Origin: a virus
Virus record (IMG/VR): IMGVR_UViG_3300020171_000046
Location: 1-47,291 of that record
Strand: one strand, 5' to 3'
DNA length: 47,291 bases
Made by a program: the position numbers and the translations under genes. The number at the start of each line of letters is the position of its first letter. Position 1 is the first letter of the stretch. The notes under the pieces are model-generated. The model was given only the letters and a program-made list of their open reading frames with translations. It searched no databases and was not told the origin of the DNA. Of the stretch, positions 1-47,291 are shown one piece after another.

Positions 1-66
1 GCAGGTTAGGCATAGTCCATTCGGCAAATAGGCGGGCTTGCCGCAATTCGTGCATGGTGTAGGCAT
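1..66 (-). CDS. Zinc-ribbon miniprotein, N-terminal fragment (runs off left edge)
   Basis: The minus-strand frame opens at an ATG 7 bases after a strong ribosome binding site (GATGGAGGAGCG) and stays open to the window edge, giving 22 codons. The visible N-terminus contains CTNCG and, 11 residues on, CLTC, the two knuckles of a four-cysteine zinc ribbon. Zinc-ribbon miniproteins recur throughout this genome. Function unknown; the rest of the gene lies outside the window. Confidence 0.6.
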   Translation of the reverse strand, partial: MPTPCTNCGKPAYLPNGLCLTC

Positions 67-84
67 CGCTCCTCCATCCTCTCT

Positions 85-154
85 GCCCTTCGCGGGCGTC
101 ATGCTGCCGCCTGGGGCTGGTGGCGCTCTCCGTTCGCTCACTGCCCCAAGCGGC
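85..154 (-). other. Two intergenic stem-loops ahead of the zinc-ribbon gene
   Basis: In the minus-strand transcript a long hairpin (arms 143-154 and 106-117, 12 pairs with one G-U) is followed by a short GCCC/GGGC hairpin (94-97 with 85-88) and then the ribosome binding site. The same GCCC-loop-GGGC-AGA motif precedes genes near 47177-47188 and 40413-40425. No T-run follows, so this is not a standard intrinsic terminator; RNA stability or translation control is an inference. Confidence 0.5.
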
Positions 155-161
155 AACGGGT

Positions 162-617
162 TCAGTCCTGCGCCTTCGGCATGATCTCCAGAGTCGGCAG
201 ACCGGGTGTAACGATCACACCTGCGTTGATGATCTCGGCGATCTCGCCGCCCTGCTTGTGCAGTTCGTTCAACTGGCGCTTGTCCACCTTGTAGCTCGGC
301 TCGAACGTGGCGTTGAACAGTTCAGGCCGCACGAGAGATTTCAGTCCCTCTAGCACGTCGAACAGGTATTCGTACCTCGCGTTCCCAGCCTTGAACTTGC
401 ACTCATAGGCCGTGCCGTCGAATACAGTGGCGTTGCGACCCTCCAAGCGCATGAGCATTGTGCCTTCAGCCTTGGATAGTCTTTCCTTCGTTCGCTTCGC
501 TATGCCGCGAAACCCGTCGATCATGGCGACAAGCTGGTCGTCGCTCATGGCCTCGAAGTCATACTCTACGAAGGGATCGTCGTACTCCTCATTCCGCCAT
601 TCTGTTGCTACTTCCAT
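162..617 (-). CDS. Hypothetical phage protein, 151 aa
   Basis: An acidic N-terminus (about 25 residues rich in E and D) is followed by a helical, Lys/Arg-rich segment (about residues 28-60) and a mixed alpha/beta C-terminal half. I do not recognise the family. The start is fixed by GGAGG 8 bases upstream of the ATG, only 12 bases after the stop of the SSB-like gene, so the two are probably co-transcribed and translated together. That neighbour suggests a role in DNA replication or recombination, which is inference only. Confidence 0.8.
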   Translation of the reverse strand: MEVATEWRNEEYDDPFVEYDFEAMSDDQLVAMIDGFRGIAKRTKERLSKAEGTMLMRLEGRNATVFDGTAYECKFKAGNARYEYLFDVLEGLKSLVRPELFNATFEPSYKVDKRQLNELHKQGGEIAEIINAGVIVTPGLPTLEIMPKAQD

Positions 618-629
618 CGTCGTTGCCTC

Positions 630-1289
630 CTATTCGTTGAACTTGGTGATCTGCGCTTCGTCCAGCGTGAAGAGCTTGCCGAGTGCGTCATCGTAGAGTG
701 ACGCCTTGAGCTTGATCGGCATTTCGATCTGGTAGGTTTCGGCAAGCCACTTGCGCGTACCCCGGACATTCAGGGTAACGCCCTTCGCCTCGTTCAGTAG
801 TTCGTTCGCCTGTGCGCTCGTGATGCACTCATCGCCATCCGCAACGAACGGGTCCTTGACGGCCTGCGCGGTCGGGAGGCCGGGAGTAGACGCAGCCACA
901 GGCTGCCGTGGAGGAGCTGCCGCGCCGGTCTTCTTGGCCTTGATCTCCTCTATGCGGTTAGCTTCTTCGCCATCATCTTTCGTGTAAGCGATTATGACGG
1001 CGACTGCTTCCCTGCCGATCAGATCATCAGTATCAAGGCTATCCTCGCAGTCAAGGCCGAACGCCTTGGCGTACTTGACGATCTGGGACTTCTTGTACGG
1101 CGGCCAGTTGCACCAGAACGGCATTTGCCTGTTATCCGTATCAAGTACGTCCACCGTGAGCTTAATCTGCTGTTTCGGTGTGCCGTCCTCATACTTGAAC
1201 TTGGATGTCGTGAGTTCGGCCTCGGCTACACGGATAGTGTATTCTCCGGTCGCAATCGGTACGTAAACCATGATCTCTGATCTTGCCAT
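630..1289 (-). CDS. Putative single-stranded DNA-binding protein (DUF669-like)
   Basis: The N-terminal half (about residues 8-115) is beta-rich and has the layout of phage single-stranded DNA-binding proteins: GEYTIRVAEAELTTS, a strand pair ending in KLTVDVLDTD, then FWCNW and YKKSQIVKYAKAFGLD. A Pro/Ala linker (about 118-145) leads to a C-terminal helical domain of about 70 residues beginning ITSAQANELL. Such proteins sit in phage replication or recombination modules, which fits the adjacent SWIM-domain protein. Assignment is by fold-level resemblance, not a clear signature. The ATG is preceded by AAAGGA; an internal ATG at residue 7 is an alternative start. Confidence 0.6.
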   Translation of the reverse strand: MARSEIMVYVPIATGEYTIRVAEAELTTSKFKYEDGTPKQQIKLTVDVLDTDNRQMPFWCNWPPYKKSQIVKYAKAFGLDCEDSLDTDDLIGREAVAVIIAYTKDDGEEANRIEEIKAKKTGAAAPPRQPVAASTPGLPTAQAVKDPFVADGDECITSAQANELLNEAKGVTLNVRGTRKWLAETYQIEMPIKLKASLYDDALGKLFTLDEAQITKFNE

Positions 1290-1306
1290 TCTGTTTTCGT
1301 CCTTTC

Positions 1307-1606
1307 TTATGCGAAATCGCTTGCGATATTGGCTCTCATCTGAGCCTCGTACTCCTCTACTGCTCTACCGCTCGTCCTCATAGGCTGGCGAACCAGCGTC
1401 TCAGGCTTCGGCGCAGTCTCGCGCCGGATGTAGTCGATATGCTTGCACTCGCCATCCGCGAGGAACTGGAATCGCGGACACGTACAAGTCTTGGCCTCCA
1501 GGTCTACCGTGTACTGCTTATGCAAGGGCGTCAGGACTGTATAGATCGGGATTCCCGGTATGACCTGTATGAAGTTATAGCCATTCTCACAGACGGGAAC
1601 TCCCAT
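1307..1606 (-). CDS. SWIM-type zinc-binding protein, 99 aa
   Basis: Residues about 36-57 contain CTCPRFQF followed by GECKHIDYI, matching the SWIM zinc motif C-x-C-x(n)-C-x-H. SWIM domains bind zinc and support DNA or protein binding in recombination-linked proteins. Here the domain stands nearly alone with a basic C-terminal tail. AGGGGAGTGAC just upstream of the ATG supports the start. It follows the coiled-coil gene by 1 base and precedes the SSB-like gene, so a role alongside single-stranded DNA handling is plausible but inferred. Confidence 0.65.
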   Translation of the reverse strand: MGVPVCENGYNFIQVIPGIPIYTVLTPLHKQYTVDLEAKTCTCPRFQFLADGECKHIDYIRRETAPKPETLVRQPMRTSGRAVEEYEAQMRANIASDFA

Positions 1607-1607
1607 G

Positions 1608-1784
1608 TCACTCCCCTTTCGCGAATATGGGCTTCCTTCGGCCCTTGAGATATGCGTTCTCCGTCTCCAGGCGCATCCGGTCGCGTGTCAGCGCCGTGAT
1701 CTCGTCACACGCCTGCTCCAGTTCCAACTGCGAGTTCGCCAGGTCGCGCCGCAACTCGCGGATCGTCTCCTCGTCAGTCGGCAT
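1608..1784 (-). CDS. Short coiled-coil protein, 58 aa
   Basis: Nearly the whole protein is a predicted helix of heptad-like E/R/L residues (EETIRELRRDLANSQLEL to RMRLETENAYLKG), ending in a basic tail. The start was placed at the ATG with AAAGGAGG 6 bases upstream, rather than at an upstream ATG lying inside the preceding gene. It overlaps that gene by 11 bases in another frame. Probably an oligomerising accessory protein; function unknown. Confidence 0.65.
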   Translation of the reverse strand: MPTDEETIRELRRDLANSQLELEQACDEITALTRDRMRLETENAYLKGRRKPIFAKGE

Positions 1785-2043
1785 CGCGGGCCTCCTTTGC
1801 GTGGTAATTGAGTAGCATTCTCTTGGTTGTTCGCCATTCAAAGTGAAGGCCGTTTGCCTTCTGCTCCTTGATGGTGATACCTACACAACAGCGGTCAGGA
1901 TTGCTCTGATAGTAGGTATCTGCTAGGGTCTTGTGGAGTATGAAATCCACACTCCTGATCGTGCTATAGCAATCAAAAAGACCTGCGCTGCCGGATTTCA
2001 CGTCGGCCTCTGTACCGATCCGAATCTCTACGAGTTTCCTCAT
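1774..2043 (-). CDS. Hypothetical protein, 89 aa
   Basis: An alternating hydrophobic pattern (KLVEIRIGTEAD, CCVGITIKEQK, LHFEWRTTKR) suggests a small beta-rich fold. No family recognised. The start ATG overlaps the stop of the upstream 34-aa membrane peptide (ATGA) and has a purine-rich GGGGAAGGGGGAAG stretch before it. A longer open frame upstream is Arg-rich and overlaps the upstream small genes, so I rejected it. Confidence 0.6.
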   Translation of the reverse strand: MRKLVEIRIGTEADVKSGSAGLFDCYSTIRSVDFILHKTLADTYYQSNPDRCCVGITIKEQKANGLHFEWRTTKRMLLNYHAKEARDAD

Positions 2044-2144
2044 CGCCGCTTCCCCCTTCCCCGCCACTCGCGCCACTCGCCGAGCACGTAGAGCACGGCT
2101 AGGATCGCGAGCGTGAGCAGGATCCACTTGTCGTAGATCGTCAT
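2040..2144 (-). CDS. Single-pass membrane peptide, 34 aa
   Basis: The peptide has a short N-terminus (MTIYDK), one hydrophobic helix (WILLTLAILAVLYVLG) and a strongly basic tail (REWRGRGKRR). Both ends are locked to neighbours by ATGA overlaps: its ATG overlaps the upstream stop and its TGA overlaps the downstream start. That favours a real, translationally coupled gene. Function unknown; small membrane peptides of this shape occur among phage early genes. Confidence 0.6.
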   Translation of the reverse strand: MTIYDKWILLTLAILAVLYVLGEWREWRGRGKRR

Positions 2145-2338
2145 GGTTGGGTCTCCGCAGTCTTCTCCAGTGCTTGACGAAACTCATTTTGTTCCGCTTC
2201 ACTCGCAACTGTCAGATGAGGACAGGAACGGATCAGGACTGGATCTTGGCTGAAACACCACGAACGACGAGAATACGAGTGTGAGGGGTGTCCACAATGA
2301 CCCCTATACAGATGCACGCACCATATACGCTTGCTCAC
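2141..2338 (-). CDS. Cys/His-rich miniprotein, 65 aa
   Basis: It starts at a GTG overlapping the previous stop (GTGA), with GAAGGGGG 7 bases upstream. The N-terminal half holds four cysteines and several histidines (CVHLYRGHCGHPSH, CFS, CPH), consistent with metal binding, and the C-terminal third is an acidic helix. A start further upstream would overlap the preceding gene extensively. No known family. Confidence 0.55.
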   Translation of the reverse strand: MSKRIWCVHLYRGHCGHPSHSYSRRSWCFSQDPVLIRSCPHLTVASEAEQNEFRQALEKTAETQP

Positions 2339-2664
2339 GATTCTACCCCCTTCATCGCCTCGATCATCTCGACGGTTTCCGAGTGCCATGCGCACGCCTC
2401 GTCATCCTCATTGAGGTGCGCCGGCCATGCTGCCATGTGCGCGAGGAGGGCGGCGAACGTCGGGCGCGGCTGGTAGTAGTTGTAGACCTGTCTGCGTCCT
2501 GCTGAATTGCCGCAGGTATATTGCCTCTCACATTCGGGTTCGCCGCATATAGGCTGTAGAGCACATCGGTCGCACAACCGCGACCAGTTCTCCGGCGCGA
2601 GAGTTAGACTGTATGGTTGTCCGAACTTGTCCGTCAGAACCTCGGGTGTCGCTGTGTCTGTCAT
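2335..2664 (-). CDS. Cys-rich hypothetical protein, 109 aa
   Basis: About residues 25-50 carry LCDRCALQPICGEPECERQY and a further Cys, five cysteines in all, resembling a treble-clef or ribbon zinc site. A helical region follows and ends in EMIEAMKG. The ATG chosen has GGCGAGG upstream; the open frame extends over 90 codons further, but that part is Arg-rich noise over the preceding gene. Its stop overlaps the downstream GTG. Function unknown. Confidence 0.6.
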   Translation of the reverse strand: MTDTATPEVLTDKFGQPYSLTLAPENWSRLCDRCALQPICGEPECERQYTCGNSAGRRQVYNYYQPRPTFAALLAHMAAWPAHLNEDDEACAWHSETVEMIEAMKGVES

Positions 2665-2837
2665 CGTGCTACCTCGCCTTTCTGCTTGCGCCTGCATCGC
2701 GGACAGAGTATGCGCTTGCCGATTGACCAGCCTGCGCGCCGGGCCATACCCGATAACACTGCCTTGTCTCTGTGATCGCCGTACATGGCATTGCAGACAT
2801 CGCAATATAACTCCCAGCCTACGAGTATGAATGGCAT
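2661..2837 (-). CDS. Four-cysteine zinc-ribbon protein, 58 aa
   Basis: Two CxxC knuckles (CDVC near residue 12 and CPRC near residue 48) flank a basic segment, the pattern of a small zinc ribbon. The ATG at 2837 sits 8 bases after GGGAGG and 2 bases after the stop of the preceding gene. An ATG at 2843, overlapping that stop, is an alternative start adding MT. Role unknown; it could bind nucleic acid or a host protein. Confidence 0.6.
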   Translation of the reverse strand: MPFILVGWELYCDVCNAMYGDHRDKAVLSGMARRAGWSIGKRILCPRCRRKQKGEVAR

Positions 2838-2839
2838 CG

Positions 2840-2992
2840 TCATAACCTCCCATCTGTGAACGCCTTGAACGCCTGCTCCCACAAGCGGTATGTGCGCTTG
2901 TATTCCTCGGTGTGCGTCTCGCCCCTCTCGGCCATGAGGTCAAGAAAGCGACTGTACGCTTCCTCAGCCTGCCGTGCGTTCTCTCGCGTCAT
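2840..2992 (-). CDS. Small helical protein, 50 aa
   Basis: The translation is almost all charged helix (ARQAEEAYSRFLDLM, EYKRTYRLWEQAFKAF). The ATG overlaps the stop of the HNH nuclease gene (ATGA), with AAAGGAGC about 10 bases upstream, and the stop is 2 bases from the next start. Tight coupling on both sides and ordinary composition argue that it is real. Function unknown. Confidence 0.55.
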   Translation of the reverse strand: MTRENARQAEEAYSRFLDLMAERGETHTEEYKRTYRLWEQAFKAFTDGRL

Positions 2993-3615
2993 GATCTCGT
3001 AGCTCCTTTCACCCTCTCCGCGCCAGCAGCACGAGCAGCCACAGCCTCTTCTTTAATCCAGGCCCATTCATGCCCGGAGAGAATATTGCTAACAGTTCGC
3101 GCCGCGATGCCAAACCGCTCTCCAACCTCGCGCATTGAGACCAATCCGCGTCGATACGATCTATGGATCGCTCGCACATCATCGGGCGTGAGTTTGGTGT
3201 TTGGATCTTTGTCCCAAGTCTTTTGTCTACCCTTGCGCATCATATCAGCCATGTTCTCGGCATGAGTGCCCAGCCAAAGGTGGGCCGGATTGACGCACAC
3301 CGGGTTATCGCAACTGTGACAAACACACAATCCGCTAGGAATGTCGCCGATAGCCAACTGATAGGCTATTCGGTGAGCCTTGTAGCTGCGGCCTTGAATG
3401 GAAAACGTGCAGTACCTATCTGTGTTCAGGGTCGGTTTCCATTCCCAACACTCATCCGGGCCGCGCTTATCAACCTTGCTCCAGAACCGTTCTGTTAGTC
3501 TCTTGCCGCGCTCCTCTAGCATCGCTGCTCGATAACAAGCACGGCTGCAATAATGGCGGCGGCCTCGGTTCGGCTTGAATGACTCTCCGCATTGTTTGCA
3601 GATCATATCAGCCAT
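2989..3615 (-). CDS. HNH homing-type endonuclease, 208 aa
   Basis: There are three parts. An N-terminal zinc finger uses C6, C9, C23 and C27. A central HNH_3-type nuclease core (about residues 80-125) has AHRIAYQLAIG, CVCHSCDNPVCVNPAHL and GTHAENMADM. A C-terminal helix-turn-helix (about 142-182) has VSMREVGERFGIAARTVSNI, typical of the DNA-recognition ends of free-standing homing nucleases. Such enzymes nick or cut a target site and promote their own spread. Strong ribosome binding site GGGAGGTGAAATAAC. It interrupts a run of small genes, consistent with a mobile insertion. Confidence 0.9.
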   Translation of the reverse strand: MADMICKQCGESFKPNRGRRHYCSRACYRAAMLEERGKRLTERFWSKVDKRGPDECWEWKPTLNTDRYCTFSIQGRSYKAHRIAYQLAIGDIPSGLCVCHSCDNPVCVNPAHLWLGTHAENMADMMRKGRQKTWDKDPNTKLTPDDVRAIHRSYRRGLVSMREVGERFGIAARTVSNILSGHEWAWIKEEAVAARAAGAERVKGATRS

Positions 3616-3621
3616 GTTATT

Positions 3622-3726
3622 TCACCTCCCGACTATGCAGGGCCACGTTACGATCAACAACGTCCATGCGCTCAGGATGAGGCCGATCAGTAGCTTCAAG
3701 CGTATGTCACCAGGGATGTGCTTCAC
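3622..3726 (-). CDS. Single-pass membrane peptide, 34 aa
   Basis: The GTG start overlaps the preceding stop (GTGA). The peptide has a short basic N-terminus and one hydrophobic helix (LLIGLILSAWTLLIVTW) and ends GR. Its last codons carry the GGGAGG used as ribosome binding site by the HNH gene. The arrangement mirrors the membrane peptide at 2040-2144. Function unknown. Confidence 0.5.
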   Translation of the reverse strand: MKHIPGDIRLKLLIGLILSAWTLLIVTWPCIVGR

Positions 3727-3887
3727 TCTCGTTCTCCGATCAACTCAGCGCCCTCCGCCCTGAGCGCCCGCACCTTCGCCGCTCGATCTGCCTGGGACGT
3801 GGCCTGGAGCGCCTTCACCAGCGAGTCGGGCGTCGGCTTGAAGTGGATTACCCTGATCTCGGGATGATAGGTCGGATTGGGTTTCAC
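3723..3887 (-). CDS. Hypothetical protein, 54 aa
   Basis: The GTG start overlaps the stop of the XRE regulator (GTGA), with AGGAGG 7 bases upstream. A short beta-like stretch (EIRVIHFKPT) precedes an amphipathic helix rich in Ala, Arg and Glu (QADRAAKVRALRAEGAEL). No family recognised. Co-expression with the regulator is likely from the overlap. Confidence 0.55.
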   Translation of the reverse strand: MKPNPTYHPEIRVIHFKPTPDSLVKALQATSQADRAAKVRALRAEGAELIGERE

Positions 3888-4087
3888 GGTATGGCCTCCT
3901 GTGCGTCGTCTTTCTGGATCGCCGCGATGATCTTCTGGAACGAATCCAGCGTCAGTTCCACCGGATCGCCGCGTTCGATGTCAATAACCGTCGTCCGGTA
4001 AAGACCGACTCGGCGAGCGACCTGCTTCTGCGAAAGTTTATGCTTCTGTCTCTCTGCGCGGATGTCCTCCGCGTATTGGCTCGGCAT
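3884..4087 (-). CDS. XRE/Cro-type helix-turn-helix regulator, 67 aa
   Basis: The whole protein is one HTH_3 domain: DIRAERQKHKLSQKQVARRV, GLYRTTVIDIERG and LDSFQKIIAAI correspond to the helix 1-2-3-5 pattern of Cro/C1-type repressors. It probably binds operator DNA as a dimer. It is the first gene after a strong promoter (4123-4151), with GGGGGAGGTGGG as ribosome binding site, so it heads the leftward operon and could repress its own promoter or others in the genome. Which sites it binds is unknown. Confidence 0.85.
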   Translation of the reverse strand: MPSQYAEDIRAERQKHKLSQKQVARRVGLYRTTVIDIERGDPVELTLDSFQKIIAAIQKDDAQEAIP

Positions 4088-4122
4088 GGTTTCCCACCTC
4101 CCCCAGTGTATATGCTACTTGG

Positions 4123-4151
4123 AGTATACCACAGGTGATACAGGTTGTCAA
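4123..4151 (-). promoter_or_regulatory. Sigma-70-type promoter for the XRE operon
   Basis: On the minus strand TTGACA (4146-4151) and TATACT (4123-4128) are separated by 17 bases, with a TGTGG extended -10. The same TGTGGTATA string occurs at the promoter-like sites at 39132-39142 and 39228-39238. The surrounding 100 bases are AT-rich and noncoding. Confidence 0.8.
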
Positions 4152-4208
4152 ACATATTTTTGCGCTGAGACGAAAAACTGGTAATTATACTAGGTTTTGT
4201 AGGGATAA

Positions 4209-4688
4209 TCAACTCTCAGTAAATCCGGCAGTCAACCATCGTTGCTTTAACCATTCTTGCGCTTCTTCTACAGTCTCGAACATCCTATTTGACTTGAACA
4301 TATTGCAGTATTGGCAGGCAAAGACGGCATTATCTGAGTGGTTATTTTGATTGTAGGAGAAGGGGACGAAGTGATCCCAAGTAGCGTACAGGCGCACAAG
4401 TTCCCCATACCTCAGAAGAAACGTGCCAAACTCTCTCCCGCAATACAGGCATTTGTTGTTCTGCGCTTTGATGGCTTCAGCCTTTTCCCGTGCAGACAAC
4501 GGGCGTCTTTTGTACTCTGGTTGAATGATGAGGCGGTAAATCTCAGGCAACTCTTCTGTCGATATGGGTATCCCGCAACAGGCAGTTTGACCTTCGATTA
4601 CGAGAGATTGGTGCTTACAGTGGGGACATCGCACACGGGGAATTTTCACATTGCCATAGATAGCAATATGTGAGTCAAGGGCGTCCAT
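4209..4688 (-). CDS. HNH endonuclease, 159 aa
   Basis: A zinc knuckle (RCPHC near residue 21, then CC near 38) precedes an HNH core: CLYCG (about 80-84), WDHFVPFS (about 104-111), then FACQYCN and FKSNR (about 123-135). The DHFVPFS and CxxC pairs are the metal-binding and structural zinc sites of this nuclease group. The ATG was chosen for TGAGGAC upstream; an earlier ATG would lie inside the inverted repeats. It has its own promoter (4819-4847) and a repeat-rich leader, as expected of an independently mobile nuclease gene. Confidence 0.85.
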   Translation of the reverse strand: MDALDSHIAIYGNVKIPRVRCPHCKHQSLVIEGQTACCGIPISTEELPEIYRLIIQPEYKRRPLSAREKAEAIKAQNNKCLYCGREFGTFLLRYGELVRLYATWDHFVPFSYNQNNHSDNAVFACQYCNMFKSNRMFETVEEAQEWLKQRWLTAGFTES

Positions 4689-4705
4689 GCTGTCCTCAAT
4701 CCAGA

Positions 4706-4815
4706 CAGTGGATAGCCCCAAGGTCAACCGCGCTCTTGCTAAGGGAGTCGGCCTACCTTGGGGTTATCCACTGACTTGTCAAAAGATTGAGTGCTGTACC
4801 GACTCCCTTAGCAAG
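4706..4815 (-). repeat. Two interlocked inverted repeats in the HNH leader
   Basis: Arm A at 4706-4724 pairs with A' at 4755-4773 (19 bp, one difference that would be a G-U pair in RNA). Arm B at 4735-4751 pairs perfectly with B' at 4799-4815 (17 bp). The order A-B-A'-B' is interlocked, so both stems can form together only as a pseudoknot, or else as alternative structures. The repeats fill the leader between promoter 4819-4847 and the HNH start. Confidence 0.85.
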
Positions 4816-4818
4816 CCA

Positions 4819-4847
4819 ATTATAACAGAATTGGCAAGCGAAGTCCA
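4819..4847 (-). promoter_or_regulatory. Sigma-70-type promoter for the HNH gene
   Basis: On the minus strand a perfect TATAAT (4819-4824) lies 17 bases downstream of TGGACT (4842-4847, 4 of 6 matches). A 7-bp inverted repeat (4815-4821 with 4829-4835) overlaps the -10 box and could be an operator. Transcription would start inside arm B' of the interlocked repeats. Confidence 0.65.
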
Positions 4848-4861
4848 TTTATCTTTTCGTG

Positions 4862-5347
4862 CTACAGACCCGCCTTCTGCCTCATTCTGCGCAGGCTGTA
4901 GGCCAATAGAGCGGTGACTCCGAACCCGAGCGCCAGCATCCCGGACGGCTCTGGTGACATCGGCGCGTTGTCCGGGTAGTAGATCGGCACGGTCGCCGTT
5001 ACACCGTCCGACCACCAGATCGTGCTCTCGGCTATGACATACGGTTCGCTGGAGTTGAGGAAGGCGTTGAACCACGGCCTCGGCAGACTTGGCGACACCG
5101 GCGGGAGCGGGAACGACGCCTCGGGTGTCGTCGTATCCGGCAAGCTCCCGATGTTGTGAGTCGTTCCCACCGTCCAGGCGGTCATCTCGGCGTCCGCGCG
5201 CTCGTTCCGCACGGCCCACCAGTAGACCCCATCCGACAGGTCGCTCCAGTAGGTGTAGGTCGCCGCGTACTCGTAGAGCGGCTCGGGGTCTGCAGCTGCC
5301 GGTAGCAGCAGTGCGCAGAGTAGAATTGCGATCATCCATGATCTCAT
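4862..5347 (-). CDS. Secreted protein with PEP-CTERM sorting signal, 161 aa
   Basis: The N-terminus is a signal peptide (MRSWMIAILLCALLLPAAA). The middle is Trp/Tyr-rich and beta-like with a proline-rich stretch (FPLPPVSPSLPRP). The C-terminus (about 131-161) has MSPEPSG, a hydrophobic helix (MLALGFGVTALLAYSL) and a basic end (RRMRQKAGL), the tripartite PEP-CTERM signal processed by bacterial exosortases. It would therefore be exported and sorted to the envelope. Its ATG overlaps the stop of the ECF sigma gene, with GGAGG 7 bases upstream, so the pair is translationally coupled. Phage genes with this signal are, to my knowledge, unusual. The passenger domain is unrecognised. Confidence 0.8.
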   Translation of the reverse strand: MRSWMIAILLCALLLPAAADPEPLYEYAATYTYWSDLSDGVYWWAVRNERADAEMTAWTVGTTHNIGSLPDTTTPEASFPLPPVSPSLPRPWFNAFLNSSEPYVIAESTIWWSDGVTATVPIYYPDNAPMSPEPSGMLALGFGVTALLAYSLRRMRQKAGL

Positions 5348-5817
5348 GTGTAGTCCTCCTGTAATTCCATCCTCATTTGTTCTTTCGCCCGACGCAGTCG
5401 CCTGACGATTGTGTCAGTGTGCCAATGCTCTGACTCGGCGATCTCCGCAAGCGTCATATCCTGATAGTAGTGAAGCTCAACGACTCGCCGCTCATCTGCG
5501 GGTAGCCGGTCGAGCGCATCTCGAAGGACGATGCGGTCTACCACTTTGCTTGTCTTATCGCTGTAAACTCCGAATGTCCAGTCCTCGTTGGCATAAACCG
5601 TCTCTAACCTAGCCGACGCCTTCGCTCGTGCGCCGCAGAGATGCCGAATCGAGACGGCTAGATAGTTCTCCAGTCGCCCCCTGATCCGCGCCCGATTCTC
5701 CCAGGAATGGAGCATGACCTCTTGCACAACATCTTCCTGATCGTCTCTCGAATCAGTATATCGCCGTGCAACTGTCATCATGTACGCTCGGCAGCCTTCG
5801 AGGTCGGCGGTCAGCAT
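5344..5817 (-). CDS. ECF-type sigma-70 factor, 157 aa
   Basis: A sigma region 2 segment (about residues 8-65: CRAYMMTVARRYT, DQEDVVQEVMLHSWEN, LENYLAVSIRHL) and a region 4 segment (about 100-152: LRDALDRLPADERRVVELHY, MTLAEIAESEHW, TDTIVRRLRRAKEQMR) are joined by a short linker without region 3, the ECF layout. ECF factors redirect RNA polymerase to specific promoters. The start used is the ATG 1 base after the stop of the endolysin-like gene; a longer frame would run into that gene. It could drive late phage promoters or host envelope genes; the sequence does not say which. No anti-sigma factor is adjacent. Confidence 0.85.
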   Translation of the reverse strand: MLTADLEGCRAYMMTVARRYTDSRDDQEDVVQEVMLHSWENRARIRGRLENYLAVSIRHLCGARAKASARLETVYANEDWTFGVYSDKTSKVVDRIVLRDALDRLPADERRVVELHYYQDMTLAEIAESEHWHTDTIVRRLRRAKEQMRMELQEDYT

Positions 5818-5818
5818 C

Positions 5819-6214
5819 TCACACCTTCGGCACGAAAGCGCCCTTGAGTCGCTTCTGCCAGGTCTTCGTGTACTTAAGCGGGATGTCGGCGTAGAGTATC
5901 CCGTCGTGCAGGATAGCGATGTGTCCGGCGATCCTGCCGTCCGCGAGTTTGCCACAACCGCCGAAGAACACGAGACAGTATTCCGGCAACGGGTGACTGA
6001 TGCGTTTCCATCCCCACTTGCCCGGCAAATCCTTCAGTGCGGCGAAGCAGTCGAGCGCCGTGTTGTGCGGCTTCGCCTTCCACGGAAGTGGCAACCCCTG
6101 GGGCAGAAGCGACTGCCGAACGTTCGCCAGGCACATACCCTTGCGCTCCTTCTCAGGAACCTCCTCATAGTGTAGCTTCAGCCACTTGACCGCATGTTCG
6201 AGTTGGCTGCTCAT
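5819..6214 (-). CDS. Putative cysteine-peptidase-type endolysin, 131 aa
   Basis: The layout resembles NlpC/P60 or CHAP-like peptidases: a candidate catalytic Cys in GMCLANVRQ (about residue 28), an Ala/helix segment (NTALDCFAAL), a P-x-x-x-x-LVFF strand, then GHIAILHDGILYADI (about 96-110), where His and a following Asp would complete the site. Such enzymes cleave cell-wall peptides. Position directly after holin-like genes supports an endolysin role. The match is to the motif pattern only, so another cysteine-peptidase use is possible. The start overlaps the upstream stop (ATGA). Confidence 0.5.
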   Translation of the reverse strand: MSSQLEHAVKWLKLHYEEVPEKERKGMCLANVRQSLLPQGLPLPWKAKPHNTALDCFAALKDLPGKWGWKRISHPLPEYCLVFFGGCGKLADGRIAGHIAILHDGILYADIPLKYTKTWQKRLKGAFVPKV

Positions 6215-6450
6215 AACTTCCAGCCCTTCACTTCTTCGAGTACCATGATCTTGACGGCCTCTACGAACTGAGAGGCTGCTTCGACTGGAATCTTGAACTC
6301 GGTCACGAGGCGTTGTTTGATGCGCGCCCAGTCGATCTTCTCAACGATCTGCTCAGGCGTCATTGTCTTGGGATCGACGCCGATTCGGTCTTCCACATGT
6401 TTGCGTAACACCCAGTTGATGAACTCTCCGAGATCAAGTTTCTTTCCCAT
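6211..6450 (-). CDS. Helical hypothetical protein in lysis cluster, 79 aa
   Basis: The protein is all-helical and charged, with no membrane segment or signal peptide: LGEFINWVLRKHVEDRI, PEQIVEKIDWARIKQRL, EAASQFVEAVKIMVLEEV. The ATG at 6450 follows GAGGGGGG; an earlier GTG would add seven poor residues. It lies between the holin-like and endolysin-like genes and overlaps the latter. A lysis-accessory role is suggested only by position. Confidence 0.65.
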   Translation of the reverse strand: MGKKLDLGEFINWVLRKHVEDRIGVDPKTMTPEQIVEKIDWARIKQRLVTEFKIPVEAASQFVEAVKIMVLEEVKGWKL

Positions 6451-6460
6451 ATACCCCCCC

Positions 6461-6724
6461 TCACCTCTCATAATGCGCCAACTGATCCCAACCCATACTC
6501 GCGGCTAGGATAACTAGCGCATTGCAGACCGTCACCACGACCGCGTCGATGTTTAGCGGTTTGAAGATCACGGCGGCCAACACGAGTGACACGAAAGCTG
6601 CACAAAGTTGAGTGCCCCGACCCGAGAGGCCGGGAGAGAACCGCTTAACCATGCCGACGAACAGAGTCACTGCCGCCGACGCGCCTGCAAACGTCTTCAA
6701 GGCATCGAGTGTAATCCAGTCCAT
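6461..6724 (-). CDS. Holin-like membrane protein, 87 aa
   Basis: Three hydrophobic segments are visible: about 8-24 (LKTFAGASAAVTLFVGM), 37-51 (LCAAFVSLVLAAVIF) and 56-75 (AVVVTVCNALVILAASMGW). The last is followed by a charged C-terminus (HYER). Size, number of helices and position before the endolysin-like gene fit a class I-type holin, which permeabilises the inner membrane at lysis. GGAGGGAGGTGAG supports the ATG; upstream codons in frame look noncoding. Confidence 0.65.
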   Translation of the reverse strand: MDWITLDALKTFAGASAAVTLFVGMVKRFSPGLSGRGTQLCAAFVSLVLAAVIFKPLNIDAVVVTVCNALVILAASMGWDQLAHYER

Positions 6725-6729
6725 GCGTC

Positions 6730-7107
6730 TCACCTCCCTCCACTTAAGACTTCGCGCAAGATAACCTGTGCTATCACAGATACGCAGAGTGTCAGGAACG
6801 CACCAATAATAAGCGCAGTGACGGCCCAACGGCGGCTGACTCCTACGCCGCTATCTTCTTTGATCGTTGCGATGAACGCATGAAGTTTTTCATCGCAACT
6901 CTGTACATTGGCTTCGACCGTCTGTATGCGGGAACGGCCTTCCGGCCATAGTTCCTGCATGATGGTCTTGCGCTCCGGCTGCATGGCGATCACCGTATCG
7001 TGGGTTCTGGACGTGGTTTTGGCGATCTCTGTCACCTTCTCATCGAGCACCTTCAACCTCTCCAAGATCACTCCATGTTCACCGTTAACCTTCTCTGCCT
7101 TTGTCAT
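6730..7107 (-). CDS. Coiled-coil membrane protein of the lysis cluster, 125 aa
   Basis: A soluble helical N-terminal region (about 1-85, heptad-like from LERLKVLDEKVTEIAK) is followed by one transmembrane helix (about 95-117, AVTALIIGAFLTLCVSVIAQ) and a short tail. This resembles XhlA-type lysis proteins, which pair with a holin and endolysin. The gene starts 10 bases after AAGGAG and is followed by the holin-like gene 5 bases downstream. Confidence 0.55.
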   Translation of the reverse strand: MTKAEKVNGEHGVILERLKVLDEKVTEIAKTTSRTHDTVIAMQPERKTIMQELWPEGRSRIQTVEANVQSCDEKLHAFIATIKEDSGVGVSRRWAVTALIIGAFLTLCVSVIAQVILREVLSGGR

Positions 7108-7151
7108 CTCTACTCTGCTCCTTATGGCTTGACCCTGCCGCCGCCGGTAGA

Positions 7152-10100
7152 CTACTCCGCCTTCGTCGCTTCCTGTATATTCTGAACCAGTGGCATAGCA
7201 TATTCCATGAACCGTCGTTCTGCTTCCTCAACCTGCTTGCGCTGAGATTCAGTCCATTTCTCCACAGGCTTACCCTTCGTGATTTGAACGATCCGTTTCC
7301 GCAAAGCCTTCTTAGCCCTCTCGATTTCCCATGCGCGGTAGCCCGCTTCTTTCTGAAGATCGACTTTCCGGGTCTTCAATCCTGCCGCATAAGCCGCTCG
7401 TTCACCTACGGAACGCGGTGTACCTTCGGGTTCAAACGGTGGAGACGGTCTAGTTGCACCGGCAACCATGCCTTCCCATGCAGGCCCGCCACGCGGCAGT
7501 ACACCAGGTATAGGAGGCGTCATAGACGGTAGAGCAAACTTGGCAACATGTTCTATCTGGCGTTGTCGTGCTGCTCCGGGGTCAACTGTTCTCAACCCTT
7601 CGGGTACAATATCCCTGCCGGTAAACAAACTTCTGTTGGTTGCCAACTCATAACCCGTTGTGAACGCAGGCGCGGTCTTGGCAAGTACACTGCGAAGTGG
7701 ATCGGACGCTGCCTCACCGACATCAGCGTAAGGAATCAGATAACCGACATTTAGGTATGAAGGTGATTCGCCGGGAAGTCGGATATGCGTATCCTTCATC
7801 CAGTCGGGCATTACGCCACGTTCTTTCGCCCTCTGTTCGTCCGGTGTCATTTCTTCAACCGCACGACCGGCCTTGGCATACTTTGAGAGTCTTCCCGTGT
7901 TTTCCCAAAATCCACGCGCCATTGCAGGAATAGCCTTGTAAGGGAATACGACAAACGGCATAACACCATAACTTCGCATGAAATCTACGGCACGAGGTAC
8001 TTTTCGGTAGTTGAACAGTGCGCGGTCAGCGAACTCAGCAGCCATTTGAGCAGGCATACCGCGTTTGCGAGCGTTGATGTAGACTGCCATCTTGAACCAC
8101 TTCTCGTTGAACTCATAGAGTTCGGCAGGTTTCTTCAATACCCGTCCGATTGTGCCGATACCCTTCTGCACCAACCCCGCACTGTCGTTGGAGGCCGATT
8201 CGACTATCGCCTTAAGTTCTTGGCTAATGAACGTATCATGGAGGAACACTCCGTTCTCCAAGGCTTCCTGATACCACTTGTCCTTACCGACAATAGATTT
8301 GAACCCCTGAGCATACCGGTCGATCCGATACGGTGATACTTCACCAACAACATCCGCGAGGACGAAGTTGGTAAGCGTATTCCGTGCCTGTGTGGGAAGG
8401 GAAAGCGGCACTTTGCCGAGTTTCCACCAGCTAACAATCTTACGGATGCCCTGTGCGAACTCGTTAGGCGGTTTCGGCGCAGAGTTCATCAGGTCGTAGT
8501 ACATCGCCTCGGGCACCCACTTGTTCGTAAGTGCGCCCCACACCGGTTTCTTGGTGGCCGGGTCGAGTTCGTCTCCGAGTTTCATGTAGCCCTTGATTTT
8601 GCCGGGATCGAGTTTGCCTATCTGCTCGTCACTCAGCGCGACACCTTCTGCAAGCCGCTTATACATGTTTGCCCGCGCTACAAGTTGAGACGACTTCTCT
8701 GCGCCTGCTGCGAGCCTTGCAGACGCCTCCGGTATCTCGCCTAGAATATCCTTGAGTTCCTGCGATACGCCGCTTCTCTGCATGACTGCACCGAACTTGA
8801 GTGCGCCGTCCGGCTTGCGCTCGGCGACCGACTTCAAGGACTGTAGCTCTGACATCAGTTCTTGCGCCTTCTGCGGGTTCGTCTTACGCATCTCTTCGAT
8901 GTATGCCTCTGCATCCTCAAACCGGCCGTATATTCGGCGAAGATGAAGTTGGGTCCACTGATCGGCGGTTTCGCGGGTCAACTGTTCGGCCTCTACAAGC
9001 ATCCGTCCGATGTCATCTTGGAAACCGGCAGTCTTGGTAGCCAATCGCGCAACCGCATCCCGGTAAGCCTTGCCTCGTGTTGTTTCGATCTCGCTCAAAA
9101 TCGTAACTTTCGCCTTGGATATATCAGCCAAGTTCTTCGGTGGCCTGCCGTTCACGAGTCCGGCATCTACGACGCGGGCAACATCCCTGTCGATACCTAC
9201 GCCGTGCGCTTGTACATCTTTAGCGATCTCGGCAGCCTTCTGCTTGATCTTCGACGCCTCGATTATCATCCGGTCGGTTTCGCGGTCGAGTGCCTTCCGA
9301 GCGGCAAGCGTATCACCGCGTACCGAGAACCCGGCAGTATACTCGAAGGCGTTCAATGCCTTGCGGATGGGTGCAATCTTTTCGGCTGCATCTATCAGTC
9401 CGGCCATCTTCTCGGCAAACGCAAGTTTCGCCCCGACGGGTATCAACTTCCCGGCTGTCGTCGCTATACCGGCAAACGGGATATAGGTAGTCGGGTCGAG
9501 TGCGATGTCCGGCACAAGTCCGGCGAGACCGAGAACATCAGAGAACGCCGTTCGTTCCTCCACACCCTTGAAAACACCCTGCTTGCCAGGGATTGCCGCT
9601 TCCTTGGCGATACTGGCAACCAGGTAGTTACCGAGACTAACAGCATCGCCAATATCAGCGAGGATGCCGCCAGAGAACAGTGTCTCATCCTTCTTGGCCG
9701 GTTCGTTATCCTCGCCCCTACGCCACTTTTCGACAGCCGCAGCCACAAGGGGAGCAGATGCAGCGATGCCAGTTCCGGCGAGTATCGTCTCGATGGTAGC
9801 CTTGCCCGCCTCCCCCGTCCCCGGCTTCACGGACGGCGCGGCTGGCGCTTTCGCCTTGGGCACACGCGCCGGGGCGACGGGAGGGGGGGGAGGGGGCACG
9901 GTGCGGAGTGCAGGGTGTTTATCGAATACCGCTCTGATGTTTGGCGTTATCGAGTTCGGATCGCTGAGGTATTCGGTGTAGTCTATAGCGATCTTCTCGC
10001 GGTGGAATTGGTTCTTTACTGTCCATTCATCTAGTCCTGCGGCTGCAACATACTCGTCCAGCAAGGTCTGCCGTTGCGCGTCTGGGAGTGTCTCTATCTT

Positions 10101-11936
10101 GACGTGCGCGAGTTCGTGGTTGCGTATAACTGGGTCGTTCATGTATCGCTCGTCTGCGAATACGATACGCTTATTTTGCCAGTCCACCTCGGCTTCGTAT
10201 GTATGCCCCTCTTTGGTTCGCGTTCTGCCAACCTCCAACTTCCAGCCCTGCGGCACGTCAACGGTCACCCCGCCACTCGCGCCCTCCACCTTCGCGGGCG
10301 GGGGGGCGGGGTGAGCGACGGGTGTGGCAGATACCGGTTCACCATATCCAGCGTCGCGTACTGCCTTCTTTGCGCCAGTTTCGGTTTTGGCTGTTACGGT
10401 ATACCGACGTTCAACGGGTTCAGCAGTCTTACGTCCGCCAATCTTAACTTGTTCAACTACAGTGACTTCCCACTGCTTGCCCTCCACCTTCCCCGCCTCG
10501 ACGCCCTTGACGCTGGGGGACGCTTGGCGCTTGGGCGTGGGGGCGTTGACGACAGGTTGGGGCGCGAATCGTACTGTCTCGGCAGGATGTCCAGGAACAC
10601 GCACGATTATCCCGTCATAACCCAGAGACTGTAGCCTCGCAGGGTCTACTGCACCTACGATAGCTTCACTTGCATCAGTAATCACGTAGGGTTTGCGAAG
10701 TGTAACCTCAACAGGTTCAACCTTCCCAAACTGAGAGGCGTAATTCTTATCTGGAGTGGTGTACTGACCCTCTCCGTATCGTGCGCGACCCTTGTTATCT
10801 CCAATACCCCTGTACTCTATTGCAATATAGGGTTCTGCTGTCGTCGGCTGGGCGACCGGCGCTTCCCTCAGCCCCTCGATCAGCGCGGGGACGGCGGGTA
10901 CTTCCTGCTTCGGCGGTACTATCGTGACCTTGGCCTTGTGTACTGGCTTCATGAGTGTACGTCCCGTCGTCGGGTTTTTCAGCGTCAACATGTCGCCGTC
11001 TACCGCTTCAATGACATATTCCCGCTTCATGAACTGCACGGCGTTCCCAGTCTTCGTTTCCAGACGCATAAAGGGTTTAGGTTGTACGCCTGGTTTCGGC
11101 GGAGTGTATGTAGGACGCATCGGCACAGGTTCACCTACAGGCGGTGTCACTATCGGTTCGCCGGGAGGCCCAGGACGCGGCAAGGGGAGTGCTTTCTGTA
11201 TGAACGGCTCAGGTGGCAGCCGCCTTGCCGGAAGTGATGTACCTGTGCGCGAGATCGGCAGTTTCCCAGCAGTCGGCTTGGCCGGGGGGATAAGTTCGCC
11301 TTCGAGCACGCGGGACTTCGGAATAACGGCAGGCACTCCAGATACACGCGGTTGTCGGAACAGTGGACTAACCGCACCGGTAAACGCCAGCCAGTCGGCT
11401 ATTGTCGCAACAGGACGCGAGGATAGACTGCTTGCAGGACTCATAATGGAGTACCCGAAACTCTGTGCCATATCCTTGAGTGTTTCGGGACTGAATACTT
11501 CTGCGGCATATTCCTTCCCGCGTTCTCCACCAAGACCCAATGCACCGGCTGCTGCTTGGCCGAGAGTATAGCCCGGCCCGGCTACTAACCCAACAATCTG
11601 TTTACCGAGATCGAGTAGGCCACCTGATTCCTCCTCAATCGGCACATTATACTTATCTTCTGCCTTCTGTGCGCGAATGCTCGTACCTACAGGCCGACTC
11701 GGTTTTGGAGAAACCGATGGCAGTCCATGTTTCCGCTCGAACTCTTTCACCCATTCGTGCCGATAGGTCGGACCCTTCACCTTCTCAAGACCAAATGCAG
11801 TTGTCAGACCTAGAGTATCAGCGACACCCTGAATCAGTCCGCGCTTTGGGGCAGACTTAACCGACTGCATGATCTCGTCAGGTGAGCGTCGCTTACCCCT
11901 TATGCTGTTTGCGATCTCGTCAGGTGAACGTCTCAT
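7152..11936 (-). CDS. Giant polyvalent internal virion protein, 1594 aa
   Basis: Several modules are visible. The N-terminus repeats RRSPDEI twice within 22 residues. Around 368-460 is an ADP-ribosyltransferase-like stretch (YGEGQYTTPDKNYASQFG ... LQSLGYDGIIVR), as in ART-PolyVal proteins. About 606-612 has NHELAHVKIE, an HExxH zinc-peptidase motif. Long helical segments follow, and about 1320-1345 (MPFVVFPYKAIPAMARGF) matches the LPD38-type block of large polyvalent proteins. Pro-rich linkers separate the parts. Proteins like this are packaged in the capsid and ejected with the DNA; ART and protease activities could act on host targets early in infection. Activities are inferred from motifs. 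It is the last virion gene, and its ATG overlaps the stop of the 495-aa gene. Confidence 0.75.
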   Translation of the reverse strand: MRRSPDEIANSIRGKRRSPDEIMQSVKSAPKRGLIQGVADTLGLTTAFGLEKVKGPTYRHEWVKEFERKHGLPSVSPKPSRPVGTSIRAQKAEDKYNVPIEEESGGLLDLGKQIVGLVAGPGYTLGQAAAGALGLGGERGKEYAAEVFSPETLKDMAQSFGYSIMSPASSLSSRPVATIADWLAFTGAVSPLFRQPRVSGVPAVIPKSRVLEGELIPPAKPTAGKLPISRTGTSLPARRLPPEPFIQKALPLPRPGPPGEPIVTPPVGEPVPMRPTYTPPKPGVQPKPFMRLETKTGNAVQFMKREYVIEAVDGDMLTLKNPTTGRTLMKPVHKAKVTIVPPKQEVPAVPALIEGLREAPVAQPTTAEPYIAIEYRGIGDNKGRARYGEGQYTTPDKNYASQFGKVEPVEVTLRKPYVITDASEAIVGAVDPARLQSLGYDGIIVRVPGHPAETVRFAPQPVVNAPTPKRQASPSVKGVEAGKVEGKQWEVTVVEQVKIGGRKTAEPVERRYTVTAKTETGAKKAVRDAGYGEPVSATPVAHPAPPPAKVEGASGGVTVDVPQGWKLEVGRTRTKEGHTYEAEVDWQNKRIVFADERYMNDPVIRNHELAHVKIETLPDAQRQTLLDEYVAAAGLDEWTVKNQFHREKIAIDYTEYLSDPNSITPNIRAVFDKHPALRTVPPPPPPVAPARVPKAKAPAAPSVKPGTGEAGKATIETILAGTGIAASAPLVAAAVEKWRRGEDNEPAKKDETLFSGGILADIGDAVSLGNYLVASIAKEAAIPGKQGVFKGVEERTAFSDVLGLAGLVPDIALDPTTYIPFAGIATTAGKLIPVGAKLAFAEKMAGLIDAAEKIAPIRKALNAFEYTAGFSVRGDTLAARKALDRETDRMIIEASKIKQKAAEIAKDVQAHGVGIDRDVARVVDAGLVNGRPPKNLADISKAKVTILSEIETTRGKAYRDAVARLATKTAGFQDDIGRMLVEAEQLTRETADQWTQLHLRRIYGRFEDAEAYIEEMRKTNPQKAQELMSELQSLKSVAERKPDGALKFGAVMQRSGVSQELKDILGEIPEASARLAAGAEKSSQLVARANMYKRLAEGVALSDEQIGKLDPGKIKGYMKLGDELDPATKKPVWGALTNKWVPEAMYYDLMNSAPKPPNEFAQGIRKIVSWWKLGKVPLSLPTQARNTLTNFVLADVVGEVSPYRIDRYAQGFKSIVGKDKWYQEALENGVFLHDTFISQELKAIVESASNDSAGLVQKGIGTIGRVLKKPAELYEFNEKWFKMAVYINARKRGMPAQMAAEFADRALFNYRKVPRAVDFMRSYGVMPFVVFPYKAIPAMARGFWENTGRLSKYAKAGRAVEEMTPDEQRAKERGVMPDWMKDTHIRLPGESPSYLNVGYLIPYADVGEAASDPLRSVLAKTAPAFTTGYELATNRSLFTGRDIVPEGLRTVDPGAARQRQIEHVAKFALPSMTPPIPGVLPRGGPAWEGMVAGATRPSPPFEPEGTPRSVGERAAYAAGLKTRKVDLQKEAGYRAWEIERAKKALRKRIVQITKGKPVEKWTESQRKQVEEAERRFMEYAMPLVQNIQEATKAE

Positions 11937-13420
11937 TTTGTTGCCTTTATGAGTGTCTTAGCTCCACCACTGCTCCAGAGATGATCGGTCATGTACTTGG
12001 TCATCTCGCCCTCGCTATAACCTTCGGCTCTCATGCCACGTATCCACTTCTGCCAGTCTGCGCGACTCATCTTGAGGTCTTTGCCCTTTTTCATAGTAGG
12101 TGGCCCGCCTGTACGCGGAGGCGGTGTGCCCCGGAGGGTATCGAGTTTTCGCTGGTAGATCGTTTTCTCGTTCCGCAACTGCTTGATCTGCGCCTGTCTC
12201 TGTGCTTTCTCAGCAGAGGTCACAGGGTTGAAGGGGTCGATCTCACCGAGCCGGGATTCGTTCGCGGCTATCTTGTCGTCAATGGAGATCATGAGTCGCG
12301 TCAGAGATTCCTCGGTAGGATTCTTGCCGGACACCGCTTTCTTATCATCCTGGTACTTCTTCTCAGCCAACACAAGATGCTGCCGACTGATCGCTATGCG
12401 TTCCCGCGCCAGCGTCTCGTTAGTCCGATGTGACGTTTCTGTTTCCTTCGCACGGCGCTTGCTGAGATCAAGGGTTTCCTTCTCTTTAACTGCAAGGGGT
12501 CCCCGACTGCTGATGGAAAACGTAGAGCCAGTAGACGGTTGCATTTGTGCAGGTGCAAGCGGCCCCACGCCCATATTGCCGCTATTCATACGGATAAGTT
12601 CTCCAGGAGTATAACTTCCAGTTGTTCCCATGCCGGGTGTATAGCCGGGTATTGAGGTCAAGCCGCCAAGCGGATTCGCAGGAGGAGGCGGTAGATTGAT
12701 CTGACCTTGGAGACCAGGTGAAACCTTGGGCTGTTCTTCCCACGGAGGCGGCGGCAAGTTCTGTAATGGACTCGACGCACCGGGTTGCGGAACTTGTAGA
12801 CCGCTAGCCTTGGTCTTCATTGTCCAGTTCAAGACGTTTTGCCATAGTTGATACTGCTCAGATTTGGGATCGACACCGCCAGCGTTGAGATACTTCAGAG
12901 TCTCTAATGCCTCAGTCCCAATATCGTCAAGTACACCGAGATTGCCTTTCTGCACCTCCAGCATCATGCCGAGAACCTTCTGCCTACTAGTTTCAAGTGT
13001 ACTTGCCGTTGGCACGCCCTTCAAAGCTCGGAACGGCTGATCGCCCCTGCCTTGGGGTGTCATGCGGTTGAATAACGCTTCCTGCGAGGCTTCATCGAGA
13101 CCTTTTGCCAGGTTGCCATGCCCGAGTGTTATCTGGTCACGCTTGTAGGGCGAGTAATCACCTTGTCCAGCCTCAAACGTCCCGATCTCGCCGCCCATGC
13201 CGAGTTCTTTCTGGTGGTACTTCGCCAGTTCGGTGAGCACCTGAAGTTGCTGTGCGCCGAGAGTGCTGGTATCGGCCTGCGCAATCTTCGCCAACTGCTC
13301 GGTGTGATACTGGCGCTTTCGGTCGGCGATCTGCTGTTCCTGCAAGCCTTGAACCCGCTTCTGCTCCCGGCCCTGCGCGTAACCGCCTACGAGTTGTCCC
13401 CAGTCGATTGGTACTGCCAT
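11933..13420 (-). CDS. Internal virion protein candidate, 495 aa
   Basis: Helical, Gln-rich N-terminus (YAQGREQKRVQGLQEQQI), a Gly/Pro/Ser-rich middle (about 215-310) and a charged coiled-coil-like stretch (about 315-370, TLDLSKRRAKETETSHRTNE). No enzyme motif is visible. Its place between the smaller 276-aa protein and the 1594-aa polyvalent protein matches the three ejected internal proteins of podoviruses, but sequence gives no family match I can name. Its stop overlaps the polyvalent gene start. Confidence 0.6.
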   Translation of the reverse strand: MAVPIDWGQLVGGYAQGREQKRVQGLQEQQIADRKRQYHTEQLAKIAQADTSTLGAQQLQVLTELAKYHQKELGMGGEIGTFEAGQGDYSPYKRDQITLGHGNLAKGLDEASQEALFNRMTPQGRGDQPFRALKGVPTASTLETSRQKVLGMMLEVQKGNLGVLDDIGTEALETLKYLNAGGVDPKSEQYQLWQNVLNWTMKTKASGLQVPQPGASSPLQNLPPPPWEEQPKVSPGLQGQINLPPPPANPLGGLTSIPGYTPGMGTTGSYTPGELIRMNSGNMGVGPLAPAQMQPSTGSTFSISSRGPLAVKEKETLDLSKRRAKETETSHRTNETLARERIAISRQHLVLAEKKYQDDKKAVSGKNPTEESLTRLMISIDDKIAANESRLGEIDPFNPVTSAEKAQRQAQIKQLRNEKTIYQRKLDTLRGTPPPRTGGPPTMKKGKDLKMSRADWQKWIRGMRAEGYSEGEMTKYMTDHLWSSGGAKTLIKATK

Positions 13421-13442
13421 GATGTTACCCTCCGCCTATGGC

Positions 13443-14273
13443 CTACCGATTCGGCCCCATGTTCCTCTGCCAGCCCTCTATGGCTTCGTTTTCTAGCCAA
13501 TCTTTCCACCAGTTAGGATTCCACGAGTTCGGCCACTGGATAGATGGTGACTGCGGCGTATACGAAGACCCTCCGCCGTATCCCGTGCGCTGTCCCCAGT
13601 TCGGATGCGATGCCGTCTGCGCCGCGTTCACTTCCGACGAGCCGGTAGTTCCACTTGGCAAACTCCCACCAAACGCAGCTTTGCCGATCTCGCCGCCGAT
13701 AAGTTTCAGGAAGTTGCCGCCCATCTGTCCGTACTGGTTGGCCTGCTGGTTGTACATGTCGATGAACGGCGTATAGTTCGGCTGACTGCCTGCCGCACTT
13801 GAGAACAGACTGTTTGCGAGATTCTGGAGGTAGGTCGCGTTACTCGTCCTCATCCCCTGTTCCGTCTGCGCCAGGTTACCTCGGTTGGTTGCTCGCGCCT
13901 GTTGCTGCCAGAGCGGGATGTTCGCGTTTTCCATACCCTGTGTCGATGAGGCCGTGCCTGTCCCCATGAACCCGCGAGCCGCTAGTCCACCAGCCGTCTG
14001 CGCACGTATCTGCTGCATCATGCGCTCGGTGTCCACGTCGGACGCGCCCCTGAGCGACTGCATAATCTCGTCAACATCAGGAACTTGCATCCACTGAGGC
14101 AGGCCGCCTATATTGCCGCTATAGAGTCGCTGCACCAATTCGAGCATCTGCCGACGTGCAGGGTCCAGTTGAGCCATCGCCTGAAGTTGCTGGTTAGTCA
14201 GATCGTTGGCTCTCCTGTTAGCCGCGTCTGCCGCTTGTTTGCCCGGTATCAGCCAATCAAGCATTCCACCCAT
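13443..14273 (-). CDS. Small internal virion protein candidate, 276 aa
   Basis: The N-terminal half is Ala/Gln/Asn-rich helix (KQAADAANRRANDLTNQQLQ). It is followed by a Gly-Ala patch (GLAARGFMGTGTASS) and a Gln/Asn-rich region (QQQARATNRGNLAQTEQG, MYNQQANQYGQMGG), a composition typical of short podovirus ejection or internal proteins. GGAGG 7 bases upstream fixes the start. A membrane-prone segment (IGGEIGKAAFGG) is weak. The structural role is inferred from composition and location. Confidence 0.55.
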   Translation of the reverse strand: MGGMLDWLIPGKQAADAANRRANDLTNQQLQAMAQLDPARRQMLELVQRLYSGNIGGLPQWMQVPDVDEIMQSLRGASDVDTERMMQQIRAQTAGGLAARGFMGTGTASSTQGMENANIPLWQQQARATNRGNLAQTEQGMRTSNATYLQNLANSLFSSAAGSQPNYTPFIDMYNQQANQYGQMGGNFLKLIGGEIGKAAFGGSLPSGTTGSSEVNAAQTASHPNWGQRTGYGGGSSYTPQSPSIQWPNSWNPNWWKDWLENEAIEGWQRNMGPNR

Positions 14274-14283
14274 ATCCTGCCTC

Positions 14284-16845
14284 CTACTCGCCGCCGCCGA
14301 CGCTCACGGCCCTGATGCCATAGAGCACGACGGTCGCGGTAAACGTTCCAAGAAGTTCTATCTGATATTGCCTCGCTCTGATGCCGCCGGTGTTCGCCCG
14401 GACGTAGTACCTGCCGCTGCCGGTCGGGACGGTGAACGTGCCCGACTTGAGCGAACTCGCAGTCTCAGCGTCATAGATCGTCCACGTCACGGTCTGTTGC
14501 GCAGACGGCTTGTTGAAACAGAACTCGAAGTCGGTCAGCTTCTCCTTCTCCCAGAAGTCGTCCGTCGAGAAGAATCCCGACTTGTACTTGCAGGCCACGC
14601 CGGTTGTCCCAGTCCAGTAGGTCGAGGTCGAGGTCTTCGATTCCAGTCGCCATATCGCGTTGCTGTTGTCGATGTAGACCAGATACTCCGTGAACGGTGT
14701 CACGAAGAAGTTCCTTGCGCCGACTGCGTTAGAGGCGTGTTCCCACGTCTTGAACGTACCGGACGGCAGGTGATATGCCAGTGTCAGGGTATTCGATCCG
14801 TCCCCTGTATTTGTGGGATAAGACCAGACGAAGAACTCCTTCCACTTCGTACCGACTATACCGGCATAGGTCGGCAGTGTTGACGTGTATGGCGCAGAGA
14901 AAGGGCTGGAGTCAATGGGGAACTTCTTGGCGTAGATCGGCATTACAGCGTTGCTCTGGTTGTTTGCCTTGACGACGGGCCCTTCTGAACTCCACCAGCC
15001 GATGAGATCGTCCGACCGCACCCCGGAGAAGTACGAGATGCACGAAGACATGAAGCACCCGGTCTGCAAGTTGAAGTTGTCGTGTGTCGTTCCTCTCCAC
15101 CTGTGACACGCCCCGCGCTTGGTCACAACGAGCAAGCCCGCGTTGACATCGGCGACCGAACTGCTGCCTTCGATGGACATTTGCATAAGCGGATTCGTGA
15201 CCTGGCCGAAGCGCACGTATCCGCCTTGGAGCGGATCTGCGACTGCCGCAGGCGTCCACTCGTCGGTACTCCATTCCTCCGGGTTGCCATAAGCCGAGAA
15301 GAACATAAGGTGAGGCTGACCCGTCGATCCCCACGTATCCCCAGCGGTGTTCAGGTAGCACTCGCCGATCGCATAGAGGTGGCCGTTGTACTCCTGGAGC
15401 GCATAGATGTTCGCAGGCGGTTGACTCCGCGTTTCGGTAAGCGCAGTCGTTCCCATCGTCTCGCTGCCGTCTACGATGATCGAGGCAGGGAACGTGAATC
15501 CTGCCTGGTCGCGGGCAACCGTCTTGCAGGAATAGTACACGCCGCTTCCGGGTACCGACTCCCGATAAACGACGAGTTGATCTGCCTGCCAGCCACTTCC
15601 GGTATTGGGAGAGACGTTGTACCCAGTAATCGTGACCCTCTGTCCGCATCTAACAAGTGATTGAGTATATTGCGTAAGATAAGTTGCGCCGCTTTCCGTA
15701 CCGAGCGAGGAGTTCTTCAGTACCAGCGCAAAATTGTAGAAATTACCCCAGGCATAGTCGTTCCACACTTCACTTGCGGGAGCAACGTTGTACCCGCCAC
15801 CGGGAGTAGTCGTATTCACGGCAATAGCAGCGAGATCAGCACCTTTCTTCAGTAGACCCCTGTTGTCACATTCAAGTTGCGGGATGTTCGATCCGTTGAG
15901 TTGAGTCGAACCGCCAAAGGTGATCGTGTAGGTTCGGTCACCGGTAAGACTACCCGTATGAGTGACGGTAATACCTCCGGCAGTACCGAGTATGAGGTTC
16001 ATCCAGGTTTGTATGTAGGAGGAATCTTGATTGAAAGTCCAAGTGGCGACGGGAGCACCATCGAAGAACACACCGAAGCCAGGCAAGTACATATCCCAAC
16101 TGCCGGAGTCCGCGTCGAACCGTATGGTCTGCACTTCGTTCGTGCCGCTTGCCGTGCTCGTAGCTTCTCCCGTCCATGTTGAGAGCGGAGCTATCCCAAC
16201 GTTGTGGTATCGCGTGACGATGAACTGAACGTTGTCATGGACTACAAAGTTGGCGGTGATCGGCCCGTTTTGGTCGATAGTAAGCACACCATCGCCGGTA
16301 GTGGCTATATTCACTATGCGATATGGCCCGTGCCACTGAATGCCTTCCTCGTTGATGAAGAGTGCGTCACCTTTTGCACAACCGACGAAATCCGCCGTAC
16401 CCGTTCCTGTCACAGTCGTATTGCCCGTGCAAACAACCGTGCCAGTTATGTAAAAGAATCCATCCCATCTCACAAGCGGTTGAGCATTCGCGCCTCCGGC
16501 AGAACTGTAGCCGGTGAAGTACATCGAATCATTCCATGACGTACCGCCTATCAGTTTCCCGGATGCTATCGGCCTGAGATCGGGAGTCCCGCCCGTATAC
16601 AACCACGCGCCTTGGTAAGTCGTAGTCACATCGTAAGTCGTTCCGCTCACAACGTGCTGACCGAACCAGTTGCATACGGCAGGGACGGTAGACTTATAGG
16701 CCGTCCTACCGGACGAACTCCTGAGCGTCCCATCAGTGTGCGAGAACCCCTGGAGGACACTCGCCTCGTTAGGCCCGAGCCGTTCCTCCGGCCCTTTGTT
16801 CTCGCCACCGCTAAAGTCGTTTAGGATGAACTTGCGCTTTGCCAT
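14284..16845 (-). CDS. Tail nozzle/tubular-protein-B-like structural protein, 853 aa
   Basis: The N-terminus reads FILNDFSGGENKGPEERLGP then NEASVLQGF and GTLRSSSGRTAY. This matches the F-x-GG ... NEA ... G-L-x-x-R-x-G signature at the start of podovirus tail tubular protein B / nozzle proteins. The rest is long, Gly/Thr-rich and beta-structured, consistent with a nozzle propeller. It shares one base with the stop of the upstream gene. The role is the distal tail tube joined to the adaptor. Family identity is by pattern, not alignment. Confidence 0.65.
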   Translation of the reverse strand: MAKRKFILNDFSGGENKGPEERLGPNEASVLQGFSHTDGTLRSSSGRTAYKSTVPAVCNWFGQHVVSGTTYDVTTTYQGAWLYTGGTPDLRPIASGKLIGGTSWNDSMYFTGYSSAGGANAQPLVRWDGFFYITGTVVCTGNTTVTGTGTADFVGCAKGDALFINEEGIQWHGPYRIVNIATTGDGVLTIDQNGPITANFVVHDNVQFIVTRYHNVGIAPLSTWTGEATSTASGTNEVQTIRFDADSGSWDMYLPGFGVFFDGAPVATWTFNQDSSYIQTWMNLILGTAGGITVTHTGSLTGDRTYTITFGGSTQLNGSNIPQLECDNRGLLKKGADLAAIAVNTTTPGGGYNVAPASEVWNDYAWGNFYNFALVLKNSSLGTESGATYLTQYTQSLVRCGQRVTITGYNVSPNTGSGWQADQLVVYRESVPGSGVYYSCKTVARDQAGFTFPASIIVDGSETMGTTALTETRSQPPANIYALQEYNGHLYAIGECYLNTAGDTWGSTGQPHLMFFSAYGNPEEWSTDEWTPAAVADPLQGGYVRFGQVTNPLMQMSIEGSSSVADVNAGLLVVTKRGACHRWRGTTHDNFNLQTGCFMSSCISYFSGVRSDDLIGWWSSEGPVVKANNQSNAVMPIYAKKFPIDSSPFSAPYTSTLPTYAGIVGTKWKEFFVWSYPTNTGDGSNTLTLAYHLPSGTFKTWEHASNAVGARNFFVTPFTEYLVYIDNSNAIWRLESKTSTSTYWTGTTGVACKYKSGFFSTDDFWEKEKLTDFEFCFNKPSAQQTVTWTIYDAETASSLKSGTFTVPTGSGRYYVRANTGGIRARQYQIELLGTFTATVVLYGIRAVSVGGGE

Positions 16846-17474
16846 TATCGGATGTACCTATGCCCTCGAAGCCCGCGCCTCGTGCGGCATAATCGCCCTG
16901 GAGTTGTCGTGTCACCAGGATCGGAGTAGTAAATCGTAATCGGTATCTGATCGACAAGACCGGACACAGTATCGCCTTCATCTACTCCGACCAGATCGGC
17001 ATGTACCTGAAGGCCCAGGCCGAAGGTAGAACTGTTCAACTGGGTGATAGTTGGAACCACATTCCACTTGTCTGCCGCATCTCCGTAGGTCGCCACCACG
17101 TCACTACTCGGCCAGTTGGCACCTATCAGAGCCTTGTTCTCCCCGCCGTCTATGGGTACTCCAGCCAGATACAAAACGACAACGATACTCTCGACGTGCG
17201 GTTCACTCGTGTTGCCGATCGTCTGTTCATCGTGCCGCTCAATCCCTGCCGCGATCCCGTTTATGACTTTGCCTGCGGGTATCGTAAACCCGTATCCTGT
17301 TGCCAATAGCATTTGGCTAGAGTTCGCGTCACCGTCATACGGGTTCAAGAGTACGCTGGCATATACGTTGTCGCTATCGGTCAACGCTCCCTGTCCGGCA
17401 GATAGGTTCCACTCAACTCCGCCACCTGCCAGACTCGCCAATATGGTCGGATATTTCGTCTGTGAATCAGGCAT
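16845..17474 (-). CDS. Tail/fibre-associated beta protein, 209 aa
   Basis: A beta-rich single domain with a jelly-roll-like run: YGFTIPAGKVINGIAAGIER, HVESIVVVLYLAGVPI, STFGLGLQVHADLVG, IPITIYYSD. The C-terminal 20 residues are strongly basic. No signature motif. It sits between spike and nozzle genes, so it is probably a virion appendage component or spike adaptor; this rests on context. Confidence 0.6.
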   Translation of the reverse strand: MPDSQTKYPTILASLAGGGVEWNLSAGQGALTDSDNVYASVLLNPYDGDANSSQMLLATGYGFTIPAGKVINGIAAGIERHDEQTIGNTSEPHVESIVVVLYLAGVPIDGGENKALIGANWPSSDVVATYGDAADKWNVVPTITQLNSSTFGLGLQVHADLVGVDEGDTVSGLVDQIPITIYYSDPGDTTTPGRLCRTRRGLRGHRYIR

Positions 17475-17485
17475 ATCATCTCGTG

Positions 17486-19078
17486 TTAGGTCGGTGTCAC
17501 GGTTCTAAAGGTCGCAGTACCATCACTCAATCTGAGTACCCCGGCCTCGTGATCGTAGAGTATAGTCCCCTCGTTGCCTGCCGCACCAGTGGGAATATCG
17601 GCGGTGTTATAGACGTGTCCATCTCGCCACCGTAGCACCCCGGTCGTGTCCGGTTGCCATATAGTATGCAGATTGGCCGCAGGTATCGCGCCATCGAGAC
17701 TGGGCGGCGCATCGGGATTGATAGTCAAACCCGAACATACAATCTTCGACGTTGATTCCAACCCTTCAAGCAGATAGAACCGACAGTTGGAGCTTTCATC
17801 TGCCCGTAACGTCATAACATTTGGCCCCAAACTCAAGGCAGTAAATCCCTCACACCGAAACGCCTCGATGATCGTGTTGGCATGACCCCGCAGATCAATC
17901 CTGTTGCCGGAGAAGTAGAACGACTGTTGAGCAGCCGTATTCCTTGACCGCAGGACGCCGAGCGTCATGAAGTCGGTGTTGGTATCGTTGTACATCCGTA
18001 TCCTGAACTGGCAACCTACGATAGAAAGCCAGTCGCCGCAACCGACGTTAGTGCCTTGCCGCAACGCCGGGTACGAATCAAAGACAAAGAACTCGTTGTC
18101 CTGCGCCCCACCCTTCGAGAGAACCAGATCGTTTATCCAGATGTTCTTGCTACTCAATGCACCCGACCCGGCGATGACACGTACTTTGGTAATACCTGAC
18201 GCATTGAAAGCCGTTACAGTCGCCTTGATCGGTGTCCATACATTTGCCACTGGCGTTGCCGGAGCGTCGATAGTTCCACCGATAGCCACACCTCCAGCGT
18301 AACACTGGAAAAGCACAGCACCACCAGTAGTGATCCAATCTGTCCGAATCCAACCGGTAAGTTGAGTGGCCGCCGTGAGTGTCGCTGCCGCCGTTGCGCT
18401 GCACGCGATCTCGGCAATGCTATTGTAAGCGCTCACCGTACCGGTTATCGCCAATTTAGCTGACGAGTCCCACTTGTACCTGTTCGCCGTATCGGTCGTG
18501 CAGGTCACGTCTTGGACATCGAGCGAACTCCATGCCGTCTCACCATTTGCTAACATCATGGCACTCTTCGGGACTTCAGAATTGATCGCAAAGTCGCAAC
18601 CGGAGAACATGGACTCATGCGCGTACCCGTCGATCATATGGTTCGCTCTGTTGGAGTTGAAGTAGCAGGAATGAACATCGACAGCGCCCGAAGTGACTGC
18701 GGTATCCGACAATCGAAGCAACATACCCTCGTCCGATTGTGTGAACCCCATGTGCGCAAGTGTGATATTGTCACTGCCGTTGCCTATAGACAAGCAAGGA
18801 GTAACCGTGGTCGCCGCCGCCGGTGAACTTCCCTGCGTTATCAAAGTCTGATACATGCCAGCGCCATTAAGTGTCAGACCCTTTGTGTTCGGCGGTATAA
18901 CCAGGCGTTCCGTGTACGTACCTGGGCCGATGTCAACACATACAGGGTTGGTCATGCTCGGACTCAACGCCACAGCCGCGTTGATGCCCGCCTGCGCTAG
19001 AGTGAACATCGCGCCCGATGTGCCGACTGTAACTATTCGGGCGTCTCGGCCTGCGTCTGGTGATCGTGAGTTTTGCAT
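17486..19078 (-). CDS. Tailspike-like right-handed beta-helix protein, 530 aa
   Basis: The first 200 residues have pectate-lyase/pectinesterase-type features: TLAQAGINAAVAL, VCVDIGPGTYTERLVIPPNT, LTLNGAGMYQTLI, then repeated strand-turn rungs (CLSIGNGSDNITLAHMGF, VDVHSCYFNSN, FSGCDF). About 200-330 looks like an inserted carbohydrate-binding-type beta sandwich (TQLTGWIRTDWITTG ... GITKVRVIAGSG); the helix then resumes. Phage spikes with this fold bind and often cut surface polysaccharide. Catalytic residues cannot be assigned by eye. It is the likely host-range determinant. Confidence 0.7.
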   Translation of the reverse strand: MQNSRSPDAGRDARIVTVGTSGAMFTLAQAGINAAVALSPSMTNPVCVDIGPGTYTERLVIPPNTKGLTLNGAGMYQTLITQGSSPAAATTVTPCLSIGNGSDNITLAHMGFTQSDEGMLLRLSDTAVTSGAVDVHSCYFNSNRANHMIDGYAHESMFSGCDFAINSEVPKSAMMLANGETAWSSLDVQDVTCTTDTANRYKWDSSAKLAITGTVSAYNSIAEIACSATAAATLTAATQLTGWIRTDWITTGGAVLFQCYAGGVAIGGTIDAPATPVANVWTPIKATVTAFNASGITKVRVIAGSGALSSKNIWINDLVLSKGGAQDNEFFVFDSYPALRQGTNVGCGDWLSIVGCQFRIRMYNDTNTDFMTLGVLRSRNTAAQQSFYFSGNRIDLRGHANTIIEAFRCEGFTALSLGPNVMTLRADESSNCRFYLLEGLESTSKIVCSGLTINPDAPPSLDGAIPAANLHTIWQPDTTGVLRWRDGHVYNTADIPTGAAGNEGTILYDHEAGVLRLSDGTATFRTVTPT

Positions 19079-19089
19079 GATAGACCTCG

Positions 19090-20043
19090 CTATGCGTGTG
19101 GATTGTATCCTATTGCGATAAACTGTTCGCGCTCGCGTTGCATCCCGTCAAGGTATGCCAACAACGACTTCACTCCACCCCAAAACGCCTGATTGTTCGC
19201 GTTTGCTCTGGCTTCCTGGCTCTGGTCGTAGATGTCGGCCAACTGCGCCATCGCTGCCATACCGTGCGCCTGTACCCGGTGGAACTGGTTCGGCAGTCCG
19301 TAGGTCGAAGGATCGTCGGCATCGAGCGTGTAGTCGGCAGGGAGCGTGCCGGCCCGGAAAAACACCGTCTTGGCTTCAGTCGGCACAGGGTAGAAGATGA
19401 CCGACGGATGCGAGATGATGTAGTCGGTCGGCGTCGAATCGCCCGGCGCATTACCCGCCGTGAGTTCATCTGCGGATATTGTCGCAATCGTCTGGTTGCC
19501 TGACGCTTCCCGGATCGTAACATCGCCCGCGCAGACGGCGGAGAGAACGAAGTAGTGCATGTAGCCCCAGTTGACCTTCGTGGTCGCTTTCTGGCTCGTT
19601 CCAGTAAGGGTAACCGTCTCTGTAGCCACAGTATTCGTGCCGGTAGTCGTGCCATAGAGCGTGAGCGTCTGCGTAGTATCGCTGGCGCTGGAACTCAAGA
19701 CCTCGATGCCGTCGTTCTGCGGCTGGTTGGGGAATCCATACTCCCAGTACCAACCGGGGTTGTTGTCATCCATGTAGATGATGTCCCTGGGTACGAGCGG
19801 CTGGCCGTCGAGCGTGGCGTTCAGGATACCCCAGCAGAGCGTAGACGGGAGAGCATACGTCTGAATGTACTGACTGATCGGTATGGCGTGTCGGGTGACA
19901 TAGTACCCCGTCTCTTGCGCGAGAACGTCCTTGATGTAGTTCTGCGCCTCAAGCCACCATGCGACCGAGAACTTGCCGCTAGACGGGTTGTTCAACTCGT
20001 CACACATATCCATCGCCATTTGTCGGATCGTGCCAACGTTCAT
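19090..20043 (-). CDS. Head-tail adaptor protein (SU10-adaptor-like), 317 aa
   Basis: The N-terminal helix-rich segment (VGTIRQMAMDMCDELN, SVAWWLEAQNYIKDVLAQET) follows the SU10-type adaptor pattern. A beta middle part follows, and then a C-terminal helical pair (QFHRVQAHGMAAMAQLADIY, ANANNQAFWGGVKSLLAYL). Such adaptors form the ring beneath the portal that receives the nozzle. The middle contains TIREASGNQT, a motif also present in the neighbouring 310-aa protein. Gene order before the tail proteins agrees. Confidence 0.6.
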   Translation of the reverse strand: MNVGTIRQMAMDMCDELNNPSSGKFSVAWWLEAQNYIKDVLAQETGYYVTRHAIPISQYIQTYALPSTLCWGILNATLDGQPLVPRDIIYMDDNNPGWYWEYGFPNQPQNDGIEVLSSSASDTTQTLTLYGTTTGTNTVATETVTLTGTSQKATTKVNWGYMHYFVLSAVCAGDVTIREASGNQTIATISADELTAGNAPGDSTPTDYIISHPSVIFYPVPTEAKTVFFRAGTLPADYTLDADDPSTYGLPNQFHRVQAHGMAAMAQLADIYDQSQEARANANNQAFWGGVKSLLAYLDGMQREREQFIAIGYNPHA

Positions 20044-20052
20044 GTCGTCACC

Positions 20053-20985
20053 TTAGCCGTAGAGTGCAACGTCGATGCGGTCGTTCGCGCCAGCCGCCGT
20101 GAGAGTCGTGCCGTTGTAGCAACTCCAGAGGAGATACCTCTGGCGATGACCCATCACGATCTCGTCCGCGCCCTTGTCAGTGAGTTCGAGTGTCCCGGCA
20201 TTGACGATGCCGTAGAGTCCGGCTGATACCTGGTTGGCCGCAGCTTCTACATCGCCGACGAGGAGCTTCTTGACCCTCGTGAAGTTCGTGGTCGTATAGA
20301 GTGCAGTCGTTCCGGTGAGTGCAATGGCTTCGCCAGTGTCCCCGGAGCTTGACGTTTCCCCCCAGACGCCGACATAGGCAGTTGAAGCGCCCTCGCAGTC
20401 CAGGAGCACCGGCAGGCCGTATGCACCGTGCCTGGCAGCAGGCACATCATAGACGCCTGCGCTTGTCGCAGCCGCCGCGATCTGCCCAACAGTCGCGTTC
20501 CCACTGGCCTCGCGCACTGTGATTGTGCCGACAGCCGCAGCCGACAATTCCAAGCCGAGTACGAGGTCGAAGTTCAGCGTGGCAAGCGGATAGTCGAAGT
20601 ATACGTCTACCGCCGTCGTGCCTTGGAGTACAACGTCGATCTTCTTGACCGTGAACTTCGTATCTTCGACCCCGTAGATACTGAGTACCTTGCCAATGTC
20701 CAAGTTGCTGCTAGACAGCACTTCGAGGTGGTCGGCTGATAACCCCGTCTGATCGAAGCCCGCGCCGTCCTGGTCGCTGGCAAACTTCGTGAGCGACGCC
20801 GTGGAGAATACCGCCGTACTGTCGCCCTTGCACGGTTGCAGGTAGACCTTGTACCCGGCATTAGTCGCCAAGTCCACCTGCGGGATGATCTTGCCCCACG
20901 GGTTTGCGCCAAGATCGTAGATACCCTGGCTCGCGCCGTTCAGGGGTATTGTGACCTGCCCTGCATAGTTGTAAGTTCGTGACAT
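20053..20985 (-). CDS. Virion structural protein, 310 aa
   Basis: The sequence is beta-rich and Ala/Thr/Gly-rich throughout. About residues 155-172 contain TITVREASGNATVGQIA, close to VTIREASGNQTIATIS in the next gene, suggesting a shared domain. It has no cysteine clusters or enzyme motifs. Location between the fibre-like region and the adaptor suggests a head or neck decoration protein. Family not recognised. Confidence 0.6.
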   Translation of the reverse strand: MSRTYNYAGQVTIPLNGASQGIYDLGANPWGKIIPQVDLATNAGYKVYLQPCKGDSTAVFSTASLTKFASDQDGAGFDQTGLSADHLEVLSSSNLDIGKVLSIYGVEDTKFTVKKIDVVLQGTTAVDVYFDYPLATLNFDLVLGLELSAAAVGTITVREASGNATVGQIAAAATSAGVYDVPAARHGAYGLPVLLDCEGASTAYVGVWGETSSSGDTGEAIALTGTTALYTTTNFTRVKKLLVGDVEAAANQVSAGLYGIVNAGTLELTDKGADEIVMGHRQRYLLWSCYNGTTLTAAGANDRIDVALYG

Positions 20986-20997
20986 GATTTGCCTCCG

Positions 20998-21171
20998 TTA
21001 TGGCAAACGCCTGGTCGTCCGTCTATACGGCAGGTCGTTTGGTTGATCGTAACACTTCGGGCAGCGGAGTCCGCCGCCCCGCGATCGGAGTTTAGCAAGC
21101 TCCCAGACTTCGTTGCACATACTGCATTCTCGCAACTTGACTCCGGGTTTAGGGACTCCGCGCCTTCTCAT
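20998..21171 (-). CDS. Zinc-ribbon miniprotein, 57 aa
   Basis: This short basic protein has two knuckles, CSMC (about residues 16-19) and CPKC (about 37-40), around a loop with a conserved-looking GGGLRCP, ending in an Arg-rich tail. It starts 8 bases after the stop of the preceding gene; the ribosome binding site is weak (AGTAGGC). It lies within the virion operon between capsid-side and tail-side genes. Function unknown. Confidence 0.6.
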   Translation of the reverse strand: MRRRGVPKPGVKLRECSMCNEVWELAKLRSRGGGLRCPKCYDQPNDLPYRRTTRRLP

Positions 21172-21179
21172 GGTCTTGC

Positions 21180-21494
21180 CTACTTGTCCTCGATGAACCG
21201 CTCCCAGAGTGGCAGATAGTCCACCGTGACCTTCTTCTCGTCGTCCATCTTCTTCAGTTGGCCGACAATGATCTCGGTTGCCAGTTCACCGACTTCGATC
21301 TCCGAACCCTCGCCATCGGCATCGGGATTCCACTTCACCTGCTGATCCTCGGTAACGAGTTTCAGCCGCTTGACCTCATCCTCGTTGAACAGAAGTCGGT
21401 CGCGCAGTTGCGAGATCGTCTTCATCGTGCGGAAGTCGCCCTCCGCAGGCAGGATGTTCACCAGCCGAATCCGCTCAAGTACAGTCAGTTTCAC
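21180..21494 (-). CDS. Conserved-type phage protein, 104 aa
   Basis: Helical start LTVLERIRLVNILPAEGDF, then MKTISQLRDRLLFNEDEVKR, a short beta/acidic segment (WNPDADGEGSEIEVG) and a helical end (LPLWERFIED). This arrangement, ILPxEGDF followed by a short helical block, recurs in phage head-region proteins as I recall them, but no function is known to me. GAGGAGGAGC precedes the ATG. Confidence 0.65.
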   Translation of the reverse strand: MKLTVLERIRLVNILPAEGDFRTMKTISQLRDRLLFNEDEVKRLKLVTEDQQVKWNPDADGEGSEIEVGELATEIIVGQLKKMDDEKKVTVDYLPLWERFIEDK

Positions 21495-21561
21495 GTTCGC
21501 TCCTCCTCTGAATGGTTGGGCGTGTTTTCAAAAGCGGCACACGCCCCGAAGCCGATAGTGA

Positions 21562-23910
21562 TTACGTAGGTAGTACGTTGAGTATTGGAATGTATCCCGT
21601 TCCCCCGGTTGGAGTCTTAACCCTAAGAACGTAACAGAGTGAACCACCCGCAGCGATGTCCACACTATTCGCCTCATACCAACCCGGTGTACCATCTGCA
21701 ACACCAAAGTCCAGGAAGTTGGTGGCGTTGGCCGTGACCGAAAGAACCGCCTTCGGCTTGAACCCAGACGGTGTGCAAGTTACTCGGATACAGTCGATCA
21801 TCGTAGGAGCAGCCGACTTCGCAGAAGCGTTGGCCGCAGCACCCATATCGACCCACAGACCGGCTATCTGAGCCGCCGTGTACACACCTGCGCTCAGATC
21901 GAGTTGCGCATACACGCCGGTCGCCCAGTTTGCGGCATCGTTCATCGTGCCTGTGCAGATGAACTTGCCCTGAGTACCATACATGTAGGCACTCGCACTG
22001 CCGGTAGTCGTACCGGAGAGCGTCACCAGTCCGCGAACACCGGTCAGCAACGGATTGGTCATATTCGTGCCGGATGCCGTGACCTGCCCGATCAAGGCAC
22101 GAACCGTTCCGGTCGTCACCTCCGTAGCAGATGTCGCAGTCAGAGCACCAGCGCACGTAACCGCTCCGGTTACGTCTAACGCGCCGGTCGCCTTGATAGT
22201 CGTGCCGGTCAGGTTGATAGTACCGTTAGTCAGGTTGTCGATGGTTTCGCCCTGCGACAACCGAATATCGGCGGTTCCCATATTCGTGCCGACAGCAGAC
22301 ATATCCAGACCATAGGCCCAGGCTGCATTGCCGCCACTGATGCTGGTTGCACTCAGATAGAAACCGGCATCCAGTGTCCGGCAAGCCAACCCCTGCTGTT
22401 CGTGATCGACCCACACGCCATACCCGTTGGTAATGTCGCCGCAGACATCAGTACCAGAACCGGTACTCGACCCGATCTTGAGTCGAATGCCCATTAGGTT
22501 AGTGATGTCTGTCTTGTAGGTCGCACCGATTGCGGTGTTCCCGGTGACGATCTCGATGCCCCTAACGTCCGTCCAGGTCTTGTCCGCAGCCGTCGGAGTC
22601 TTGCACACGGTACCGCAGTAGATACCGCGCACTATGCTCACGTTGAAACCGGCGGTGGTATTGCCAGCAAGGAAGTAACCTCCTATGGCCTTGCCACTAG
22701 CCGAGTCCACGTCTATGCGAGCGTTGCCTCTTACGGCAGTGAGATCGTTCGCCGTGGCGAGCGTCGTCTGGTTGACGTTGCTGTAGATGCCTTTCAAGTC
22801 GGCATCAGTCGTGCCGGTCACGGTGAACGTATTCACTGCTGTAAAGGCGTTCGCCAGTCCCAGACCCGGCAGAGTGCATGTAGCACTCGGCAGGGTAATC
22901 ACGGCAGCCGCAACGTTCTGGTTCTGGATGGTTGTCGCCGCATTGCCGGTAGCAAGTGGCTGAATGACGATCCCGCCAGACACCGAACCGTTGAAGGAGT
23001 TCGTTGCGCCAGTCCAGGTGTTGGCTAACTCCAACCCCGGCAACGTCGAGGTCGCACTCGGAAGAGTGATAACCTTCGCGCTTCCGCCTGACTGGTTCTG
23101 GATCGTCGTAGCATTCGTACCAGCCGCTATCGGAGTGATAGCGATGCTGCCACTGGTGCCACCGTAGACGGTGATTCCCCCTTGGATCGCGCTGGTCTTG
23201 CCGGAAACAATCGTGCTTTCCGTCACGATAGCGCCGTTAGTCGAGAGTGCGCCTGTTGCGGCTACCGTCAGTCCACTACCGGACGCAGTAGTAAACCCGC
23301 CGCCAACATCGAGCGATGCGAGCGTCGAGTTCCCGGTCACGTCGAGGATACCGGTCACGCGGACGGTCGTCTCCGTGATGTTGCAGATAGCGAGATCGGT
23401 GTTGTTGTCGATAGTCGCCCCACCATGGAGCGTGAGGATACCGGTAATATCCGCCACAACAAACGAGTCGGTGTCCACAGAGAATCCACCATTCAGGTTC
23501 ATCGCGGCGAACGTGTTGGTGCCAGTCCAGGTGTTGTCCAGACCGAGGCCCGGCAACGTGCAGGTGGCGGAAGGGAGCGTGATGATCTTGGCACTCCCGC
23601 CCGACTGGTTCTGGATGGTGGTAGTATTCGTGCCTGCGGCAATCGGAGTGATTGTAATTCCGCCACTCGTTACACCAGTGATTTCAAGCGAACCAGTGAC
23701 TCCACCAAGCGCACCAGAGATGATACCCTGCGAAACCTGGATGTTATCAACGATGAGTTGACCTTCGTTGCTCATCTGTAATTTGACATTCGCGCCGCCA
23801 GTATCATAGACAGTCAAGACCGGGTCTCCGGCCTGACTGCCCTGTGAGGCAAGCGGAACGATTGCCAGCGCAGACATATTGCGATGATGTTTCTTTGGGT
23901 CTAGTGTCAT
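21562..23910 (-). CDS. Repeat-containing fibre-like structural protein, 782 aa
   Basis: After a short N-terminus the protein is built of Thr/Gly/Ala-rich beta repeats. One unit of about 50 residues occurs three times: ITPIAAGTN/TTIQNQ/ITLPSAT/LPGL/NTWTG (about residues 82-131, 250-303 and 308-360). Similar short repeats (DVTGNSTLASLDVGGG, ATGALDVTGAVTCAG) follow. The C-terminal third is less repetitive. The composition resembles trimeric fibre shafts or head fibres. It is the first gene after the major capsid gene, which could mean a capsid-attached fibre. GGAGGAAACGCAA precedes the ATG. Confidence 0.6.
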   Translation of the reverse strand: MTLDPKKHHRNMSALAIVPLASQGSQAGDPVLTVYDTGGANVKLQMSNEGQLIVDNIQVSQGIISGALGGVTGSLEITGVTSGGITITPIAAGTNTTTIQNQSGGSAKIITLPSATCTLPGLGLDNTWTGTNTFAAMNLNGGFSVDTDSFVVADITGILTLHGGATIDNNTDLAICNITETTVRVTGILDVTGNSTLASLDVGGGFTTASGSGLTVAATGALSTNGAIVTESTIVSGKTSAIQGGITVYGGTSGSIAITPIAAGTNATTIQNQSGGSAKVITLPSATSTLPGLELANTWTGATNSFNGSVSGGIVIQPLATGNAATTIQNQNVAAAVITLPSATCTLPGLGLANAFTAVNTFTVTGTTDADLKGIYSNVNQTTLATANDLTAVRGNARIDVDSASGKAIGGYFLAGNTTAGFNVSIVRGIYCGTVCKTPTAADKTWTDVRGIEIVTGNTAIGATYKTDITNLMGIRLKIGSSTGSGTDVCGDITNGYGVWVDHEQQGLACRTLDAGFYLSATSISGGNAAWAYGLDMSAVGTNMGTADIRLSQGETIDNLTNGTINLTGTTIKATGALDVTGAVTCAGALTATSATEVTTGTVRALIGQVTASGTNMTNPLLTGVRGLVTLSGTTTGSASAYMYGTQGKFICTGTMNDAANWATGVYAQLDLSAGVYTAAQIAGLWVDMGAAANASAKSAAPTMIDCIRVTCTPSGFKPKAVLSVTANATNFLDFGVADGTPGWYEANSVDIAAGGSLCYVLRVKTPTGGTGYIPILNVLPT
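22830..23670 (-). repeat. Three internal coding repeats in the fibre-like gene
   Basis: Three units of about 150 bases encode the same block (ITPIAAGTN ... LPSAT-TLPGL-L). They lie at about 23517-23670, 22998-23160 and 22832-22985; the third is the most diverged (IQPLATGNA, lacking SGGSAK). They could recombine with each other. Confidence 0.75.
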
Positions 23911-23931
23911 TTGCGTTTCCTCCTGTTTTCC

Positions 23932-23956
23932 GTGGGGGTGGCGAGTCCACCCCCAC
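23932..23956 (-). terminator. 10-bp hairpin after the major capsid gene
   Basis: A perfect stem (23932-23941 with 23947-23956, loop of 5) lies 11 bases after the capsid stop codon. It is very GC-rich but followed by GGAAAAC, not a U-run. It may act as a partial terminator, an RNA-stabilising 3' end, or both, keeping capsid expression above that of the following genes; this is inference. Confidence 0.6.
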
Positions 23957-23967
23957 TGTTTGCCTTA

Positions 23968-24918
23968 CTAGATGCCAACAGACCCATCGACCCCGTAAGG
24001 AGTCGGCTGATAGATACCGGCCCTGAATCTGCCGGAATACCGGCGGTCGCCGGTCTCGAACACGTTGTCGCGGTCGAACGACGGCTTGATGCGCCATACC
24101 CAGGTCAGGGTGTGACCCTTCATGCCGAACTCCTTGGCCTTATCTGCCAGGATGAACCACGAGTCCGGGTCAGTCAGTCGCGTCCACTGGATGACCTTCG
24201 TGAACATCTTGTTGAGCACGTTGGGTGTATTCGAGTCACCCAATGCCGGGGTAGTCGACGTGTTGATTAACTGGTTGGCCATGAACATATAGTCCAGGGG
24301 TACAACCAGTGTAGTCGGCGTCTGTTCCCACGGGAATCCGCGCTGGTTCGTGCTCTTGCGCATACGAATGACAGACGCTTCGAGAGGAGCCTGGTCGAGA
24401 TCGACCTGTGTGCTCGGAGTGTTCACAAAGACGCCGCCAGCCGCAAGCGGATGCAGTAGTGAGAGCATCGCTAGTCCGTCGCCGCCGCTCTGCCACGGCG
24501 AGAATGAGCCGCCCGCTGTGGTCGCATTGTTGAACGGAAGCGCCGCGAGGTATTCCTGAGTCTCACGGCAGGAGTTGGCGTGTGCCGCAGCCAACTTCCC
24601 GGCCAGGATGCCGGTAGGATCGTCTTCTACGGCGATCTCAGAGATGGTGTAGCCGAGTTTGTACTGATACGGCGTGCAGGTCGTGTCAAGACCCTGCAAG
24701 ATCGTATCGTACTGGAACGGCTGACTCTCGCCGGACTCAGCCCATCGCCCGAATCCACTGTGGAAACTGGTGCGGGTGTCTTCGGTAGTGATCGAGTCCA
24801 TGCGGTATATCTGCTCGAACTCATGCGGCTCTTCGGTATACCCGTCGAGCCAGTGTTTCTTGATACGCAGGTCAAAAAGGTCGGAATGACCTGCTTTCTG
24901 AATTAGTGTAGTTGCCAT
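23968..24918 (-). CDS. Major capsid protein (HK97-type), 316 aa
   Basis: It has the layout of podovirus/siphovirus HK97-fold capsid proteins without a protease domain. There is a short N-arm, an E-loop-like part (FHSGFGRWAESGESQPFQYD), a long helix with KLAAAHANSCRETQEYLAAL, then PTTLVVPLDYMFMANQLINT and a P-domain/A-domain end with SWFILADKAKEFG, VWRIKPSFDRDNVF and ETGDRRYSGRF. Position after scaffold and decoration genes and a strong following hairpin fit. It assembles the head shell around the scaffold. Confidence 0.8.
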   Translation of the reverse strand: MATTLIQKAGHSDLFDLRIKKHWLDGYTEEPHEFEQIYRMDSITTEDTRTSFHSGFGRWAESGESQPFQYDTILQGLDTTCTPYQYKLGYTISEIAVEDDPTGILAGKLAAAHANSCRETQEYLAALPFNNATTAGGSFSPWQSGGDGLAMLSLLHPLAAGGVFVNTPSTQVDLDQAPLEASVIRMRKSTNQRGFPWEQTPTTLVVPLDYMFMANQLINTSTTPALGDSNTPNVLNKMFTKVIQWTRLTDPDSWFILADKAKEFGMKGHTLTWVWRIKPSFDRDNVFETGDRRYSGRFRAGIYQPTPYGVDGSVGI

Positions 24919-24931
24919 AACAGGTCACCTC

Positions 24932-25558
24932 CTATCCTTCCAGTTGAGTGTTGATGTTGAATGCGGTCGCCGTGCCCGACGTATAGCGATACGGCGGGAA
25001 CTTGACCTTGACGCGGGTGTATGTGTTCGTGACATCCCGAAGGTTGTCCGGGTCCATATCCACGCCAGTCACAACTACGCGAGCCTGCGTCTGAGCATCT
25101 GCATTGACGGCAGCGCAGTACATGGTCGAAGCGTCCGGCTGCGTGACCGTCATCGCAATGACGTTCAAGACCTTGCCGACGAGCTTTGCGGCATCGTCCG
25201 GGTTCGTACTCGCTGCCGAAGCGGCGTATAGCGACATAATGTACTCCACTCCGGGGTAGATCGGCATGATGCGGATCTGCGTGTTGCCGGTAGTGACGTT
25301 AGACCCGTTCGTGAGTGCCATCCCTGCCACTACTTCCGTGCCGGTGCCGTCGTCTGTGATAGCCGTGACCGCGCCAGCGTTCAGGTAGACGAAATCGCCT
25401 GCTTTGAACGACTGGGAGTTGGCTTCCAGATAGGGGACACCGGTATACGGGTTGAGTAGTTCAGGACAGTTCCTCATGGGGTCAGGGGTAGCCTGATAAC
25501 ACTGGACGAACGGTTGTGCCACAGTACTAGCCGTGATGTTGAGTGCTGTTCTAGCCAT
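24932..25558 (-). CDS. Capsid decoration/head protein candidate, 208 aa
   Basis: Beta-rich, with a segment typical of head decoration proteins: KAGDFVYLNAGAVTAITDDG followed by VVAGMALTNG. It continues with VEYIMSLYAASAAS, VGKVLNVIAMTVTQ and RVVVTGVDMDPDN. It lies directly upstream of the major capsid gene, the usual place for decoration or stabilisation proteins. No enzyme motif. AGAAGGTGAC precedes the ATG; the long leader upstream can form hairpins. Confidence 0.6.
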   Translation of the reverse strand: MARTALNITASTVAQPFVQCYQATPDPMRNCPELLNPYTGVPYLEANSQSFKAGDFVYLNAGAVTAITDDGTGTEVVAGMALTNGSNVTTGNTQIRIMPIYPGVEYIMSLYAASAASTNPDDAAKLVGKVLNVIAMTVTQPDASTMYCAAVNADAQTQARVVVTGVDMDPDNLRDVTNTYTRVKVKFPPYRYTSGTATAFNINTQLEG

Positions 25559-25785
25559 GTTTCTGTCACCTTCTTTCGAGTGATTGGTACTTCATCACCC
25601 ATCGCGGTAACAGGGCGACTACGGCGACCGGCTACTTGGCTCTTGCGAGGGTAGCTTGTCCCGCGTCCACTTGGCTGTGTGCGAGGGAGTCGGGCCGGTC
25701 GTCGCTTGGCGTCAGAGGTTGACGGGCAGACCGGCCCATATCGTATTCAGTTGTCAATCATCGCTTGGCCCTTGCGGGGGCGATG
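25559..25785 (-). other. Structured leader upstream of capsid genes
   Basis: The 227 bases hold no gene. A 9-bp inverted repeat (25692-25700 with 25729-25737) encloses a second 5-bp stem (25710-25714 with 25720-25724). The string CTTGGC occurs four times (25635, 25670, 25705 and 25764 on the plus strand); the first three are 35 bases apart. TTGACA at 25752-25757 (minus) lacks a partner -10. A cis-acting RNA or internal regulatory site for capsid expression is plausible. Confidence 0.5.
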
Positions 25786-26415
25786 TTATCTGTCATCTCC
25801 CGGCCCGACATCAGGCGATACGGTAAACGAATCGCCGGGGACGGGTTCAAACTCTTGTGTTACTCCACGGATATGGCCTTCGCTGGCCTCCTCAAGGTCA
25901 TAGGTGGCCTGTTCCTTGCGTTGCCCAAGGTATCGGTCGATGTCTTGCGACGCCCGCTTATCCTTGACCGCCTGTGCGTCAAGTTCACGAGAACGGCAGA
26001 GCAGGAACATGCCGACATGCCAAACCCTGTCGTCCACGTTCTCGCCGAATGCGTTGGGACAGTACACCATCTTTGCCTTCTTGCTGACGGGTCGCCAACC
26101 TTGGCCCTGGTTTCTGGCAAGCATCGTCGGATGCTTGCTGCCCCACTTGAATACATATTCGTCGGCGACACCCTTCACGAGAAACTTGACGATCTCTTCC
26201 GGCACAGGTTGATGGTTCGGATGGCGCGGCCACTTGGCATAGGGTCTGCGAACACCGTCAGGCCATAACCACGTCTTATCACCGGAGTAGACTTCAACGA
26301 TCTCACCGTCGTTCGTCTTCGCCAGAACGATACTGAAATCGTCGGGATCGAGTCGTTGTCTTGCTCGGATGACCTCCGGCTTGTCTCTCTGTATCTTCGG
26401 TCTCGGTAACGGCAT
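25786..26415 (-). CDS. Hypothetical head-region protein, 209 aa
   Basis: Mixed alpha/beta sequence with a basic N-terminus (MPLPRPKIQRDKP), a central beta stretch (IVEVYSGDKTWLWPDG), KWGSKHPTMLARNQGQGW, and a charged C-terminal helix (AVKDKRASQDIDRYLGQRKE). No motif recognised. It lies between scaffold and decoration genes and shares its first base with the scaffold stop. Probably a structural or assembly factor. Confidence 0.65.
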   Translation of the reverse strand: MPLPRPKIQRDKPEVIRARQRLDPDDFSIVLAKTNDGEIVEVYSGDKTWLWPDGVRRPYAKWPRHPNHQPVPEEIVKFLVKGVADEYVFKWGSKHPTMLARNQGQGWRPVSKKAKMVYCPNAFGENVDDRVWHVGMFLLCRSRELDAQAVKDKRASQDIDRYLGQRKEQATYDLEEASEGHIRGVTQEFEPVPGDSFTVSPDVGPGDDR

Positions 26416-27209
26416 TACTTGTCTCCTCCCGTCTTGACTACTGCGGGTTTCCCGTAAAGTTCAGCCACCTCGTCTTCGGTATAGTTGTTAGCCTTCATAA
26501 AGGCAAGTATGTTCGCCTTTTCGTCAGGAGGCCACTCATACTTTAGTCCACTTCCACTCGGCACTGTCCCTCCGCCCGACAACTGCGACTGCGCCAATCG
26601 TGCGGTTCGCTCCTCCGGCGTCTCAGTCGGTTGCTGTGGAGTCGTAACCCTGCGGCCGCGTTCCGCGAATACCAGGTCTTCGAGCCACTGTGGACACTGT
26701 GAGTACGCCTGCGCAACAGTCAGGTTGTAGCCCCTAAGCCGAGACTGAACGCCAGCGCCGATCTCCGGCCAGTCGGAATACTTCGCGGCTATTCCAGTGA
26801 CAGCCGCCTGCTCCATGACGGGAACGTACGGGCCGATGAACTTCTGGACTTCCGCGAGCGTATCCTGTCTCGTCTTATCGGCGACCTGCGCGACATACTT
26901 CTTGAGCGCGTCGGGATCGTTTATCAGATCGTAGGGGTCCGGCTCGACCTCCGGTTCGGGTTCAGGCGCTTCCGGCATCTGCTGTTGATACCCGTCACGC
27001 CTCGCAAACTGGAATGTACCATCCTCCTGTTCGACCGCCTGGACTCCATTGGCCTCCAAGAACTGCTTGTATGCCTGCGCCTCCTTACTCGCTTTCTCCA
27101 ACCTGCCTACAGTTGAGACGAGATCACCATGAGCCTCTATCTGCTCTGGCTGCTGCTCGACTGGCTCTTCCTCGATCTCCTCTTCGACTACTTCCGGCTC
27201 ATCAGCCAT
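26415..27209 (-). CDS. Scaffolding protein candidate, 264 aa
   Basis: The N-terminus is extremely acidic (DEPEVVEEEIEEEPVEQQPE). A helical segment (LVSTVGRLEKASKEAQAYKQ) follows, then a Pro/Glu linker and helices (DALKKYVAQVADKTRQDTLA). Acidic, helical, low-complexity proteins between portal and capsid genes are characteristic of phage scaffolds, which template head assembly and then leave. There is no protease motif. It overlaps the upstream gene by 8 bases. Confidence 0.7.
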   Translation of the reverse strand: MADEPEVVEEEIEEEPVEQQPEQIEAHGDLVSTVGRLEKASKEAQAYKQFLEANGVQAVEQEDGTFQFARRDGYQQQMPEAPEPEPEVEPDPYDLINDPDALKKYVAQVADKTRQDTLAEVQKFIGPYVPVMEQAAVTGIAAKYSDWPEIGAGVQSRLRGYNLTVAQAYSQCPQWLEDLVFAERGRRVTTPQQPTETPEERTARLAQSQLSGGGTVPSGSGLKYEWPPDEKANILAFMKANNYTEDEVAELYGKPAVVKTGGDK

Positions 27210-27462
27210 TCGACTTTTCCTCCTCGTGTTCTCTCAGAAACTCTCTTGCGACTTCCGGGATGATGTCCAGGACGAACCTGCACGCCTCGATAAAGCCCTG
27301 CATGAACGTCTGTCTTGCCGCCCATCCGTCTAACTGTTCGCCTGGTATCGGCGGGTGCATCATACTCGCGGCCTTAGACTGGGCCTCCTTGCCCGCCTGG
27401 TGGCATAACTGGTCCCATCCCTTGGACTCCACCAGACCCAGTAGCTGACGCGCCGCCTCCAC
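27202..27462 (-). CDS. Small helical protein between portal and scaffold, about 86 aa
   Basis: The conserved-looking part is VESKGWDQLCHQAGKEAQSK, then ARQTFMQGFIEACRF and PEVAREFLREHEEE, a helical protein with a GW-centred turn as found in short proteins next to phage portals. The start is uncertain. The GTG at 27462, with GGAGGAGG about 12 bases upstream, keeps the overlap with the portal gene to 89 bases; the open frame extends to 27636 but that part is Arg/Pro-rich shadow. Function unknown. Confidence 0.5.
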   Translation of the reverse strand: MEAARQLLGLVESKGWDQLCHQAGKEAQSKAASMMHPPIPGEQLDGWAARQTFMQGFIEACRFVLDIIPEVAREFLREHEEEKSNG

Positions 27463-29359
27463 CTTGCGGGCTAACTCCTCCTCCGGGGTTCTGTCCGGGG
27501 ATTTCGGTGGGACCAACTGGAACCGGGGCAGGGAAGATTCCCTGTTTGGCGAGTTCTTCCTGGACGACCTTGGCTGCGACCTGTGGAGCCATCCCCACAA
27601 TAATCGGCAGACACTCTTCCAACGATTCTGGTTCACTACCTATCAACTCCTCCGGGTCTTTGTAACCCATAGCAAGTGTAATATCACGGTAAACGCGCAC
27701 TAACCGTTGTGTCTTCGTGATAGCGGTTTCAACCGTATCACCGAGTGAATACTGGTTGACCGGACTCATAATCAAAAGCTGCAGGGTAGCCTCTGCTCGC
27801 CGTAACCGAACCTCCGCACTCCCTTGCTTACTTGCACCGTGAAGATGGAACGTGTACTTGCCTCTGAACCACTCCGGTAACGCCTCCGGCCAGTCGTTCC
27901 TACCACCCTTCTTGACCTTGAAAGCAACCGGTCGATCCTGCGGCATGTTCTTCTGGAACAGTTTCCAGAGTTTAGTAGCGAATCCGGCCAGTCCATCTCC
28001 ATCGCTCATGCCGATCTCGAAGATACCAACCTGATCGGATGCAGCCTGTTCGCCCTCCTGGAACAGGATGTTGACCTCGAACTTCGTGCGCTGCTTATCA
28101 TCGCCTCTAGTGGTGGCATCCGAAACATGAGAGAGCCGTTCGCCGTACTGCCGTACAGTCTCCAACTGCCCGAACGACGCGCCGACAGCCGCGAGTGAAC
28201 CACTGCCGATGTTCACGGGGCCGATCTCGTTGACGTTGCCGGTGATGAGTCCCAGTGGCGAGAACTTGAACTTCTTGCGGGCGAAGTCACTCCCAGGTGG
28301 CACAACGAGAGTCGGCAGGATATTGACCGTCACGGCGTCAGCGCCCTGGCTGAATGTGGCGTCAGTGAACTTCTGGAGATGCGAGAGTCCGGCGGCGGCT
28401 GGTCGGCCCCACATGCTGTTCGCCTGCGGATTCCAGATGAGCAAGCTGAACATGCAGTGATCGTAGACCTGATCGTAGGGCGCACAACGCAATACGACGG
28501 TCTGCCCGTCATCCTGCGGGTAGAACGCAAGGATCATCCACTTGGTTTCGTCGTCATCATCCGGTCGCTTCCACGTGAAGAATCCCTCGTAACAGTTGAA
28601 TTCGGCGTCCCACAACTCGGACGGCTCCCACTCGGTGATACCAAGAGCCTCCTGCCCCGGTGATACGCCCTCTGACTGCGCCCATAGGCCCTTCAGTTGA
28701 TCTCTGGCACTCTCGATGATCTGCTTGTTGTTCTTGATCTCTGACCAGGTGACTGTAGTACGCCTGAATGCGCCTCTCGCACGCTCAAAAGACGGCGCAG
28801 TGTAGGGTATCAGCATCATGTCTTCGGTGATAACGAGCGTACAATCGGGTTTCCAGTCTAGTTCATCGAGGGAAAGAGGGGAGGGAGGCATGGACGATAT
28901 GCCTTGAAGATTTCCTGTGGGCAATTGCGGGAGTGTCTTACCCATAGCCTTCACTCCATCAGGCAACCACGCCTGCCCTGTGAGCATGGACTCCCGAATT
29001 CCCATTGTGGCGGTCGTCTTGAACCTCATGCGCTCGATATTCGCCTGCATGAACTGTTCTACACCCTGGACGTACTGCTCGGAGTCGGCATCATCGGCTT
29101 CGGCGGTGAAAATAGGCGAATCTCCGACTGCTTGAGCGGCAATCTTGGTCGATGCGGTGTTGATGAAGTTTTCAAGTTGAGGAATGTGGACATTAGCCAT
29201 CCACGGTTCGGGTTTCGGCGGGAGAATGCCGTTGTAGAGGTCACGATAACCCTTGATCTGCTCCAGATGCTCGCTTGCCTGCTGCCGAGAACGCTGGAAC
29301 GCTCTGGTGAGGTCGGTATTCAGTTGCGCGAGATCACTTTCACTGAGTTGTACAGACAT
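27374..29359 (-). CDS. Portal protein, 661 aa
   Basis: The N-terminal helical region (LTRAFQRSRQQASEHLEQIK, YRDLYNGILPPKPEPWMANV, IPQLENFINTASTKIAAQ) has the wing/stem layout of podovirus portals, with PxPEPW-N-x-x-P typical of the group. The centre is beta-rich, and the long C-terminus is Gly/Pro/Gln-rich (GQNPGGGVSPQGGG), as in many portal barrels. Twelve copies would form the DNA entry ring. ATG chosen with TTGAGGACTAAG upstream, 1 base after the GroES-like stop; a TTG 12 bases earlier is unlikely. Confidence 0.8.
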   Translation of the reverse strand: MSVQLSESDLAQLNTDLTRAFQRSRQQASEHLEQIKGYRDLYNGILPPKPEPWMANVHIPQLENFINTASTKIAAQAVGDSPIFTAEADDADSEQYVQGVEQFMQANIERMRFKTTATMGIRESMLTGQAWLPDGVKAMGKTLPQLPTGNLQGISSMPPSPLSLDELDWKPDCTLVITEDMMLIPYTAPSFERARGAFRRTTVTWSEIKNNKQIIESARDQLKGLWAQSEGVSPGQEALGITEWEPSELWDAEFNCYEGFFTWKRPDDDDETKWMILAFYPQDDGQTVVLRCAPYDQVYDHCMFSLLIWNPQANSMWGRPAAAGLSHLQKFTDATFSQGADAVTVNILPTLVVPPGSDFARKKFKFSPLGLITGNVNEIGPVNIGSGSLAAVGASFGQLETVRQYGERLSHVSDATTRGDDKQRTKFEVNILFQEGEQAASDQVGIFEIGMSDGDGLAGFATKLWKLFQKNMPQDRPVAFKVKKGGRNDWPEALPEWFRGKYTFHLHGASKQGSAEVRLRRAEATLQLLIMSPVNQYSLGDTVETAITKTQRLVRVYRDITLAMGYKDPEELIGSEPESLEECLPIIVGMAPQVAAKVVQEELAKQGIFPAPVPVGPTEIPGQNPGGGVSPQGGGGASATGSGGVQGMGPVMPPGGQGGPV

Positions 29360-29360
29360 C

Positions 29361-29654
29361 TTAGTCCTCAACTAGACACAAAACCTGTTCGTTTCGGCAC
29401 TGAGCGACCATCGAACCGTCCTCAAGGTCGTACTGGTGGCCCGTAGGCCGAGATATAAGCACCGTGTCGCCCACGCCGAACCCCGGATCGTGCTTGTACG
29501 GGCCGAGTTTCAGAACGTTGCCGATGGGTTGCCACGGTCGAGCGTTGTCAGGGTAGAGTATCAGTCCACTCTCACTGTGAGTAGCAGCCGCAGAACACCG
29601 AATGAAACAGGTGTCGGCCTTCGGGTCGAAACCGAGTAGAGTGTCCAGTGTCAT
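29361..29654 (-). CDS. GroES-like co-chaperonin, 97 aa
   Basis: The chain follows the GroES domain. A basal strand (DTCFIRCSAAATHS) leads to a mobile-loop/strand block, ESGLILYPDNARPWQPIGNV, then VLKLGPYKHDPGFGVGDTVL, ISRPTGHQY and a closing strand (NEQVLCLVED) equivalent to the D-I-L-A-V-I end of GroES. Length matches the family (about 95-100). It probably caps host GroEL to fold the capsid protein, as T4 gp31 does. Placement immediately before the portal supports an assembly role. The mobile loop is divergent, so partner specificity is unknown. Confidence 0.65.
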   Translation of the reverse strand: MTLDTLLGFDPKADTCFIRCSAAATHSESGLILYPDNARPWQPIGNVLKLGPYKHDPGFGVGDTVLISRPTGHQYDLEDGSMVAQCRNEQVLCLVED

Positions 29655-29836
29655 TTCTTAGCCTTCTTGCGCTTCCTGGCAGGTTTGCCGGTGGGTCGCC
29701 AGTCGCTATGCTCGACGGCGTTCAGCAGGTTGCACTGCTTCTCCGCGTTCGCCTTGGTCATGTGACGACCCTTGACGCCATGCGGAGTCCTGTTCTCGTA
29801 GCTGTCACCCTTGATCTTGCGCATCTTTACCGGCAT
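29651..29836 (-). CDS. Small basic phage protein, 61 aa
   Basis: Lys/Arg-rich with the pattern MRKIKGDSYENRTPHGVKGR then MTKANAEKQCNLLNAVEH and a basic tail (KPARKRKKAKK). The middle resembles short phage proteins with a K-x-x-AE-x-Q-x-x-x-LNA-V/I motif near capsid genes. GGGAGG 6 bases upstream sets the start; an internal ATG at residue 5 is possible. It is the first gene of the virion operon and may bind nucleic acid. Confidence 0.65.
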   Translation of the reverse strand: MPVKMRKIKGDSYENRTPHGVKGRHMTKANAEKQCNLLNAVEHSDWRPTGKPARKRKKAKK

Positions 29837-29859
29837 GTCAGACCTCCCCGACCACCCTA

Positions 29860-29887
29860 ATTAGTTAAGGTGCTTAACAGTTGCCAA
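29860..29887 (-). promoter_or_regulatory. Possible promoter with embedded operator before the virion operon
   Basis: On the minus strand TTGGCA (29882-29887, 5 of 6) and ACTAAT (29860-29865, 4 of 6) are 16 bases apart, and the spacer contains a 15-bp palindrome. It lies 24 bases upstream of the first virion gene. A repressor bound there would block polymerase; this is inferred from geometry. Confidence 0.4.
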
Positions 29888-29935
29888 AGTCTCAGTCTCT
29901 TGCGTACCTTCAACATGAATAGTTAAGGTACTTAA
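29864..29935. promoter_or_regulatory. Two palindromic operator-like sites (TTAAG-N3-CTTAA)
   Basis: GTTAAGGTGCTTAAC at 29864-29878 and TTAAGGTACTTAA at 29923-29935 are near-identical dyads, 58 bp centre to centre. The first falls within the promoter spacer at 29860-29887. Paired sites of this kind are typical of dimeric repressor or activator binding; the XRE and winged-helix proteins of this phage are candidate ligands. Confidence 0.6.
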
Positions 29936-30276
29936 GTATTTCGGCGGACGGGAGACTTAACGCTCTCCCCATCTTATAGGGATCACGCTTAGAGCGGTCG
30001 TGCGTCCGCCGAAATCTGTACCAACACACCAAACAGTGACTCAGGACAGCTAGGCCATAGTCTGATACCAGGTTCCGATCTGTTTCCAGAGTTTCACCCG
30101 TGGGATAGGCAGCAAGTCCCTACCTCTGGGAGGAAGATTCCTCACGCAGAGGCCGTTAGTCTCCGCGACCGCTCTAAGTCTTCATCGAGTCATAATGTCC
30201 ACCCATGCCGGATTGTCCTCTCCGACGTTCGCGGGTTACGCGAGGTCGTCGGTTCAGTGAAAAACCTTCAATTGCC

Positions 30277-30305
30277 AGACTAGCACTCTATATGCAAACT
30301 GTCAA
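30277..30305 (-). promoter_or_regulatory. Sigma-70-type promoter upstream of the virion operon leader
   Basis: The -35 TTGACA (30300-30305) is perfect. The -10 TAGTCT (30277-30282) is poor but sits 17 bases away and has a TGC extended element. It starts immediately after the stop of the 190-aa gene, in AT-richer sequence. Confidence 0.5.
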
Positions 30306-30878
30306 TCAATCTTTTGAGGGCACGCTCGGTTCAACCTCCTGCGTTTTAAGGGGCACCCCCAACCATTCCGCCAGACAACTCCCAAGACGAGCGCGTATAG
30401 TCATGTACTCCTCTAGATGATGCCACTCTCTATCTATCTCCACCGTCCATGGTACACGCACTATCAGAGCGCGGTTATCCACAGGCGGGAGTGGAGGAAC
30501 ATTTAGCGTCGGACACTCACAAACCCACGCACCCTCTTCCCTGCTCCACTCCAAAACCTCCTTGCACGTTTCGCCAGCGAGAATCCAACCGGTGATATTC
30601 ACAAGGGCTTCTTGTAGTTTCTTCGGCTCTGGGAGTTCGGTGGTCTTCCAGCGCCCAGCGTAAACCTTGGGAATTACCGTCTCAACTTCTTCTTCGGGCA
30701 CTGCGATATTATCTGGTTGGCTGTCGTGAACCCATACACCAAACCCCGTAGCAACAGAGAACCGGGTTTCATACGATGACATATTCAGTTTCGGCACGTC
30801 CTTAAGTGACTCTATGACCTCTTTTATCACATTAAGATATTGCAGAACTATTGGGTCTTGCTCTAGTTTGATTAGCAT
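30306..30878 (-). CDS. Hypothetical protein, 190 aa
   Basis: Mixed sequence with an N-terminal helix (LQYLNVIKEVIESLKDV), a beta-like part (YETRFSVATGFGVWVHD), WILAGETCKEVLEWSREEG, and a C-terminal charged helix (EEYMTIRARLGSCLAEWLG). No family recognised. GGGGAGG 6 bases before the ATG; a TTG seven codons earlier is weaker. It closes the terminase-side operon: the promoter for the virion operon begins right after its stop. Confidence 0.65.
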   Translation of the reverse strand: MLIKLEQDPIVLQYLNVIKEVIESLKDVPKLNMSSYETRFSVATGFGVWVHDSQPDNIAVPEEEVETVIPKVYAGRWKTTELPEPKKLQEALVNITGWILAGETCKEVLEWSREEGAWVCECPTLNVPPLPPVDNRALIVRVPWTVEIDREWHHLEEYMTIRARLGSCLAEWLGVPLKTQEVEPSVPSKD

Positions 30879-30879
30879 T

Positions 30880-30948
30880 TCATTCCTCCCCAAACCCAAG
30901 CCTCTCCCGGAACTCCTTGAACGTAAACACCTTGGATTCGCCGATCAT
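30880..30948 (-). CDS. Tiny ORF, 22 aa
   Basis: The ATG overlaps the stop of the 71-aa gene (ATGA) and the frame ends just before the next start, its last codons carrying that gene's GGGGAGG. The peptide is charged (VFTFKEFRERLGFGEE). It may be a real miniprotein or a coupling ORF that brings ribosomes to the 190-aa gene. Confidence 0.35.
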   Translation of the reverse strand: MIGESKVFTFKEFRERLGFGEE

Positions 30949-31160
30949 CTACCAGTCCATTTCCAAGTAGGATAATCGACAATACCCATCTCGGTTTTGA
31001 CTTCTTCTATACACTGGTTAACCCTTGGAACTTCCACCTTTCGGTTTCCAGGGTCGCCTAATCGCGCATATTCTTCAGTGATTCGCTCAACTCTAACCCC
31101 CTTCCGGCTGAGTCTATCAAGAAGTTCCTCGGCCTGTTCCTTGCGCTCGTCCGTATTCAT
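30945..31160 (-). CDS. Duplicated small protein, copy 1, 71 aa
   Basis: A charged helical protein (KEQAEELLDRLSRKGVRVER, ITEEYARLGDPGNR, NQCIEEVKTEMGIVDYPTWK) nearly identical to the 73-aa protein at 32069-32290. They differ by one substitution (K/T) and an N-terminal change (DERK versus DDSQRK). Family unknown. Its ribosome binding site is the GCGGAGGGAAAGA string that in the terminase ATPase half encodes AEGK. It lies 36 bases after the terminase nuclease half. Confidence 0.75.
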   Translation of the reverse strand: MNTDERKEQAEELLDRLSRKGVRVERITEEYARLGDPGNRKVEVPRVNQCIEEVKTEMGIVDYPTWKWTGR

Positions 31161-31176
31161 ATCTTTCCCTCCGCAT
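30945..31176 (+). repeat. Direct repeat copy A (small gene plus its ribosome binding site)
   Basis: These 232 bases match 32069-32306 with only a handful of substitutions and one 6-base indel near the gene start. The two copies lie in the same orientation and flank the terminase nuclease half, so homologous recombination between them would delete it. Confidence 0.9.
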
Positions 31177-31196
31177 CGTACAACATGCTCCTCCCC

Positions 31197-32072
31197 CTAG
31201 TAATACTTGCTCACCCGGTTCTGCTCGATCGCGTATTCGGGTTCGTCACTCACCTTTTCGTCGGTCTGACTGAACGCGAACACACTGCCGAGCCAATACT
31301 CGACTGACTCCATGATGTGACTCCAGGCGTTCTTATCGGGTTGGTCGATGATCCTGTTCTCGTCATCGCCGACCTGTTTCCACTTGTACTGGCCGTCAAG
31401 CGCCTCCACAATCATGGTACACGACGGCGAAACCATGAACTTCGGCTCACCGCCTACCATGCCGGACAATACCTCGCGTGTCGCCTTCTTGCGGGCCTCA
31501 CTGGATACCGGCCCTGGAATGATCGGCACGCCTGGGAATACCTTCGCCAGCGCATCAAAGCACGTTCTCTCGTCCGTCTGACTGCGCGTGTTGCCCGCAG
31601 GATCGGCATAGATGGCCTCGATGACGTACTTGGGATAGTGGCGGTTCTTGTGGAGCTTGACCACCTCTGCCAACTGCTCGATGCCTTGAGTCTGGATCGT
31701 GTTCCGACCGTTCCACGTAACCTGCTCGTGAAACACCATTGCGCGGCCTGTAGGAGTCACGAATCCCCATGCACACGCGGGAGTCAGGCCGAAGTCAAAC
31801 ATCAGGTGCAGTGGAACGGTTTCCACTGGGTAGAACGGCTTCTTGGAAACGTGAACCTCGCGGCGGAACTCGGTCGAATATATCCCGACGCCACTTGCTA
31901 CCGTCCAGTCGATCTCCATCTCTCTGCGCCACGAGCGGCCAGTCCTGCCGCCAACCATGCCGATAGCGAGTCTGTCTAAGACCTCTTCCTCACGCTTCAT
32001 GGCGTCGGCAGTGTAGTGGACGCGGAAGACGTGAATTCCACTCTTGGTTGTGCGCTCTTCAACGCCGGTCAT
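31197..32072 (-). CDS. terL: Terminase large subunit, nuclease half, 291 aa
   Basis: It begins with the region that normally follows the ATPase domain (TTKSGIHVFRVHYTADAMKR) and contains the RNase H-fold nuclease. Candidate metal ligands are D93 (HLMFDFGLTPACAWG), D157 (YADPAGNTRSQTDE) and D246 with H252 (IIDQPDKNAWSHIMES). It has no Walker motifs; those are in the ORF at 32534-33349. Its ATG overlaps the stop of the 73-aa small gene. It would cut concatemeric DNA during packaging, either as a separate polypeptide associating with the ATPase half or after RNA splicing. No residues seem to be missing between halves. Confidence 0.8.
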   Translation of the reverse strand: MTGVEERTTKSGIHVFRVHYTADAMKREEEVLDRLAIGMVGGRTGRSWRREMEIDWTVASGVGIYSTEFRREVHVSKKPFYPVETVPLHLMFDFGLTPACAWGFVTPTGRAMVFHEQVTWNGRNTIQTQGIEQLAEVVKLHKNRHYPKYVIEAIYADPAGNTRSQTDERTCFDALAKVFPGVPIIPGPVSSEARKKATREVLSGMVGGEPKFMVSPSCTMIVEALDGQYKWKQVGDDENRIIDQPDKNAWSHIMESVEYWLGSVFAFSQTDEKVSDEPEYAIEQNRVSKYY

Positions 32073-32290
32073 CTACCAGTCCATTTCCAAGTAGGATAAT
32101 CGACAATACCCATCTCGGTTTTGACTTCTTCTATACACTGGTTAACCCTTGGAACTTCCACTGTTCGGTTTCCAGGGTCGCCTAATCGCGCATATTCTTC
32201 AGTGATTCGCTCAACTCGAACCCCCTTCCGGCTAAGTCTATCAAGAAGTTCCTCGGCCTGTTCCTTGCGCTGACTATCGTCTGTATTCAT
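32069..32290 (-). CDS. Duplicated small protein, copy 2, 73 aa, inserted within terL
   Basis: Almost identical to the 71-aa protein downstream. The gene is preceded by GCGGAGGGGAAGAT as ribosome binding site and ends in an ATGA overlap with the terminase nuclease half. Being between the two terminase halves, it is either an inserted moron-type gene or cargo of an intron. The protein is charged and helical, without a recognisable domain. Confidence 0.75.
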   Translation of the reverse strand: MNTDDSQRKEQAEELLDRLSRKGVRVERITEEYARLGDPGNRTVEVPRVNQCIEEVKTEMGIVDYPTWKWTGR

Positions 32291-32306
32291 ATCTTCCCCT
32301 CCGCAT
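32069..32306 (+). repeat. Direct repeat copy B (within terL)
   Basis: Partner of 30945-31176. High identity suggests a recent duplication or continuing gene conversion. Right of the repeat (32307-32325) the plus-strand sequence reads TTGGTTGTACGCTCTTC, whose reverse complement encodes (L)EERTTN, echoing the (V)EERTTK at the start of the nuclease half. Confidence 0.9.
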
Positions 32307-32330
32307 TGGTTGTACGCTCTTCGAGGCCGA

Positions 32331-32537
32331 TCAACGAACCTCCTCCATGATGTCGGCGTATAGTGACAATTCCTCCGCCAAGTGTTTGAGGGAAGACTTG
32401 CTTAGTCCGATACTCTTGCCCCCAACGCCACAGGTAAGAATTATCGACTGTCCCCCTGGGGGAATTGCTAGATAAAGAATATCTGCATCTTCCAGTAATT
32501 GAACCACTTTGCCGGAATACCTTATCAACTCGGTCAT
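32331..32537 (-). CDS. Small protein inserted within terL, 68 aa
   Basis: The sequence alternates beta-like and helical parts: KVVQLLEDADILYLAIPPGG, QSIILTCGVGGKSIGLSKSS, LKHLAEELSLYADIMEEV. Unrelated by eye to the 71/73-aa pair. Its ATG overlaps the TGA that ends the terminase ATPase half, and the last codons of that half (GCGGAGGGAAAGAC) act as its ribosome binding site. Function unknown. Confidence 0.65.
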   Translation of the reverse strand: MTELIRYSGKVVQLLEDADILYLAIPPGGQSIILTCGVGGKSIGLSKSSLKHLAEELSLYADIMEEVR

Positions 32538-33349
32538 GTCTTTCCCTCCGCATCATACAGCAGATCATGCGCAAACGCCCCTAGTTCAGCTGTACAGATA
32601 ATGTCCACGTGTCCGCCGCCCTGGATTGTCGGCTGAATGTTGCGCCAACTCTCTTCTTGCCACTGCCAGCGCGGGAACTCGTCCATCAGGACGTTCGAGA
32701 ACGTGAACTCCTGCATCTGCGCCTCGCCGGATGCTACCGCCATGATATTACTACCCGTCTCCTCGCAGCGAACCGTCTTCCAGCCCAACCCCTGTTTAGC
32801 CTCGAAGATCACGGGTGTCTTGTTCGGCCATATCGGTTCTTTGAACTGTTCTAACCACTTCTGATTCGGCGCTGAGTATCGCAGACTGTTGTAAACGGCA
32901 TCGGACACAGGCGGGATATGGTCATAGATGAACTGCATCCTGTGACCACCAAGTAGATAGGCCGACTTCTCCAGTTTGTCGGATGCCACAGCGTTCGTAT
33001 GCGTCGGGTTGCGCATAATATCATCCAGGTAGACCGCCACTGCCCACCAGGTTATGAGCATCCTGCGGCTTTTCTCGATGGCGTTGACGATGTTGTCGAG
33101 CCGATGGTCGGTCAAGTGCTTCAGGTAAGCGAATCGCGGCTCGCCATTGTGCAGCACGTCCAAACCGGGGAACTTGCGGATTCGACCACCAGCTTCGTCA
33201 CGAGTCCATACGGCACGACTGAGGAAATCCCAAGTGTCAGCAAATGGCGACTTCCCAGAACGCGCCATCCCCTTCGCCAGCGTCGCCTCCACCAACCGCC
33301 AGCCCGCCTGCTCGACCTGCGCTTCGACTGTGCCGGGTGTGGGCGTCAT
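32534..33349 (-). CDS. terL: Terminase large subunit, ATPase half, 271 aa
   Basis: Packaging ATPase domain. A Walker-A-like segment is AIEKSRRMLITWW (about residues 91-102), Walker B is SNVLMDEFPRW (about 218-228, D and E adjacent), and the coupling motif is ICTAELG (about 252-258). It then stops at AHDLLYDAEGKT, exactly where the domain linker of terminases lies; the nuclease domain is encoded separately at 31197-32072. The ATG overlaps the stop of the 62-aa zinc gene. It should bind the portal and translocate DNA. The split is unusual and precise. Confidence 0.85.
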   Translation of the reverse strand: MTPTPGTVEAQVEQAGWRLVEATLAKGMARSGKSPFADTWDFLSRAVWTRDEAGGRIRKFPGLDVLHNGEPRFAYLKHLTDHRLDNIVNAIEKSRRMLITWWAVAVYLDDIMRNPTHTNAVASDKLEKSAYLLGGHRMQFIYDHIPPVSDAVYNSLRYSAPNQKWLEQFKEPIWPNKTPVIFEAKQGLGWKTVRCEETGSNIMAVASGEAQMQEFTFSNVLMDEFPRWQWQEESWRNIQPTIQGGGHVDIICTAELGAFAHDLLYDAEGKT

Positions 33350-33534
33350 GGGTGTGCGTTCTCTTTCCGTATCCACTCTTCGACACATGAGGTTGAACAG
33401 AACCAGTATTCCTCAACAGGTCGAACTCTGACTAGCACCCAGCTGAGAGGATGGTAAGTGGCAGCCGTTTCCCTGCTCGGCATGTTACCTTCTTCGTCAT
33501 GCTGGCAATTCTGACACGTCCAGCGAACGTACAT
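33346..33534 (-). CDS. Stand-alone zinc domain protein, 62 aa
   Basis: WTCQNCQHDE provides one CxxC and WFCSTSCVEEW the second pair, around a core ATYHPLSWVLVRVRPVEEY. The C-terminal about 60 residues of the 335-aa protein at 33991-34998 have the same order (WTCPCG, YHPLPWVSFRI, WFCSVKCLVKW), so the two are paralogous zinc domains. The gene overlaps terL by 4 bases. Likely nucleic-acid or protein binding. Confidence 0.65.
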   Translation of the reverse strand: MYVRWTCQNCQHDEEGNMPSRETAATYHPLSWVLVRVRPVEEYWFCSTSCVEEWIRKENAHP

Positions 33535-33558
33535 CCCGCTACCCCTCCCCCTTCGGTG

Positions 33559-33759
33559 TTAGTAGATAGTCCCTCTGTACACGCAGTTAGGACACCTTAC
33601 CAGTCGTTGTGGCGGGTTACTCAGTAGAGCCATCTGGTTGTTCACATGTAACTGAGTGCCACAGTCAGGACAACTCAGCCCGACCTCTGACCATTCGGTG
33701 GGACTGACATAAGTCCTGAAGAACTCATCGTTATGTTGCTTGGGTGTTGGTAATGCCAT
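33559..33759 (-). CDS. Zinc-ribbon protein, 66 aa
   Basis: Four cysteines in two knuckles: CPDCG (about residues 30-34) and CPNC (about 56-59), with LHVNNQMALL between. Zinc ribbons of this form occur in small transcription-associated or DNA-binding phage proteins. The ATG has GGGGTAGGTCGGG upstream. Function unknown. Confidence 0.65.
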   Translation of the reverse strand: MALPTPKQHNDEFFRTYVSPTEWSEVGLSCPDCGTQLHVNNQMALLSNPPQRLVRCPNCVYRGTIY

Positions 33760-33816
33760 CCCGACCTACCCCTCTCTCTTCGTCTCCGGCTGCCTCGATT
33801 GTGGAGGTCGTGGGGG

Positions 33817-33984
33817 TCATGAGTCTGCTATTTCTCCCTCGACCCCATGGCATTGGTCGAGATCGACAGACACTCGCTGCCTGAATACAAACCCATCAGG
33901 GGTTGCCTCCATCAGTACGTTCGGGTCAACCGGCTCGGCTAGTAACTCCTCGAAGTCCTCCCATGTTGGGTTATCTCTGGTCAT
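33817..33984 (-). CDS. Hypothetical acidic protein, 55 aa
   Basis: Acidic and short: PTWEDFEELLAEPVDPNV then GFVFRQRVSVDLDQ. The ATG has AGGGGGAG 1 base before it and a longer GGGGGAGGGG tract further up. It follows the 335-aa gene by 6 bases. Frame use and coupling support it; no family recognised. Confidence 0.5.
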   Translation of the reverse strand: MTRDNPTWEDFEELLAEPVDPNVLMEATPDGFVFRQRVSVDLDQCHGVEGEIADS

Positions 33985-33990
33985 CTCCCC

Positions 33991-34998
33991 CTACCCCTCC
34001 CCCTTCGGCGCGTTCGGGCCGTATCCCAGCCACTTCACGAGACACTTGACTGAGCAGAACCATCGCTCGTCGTTTGGTGAGATCCGAAAGGAAACCCACG
34101 GAAGCGGATGGTATCCTGCCACCATAGACTGATCTGGAAACGTCTCTACGTGTTGATTTCCACAAGGACACGTCCATGTCATACTGAACCGTGCGTATGC
34201 AGGCTGAGACGTAAATTCCACGTACTCGGGGTGCAGTCGGCAGTCGGGTGTGCAGCGCGACGCTTGCGCCTCCTTGGGTCTGCCGGCAGCGCCTTTCGTA
34301 CAGAAGCCCGCGTCAGTCATGTAGCCACAAGGAGCCCTTACGATCCCCGCCGCGACCGCCCCCAGCGCCTCCGAGTGGCTGGCCTGCGCCTTGTAGTGCT
34401 CTGGTGTCCCGTTCTCGATAGCCTGAATGCGGCGCAGGAGTCCCCGGCAGAGTTCGGTGAGTTCCTTCGTCCGCTCTTCTAGTCGTTCGATCTTTGCCAG
34501 GTACTTGCCGAGCAGACCAGCATCCCCCTTAGAACTTGCTTCGAGGACGGAGAGACGGTCGGCGGCGGGTGACGATTGTGGCTGCCAGAACGGATGACCG
34601 TTTTGCTCAGCGCCATCAGTTCCCATGCACTCCACGCAGGGTAACTCGTGAGGCTTTCCGCCTGAGTAGAGACAGTCAGCACATGCGTGGTCAGCCTCTG
34701 CCATCTCGCGGAACGCCTTCTCGTTCTCGTCGGCGATGTCCGTTGCCATCTCGCGCAGATCAGGGGTCGGGTTGTTGGCTGTGTCCGTACTGGGGAACTG
34801 AGTCGCCGCCTGCCTACGCCGTTCGATGTCCTCTAGCGCGCGAATCTCGGAGAAAGACTCTCTAGCCTCGTGCTCTCGCTCCCAAACGTCGAGGGCCTCC
34901 ATGCAAAGATTTCCCTCGTTACCCAGTGACCCATCCGAAACTGAGTTCAACCACTCCCGCGCCTCGTCCGCTCGCTCCTTCGGTGTTCGGTCGGTCAT
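33991..34998 (-). CDS. Multi-zinc, coiled-coil hypothetical protein, 335 aa
   Basis: The N-terminal part is charged helix (KERADEAREWLNSVSDG, EREHEARESFSEIR). About 105-125 has CADCLYSGGKPHELPCVECM, a four-Cys site. About 160-195 is a coiled coil (LAKIERLEERTKELTELC). The C-terminal domain (about 270-330) has WTCPCG and WFCSVKC around YHPLPW, paralogous to the 62-aa protein at 33346-33534. The architecture suggests a DNA- or protein-binding scaffold; function unknown. Confidence 0.65.
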   Translation of the reverse strand: MTDRTPKERADEAREWLNSVSDGSLGNEGNLCMEALDVWEREHEARESFSEIRALEDIERRRQAATQFPSTDTANNPTPDLREMATDIADENEKAFREMAEADHACADCLYSGGKPHELPCVECMGTDGAEQNGHPFWQPQSSPAADRLSVLEASSKGDAGLLGKYLAKIERLEERTKELTELCRGLLRRIQAIENGTPEHYKAQASHSEALGAVAAGIVRAPCGYMTDAGFCTKGAAGRPKEAQASRCTPDCRLHPEYVEFTSQPAYARFSMTWTCPCGNQHVETFPDQSMVAGYHPLPWVSFRISPNDERWFCSVKCLVKWLGYGPNAPKGEG

Positions 34999-34999
34999 A

Positions 35000-35206
35000 T
35001 CACTCCTCGCTTTCCTCCAGATTCGGCGCTACAAGCCGCTCGTGGTTCTCCAGCACGATCAGCCGCTCGTTCAGCCCGTGCGTGCGGGTCCAGAGCGTGA
35101 AGAGCAACTGAGCGTGCTCTCTGAGAAAGCCAACACATGTCTGTACCTGATGTGCCGTGAACGGATACTCCCGCGCAAACTCAGCCCATAACGGATGATT
35201 CTCCAT
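35000..35206 (-). CDS. Hypothetical helical protein, 68 aa
   Basis: Helical throughout: HPLWAEFAREYPF, HQVQTCVGFLREHAQLLFTL, NERLIVLENHERLVAP. The ATG at 35206 follows GGAGGGAGGAGATC; the upstream part of the open frame overlaps the metallopeptidase gene. No family recognised. Confidence 0.6.
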   Translation of the reverse strand: MENHPLWAEFAREYPFTAHQVQTCVGFLREHAQLLFTLWTRTHGLNERLIVLENHERLVAPNLEESEE

Positions 35207-35537
35207 GATCTCCTCCCTCCACCAGCGATACCCACCAGCGAAACACCTCGGGGTTGTCGCGCCATACCATGACGAGACCCTCTCCGCAGACATGTGCTAG
35301 ATGTTCGTTATTGAATCCATCGTGTATACCTGGATAAAAATGGCAATGGATAGCGTGCGCAATCTCATGGCCGAACGTACAGGCCATCCGATCTGGCTTA
35401 TCCGCAGCCTTAACGCAAATGATCTGCTCATCGCTCAGACAATCGCCATGAGACTCGGTAAGCGCACAATCAACTGTGTCCTTCCACCTGATCTCGTAGT
35501 CCAGCGCCCCTATGCGGATGCGCGTCGGCCTAGTCAT
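35181..35537 (-). CDS. HExxH metallopeptidase-like protein, 118 aa
   Basis: A typical small phage zincin: an N-terminal beta pair (TRIRIGALDYEIRWKD), a strand DEQIICVKAADK, then FGHEIAHAIHCHF (about residues 59-71) with the HExxH zinc motif, and a later helix EHLAHVCGEGLVMVWRDNP supplying possible third ligand residues. Related ImmA/IrrE-type or SprT-like domains cleave or bind regulatory proteins, but small phage members are uncharacterised. ATG chosen at 35537, overlapping the DUF3307 stop; upstream frame codons are implausible. Confidence 0.65.
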   Translation of the reverse strand: MTRPTRIRIGALDYEIRWKDTVDCALTESHGDCLSDEQIICVKAADKPDRMACTFGHEIAHAIHCHFYPGIHDGFNNEHLAHVCGEGLVMVWRDNPEVFRWWVSLVEGGDHGESSVMG

Positions 35538-35893
35538 GCGCCTTCCCCCATCACGAGCACGGCAATACCCAAGAGTGCCAAGTGCATCGTCTGGTCTACC
35601 GCCACTGCGACCACGAAGGTTCGCACTGTATCGCCACTGGTGGTCGTCTTTATATGACTCATCCACCACTGAACGGGTTTACGAGTGTCTATCAGTGCGT
35701 GCAGTATGGCTAGTATGCAGGCTATCGCGACACCACGCATGGACATACCGAATACGACTACCATGCAGGCGTAGTAGATGAGCGCATGAACGTAGGCAGC
35801 GGAATGCTTGAGACTGATCTTGTTGACTGCCATCCAGTCGTTTTGCAGTAACCAGTCGGCCACAGAGTGCATGACTACCGCGTAACCTAACAC
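35534..35893 (-). CDS. DUF3307-type membrane protein, 119 aa
   Basis: The hallmark start VMHSVADWLLQNDWMAVNK matches the H-x-x-x-D-(W/F)-L-L-Q motif of DUF3307 proteins. It is followed by helices (AAYVHALIYYACMVVVFGM, AIACILAILHALIDTRKPV) and a last segment DQTMHLALLGIAVLVMG with the D-Q-x-x-H element. Four membrane helices are likely. The start is a GTG with GGGGGAAG just upstream, sharing one base with the preceding TAG. The family is found in phages and bacteria; function unknown. Confidence 0.75.
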   Translation of the reverse strand: MLGYAVVMHSVADWLLQNDWMAVNKISLKHSAAYVHALIYYACMVVVFGMSMRGVAIACILAILHALIDTRKPVQWWMSHIKTTTSGDTVRTFVVAVAVDQTMHLALLGIAVLVMGEGA

Positions 35894-36135
35894 TAGCGCT
35901 TCCCCCTCCCGAACGCCTTGCAGCGTCCGTCGTCCCCAAGGATCGGTCGCCAGTCCGAGGCGTACACCTGGGTTTTCGTGCCGTTCCGGCGGACGTTGAC
36001 CTGCTTCACGTTGTTGAACACGCGGCAGCGAGTCGGGAGCGGCTGCTTGGCTCGATAGCTCGGACACTCCAGGCAATAGAGAGGCCAGCGGTCGGGGAGC
36101 GTGGTTGCTGGGTCAGTCATATACTCAGTCGTCAT
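35893..36135 (-). CDS. Cys-containing hypothetical protein, 80 aa
   Basis: Four cysteines (YCLECPSY, TRCRVF, RCKAFG) with basic residues between suggest a zinc site. There are two candidate starts: 36135 (GGGAGG only 3 bases away) and 36120 (4 bases after the previous stop, weak binding site). I keep the longer version. No family recognised. Confidence 0.55.
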   Translation of the reverse strand: MTTEYMTDPATTLPDRWPLYCLECPSYRAKQPLPTRCRVFNNVKQVNVRRNGTKTQVYASDWRPILGDDGRCKAFGRGKR

Positions 36136-36478
36136 ACTCCTCCCTCTCGATCATCTTACCCATCTGCGTGACTGCATCGAACCGAACCCTATGAGCGATC
36201 ATCGGCCCGAGGTACGCAGGATGTGGCTTGATCTTGCCTGTTGCTACGAGATCATCGTACTCGGCGGCTGTCAGTTTGTCGCTGCCGTACAACACGTCCG
36301 CCGCCGTCCGTCCTGGGTTGCCGTTCCCGACTCGCCCGCCTGCCGAACCCTGCGCCGAATACAGAGCCTTAAGCCACTCCCAATCGGGATGTACATGCCG
36401 AGGGGTGCTGCCCTTCAGCCATCGGCGCACGGTGCACTCAGAGACGTGGAGTATGTCGGCCATCTCGCACTGCGTCAT
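36125..36478 (-). CDS. Helix-turn-helix DNA-binding protein, 117 aa
   Basis: Residues 1-20 contain TQCEMADILHVSECTVRRWL, a clear helix-turn-helix, followed by KGSTPRHVHPDWEWLKALY. This resembles excisionase/MerR-like or small phage regulatory proteins with DNA-binding N-termini. The rest (VLYGSDKLTAAEYDDLVATG) is helical. Its ATG overlaps the methyltransferase stop, with GGAGG 8 bases upstream, and the remainder of the longer open frame is shadow of the methyltransferase gene. Confidence 0.65.
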   Translation of the reverse strand: MTQCEMADILHVSECTVRRWLKGSTPRHVHPDWEWLKALYSAQGSAGGRVGNGNPGRTAADVLYGSDKLTAAEYDDLVATGKIKPHPAYLGPMIAHRVRFDAVTQMGKMIEREEYDD

Positions 36479-37227
36479 GGTACAGCCTCCACGAGCGGGA
36501 GTTGGGATAGCGCGTCCACGATGCGCTTCTGAGCAATTCGGCAGTAGCCCTCGTCTATCTCGATGCCGATGAACCGCCTGCCCGTCTTGACGCACGCAAC
36601 GCCCGTTGTGCCCGAACCCATGAAGGGATCGAGGACGAGGGCGGAGGGCAGTGTGGAAATGTCAACCATCTTGGTGATAAGGGATAGCGGCTTTTGGGTC
36701 GGGTGTCCAACATTCTCAGGATGGTTGTGAAATATCCTGCTTGCCTGCCACACCGTGCCGGGATGCTTTCCCTCGCGTCCATATCGGGCATAGTTGGCTT
36801 CATCTTCGTATGGTTCGAGGTATCTCTCAGCGTTGAAGGCGCGAGGCGTACCCTTGGAGAAATACCACGCTTCTTCGGTGTCCTCCCGGTAGGAACTCTT
36901 CTCTGGTCGTCCCGTGCGAAACCACCAAACGATTCGGGATTGCGGGAATAAGCCAACGCGCCTGCCTTGAGTCAACACCCAATCAGCGTGTCCCCAGAAT
37001 CCCCACCAGTAGAGCACCCCTCCATCAGCCAAGAGTGCCGCGATGCTATCCCACGTCGAGTTAGGCGGTCTGTCCTCATCCCATTCGGCAACTCGTATCC
37101 CATACGGCGGGTCCGTAACAACCGCGTCCACACTCCCCGCCTCCAGTTGCGGCATGACGGCCAAGCAGTCACCGCAGTACAGCGTCACCCTGCCGTCAGG
37201 ACTCGCGTAGTACGGCGTCGGTGTCAT
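36475..37227 (-). CDS. DNA methyltransferase (beta-type order), 250 aa
   Basis: The catalytic motif IV DPPYG (about 39-43) precedes the AdoMet-binding motif I DPFMGSGTTG (200-209), the permuted beta-class order of N6-adenine or N4-cytosine methyltransferases. DCLAVMPQLEAGSVDAV at the N-terminus and HPTQKPLSLITKMVDI are also typical. It modifies phage or host DNA, for example to evade restriction. No cognate endonuclease or specificity subunit is adjacent. Target sequence unknown. Confidence 0.9.
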   Translation of the reverse strand: MTPTPYYASPDGRVTLYCGDCLAVMPQLEAGSVDAVVTDPPYGIRVAEWDEDRPPNSTWDSIAALLADGGVLYWWGFWGHADWVLTQGRRVGLFPQSRIVWWFRTGRPEKSSYREDTEEAWYFSKGTPRAFNAERYLEPYEDEANYARYGREGKHPGTVWQASRIFHNHPENVGHPTQKPLSLITKMVDISTLPSALVLDPFMGSGTTGVACVKTGRRFIGIEIDEGYCRIAQKRIVDALSQLPLVEAVP

Positions 37228-37466
37228 CGAGCTAACTCCCCTTCGACCACATATTCTACAGCCTCTTCATAGATTGATGGATATTCATCAGCGCACAATC
37301 TCGCCAACTCACTTAGCAGTAAAGAAGGCGCTATATGAGGGTACACCTGTCGGATGCGCTGTCCGACAGCAACATCACCACCACAAGATAAATATGCCAG
37401 CCGCCAAAGCTCCGACTCTGGCTCGTTGGGGTATTCGCTGTTTATCTCTACAGGTTCTCCTGTCAT
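37224..37466 (-). CDS. Hypothetical helical protein, 80 aa
   Basis: Acidic and helical (ELWRLAYLSCGGDVAVGQ, SLLLSELARLCADEYP, IYEEAVEYVVEGEL). It overlaps both neighbours by ATGA, so it is part of a coupled series ending in the methyltransferase. No family recognised. Confidence 0.65.
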   Translation of the reverse strand: MTGEPVEINSEYPNEPESELWRLAYLSCGGDVAVGQRIRQVYPHIAPSLLLSELARLCADEYPSIYEEAVEYVVEGELAR

Positions 37467-37684
37467 CCCTGTCCACCCCTCCCCGCCTCCAGTTGTGAAC
37501 GTTTCGCTTTTGCTCGTCCCTGCGCCCTAACCGCCCGTGTCGCGGTCCAATACCGCAAGGGTTGGGGTATATGCCGAGTTACCCATAACCAGAAGTGATA
37601 TAGCAGTTTCTGAACATGATACCCGATCATCGTCATAGCTTCAGTAGGTCCACTCTTGAGCGTAAAATGCTTGCTAAACCGCAT
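37463..37684 (-). CDS. Hypothetical basic protein, 73 aa
   Basis: Aromatic segment (MTMIGYHVQKLLYHFWLWVT) followed by Arg/Gln/Lys-rich tail (RAVRAQGRAKAKRSQLEAGR). The ATG follows the TAG of the terminase small subunit by 4 bases; a GTG 12 bases earlier is possible. It might associate with membrane or DNA. No family recognised. Confidence 0.5.
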   Translation of the reverse strand: MRFSKHFTLKSGPTEAMTMIGYHVQKLLYHFWLWVTRHIPQPLRYWTATRAVRAQGRAKAKRSQLEAGRGGQG

Positions 37685-37688
37685 CAGC

Positions 37689-38237
37689 CTACCCACTCCT
37701 CCCCGCCTCGGCCTTCTGCCGACAGCGTACTAGGATGCGCTCGTAGGCGGCTGGCTCGCTCTCCTCCTGCACTATCGCCAGGAGCTCGGGCAGAATCGAG
37801 TTATCCAGCATACCTCGCACCTTCGCCTCGTTTATCTCAACTCTCTCTTTATACTTGTCGGGACGTGCGCCTTTGAGCAGGAAGATCAGCAGGGTATCGC
37901 TAAACTCACGTATTACGCCAACTTCTTTGCCACCCTGATAAACAGGCTTCTCTACACCCTGGACACCCCGGCGCCGAGCCTCGGACTCCAGCGAGTCCAC
38001 CGAGATGTCCATCGCCTCATCCCAGGCTGCCGCGAATAGCGGATCGTCCGCTCGATGGTAGTAACACGCGTGACGATCCACGTCAGCGACCTTCGCGGAG
38101 GCGGAGACGTTGCCGGACTCCATGAGCGTTTCGAGGAATAGCGCCTTCACCTCCGGGGTAAACTCCACGCGAGGTTTGCGCTTGTGGATCACTGCTGGCT
38201 TTTTAGGCTGGCGAATTGCGCCTTGTCGGTTAGTCAT
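37689..38237 (-). CDS. terS: Terminase small subunit-like protein, 182 aa
   Basis: The DNA-binding helix pair FLETLMESGNVSASAKVADV is followed by DRHACYYHRADDPLFAAAWDEA, then SLESEARRRGVQGVEKPVY and SDTLLIFLLKGARPDKYKER. These blocks are the typical order of a widespread terminase small subunit family with an N-terminal helix-turn-helix. It should recognise the packaging site. The ATG at 38237 follows GGGAGGAGACAAC. It lies about 4.3 kb before the split large subunit, further away than usual. Confidence 0.75.
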   Translation of the reverse strand: MTNRQGAIRQPKKPAVIHKRKPRVEFTPEVKALFLETLMESGNVSASAKVADVDRHACYYHRADDPLFAAAWDEAMDISVDSLESEARRRGVQGVEKPVYQGGKEVGVIREFSDTLLIFLLKGARPDKYKERVEINEAKVRGMLDNSILPELLAIVQEESEPAAYERILVRCRQKAEAGRSG

Positions 38238-38505
38238 GTTGTCTCCTCCCACGGACTCCGCTCCGGCTCCGGCTCTGCTCTGCAAGCAGCGAGCCATGAT
38301 GCGCGACCTGCGCGGCTTTTTGCGCAGTGTCGCCGCGTCTTCCTGCGTAAGCAGGCGCGTATCTTCTTCAATCCGGATCCATCTACTTAGAGAAACTATC
38401 TACTTCTGTTCCACTCACTGAACGATCACCGTTCATTATCTGAACAGTCAAGCGTAGATCACCGTTCATTATCTGAACAGTGTTGTTCATTATCTGAACA
38501 GTCCC
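38238..38505 (-). other. Noncoding control region before the terminase operon
   Basis: No convincing gene. It contains three phased palindromes (38431-38499), a fourth degenerate one (38408-38423), and two short hairpins (38309-38328 and 38341-38354 approximately). A leftward promoter is likely here, but I cannot place a good -35/-10 pair. Confidence 0.5.
38431..38499. repeat. Three palindromic iterons GTTCA-TTATC-TGAAC
   Basis: Identical 15-bp dyads at 38431-38445, 38464-38478 and 38485-38499. Start-to-start distances are 33 and 21 bp, close to three and two helical turns, so all face the same side. The first two share a longer flank (GATCACC before, AGT after). They suit cooperative binding by a dimeric regulator or an origin-binding protein. 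Confidence 0.85.
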
Positions 38506-38781
38506 TTATAAGTGTAAAGTGTACTTAAAGCCCTTGCCGCGTGGTTCGCGGGTGAGTATGCCGCGCCGTTCGAGTCCCCGAATACCACGCGTAACGGCTC
38601 CGAGTGAGATTCCTGTTTCGTCATGGATCGTCCGATAGGAGGGGAAACAGCCGTTGCGTCCGTTGTGCCGCTTAAGGCACATCCACACATGAAGTTCGGC
38701 CTGTTCCCATCCTTTGAACCTGCCTTGATCAAAGTCATCGAAGAACCACCGTCCAAACAATCGCGTTGCGTCACCAAGCAC
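38506..38781 (-). CDS. Winged-helix DNA-binding protein (HTH_36-like), 91 aa
   Basis: LHVWMCLKRHNGRNGCFPSY then RTIHDETGISLGAVTRGIRG, LERRGILTREPRGKGFKYTL: helices and wing of the HTH_36 type used by phage replication initiators and regulators. Start is a GTG with AAGGA 10 bases upstream. It directly precedes the three palindromes at 38431-38499, which are natural candidates for its binding sites. It has no separate replication domain, so I favour a regulator over an initiator. Confidence 0.7.
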   Translation of the reverse strand: MLGDATRLFGRWFFDDFDQGRFKGWEQAELHVWMCLKRHNGRNGCFPSYRTIHDETGISLGAVTRGIRGLERRGILTREPRGKGFKYTLHL

Positions 38782-39131
38782 ATTGCGCCGTCCTTGTCTG
38801 CCGTCCTGTAGACTTTAAGCGTACAGGGGCAAGTCTAGGACGGCGAGCGACTTTTCGGCACGAGGTATCCCTGCGCACCTATGCCCCTGCACACATTGGA
38901 GCCAGGTCAGAGGTTTCCCTCCTTCCCGGCATAAGCAGCCCGGCTCTAAGGGTTTTGGCGTGGTGGCCGGGTGAGGTTGACGCCTCCACCGTCTAGTTAC
39001 CAGGCTGCAAACCTTGTTCTCAAAGAGCGGGTGGAGGCCGAAAGGATAAACACCCCCACCCGTGCTGCTTGCGGCATCCATGCCGCCCTACGCTAGGAGG
39101 TATCGGGTGGCTGCGCACTGCCACCGCAGAT
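38782..39131 (-). ncRNA. Structured leader or RNA ahead of the winged-helix gene (candidate)
   Basis: No gene fits here. The minus-strand RNA could form a 13-pair hairpin with a 2-base bulge (38800-38807 and 38810-38814 with 38832-38844). Its loop base 38824-38831 can pair with 38882-38889 (8 bp, interlocked). Other elements are a GAGG-GAAA-CCTC tetraloop hairpin near 38910-38921, a 7-bp stem CGGGTGG/CCACCCG (39029-39062 region), and a 7-bp arm pair at 39071-39086. Dense pairing and a GNRA loop suggest RNA function; no known class recognised. Confidence 0.45.
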
Positions 39132-39142
39132 ATTATACCACA
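39132..39142 (-). promoter_or_regulatory. Extended -10 element, possible leftward promoter
   Basis: The minus strand reads TGTGGTATAAT, identical to the extended -10 of the rightward promoter at 39228-39238; the two form a perfect 11-bp inverted repeat. There is no good -35 box. It would transcribe the structured region and the winged-helix gene. Confidence 0.4.
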
Positions 39143-39210
39143 TCGCCAGACGGATTCCTTCCTGTGAACAGAATACCACAAACATTTCACGATTTGTTCA
39201 TCCCGGAGGT

Positions 39211-39238
39211 TTGACATCCTGGGAAACTGTGGTATAAT
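39211..39238 (+). promoter_or_regulatory. Near-consensus sigma-70 promoter of the plus-strand operon
   Basis: TTGACA (39211-39216) and TATAAT (39233-39238) are both perfect, spacer 16, with a TGG extended element. An 8-bp inverted repeat (39173-39180 with 39228-39235) spans the promoter and could be an operator. It drives the six plus-strand genes, probably early and at a high level. Confidence 0.85.
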
Positions 39239-39328
39239 AGTCTTGACAGTTGCAGGAGTCACCCCGGATAGGCCGGGCGGGAGGACCTGCGGTTGACGCA
39301 GATAACGACAACGAGGAGGTATGAGAGG

Positions 39329-39511
39329 ATGAATTGGACACCCAAACCAGGCGAGATTGTCATCGTTCAGGCTGCGAATTGTTCGCCCCGCAGATTTCAG
39401 GTAGACGGGGAGGCAGGGGGCCATATCGAGAGGGCCTTTGAGGGACGCTGGACATCAGGCCCCGATCGTCGTCCTGCATGTGTTCTCCTGCGCCACATGC
39501 GCGTCGCCTGA
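39329..39511 (+). CDS. Hypothetical basic protein, 60 aa
   Basis: Begins WTPKPGEIVIVQAANC, a beta-like opening seen in small nucleic-acid-binding or SH3-like folds, then an Arg-rich C-terminal half. GAGGAGG 9 bases upstream of the ATG; an upstream in-frame ATG lies before that site. First gene after the strong promoter. Function unknown; small early phage proteins of this kind often modulate host factors. Confidence 0.6.
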   Translation: MNWTPKPGEIVIVQAANCSPRRFQVDGEAGGHIERAFEGRWTSGPDRRPACVLLRHMRVA

Positions 39512-39596
39512 CCCGACCCCACACCGTTCCCCTCTGACCGCGAGGGGTTCGGCCTGGGGCTGAGAGGCCGCAGAGAACGCGAGGAGGTATCACGCT

Positions 39597-39869
39597 ATGA
39601 GTAGAGTATTCACACGCGACGACTGGAAAGACTTCATCGAGGAGAAGTACAGCGGCAGAGTGTTCGAGGTAGACGAGGACATATTCGAGTATTGGCTCGA
39701 AGTCCTCCCGCCGATCATGATGAACCAAATGACCCAGCTACCCAACGGCGACAAGGTCAAGTGCGCTTTCTGGAGTGCTGAAGGGTACGAGCCGGTAACG
39801 TACTGGTGGCGCAAAGATGGCCGCTACTTCGGATGCACCGACCTCGACCTGATGAACCCGAGAGCCTAA
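39597..39869 (+). CDS. DUF1419-like protein, 90 aa
   Basis: GRVFEVDEDIFEYWLEVLPP followed by KCAFWSAEGYEPVTYWWRKD and GRYFGCTDLDLM follows the order of DUF1419 proteins (R-V-F-E-x-D ... L-E-V-L-P-P ... E-G-x-x-P-x-x-x-x-W-x-x-x-G-R-Y-F). These are small proteins common on plasmids and phages, function unknown. GAGGAGGTATCACGCT precedes the ATG. Length is near the family norm. Confidence 0.7.
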   Translation: MSRVFTRDDWKDFIEEKYSGRVFEVDEDIFEYWLEVLPPIMMNQMTQLPNGDKVKCAFWSAEGYEPVTYWWRKDGRYFGCTDLDLMNPRA

Positions 39870-39961
39870 GCCCCCAGGCCGCAGAGCGTGAGGACTTGAC
39901 GCCCGCCGAGTCCTCCCCTCTGCTGCTGGACGGCAGAAGAAAGCGAAGGAGGTAACGAACG

Positions 39962-40123
39962 ATGGCAACATGGTATTATCTCGGGCAGCGTGACGATGAA
40001 CGATGGGAAGTTTTCTCGTGGGATGACCGCGAAGACCCAACACCCGCCAACACTGGCTACGCGGCCATAGAAGGCCCATACGTCAATGAGGTGATGGCCA
40101 ACCGCGCATATGACACGAAGTGA
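39962..40123 (+). CDS. Hypothetical acidic protein, 53 aa
   Basis: Short, aromatic and acidic (ATWYYLGQRDDERWEVFSWD) with a helical end. AAGGAGG lies 8 bases before the ATG, and a long stem-loop (GAGGACT/AGTCCTC inside GCAGAG/CTCTGC) fills the gap to the previous gene. No family recognised. Confidence 0.6.
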   Translation: MATWYYLGQRDDERWEVFSWDDREDPTPANTGYAAIEGPYVNEVMANRAYDTK

Positions 40124-40176
40124 GGCCGAGAGGCACAGACGCCGGGCGACCGGCACGAGAGGAGCGATGGAGAGCG

Positions 40177-40401
40177 ATGAGAGAAGTTACACTAGATCAA
40201 CTGAGGCGACAACTTGGGGAGATCAATAGACGCTTGCCGTTTTTGTCACCCCGCAACCACCTGGGTATGGTCTATGACGCCCTGCTGTTGGCCGTCGAGT
40301 ATAGCGAAGAAGGCGGCTATGTCCTGTTGAGTCTTGAGATCAACAAGTTGGCAATAGTTGTGGATCGGAGCTATCGACGCGCCCAGAAGCTGAACGCCTG
40401 A
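40177..40401 (+). CDS. Hypothetical protein, 74 aa
   Basis: Helical, charged N-terminus (EVTLDQLRRQLGEINRRL) and a strand-helix C-terminal part (LLLAVEYSEEGGYVLLSLEI). ATG at 40177 has GGAGAGCG upstream; 19 further upstream codons are Arg-rich and unlikely. No family recognised. Confidence 0.6.
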   Translation: MREVTLDQLRRQLGEINRRLPFLSPRNHLGMVYDALLLAVEYSEEGGYVLLSLEINKLAIVVDRSYRRAQKLNA

Positions 40402-40438
40402 CACCACACCACGCCCCACGAGGGCAGAAAGCGAGACG

Positions 40439-40822
40439 ATGAGCACGATGCCAATGCGTATGTTTCTTGCGCCTATCAAGGGCACGGCCGATAGAGCCGC
40501 TCAGGCGGATGCTGTCCGGCTCGTCTTAGAGAAAGCTGCCTGGGAGGCAAACGATCTACCCCTGGACAGTTCCACAGCCGAGATACTCCAAGAAGCCCTT
40601 GAACTATGGGCAAACACACGACCCGCCGCGACCGTCTCCGCCGAGGGGCTGGCCGAGATCGAGAGGGCGCTGGAGAGTATTGAAAATCTGCGTACCCGCC
40701 TGCAAAACGGACATTTTATCAGTGAGGCGGCTGCACTCAGATTTGCTGCGCAGACGATCCGCGACGCGATCCGTCGAGAGGAGGAGGAGCCATGCCCACG
40801 CACATCAAAGCCGACGAAATGA
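40439..40822 (+). CDS. Hypothetical helical protein, 127 aa
   Basis: Mostly alpha-helical and acidic (AEILQEALELWANT, AEGLAEIERALESIENLRTR, LRFAAQTIRDAIRREEEE). The leader contains the GCCC-loop-GGGC hairpin that also precedes genes at the window ends. Overlaps the next gene by 31 bases. Function unknown. Confidence 0.6.
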   Translation: MSTMPMRMFLAPIKGTADRAAQADAVRLVLEKAAWEANDLPLDSSTAEILQEALELWANTRPAATVSAEGLAEIERALESIENLRTRLQNGHFISEAAALRFAAQTIRDAIRREEEEPCPRTSKPTK

Positions 40823-40953
40823 CGCTCAGTATAGCTATCCCCCGCGAAGTCCACAAGCTCGCTAAGATTCGAGCCGCAGAAGAGGGGATCACGCTCAAGG
40901 AGTTGTATCGTTGCGCTATTGCGGACTACTGCGCTAAGCCACCGAACCGGTAG
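40792..40953 (+). CDS. Ribbon-helix-helix regulator, 53 aa
   Basis: TLSIAIPREVHKLAKIRAAE then GITLKELYRCAIADYC is the strand-helix-helix pattern of Arc/CopG-type regulators: a short strand for the DNA major groove and two helices for dimerisation. GAGGAGGAGCC precedes the ATG. Last gene of the plus-strand operon, so it may autoregulate the promoter at 39211-39238. Its operator is not identified. No toxin partner is adjacent. Confidence 0.7.
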   Translation: MPTHIKADEMTLSIAIPREVHKLAKIRAAEEGITLKELYRCAIADYCAKPPNR

Positions 40954-40973
40954 CCACGCCGGGGTCCCGGTTC
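40944..40973 (+). terminator. Hairpin between convergent operons
   Basis: GAACCGG (40944-40950) and CCGGTTC (40967-40973) form a 7-bp stem around the plus-strand stop, with an inner CCGGG/CCCGG alternative (40959-40970). It separates convergent genes whose stops are 18 bases apart. There is no U-run on either strand, so termination efficiency is uncertain. Confidence 0.4.
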
Positions 40974-41553
40974 ACGCCGAGCCGGGGCCCTCCCCCTCCA
41001 TCCCCTCCAACACCGCGAGAACGGCACGGGCCTCATCCCATGTCGGATAGAACTCGACCTGTGGGAGGGCGTGAAAGACGTTCTCGCGGTGCCCAACTAC
41101 GATGGATCGCTGGCCGCTTGCCAGAGCGATACCAAACTCGACGTGCCGACCACCCCCACCCTTGTCGGAATGCGGTTTCTCGGTAAACGATATGACGATC
41201 CCAGCCCTCTGAATATCCTCAACATCCTCTCTGGCGCACAACCGCTCATGGCTGACGTTCGTTCCATCATCCATGTAGCCTGCGGGTAGCTCGTGCCCGT
41301 CAAGCCAGCGAGAGGTGACCGTGTAGCCCATTACCCGGAGTTCCTCGGCATAGCCTGCCAGAGTCTCACGAGTCACGTATCGACCTGCGAGGTAAACGGT
41401 TTGCTCGCTATCTGGCACAGGCTCATAGTCAGCTTCCAGGGTAGACCTACGCCACATATACGAGCCCCTGCCCGGCACAGTCACGCGCACCCAGTCCGGG
41501 TCAACCTCCAATACATACTGCGGGTTAGTCTTCCGTCGCCATCGCTCTGTCAT
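40972..41553 (-). CDS. Nucleoside deoxyribosyltransferase-like protein, 193 aa
   Basis: The C-terminal domain (about 52-190) has VYLAGRYVTRETLAGYAEEL, DIQRAGIVISFTEKP, GGRHVEFGIALASGQRSIVV and HALPQVEFYPTWDEA. These match the Rossmann-like fold of nucleoside 2-deoxyribosyltransferases and related phage proteins, including the G-G-x-x-x-E-x-G helix. An extra N-terminal beta domain of about 50 residues ends DYEPVPD, similar to FEPIPD in the 158-aa protein at 46417-46893. It may act on nucleotides or NAD-like molecules; catalysis is unproven. Confidence 0.75.
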   Translation of the reverse strand: MTERWRRKTNPQYVLEVDPDWVRVTVPGRGSYMWRRSTLEADYEPVPDSEQTVYLAGRYVTRETLAGYAEELRVMGYTVTSRWLDGHELPAGYMDDGTNVSHERLCAREDVEDIQRAGIVISFTEKPHSDKGGGGRHVEFGIALASGQRSIVVGHRENVFHALPQVEFYPTWDEARAVLAVLEGMEGEGPGSA

Positions 41554-41891
41554 TCGGTAGCCTCCTTTCGTGCCAGGTATGCGCTTGCGTCGGCGACAAT
41601 GCCCTCCAGCGTCTCCATGAGCGTCATTTTACTCCCACCATCAAGTGCACTCTCGGCGTTCTCCATGATGTCGCGCAGAACGCGGCGGGCGTCCGGCGCT
41701 CCGTTCAGGCAGGCGAGGAAGCAGCGGAAGCAACGATGTTTCTTCGCCTCCTCGTTCTCCTCCGCATGTCCCTTGCAAAGGCAGCCCGAGAATCGCGTCA
41801 ATGGCAGGTCGCTGTCGAAATCACCGTCAATATCACCGGGACATACCCCATTCTCGATCAGGTAATCTATCATCATGTCAACGGTCAGCAT
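41550..41891 (-). CDS. Cys-rich hypothetical protein, 113 aa
   Basis: The centre contains GCLCKGH and CFRCFLACLNG, six cysteines in about 25 residues with a His, a possible zinc site. The flanks are acidic helices. Start at 41891 because AAGGAGG lies 9 bases upstream; the upstream part lies in the neighbouring gene. Stop overlaps the deoxyribosyltransferase-like start. Function unknown. Confidence 0.65.
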   Translation of the reverse strand: MLTVDMMIDYLIENGVCPGDIDGDFDSDLPLTRFSGCLCKGHAEENEEAKKHRCFRCFLACLNGAPDARRVLRDIMENAESALDGGSKMTLMETLEGIVADASAYLARKEATE

Positions 41892-42064
41892 CGTCGGCTT
41901 CCTCCTTCGCGGCGTCGAGTGGGGCACTCAGGATTACGACAGGGTTTGCCCTTCTCGTGAACCCATCCACAAGAGCAATCTTCCCAGCAATCACAATTAC
42001 CGACCCCCTTTGTGCCGCAAATACTACACCGAACGTTACTGTCAATCATACGGTTGATCGCCAT
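41885..42064 (-). CDS. Multi-knuckle Cys protein, 59 aa
   Basis: Nine or ten cysteines in 59 residues: CSICG, NCDCWEDCSCGW, PCRNPEC and a C-terminal Cys. The spacing suggests at least two zinc sites. GAGAGAGGAGTGAG precedes the ATG. It overlaps the next gene by 7 bases. No family recognised. Confidence 0.6.
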   Translation of the reverse strand: MAINRMIDSNVRCSICGTKGVGNCDCWEDCSCGWVHEKGKPCRNPECPTRRREGGSRRC

Positions 42065-42067
42065 TAC

Positions 42068-42571
42068 TCACTCCTCTCCTCTCTCCCGGAGCGCGTCCGG
42101 GATGATCTCTCCCTTGCTGATCTCGCGGTATGCGTACCGGAATTGGTCAAACAGCCGTCCCTTGTCCTTGTCGTAGGTTTCCACAATGAAGTCCCAGCCG
42201 AAGTATTGGCATACCTTCTTGGCGCACGGCGATAGCGACTTGAGTGCGCTGGCCTCATAGTACGAACCATACTTCACAACGGCCTTCTGGACTTCACCCC
42301 ACGCCTTGAATGCGTCGCTATCGCCGTTCGGTTTCGGCTTGCTGACGCGCATACCGGCAACGATGGAGAGAAACCCGCCGATGCAGTAGTGCAGTTTCTC
42401 CCCTTCGCCTCCGAGATAGCGGTCTACGAGCCCAGGGAGTTCGCCGTCCTGGAGTTGCGCGTCCAACTGCTTCAGGTTCGCGCCGATCCGCTTTTTCTCA
42501 GACTCGCTGCCGACCCAAGTGCTTCCAAAGTGCTTAAGCCACAGATCGAGCCATAACTTGACGTAGTTCAT
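42068..42571 (-). CDS. Hypothetical protein, 167 aa
   Basis: Helical throughout: KLWLDLWLKHFGSTWV, KKRIGANLKQLDAQLQ, HYCIGGFLSIVAGMRVSKP, then AFKAWGEVQKAVVKYGSYYE and FIVETYDKDKGRLFDQFRYA. It lies next to an HNH gene. A replication-accessory or helicase-loader role would be a guess; no family recognised. The ATG is one base after the HNH stop. Confidence 0.65.
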   Translation of the reverse strand: MNYVKLWLDLWLKHFGSTWVGSESEKKRIGANLKQLDAQLQDGELPGLVDRYLGGEGEKLHYCIGGFLSIVAGMRVSKPKPNGDSDAFKAWGEVQKAVVKYGSYYEASALKSLSPCAKKVCQYFGWDFIVETYDKDKGRLFDQFRYAYREISKGEIIPDALRERGEE

Positions 42572-42572
42572 G

Positions 42573-43052
42573 TTACCAACCGTCCCCTTCCTCTCGTTTC
42601 ACCGCCCGGTAGTGCAACTCGGGATGCGCCGCCGGCTTGTCGTGGCAGGTCTGGCATAACGTGACGAGGTTATCGTCGTCGTCCGTACCGCCCTTGCTGC
42701 GAGGCTTGATATGGTGGACTTCCAGGGATATTCCGCCATTCGCCCGGTAGCCTGTACCTTCACGGTAGACACGCGCAGGTCGGTCTGGGCAGATACCGCA
42801 CTCTTGGCAGGTGATGTTGTCTCTCCAGATAACGCGCTGCCGAGTTCTGATCCATCTCGTTCCGTGCCCCGCGCCTCTGTTCATAAACCAACCCCAATAA
42901 CCTCCGATCTTGCCGCACTCCTTATCGCACCAACACTGTGCATGACCGGTAAGCGGCTCTCCACACCAGAAGCACGTTCGCTTCGGAGCGCCTTCACCGA
43001 ATGGGTACATCGGCGTCGTTCGGCCTTTGTGCGATGGTCGATGATCGCTCAT
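42573..43052 (-). CDS. HNH endonuclease, 159 aa
   Basis: N-terminal zinc knuckle (CFWCGEPLTGHAQCWC) and a classical HNH core: CQECG (about 83-87), LEVHHIKPRSKGGTDDDDNL (about 112-131), LCQTCHDK (about 133-140). This is the general McrA-like HNH type used in phage nucleases for DNA processing or homing. ATG chosen for GGAGGG upstream; the longer frame is an Arg-rich shadow of the neighbouring nuclease gene. Overlaps that gene by 4 bases. Confidence 0.9.
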   Translation of the reverse strand: MSDHRPSHKGRTTPMYPFGEGAPKRTCFWCGEPLTGHAQCWCDKECGKIGGYWGWFMNRGAGHGTRWIRTRQRVIWRDNITCQECGICPDRPARVYREGTGYRANGGISLEVHHIKPRSKGGTDDDDNLVTLCQTCHDKPAAHPELHYRAVKREEGDGW

Positions 43053-43612
43053 CCCTCCACGCCCTCCACCGGCCACGCCTCGCGCCAGCACTCGCGGCAC
43101 TTGATCTGTTCGACAGCGCAAGGTTCTCGCTGTTCGTAGACGGGCAAGTTCTGCGGTATACCCGGCAAGCCCGATAGTTGCGGATGCCCGCATTTGCGGC
43201 CCTTCCGATGAGGGCAGTTCATGCAGTAGCAGACACCGGGCCAGCATTCGCAACCCTTCCGCGTTCCCTTCTTGACTCGCCCGCCCATGATCTCAATGCG
43301 CGTGAACCGTAGTACCGTCCAGCCGAGCCGGGCAGCCTCGTTCAGCTTGTCGTTGTCGTTCACTACACCCATTGGCCGTTGATGCCTGCCCTGCGCGAAC
43401 ACCCCGCCGTCAACCTCGACGGCCAAGTTGCGGTCGGGCCAGGCATAGTCGAAGGCCCATTTGCGCGTCGGGTGAAAGTGATACTCCTTCACTGGTGTAG
43501 GTATCCCGGCGGCCTCCATATCTCGCTCAAGTCGGCGGGCAAGCTCTGTGCGCTTCGTCTTCCCCTCGTGCGCCCTGACCTCCTCGGGCGTCATCGTGCG
43601 CTGGCGCGTCAT
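43049..43612 (-). CDS. PD-(D/E)XK-like endonuclease with zinc tail, 187 aa
   Basis: About residues 40-105 match the Vsr/DUF559-type fold: FHPTRKWAFDYAWPDRNLAV, EVDGGVF, NDKLNEAARLGWTVLRFT. D55 (FDYAW) and the E and D of VEVDGG are candidate catalytic residues. The C-terminal 70 residues hold many cysteines (CECWPGVCYCMNCPH, CRECW). Such enzymes nick or resolve DNA; here a fusion to a Cys-rich domain may give target binding. Confidence 0.7.
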   Translation of the reverse strand: MTRQRTMTPEEVRAHEGKTKRTELARRLERDMEAAGIPTPVKEYHFHPTRKWAFDYAWPDRNLAVEVDGGVFAQGRHQRPMGVVNDNDKLNEAARLGWTVLRFTRIEIMGGRVKKGTRKGCECWPGVCYCMNCPHRKGRKCGHPQLSGLPGIPQNLPVYEQREPCAVEQIKCRECWREAWPVEGVEG

Positions 43613-44313
43613 GGTGTGGAGTCCTCAACCCTCTCGAACGTCACGGCCCAGACCCAGGGATCGGACTCCCACGGGTACCCGCGCTTGCCGTTGATCGTGT
43701 CCCAGAGTCGCTGAAACTCCTCAGCGGGCAATTCGCCTGCGTCTGTGTGCGGATCAGCAATGTATGGTGAAGTTGTTACCCAGTCACACCCCGGACACCC
43801 CTCCGCTATGGCATCTGTATGACTGATCTCCTGCACCCTCTGCACTCCCACATCCGTCACGCGCAGGGTCAAGCGGGACGCCCATCGCGGCATGTGGATG
43901 GAAGGACGCCACTTGCCGTAATCATGCCAACAGTTCTCAAGGAATGTTTCCGGCAATGAATGAGCCCGATAAAGCAGATAGTGTTTGGCCTTCTCCGAAC
44001 CGGGTTCTGTGTCTGATCGCATGGCCCACGTCTCCCGCACCCAGAGCAGGTCGCCGGGCTTGCCGTAGGGACAAGAAAAACCGTAGTCATACGCCTTCTT
44101 GGTGAACTCAGCTGTACCGCCCGGCCACCATGCTACCCATCCGTCAATTGCGGCGGGATGCACAGCGCCTGCCCATTCAATACCGCGCCCTTGTTTTCGC
44201 ATATCAGTGGCCGCTTTCAGGCACACCCTCCGCGTCTGCGTCTTCCTGCACTCCATGATCGCCCGAACCATCGTGCCGCTGAATAGTATCGGATGCTCGT
44301 TTGTCTTGCCCAT
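43609..44313 (-). CDS. ASCH-domain phage protein, 234 aa
   Basis: HPILFSGTMVRAIMECRKTQ, TRRV, CPYGKPGDLLWVRETWA, SIHMPRWASRLTLRVTDVGV, QRVQEISHTDAIAEG and FQRLWDTINGKRG are hallmarks of the phage ASCH-type (morphogenetic-protein-annotated) family. ASCH domains are beta-barrels thought to bind RNA or modified nucleotides; the phage role is not established. ATG at 44313 chosen over a GTG four codons earlier. Stop overlaps the next start. Confidence 0.8.
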   Translation of the reverse strand: MGKTNEHPILFSGTMVRAIMECRKTQTRRVCLKAATDMRKQGRGIEWAGAVHPAAIDGWVAWWPGGTAEFTKKAYDYGFSCPYGKPGDLLWVRETWAMRSDTEPGSEKAKHYLLYRAHSLPETFLENCWHDYGKWRPSIHMPRWASRLTLRVTDVGVQRVQEISHTDAIAEGCPGCDWVTTSPYIADPHTDAGELPAEEFQRLWDTINGKRGYPWESDPWVWAVTFERVEDSTP

Positions 44314-44314
44314 A

Positions 44315-44554
44315 TCACCCCTCACCCCCTTCGATCTCTGCCTCCCCGATCTCCAGCGCCTTGCGCAGTTTCGCCGAAGCCTTCTGGCTCAGCACCAGAT
44401 TGAAAGAGTTCCACTTCTTCCCGTCGTCGTCAAGACGAACACACTCTACGTAGGTATGCGGCCAACCGCAGTTGCGGCGGCGGTGGACGCGGATGCTCGT
44501 ATAGAGCCATCCCGCGTCAGTCTCCGGTGTTGCGTTGATGTCTACTGTTTTCAC
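44315..44554 (-). CDS. Hypothetical protein, 79 aa
   Basis: Beta-like N-terminus (WLYTSIRVHRRRNCGWPHTY), then a helix (NLVLSQKASAKLRKALEIGE). No family recognised. Start overlaps the upstream stop (ATGA). Confidence 0.6.
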   Translation of the reverse strand: MKTVDINATPETDAGWLYTSIRVHRRRNCGWPHTYVECVRLDDDGKKWNSFNLVLSQKASAKLRKALEIGEAEIEGGEG

Positions 44555-44886
44555 GATTCACTCCCTTCGATCTGCGCCCGCGCCTTCTCGCAGGCGTCCT
44601 TGTGCGCACACTTTGTACCCAGGCAGTTGTAGTGAAAGCATATCTGCTCCCAGTGCCACGCCAACGCCCCCGGCAAGGCAACTATACCCTCGCCAAGCTG
44701 GGCGTGGAGGGCGGCGGCTCGCTCGGTCGGGCAGTGGCAATGATCCAGCCTAGAAACACACAACTCAGGCCGGGTATGAGTGGAGTTGAAACCGCGTGGA
44801 CTACAATACTCATACTCGGTATAGCGATCCCACCGGCAAAAGCAGCACGTCCCGCACGTTCCATCGAATTGCATCGGCTCACTCAT
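44551..44886 (-). CDS. Cys-rich protein, 111 aa
   Basis: Eleven cysteines: GTCGTCCFCRW, YCSPRG, LCVSRLDHCHC, ICFHYNCLGTKC and DACEKA. The arrangement suggests two metal-binding parts separated by a helix (AAALHAQLGEG). No family recognised. Overlaps both neighbours by ATGA. Similar Cys-rich proteins recur in this region. Confidence 0.65.
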   Translation of the reverse strand: MSEPMQFDGTCGTCCFCRWDRYTEYEYCSPRGFNSTHTRPELCVSRLDHCHCPTERAAALHAQLGEGIVALPGALAWHWEQICFHYNCLGTKCAHKDACEKARAQIEGSES

Positions 44887-45236
44887 GATTCCCCCTCCTT
44901 GGGCGTGGCGGCGAGGAAGGCAGTGGTTTGCTCGTGCATCTCAGCCATCAAGCCTTTCATGATCTTCACTGCATCGTCTGGTACGACCTCCTGGCCGATG
45001 CGAAAGCCCCTCAGTGTACCGTTGTCACACAGTGAGACCACCCTCCGCGCTTCCCCCAGCGCATCCTCGGAGGTCTGGAGGGCGTCGAGGAGAAACTTTA
45101 CCCACAGCAAGGAAAGGCGGCCATCAGATAGGCCGTTCTCCTTTTCTGCTTCCGTTACGACTGCCTTGACGAAAATCAACTGAATGTCTTTTGGTATGTC
45201 GGGATCAGGGCCATACTTAATCCTCTCAGCGTCCAT
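44883..45236 (-). CDS. Hypothetical helical protein, 117 aa
   Basis: Acidic and helical (DIQLIFVKAVVTEAEKENG, LLWVKFLLDALQTSEDALGE, DAVKIMKGLMAEMHEQTTAF). AAAGGAGATACC precedes the ATG, within the end of the upstream gene. No family recognised. Confidence 0.65.
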   Translation of the reverse strand: MDAERIKYGPDPDIPKDIQLIFVKAVVTEAEKENGLSDGRLSLLWVKFLLDALQTSEDALGEARRVVSLCDNGTLRGFRIGQEVVPDDAVKIMKGLMAEMHEQTTAFLAATPKEGES

Positions 45237-45588
45237 CGGTATCTCCTTTCAGGGCGCGTCGGGCACGATCGCCTGTTCCTGGCACTACATGTGCATCGAG
45301 ATCGTGTCCCCACTCATCATGGCACGGTGGGTCTACCTCGTAATTATCCTCATCAGCATACCACTCCAGCGCCTCCCTCAGCACCCTCTCGCGCTCGTGC
45401 GACGCCTCGTTCTCGGCCTGCGATGCGGCGAGTTGGCAGTGTGTTGAATGTACGTATAGCGTAGGATCGCTGTGAGTGGTTCGACATCCGCACTCGAAGT
45501 AAATCCAATCGCCCCTGTGATAGTGGGCCGACTTACCGCTCGTAGGGCACACTCGTTGCTTCCATTTCGGGCGTCGCTCGTCACTCAT
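45226..45588 (-). CDS. Hypothetical protein, 120 aa
   Basis: N-terminal Cys/His-containing part (RVCPTSGKSAHYHRGDWIYF, ECGCRTTH, HSTHC) and a C-terminal helix with LREALEWYADEDNY ... DRARRALKG. That last pattern (ALEWYAD ... ARRAL) is common at the ends of small phage proteins with no known function. Overlaps the DUF5131 gene by 8 bases. Confidence 0.65.
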   Translation of the reverse strand: MSDERRPKWKQRVCPTSGKSAHYHRGDWIYFECGCRTTHSDPTLYVHSTHCQLAASQAENEASHERERVLREALEWYADEDNYEVDPPCHDEWGHDLDAHVVPGTGDRARRALKGDTDGR

Positions 45589-46420
45589 CGCTCATCGCTC
45601 CTTTCGCGGCAGGCGTGGGATCGGCGGGCAGGGTCCACTCCGAGGGTGTTTCCCTGAGTTCTCGCGGCCCCGTCATCGGCTTGCCGGTTCGAGGGTTCAC
45701 TAGGTCGCGCCAGATGCCAGAGAGATTCTTGCAGTAGATCCGACATCCCGCTTCTGCCGCAGCATCGAGAATCGGCTGTATCCACTCGGCCCGCGTCCCT
45801 CCCTCGGCAGGCGGGATGATGCGCCGGTTGCCGTCCGACAGGCCGCCGATGACGATGAAGGACACGCCGACGATCTCTAAGCCTTCTCGAATATGCTCTT
45901 TGTTGAACGGGCCTAGTATTGGCTCGAACGAAACCCAGCGGTTGCAGAATGTCGGGCCTTCTGCCCATCGGGTAGACTCTTCGTTTTGGGTGATCGAATA
46001 ACCAAACCAACAGTTAGGCCGAAATAGCGCAATATGAACAGGGTCGGCTTCTGTGCTAACGTGATGCAACCGGTATGCTTTGGTGAGGAAGATGTGCTGG
46101 TGCTGCGGGTTGTCGGTCACCACCGCGAACATATCCCGTCGCCACTCGGGTTCAACTCCCTTGCACCACGCATCGCCGTCGAAGTTCCAGGCGATCACGC
46201 GCGGCTTGCGGAGTCGGCGCACGGCCTCCAGGACTCCGGGGTGCGCGGTGGGATGGAAATGGCCTTCGCTACTGTCGGCCATCCCCTCCGCCCAGCAAAG
46301 CCCTCGCGCCCGAACCGCGCAGATCGAGTCGTCGTTATTGCAGCCGGTGATATAATTGGCACGTATCGCATTAACGGCCTTAAGGTAGGGTATCTGACTC
46401 GCACTCAGCAGGCTGCTCAT
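45581..46420 (-). CDS. DUF5131 (Gp37/Gp68-like) phage protein, 279 aa
   Basis: NYITGCNNDDSICAVRARGL, CWAEGMA, KPRVIAWNFDGDAWCKGVEP, TDNPQHQHIFLTKAYRL, RWVSFEPILGPFN and FIVIGGLSDG are characteristic of DUF5131, a family in phages and bacteria distantly similar to radical SAM barrels. Cysteines at about 27, 34 and 42 are the N-terminal cluster. The reaction is unknown to me. Full length. The ATG overlaps the upstream stop. Confidence 0.8.
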   Translation of the reverse strand: MSSLLSASQIPYLKAVNAIRANYITGCNNDDSICAVRARGLCWAEGMADSSEGHFHPTAHPGVLEAVRRLRKPRVIAWNFDGDAWCKGVEPEWRRDMFAVVTDNPQHQHIFLTKAYRLHHVSTEADPVHIALFRPNCWFGYSITQNEESTRWAEGPTFCNRWVSFEPILGPFNKEHIREGLEIVGVSFIVIGGLSDGNRRIIPPAEGGTRAEWIQPILDAAAEAGCRIYCKNLSGIWRDLVNPRTGKPMTGPRELRETPSEWTLPADPTPAAKGAMSDE

Positions 46421-46893
46421 GACGCCTCCCCCTCCTCGCTCGCGGTGTGTCCCAAGAATAATGTCACCTTCTTACAGATGGTCTTGTTTACGCATGATGC
46501 ACAAACCGGGCCTTCATCGTAGGTCAATTTGTGCCGAGACTCAACAAATCGGCAGTTCCCTCGAAGACCAAGTACAGCTTCTAGTTCCTCTCGTGTCAGT
46601 GTTATCACGACTCGCCCTCCCCGCTCGCGCGCAGGCGGGGCGTCCACGCGCTCCTCCAGCGCCTTCACCCGCTCGCGTAGGTTGGCCACACTGCCGTTCA
46701 CAACGCTCTCTACCTGCTCCAGCGTCAGTGCGTCGTCGGGCGCAGGGTCGGCGTCGGGGATCGGCTCGAACAGGGCATCGAACCTGTCGTTGCGAATACT
46801 GGCTGGCGTCTTGATCGTCGGACACGTCAGATAAGTCCATTCGCCCCTTACCTCGACCTCAACGCCTTCCCTCAGTCGGTATCTCGTTGCCAT
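46417..46893 (-). CDS. Hypothetical protein with Cys cluster, 158 aa
   Basis: An N-terminal beta part (TRYRLREGVEVEVRGEWTYL then FDALFEPIPD) resembles the start of the deoxyribosyltransferase-like protein at 40972-41553. A coiled-coil stretch follows (VANLRERVKALEERVD), then a beta/helix part and a C-terminal CASCVNKTICKK with an upstream Cys. No family recognised. AGAGGAGTAGATC precedes the ATG. Confidence 0.6.
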   Translation of the reverse strand: MATRYRLREGVEVEVRGEWTYLTCPTIKTPASIRNDRFDALFEPIPDADPAPDDALTLEQVESVVNGSVANLRERVKALEERVDAPPARERGGRVVITLTREELEAVLGLRGNCRFVESRHKLTYDEGPVCASCVNKTICKKVTLFLGHTASEEGEAS

Positions 46894-46921
46894 GATCTAC
46901 TCCTCTCGCTCAAAACGGTGG

Positions 46922-46957
46922 CCTGCGGGCTGGTGGCCTCATGCTGACCCGCAGGCC
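46922..46957 (-). other. 9-bp stem-loop between small genes
   Basis: GCCTGCGGG and CCCGCAGGC form a perfect stem around an 18-base loop after the stop of the 60-aa membrane protein gene; arm ends are approximate. There is no U-run. It belongs to the series of intergenic hairpins that separate genes in this genome. Confidence 0.55.
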
Positions 46958-46978
46958 GTCTCGCGCCTCGTGCGCGGG

Positions 46979-47161
46979 TTATCGAGGTAGCCAAATCGCC
47001 GTCATGATAAGGACGATTATGACTGCAGACGTGATAATCACGATTATCCCTCCAAGGAATGTTCTGAACCTGTCATCAACAGGCTTAAATGCCGTCCATG
47101 ATGCCAGATAGACTACAAGGATGATCGCCATGACGGTGATCTTACCAATGATCGTCCACAT
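46979..47161 (-). CDS. Two-helix membrane protein, 60 aa
   Basis: Two hydrophobic segments (IIGKITVMAIILVVYLASW and FLGGIIVIITSAVIIVLIMT) joined by a short charged loop (KPVDDRFRT), ending AIWLPR. CGAGGATGGT precedes the ATG, itself preceded by a GCCC-GCGA-GGGC hairpin (47177-47188). Holin-like in shape but far from the lysis cluster; function unknown. Confidence 0.65.
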   Translation of the reverse strand: MWTIIGKITVMAIILVVYLASWTAFKPVDDRFRTFLGGIIVIITSAVIIVLIMTAIWLPR

Positions 47162-47176
47162 ACCATCCTCGTCTCT

Positions 47177-47188
47177 GCCCTCGCGGGC
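47177..47188 (-). other. GNRA-type hairpin before the membrane protein gene
   Basis: The transcript reads GCCC-GCGA-GGGC, a four-pair stem with a GNRA tetraloop, followed by AGAGACGAGGATGGT and the start codon. Nearly the same string occurs at 73-97 (loop GCGAA) and, on the plus strand, at 40413-40425. Confidence 0.5.
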
Positions 47189-47197
47189 GTCGTGCTA

Positions 47198-47290
47198 CTA
47201 GCCAATCGACTTACTGGCTGCGACATGGGCGGCATTGCCGACTTCCTGCTTCTTGCGACCCATGACCTCTGCGTAGTAATCGCCCGTTTT
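47198..47290 (-). CDS. C-terminal fragment of a gene entering from the right edge
   Basis: One minus-strand frame is open from the edge to a TAG and gives 30 ordinary residues (KTGDYYAEVMGRKKQEVGNA and on to AASKSIG). The other frames are less plausible. The gene continues outside the window; identity unknown. Confidence 0.5.
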   Translation of the reverse strand, partial: KTGDYYAEVMGRKKQEVGNAAHVAASKSIG

Positions 47291-47291
47291 G

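Follow-up and report, generated by a model that had tools for sequence, protein, structure and literature searches.

A lysis-like chain of genes was found to end in a sigma factor gene of the ECF type that is coupled to a gene encoding an exported protein, which probably carries a PEP-CTERM sorting signal. Both genes reside in a single IMG/VR virus record of 47,291 bases, the whole of which is denoted here as the window. The pair is real and unusual, and not an artefact. The sigma factor adds a member to an established family, the exported protein probably adds one to the PEP-CTERM proteins, and the coupling of the two at this position is a new arrangement. The features that make up the pair and its surroundings are listed below; all of them lie on the minus strand, which carries almost all genes of the contig.

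4862..5347, minus strand: gene for the exported 161-aa protein (P0002), with a probable PEP-CTERM sorting signal (TIGR02595, grammar test, codon score).
5291..5347, minus strand: predicted signal peptide, residues 1-19, with an AAA↓D cleavage-like site (sequence reading, hydropathy).
4865..4957, minus strand: probable C-terminal tripartite signal in the last 31 residues, consisting of SPEP, a hydrophobic helix and RRMRQKAGL (TIGR02595 match at 4883-4954, grammar test).
5344..5347, minus strand: ATGA stop/start overlap of the sigma and exported-protein genes, exactly 4 bases.
5355..5360, minus strand: Shine-Dalgarno sequence AGGAGG of the exported-protein gene, within the sigma gene (duplex -10.3 kcal/mol).
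5344..5817, minus strand: gene for the ECF sigma factor (P0001), 157 aa, ATG start, regions 2 and 4.
5819..6214, minus strand: lysin-like gene, 131 aa, one base before the sigma gene (by motif only).
6211..6471, minus strand: gene of 86 aa with no function assigned, overlapping the lysin-like gene by 4 bases.
6461..6724, minus strand: gene for a holin-like membrane protein, ATG start (the listed ORF starts at TTG, 6829).
4819..4847, minus strand: promoter-like site after the pair, reading away towards an HNH gene (TGGACT-17-TATAAT with TG, 10/12).

The first-pass annotation of this DNA had proposed an ECF sigma factor, and this was borne out by the match to TIGR02937 (70.3 bits, E=1.4e-19; cut-off 42.9), by both Pfam sigma regions (PF04542, 33.5 bits, and PF08281, 47.5 bits, each exceeding its cut-off) and by the best PDB chain, which was that of the ECF factor SigL (6dv9_F; residues 11-154, E=8.8e-10). 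The protein is complete and made of two domains, corresponding to regions 2 and 4 only, and its ATG is preceded by AAGGTG. When compared with 200 planctomycete and 200 proteobacterial genomes, it was about 30% identical to the best proteins, the nearest bacterial sigma factors being spread over mixed phyla, and two phage records matched it at 25-28% identity and a single IMG/VR record at 25%; no plasmid match was obtained. Since the sigma factor is distant from everything sampled, matches proteins in mixed phyla and has no plasmid match, it provides no host signal. A scan by sigma alignment recovered one distant viral sigma-like gene, which has no PEP-CTERM neighbor. Two planctomycete genomes had their best sigma-like matches in very long frames (1,427 and 1,210 residues), where these are apparently fused to large proteins.

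The 4-base overlap described in the first-pass annotation was found at 5344-5347, and a perfect AGGAGG lies 7 nt upstream of the ATG of the exported-protein gene. Upstream of the pair, the chain continues with the lysin-like gene, which is 1 nt away, the 86-aa gene, which overlaps the lysin-like gene by 4 nt, and the holin-like gene, which overlaps the 86-aa gene by 11 nt. In a gap-free gene chain such as this, transcription as a single message is likelier and control of the exported-protein gene by the sigma factor is not required, so that the earlier reading of such a regulation is unsupported. A scan that would miss a sigma-specific promoter detected neither a sigma-70-like promoter ahead of the pair or inside the chain nor a terminator-like site in or around it. 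The pair looks like part of a late operon and not like a separate cargo unit; the idea of a cargo for lysogenic conversion thus found no support, as the pair lies inside a late/lysis chain and appears to have no promoter and terminator of its own, and no integrase was present among the ORFs scanned (a subset of those of a possibly incomplete contig). The ATGA coupling, the perfect Shine-Dalgarno sequence and the intact frames suggest that the arrangement is maintained.

The pair had also been placed next to lysis genes. It does adjoin holin-like and lysin-like genes, but the identities of these are weak. The holin-like gene matches the holin family PHROG 9752 (E=0.0078) and its product contains multiple hydrophobic stretches by reading, whereas the label of the lysin-like gene rests only on the motifs CxxxVR and GHIAIL, recognized by eye. 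For the latter, there was no family match in Pfam, PHROG or NCBIfam and nothing meaningful in the PDB, and its AF2 model was of low confidence (pLDDT 43) and uninformative. The promoter-like site at 4819..4847 probably marks the operon end, a weak indication given that one such site was found and 1.3 were expected in shuffles. Just after the pair, at 4703-4815, there are two interleaved inverted repeats of 22 nt (91%) and 17 nt (100%), ordered A B A' B', so that the hairpins would be mutually exclusive or form a pseudoknot. The predicted folding of this stretch is much stronger than that of its shuffles (z -6.0), and TTATCCACT, near a DnaA box in sequence, occurs in one of the arms; exact-arm matches in three other viral contigs were judged to be unrelated.

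In the exported protein, the signal peptide claimed earlier was supported by hydropathy and by the putative cleavage site: the N-terminal hydrophobic stretch (KD19 up to 1.87) ends at AAA↓DPEP. Residues 2-18 are modelled as helical, with low confidence, and strands are predicted, also with low confidence, for the Trp/Tyr/Pro-rich ectodomain of about 110 residues; the AF2 model as a whole reached a pLDDT of 46, which is low. According to hydropathy and sequence, no further helix exists between the predicted signal peptide and the C-terminal helix, and the C-terminus of the protein is SPEPSGMLALGFGVTALLAYSLRRMRQKAGL. A Foldseek search with the AF2 models of the exported and lysin-like proteins returned nothing. 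The frame is the coding one, as it scored +0.165 bits/codon versus -0.49 and -0.15 for the other two frames of the same strand.

The exosortase sorting signal that had also been proposed stood as regards its tripartite layout and was borderline with the PEP-CTERM model TIGR02595, which in a six-frame search of the contig reached 16.8 bits (E=9.7e-4), just above the cut-off of 16. It was less convincing by hmmscan of the exported protein, where the same model gave 13.4 bits, below the cut-off, and with Pfam PF07589, which gave 15.1 bits against a cut-off of 20.7. With our own HMM, built from 24 canonical tails and yielding 17-55 bits for true tails in a leave-one-out procedure, the tail of the exported protein scored 6.6 bits, and some shuffles scored higher. 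The layout itself was evaluated by a grammar test, devised after the exported protein had been seen, that demands PEP, then 12-20 uncharged and mainly hydrophobic residues, and then a basic pair near the C-terminus. In the exported protein, the PEP, the hydrophobic helix and the basic cluster all fall within about 30 residues of the C-terminus, and the protein passed, as did 18/18 true tails and 48 of the 1,243 ORFs in PEP-CTERM loci; passes numbered 0/5,381 among viral ORFs, 0/1,529 among ORFs of other loci, and 24 in 500,000 shuffles of the protein's own tail. The PEP-CTERM call can be considered good, if not clean, with an atypical tail and HMM scores at the edge; judged from its sequence it is probable, and the protein is likely to be a true exosortase substrate.

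The likeness to the PEP-CTERM/exosortase (EpsH) sorting system described by Haft et al. 2006 (PMC1569441) includes the N-terminal signal peptide, the lack of a middle helix, the C-terminal succession of PEP, helix and basic cluster, and the absence of homology outside the tail. A tblastn search of phages with the exported protein produced one chance match only (E=3), and about 790 planctomycete and proteobacterial genomes provided repeat-domain and chance matches only; a protein of the PEP-CTERM class normally has no homologues beyond its tail (PMC1569441). In contrast, bacterial PEP-CTERM genes form mostly single-gene operons, which are controlled by sigma-54 in Proteobacteria (PMC1569441), whereas the gene described here belongs to a phage, is coupled to an ECF sigma gene and encodes a protein whose tail scores close to the model cut-offs.

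That PEP-CTERM proteins occur on virus contigs was observed when IMG/VR was scanned with canonical tails of this class, which yielded 35 contigs whose complete proteins have signal-peptide-like starts and PEP-CTERM tails. Some of these contigs are clearly phage, while not all 35 need be phage genes, as IMG/VR may hold host stretches. In one of them, L205, the PEP-CTERM gene lies between the major head gene and that of a lysis-family amidase, with a virion structural protein nearby, and another, L223, carries a small terminase. The L205 capsid protein shares 71% identity with its counterpart in a GenBank phage and about 40% with that of Myxococcus phage Mx8, and a comparison of the L205 PEP-CTERM protein with that of L218 gave a dN of 0.046 and a dS of 0.298 (dN/dS about 0.15), indicating that the protein is kept under purifying selection. 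The PEP-CTERM proteins of L205 and L223 had no match in GenBank phages. In five contigs (L205, L207, L208, L209 and L218), which represent phages with an Mx8-like capsid, the gene for a canonical PEP-CTERM protein is close to those for the major head protein and an amidase; further PEP-CTERM contigs (L200, L202, L204, L210, L212, L214, L219, L223, L226, L228 and L230) belong at least partly to one BLAST cluster. Among the papers searched, none was found by title or abstract to be a study of phage-coded PEP-CTERM proteins. Exosortase-signal proteins of the TIGR03118 type are mentioned among the transferred genes of Yellowstone hot-spring viruses (PMC11003980). These and the proteins of the 35 contigs share with the exported protein an exosortase-type C-terminal signal on virus contigs, but they are not homologous to it.

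None of the 35 PEP-CTERM-bearing records contains a sigma factor over cut-off. Among 43 capsid-related records, many of which are fragments, a sigma factor was present in one and a PEP-CTERM match in none. The pairing of a sigma factor with a PEP-CTERM-like protein is therefore unique in the sample, and a joint role of the two has no support from conservation. PEP-CTERM matches were found in 87/199 planctomycete and 25/200 proteobacterial genomes; a sigma gene near a PEP-CTERM gene was seen in 1 of about 59 bacterial loci, where the two are divergent and about 360 bp apart, and this co-location was taken as chance.

As to the phage itself, PHROG matches to head maturation protease and major head families were found for its head genes, together with matches to a portal/head-tail adaptor, a small terminase and a large terminase, the C-terminal half of which matches TerL of several phages. 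Capsid matches, at 22-30% identity, were to phages such as Synechococcus phage MinM2 and phage DSL-LC04, as well as to uncultivated ones, and scans of IMG/VR with the sigma factor, exported protein, portal or terminase as single proteins found no relatives. The large terminase is apparently split in two ORFs (window 31197-32072 and 32534-33388) about 460 bp apart, a region in which Rfam gave no match, and in a related phage (MW202785) it is likewise annotated as two pieces; the division may reflect an intron, an insertion or a true split. The contig also contains three HNH endonuclease genes (window 2989-3615, 4209-4727 and 42573-43253). No exosortase is encoded in the contig. Strong Shine-Dalgarno sequences precede many of its genes, which argues against a Bacteroidota host.

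The reading that we tentatively prefer, as a possibility, is that of a late, lysis-linked envelope module that would borrow host RNA polymerase and host exosortase. The two proteins were observed, as were their anatomy and the way they are coupled, and from these we infer the following course of action. The host would be an exosortase-bearing, Shine-Dalgarno-using bacterium, in which the holin-like, lysin-like, sigma and PEP-CTERM-like genes would be expressed on one late message, as their gap-free order suggests. Translation of the 161-aa protein would be coupled to that of the sigma factor, and the product would be exported through Sec and trimmed by signal peptidase I. Its C-terminal helix would hold it in the inner membrane with the PEP motif at the periplasmic face, where, following the known PEP-CTERM pathway, the host exosortase would cut at PEP and the ectodomain would move towards the cell surface. 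The sigma factor, in keeping with its ECF family, would act on the host core RNA polymerase and turn on host envelope-type promoters late in infection. The benefit might lie in an altered surface of the dying cell or its debris, which could, for instance, lower re-adsorption or superinfection or make release from a polysaccharide matrix easier.

This proposal of an envelope module is based on the complete sigma factor, the predicted export and tripartite signal, and the ATGA, AGGAGG and gap-free chain, as well as on the existence of canonical PEP-CTERM proteins, under purifying selection, in the late regions of true phage genomes (such as L205). By analogy, it also draws on the sigma factors of Bacillus anthracis phages (Wip4 and Bcp1), which raise host exopolysaccharide and biofilm (PMC2716549). 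With these and with spore-phage sigma factors (PMC9429907), the protein described here shares that it is a phage-coded member of the sigma-70 family, which could act on envelope or exopolysaccharide genes. However, the B. anthracis phage factors tested were likened to the sporulation factor SigF and act in lysogens of Gram-positive hosts, whereas that of our contig is of the ECF type, belongs to a late/lysis gene chain and adjoins an exported protein. Counting against the envelope module are the HMM scores at the edge, the atypical tail, the lack of an exosortase in the contig, the unconserved pair and the weak lysis identities. A more complete version, a lysis operon ending in a two-gene envelope programme in which the sigma factor would switch host surface genes, the exosortase-sorted protein would be displayed on the dying cell or debris, and one message would time all of this, is doubtful at best.

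Most described phage sigma factors, such as those of SPO1 and T4, serve phage transcription, and the sigma factor could be an ordinary transcription factor for phage genes, the exported protein being an unrelated operon neighbor. The lack of conservation of the pairing in the records sampled speaks for this possibility, as does the fact that, before 2009, roles of phage sigma factors had been described only in phage gene transcription (PMC2716549). Yet the sigma gene lies distally in the late chain, behind the genes expected as its targets, and the best spaced two-box motif was shared by 3/20 upstream regions, the same as in shuffles (a comparison of low power), so that we find this explanation somewhat doubtful, if by no means negligible.

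The position of the exported-protein gene beside holin-like and lysin-like genes, together with the borderline PEP-CTERM scores, would also fit a lysis accessory (spanin-like or a holin regulator) that merely resembles a PEP-CTERM protein. An N-terminal export signal combined with a C-terminal membrane helix and a short basic tail is, in addition, the layout of a unimolecular spanin. This is nonetheless unlikely. The protein has no lipobox, as the sole Cys near its start (C11) comes after LL in the hydrophobic core (ILLC, with no small residue of a lipobox before it); the site reads as one for signal peptidase I (AAA↓D), so that the outer-membrane end of a u-spanin is missing; and the exact PEP-helix-basic layout is rare.

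Base composition raised the alternative of two unlinked acquisitions that became neighbors by chance and have no joint function. The GC3 of the exported-protein gene (0.82) is the highest of 41 genes (z 2.6), which hints that it came from a GC-richer genome, perhaps by recent capture, whereas that of the sigma gene is 0.62 and its codon score is low (0.033 bits/codon); besides, the pair was seen in no relative. On the other hand, the adjoining lysin-like gene has a similarly high GC3 (0.78), and the upkeep suggested by the exact coupling, perfect Shine-Dalgarno sequence and intact frames makes unlinked acquisition distinctly unlikely. Finally, although an ECF sigma gene typically overlaps with a downstream gene that encodes a membrane anti-sigma factor, a pattern that the ATGA coupling fits, it is improbable that the exported protein partners the sigma factor at the membrane, whether as anti-sigma factor or as sensor, because its ectodomain is N-terminal, its roughly 9-10 cytoplasmic residues (RRMRQKAGL) are too few for an anti-sigma domain, and no anti-sigma family match appeared in Pfam, NCBIfam or PHROGs.

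If the proposed envelope module is true, it would mean that a phage uses the bacterial exosortase pathway in infection, and that it does so in a pairing with a sigma factor. The substrates and purpose of this pathway are poorly understood. Our survey of IMG/VR points to a wider spread of virus-borne PEP-CTERM proteins than was found described in the papers searched, and the L205 family, made of phages related to Mx8, offers test cases for the effect of exosortase substrates on phage adsorption, lysis and biofilm.
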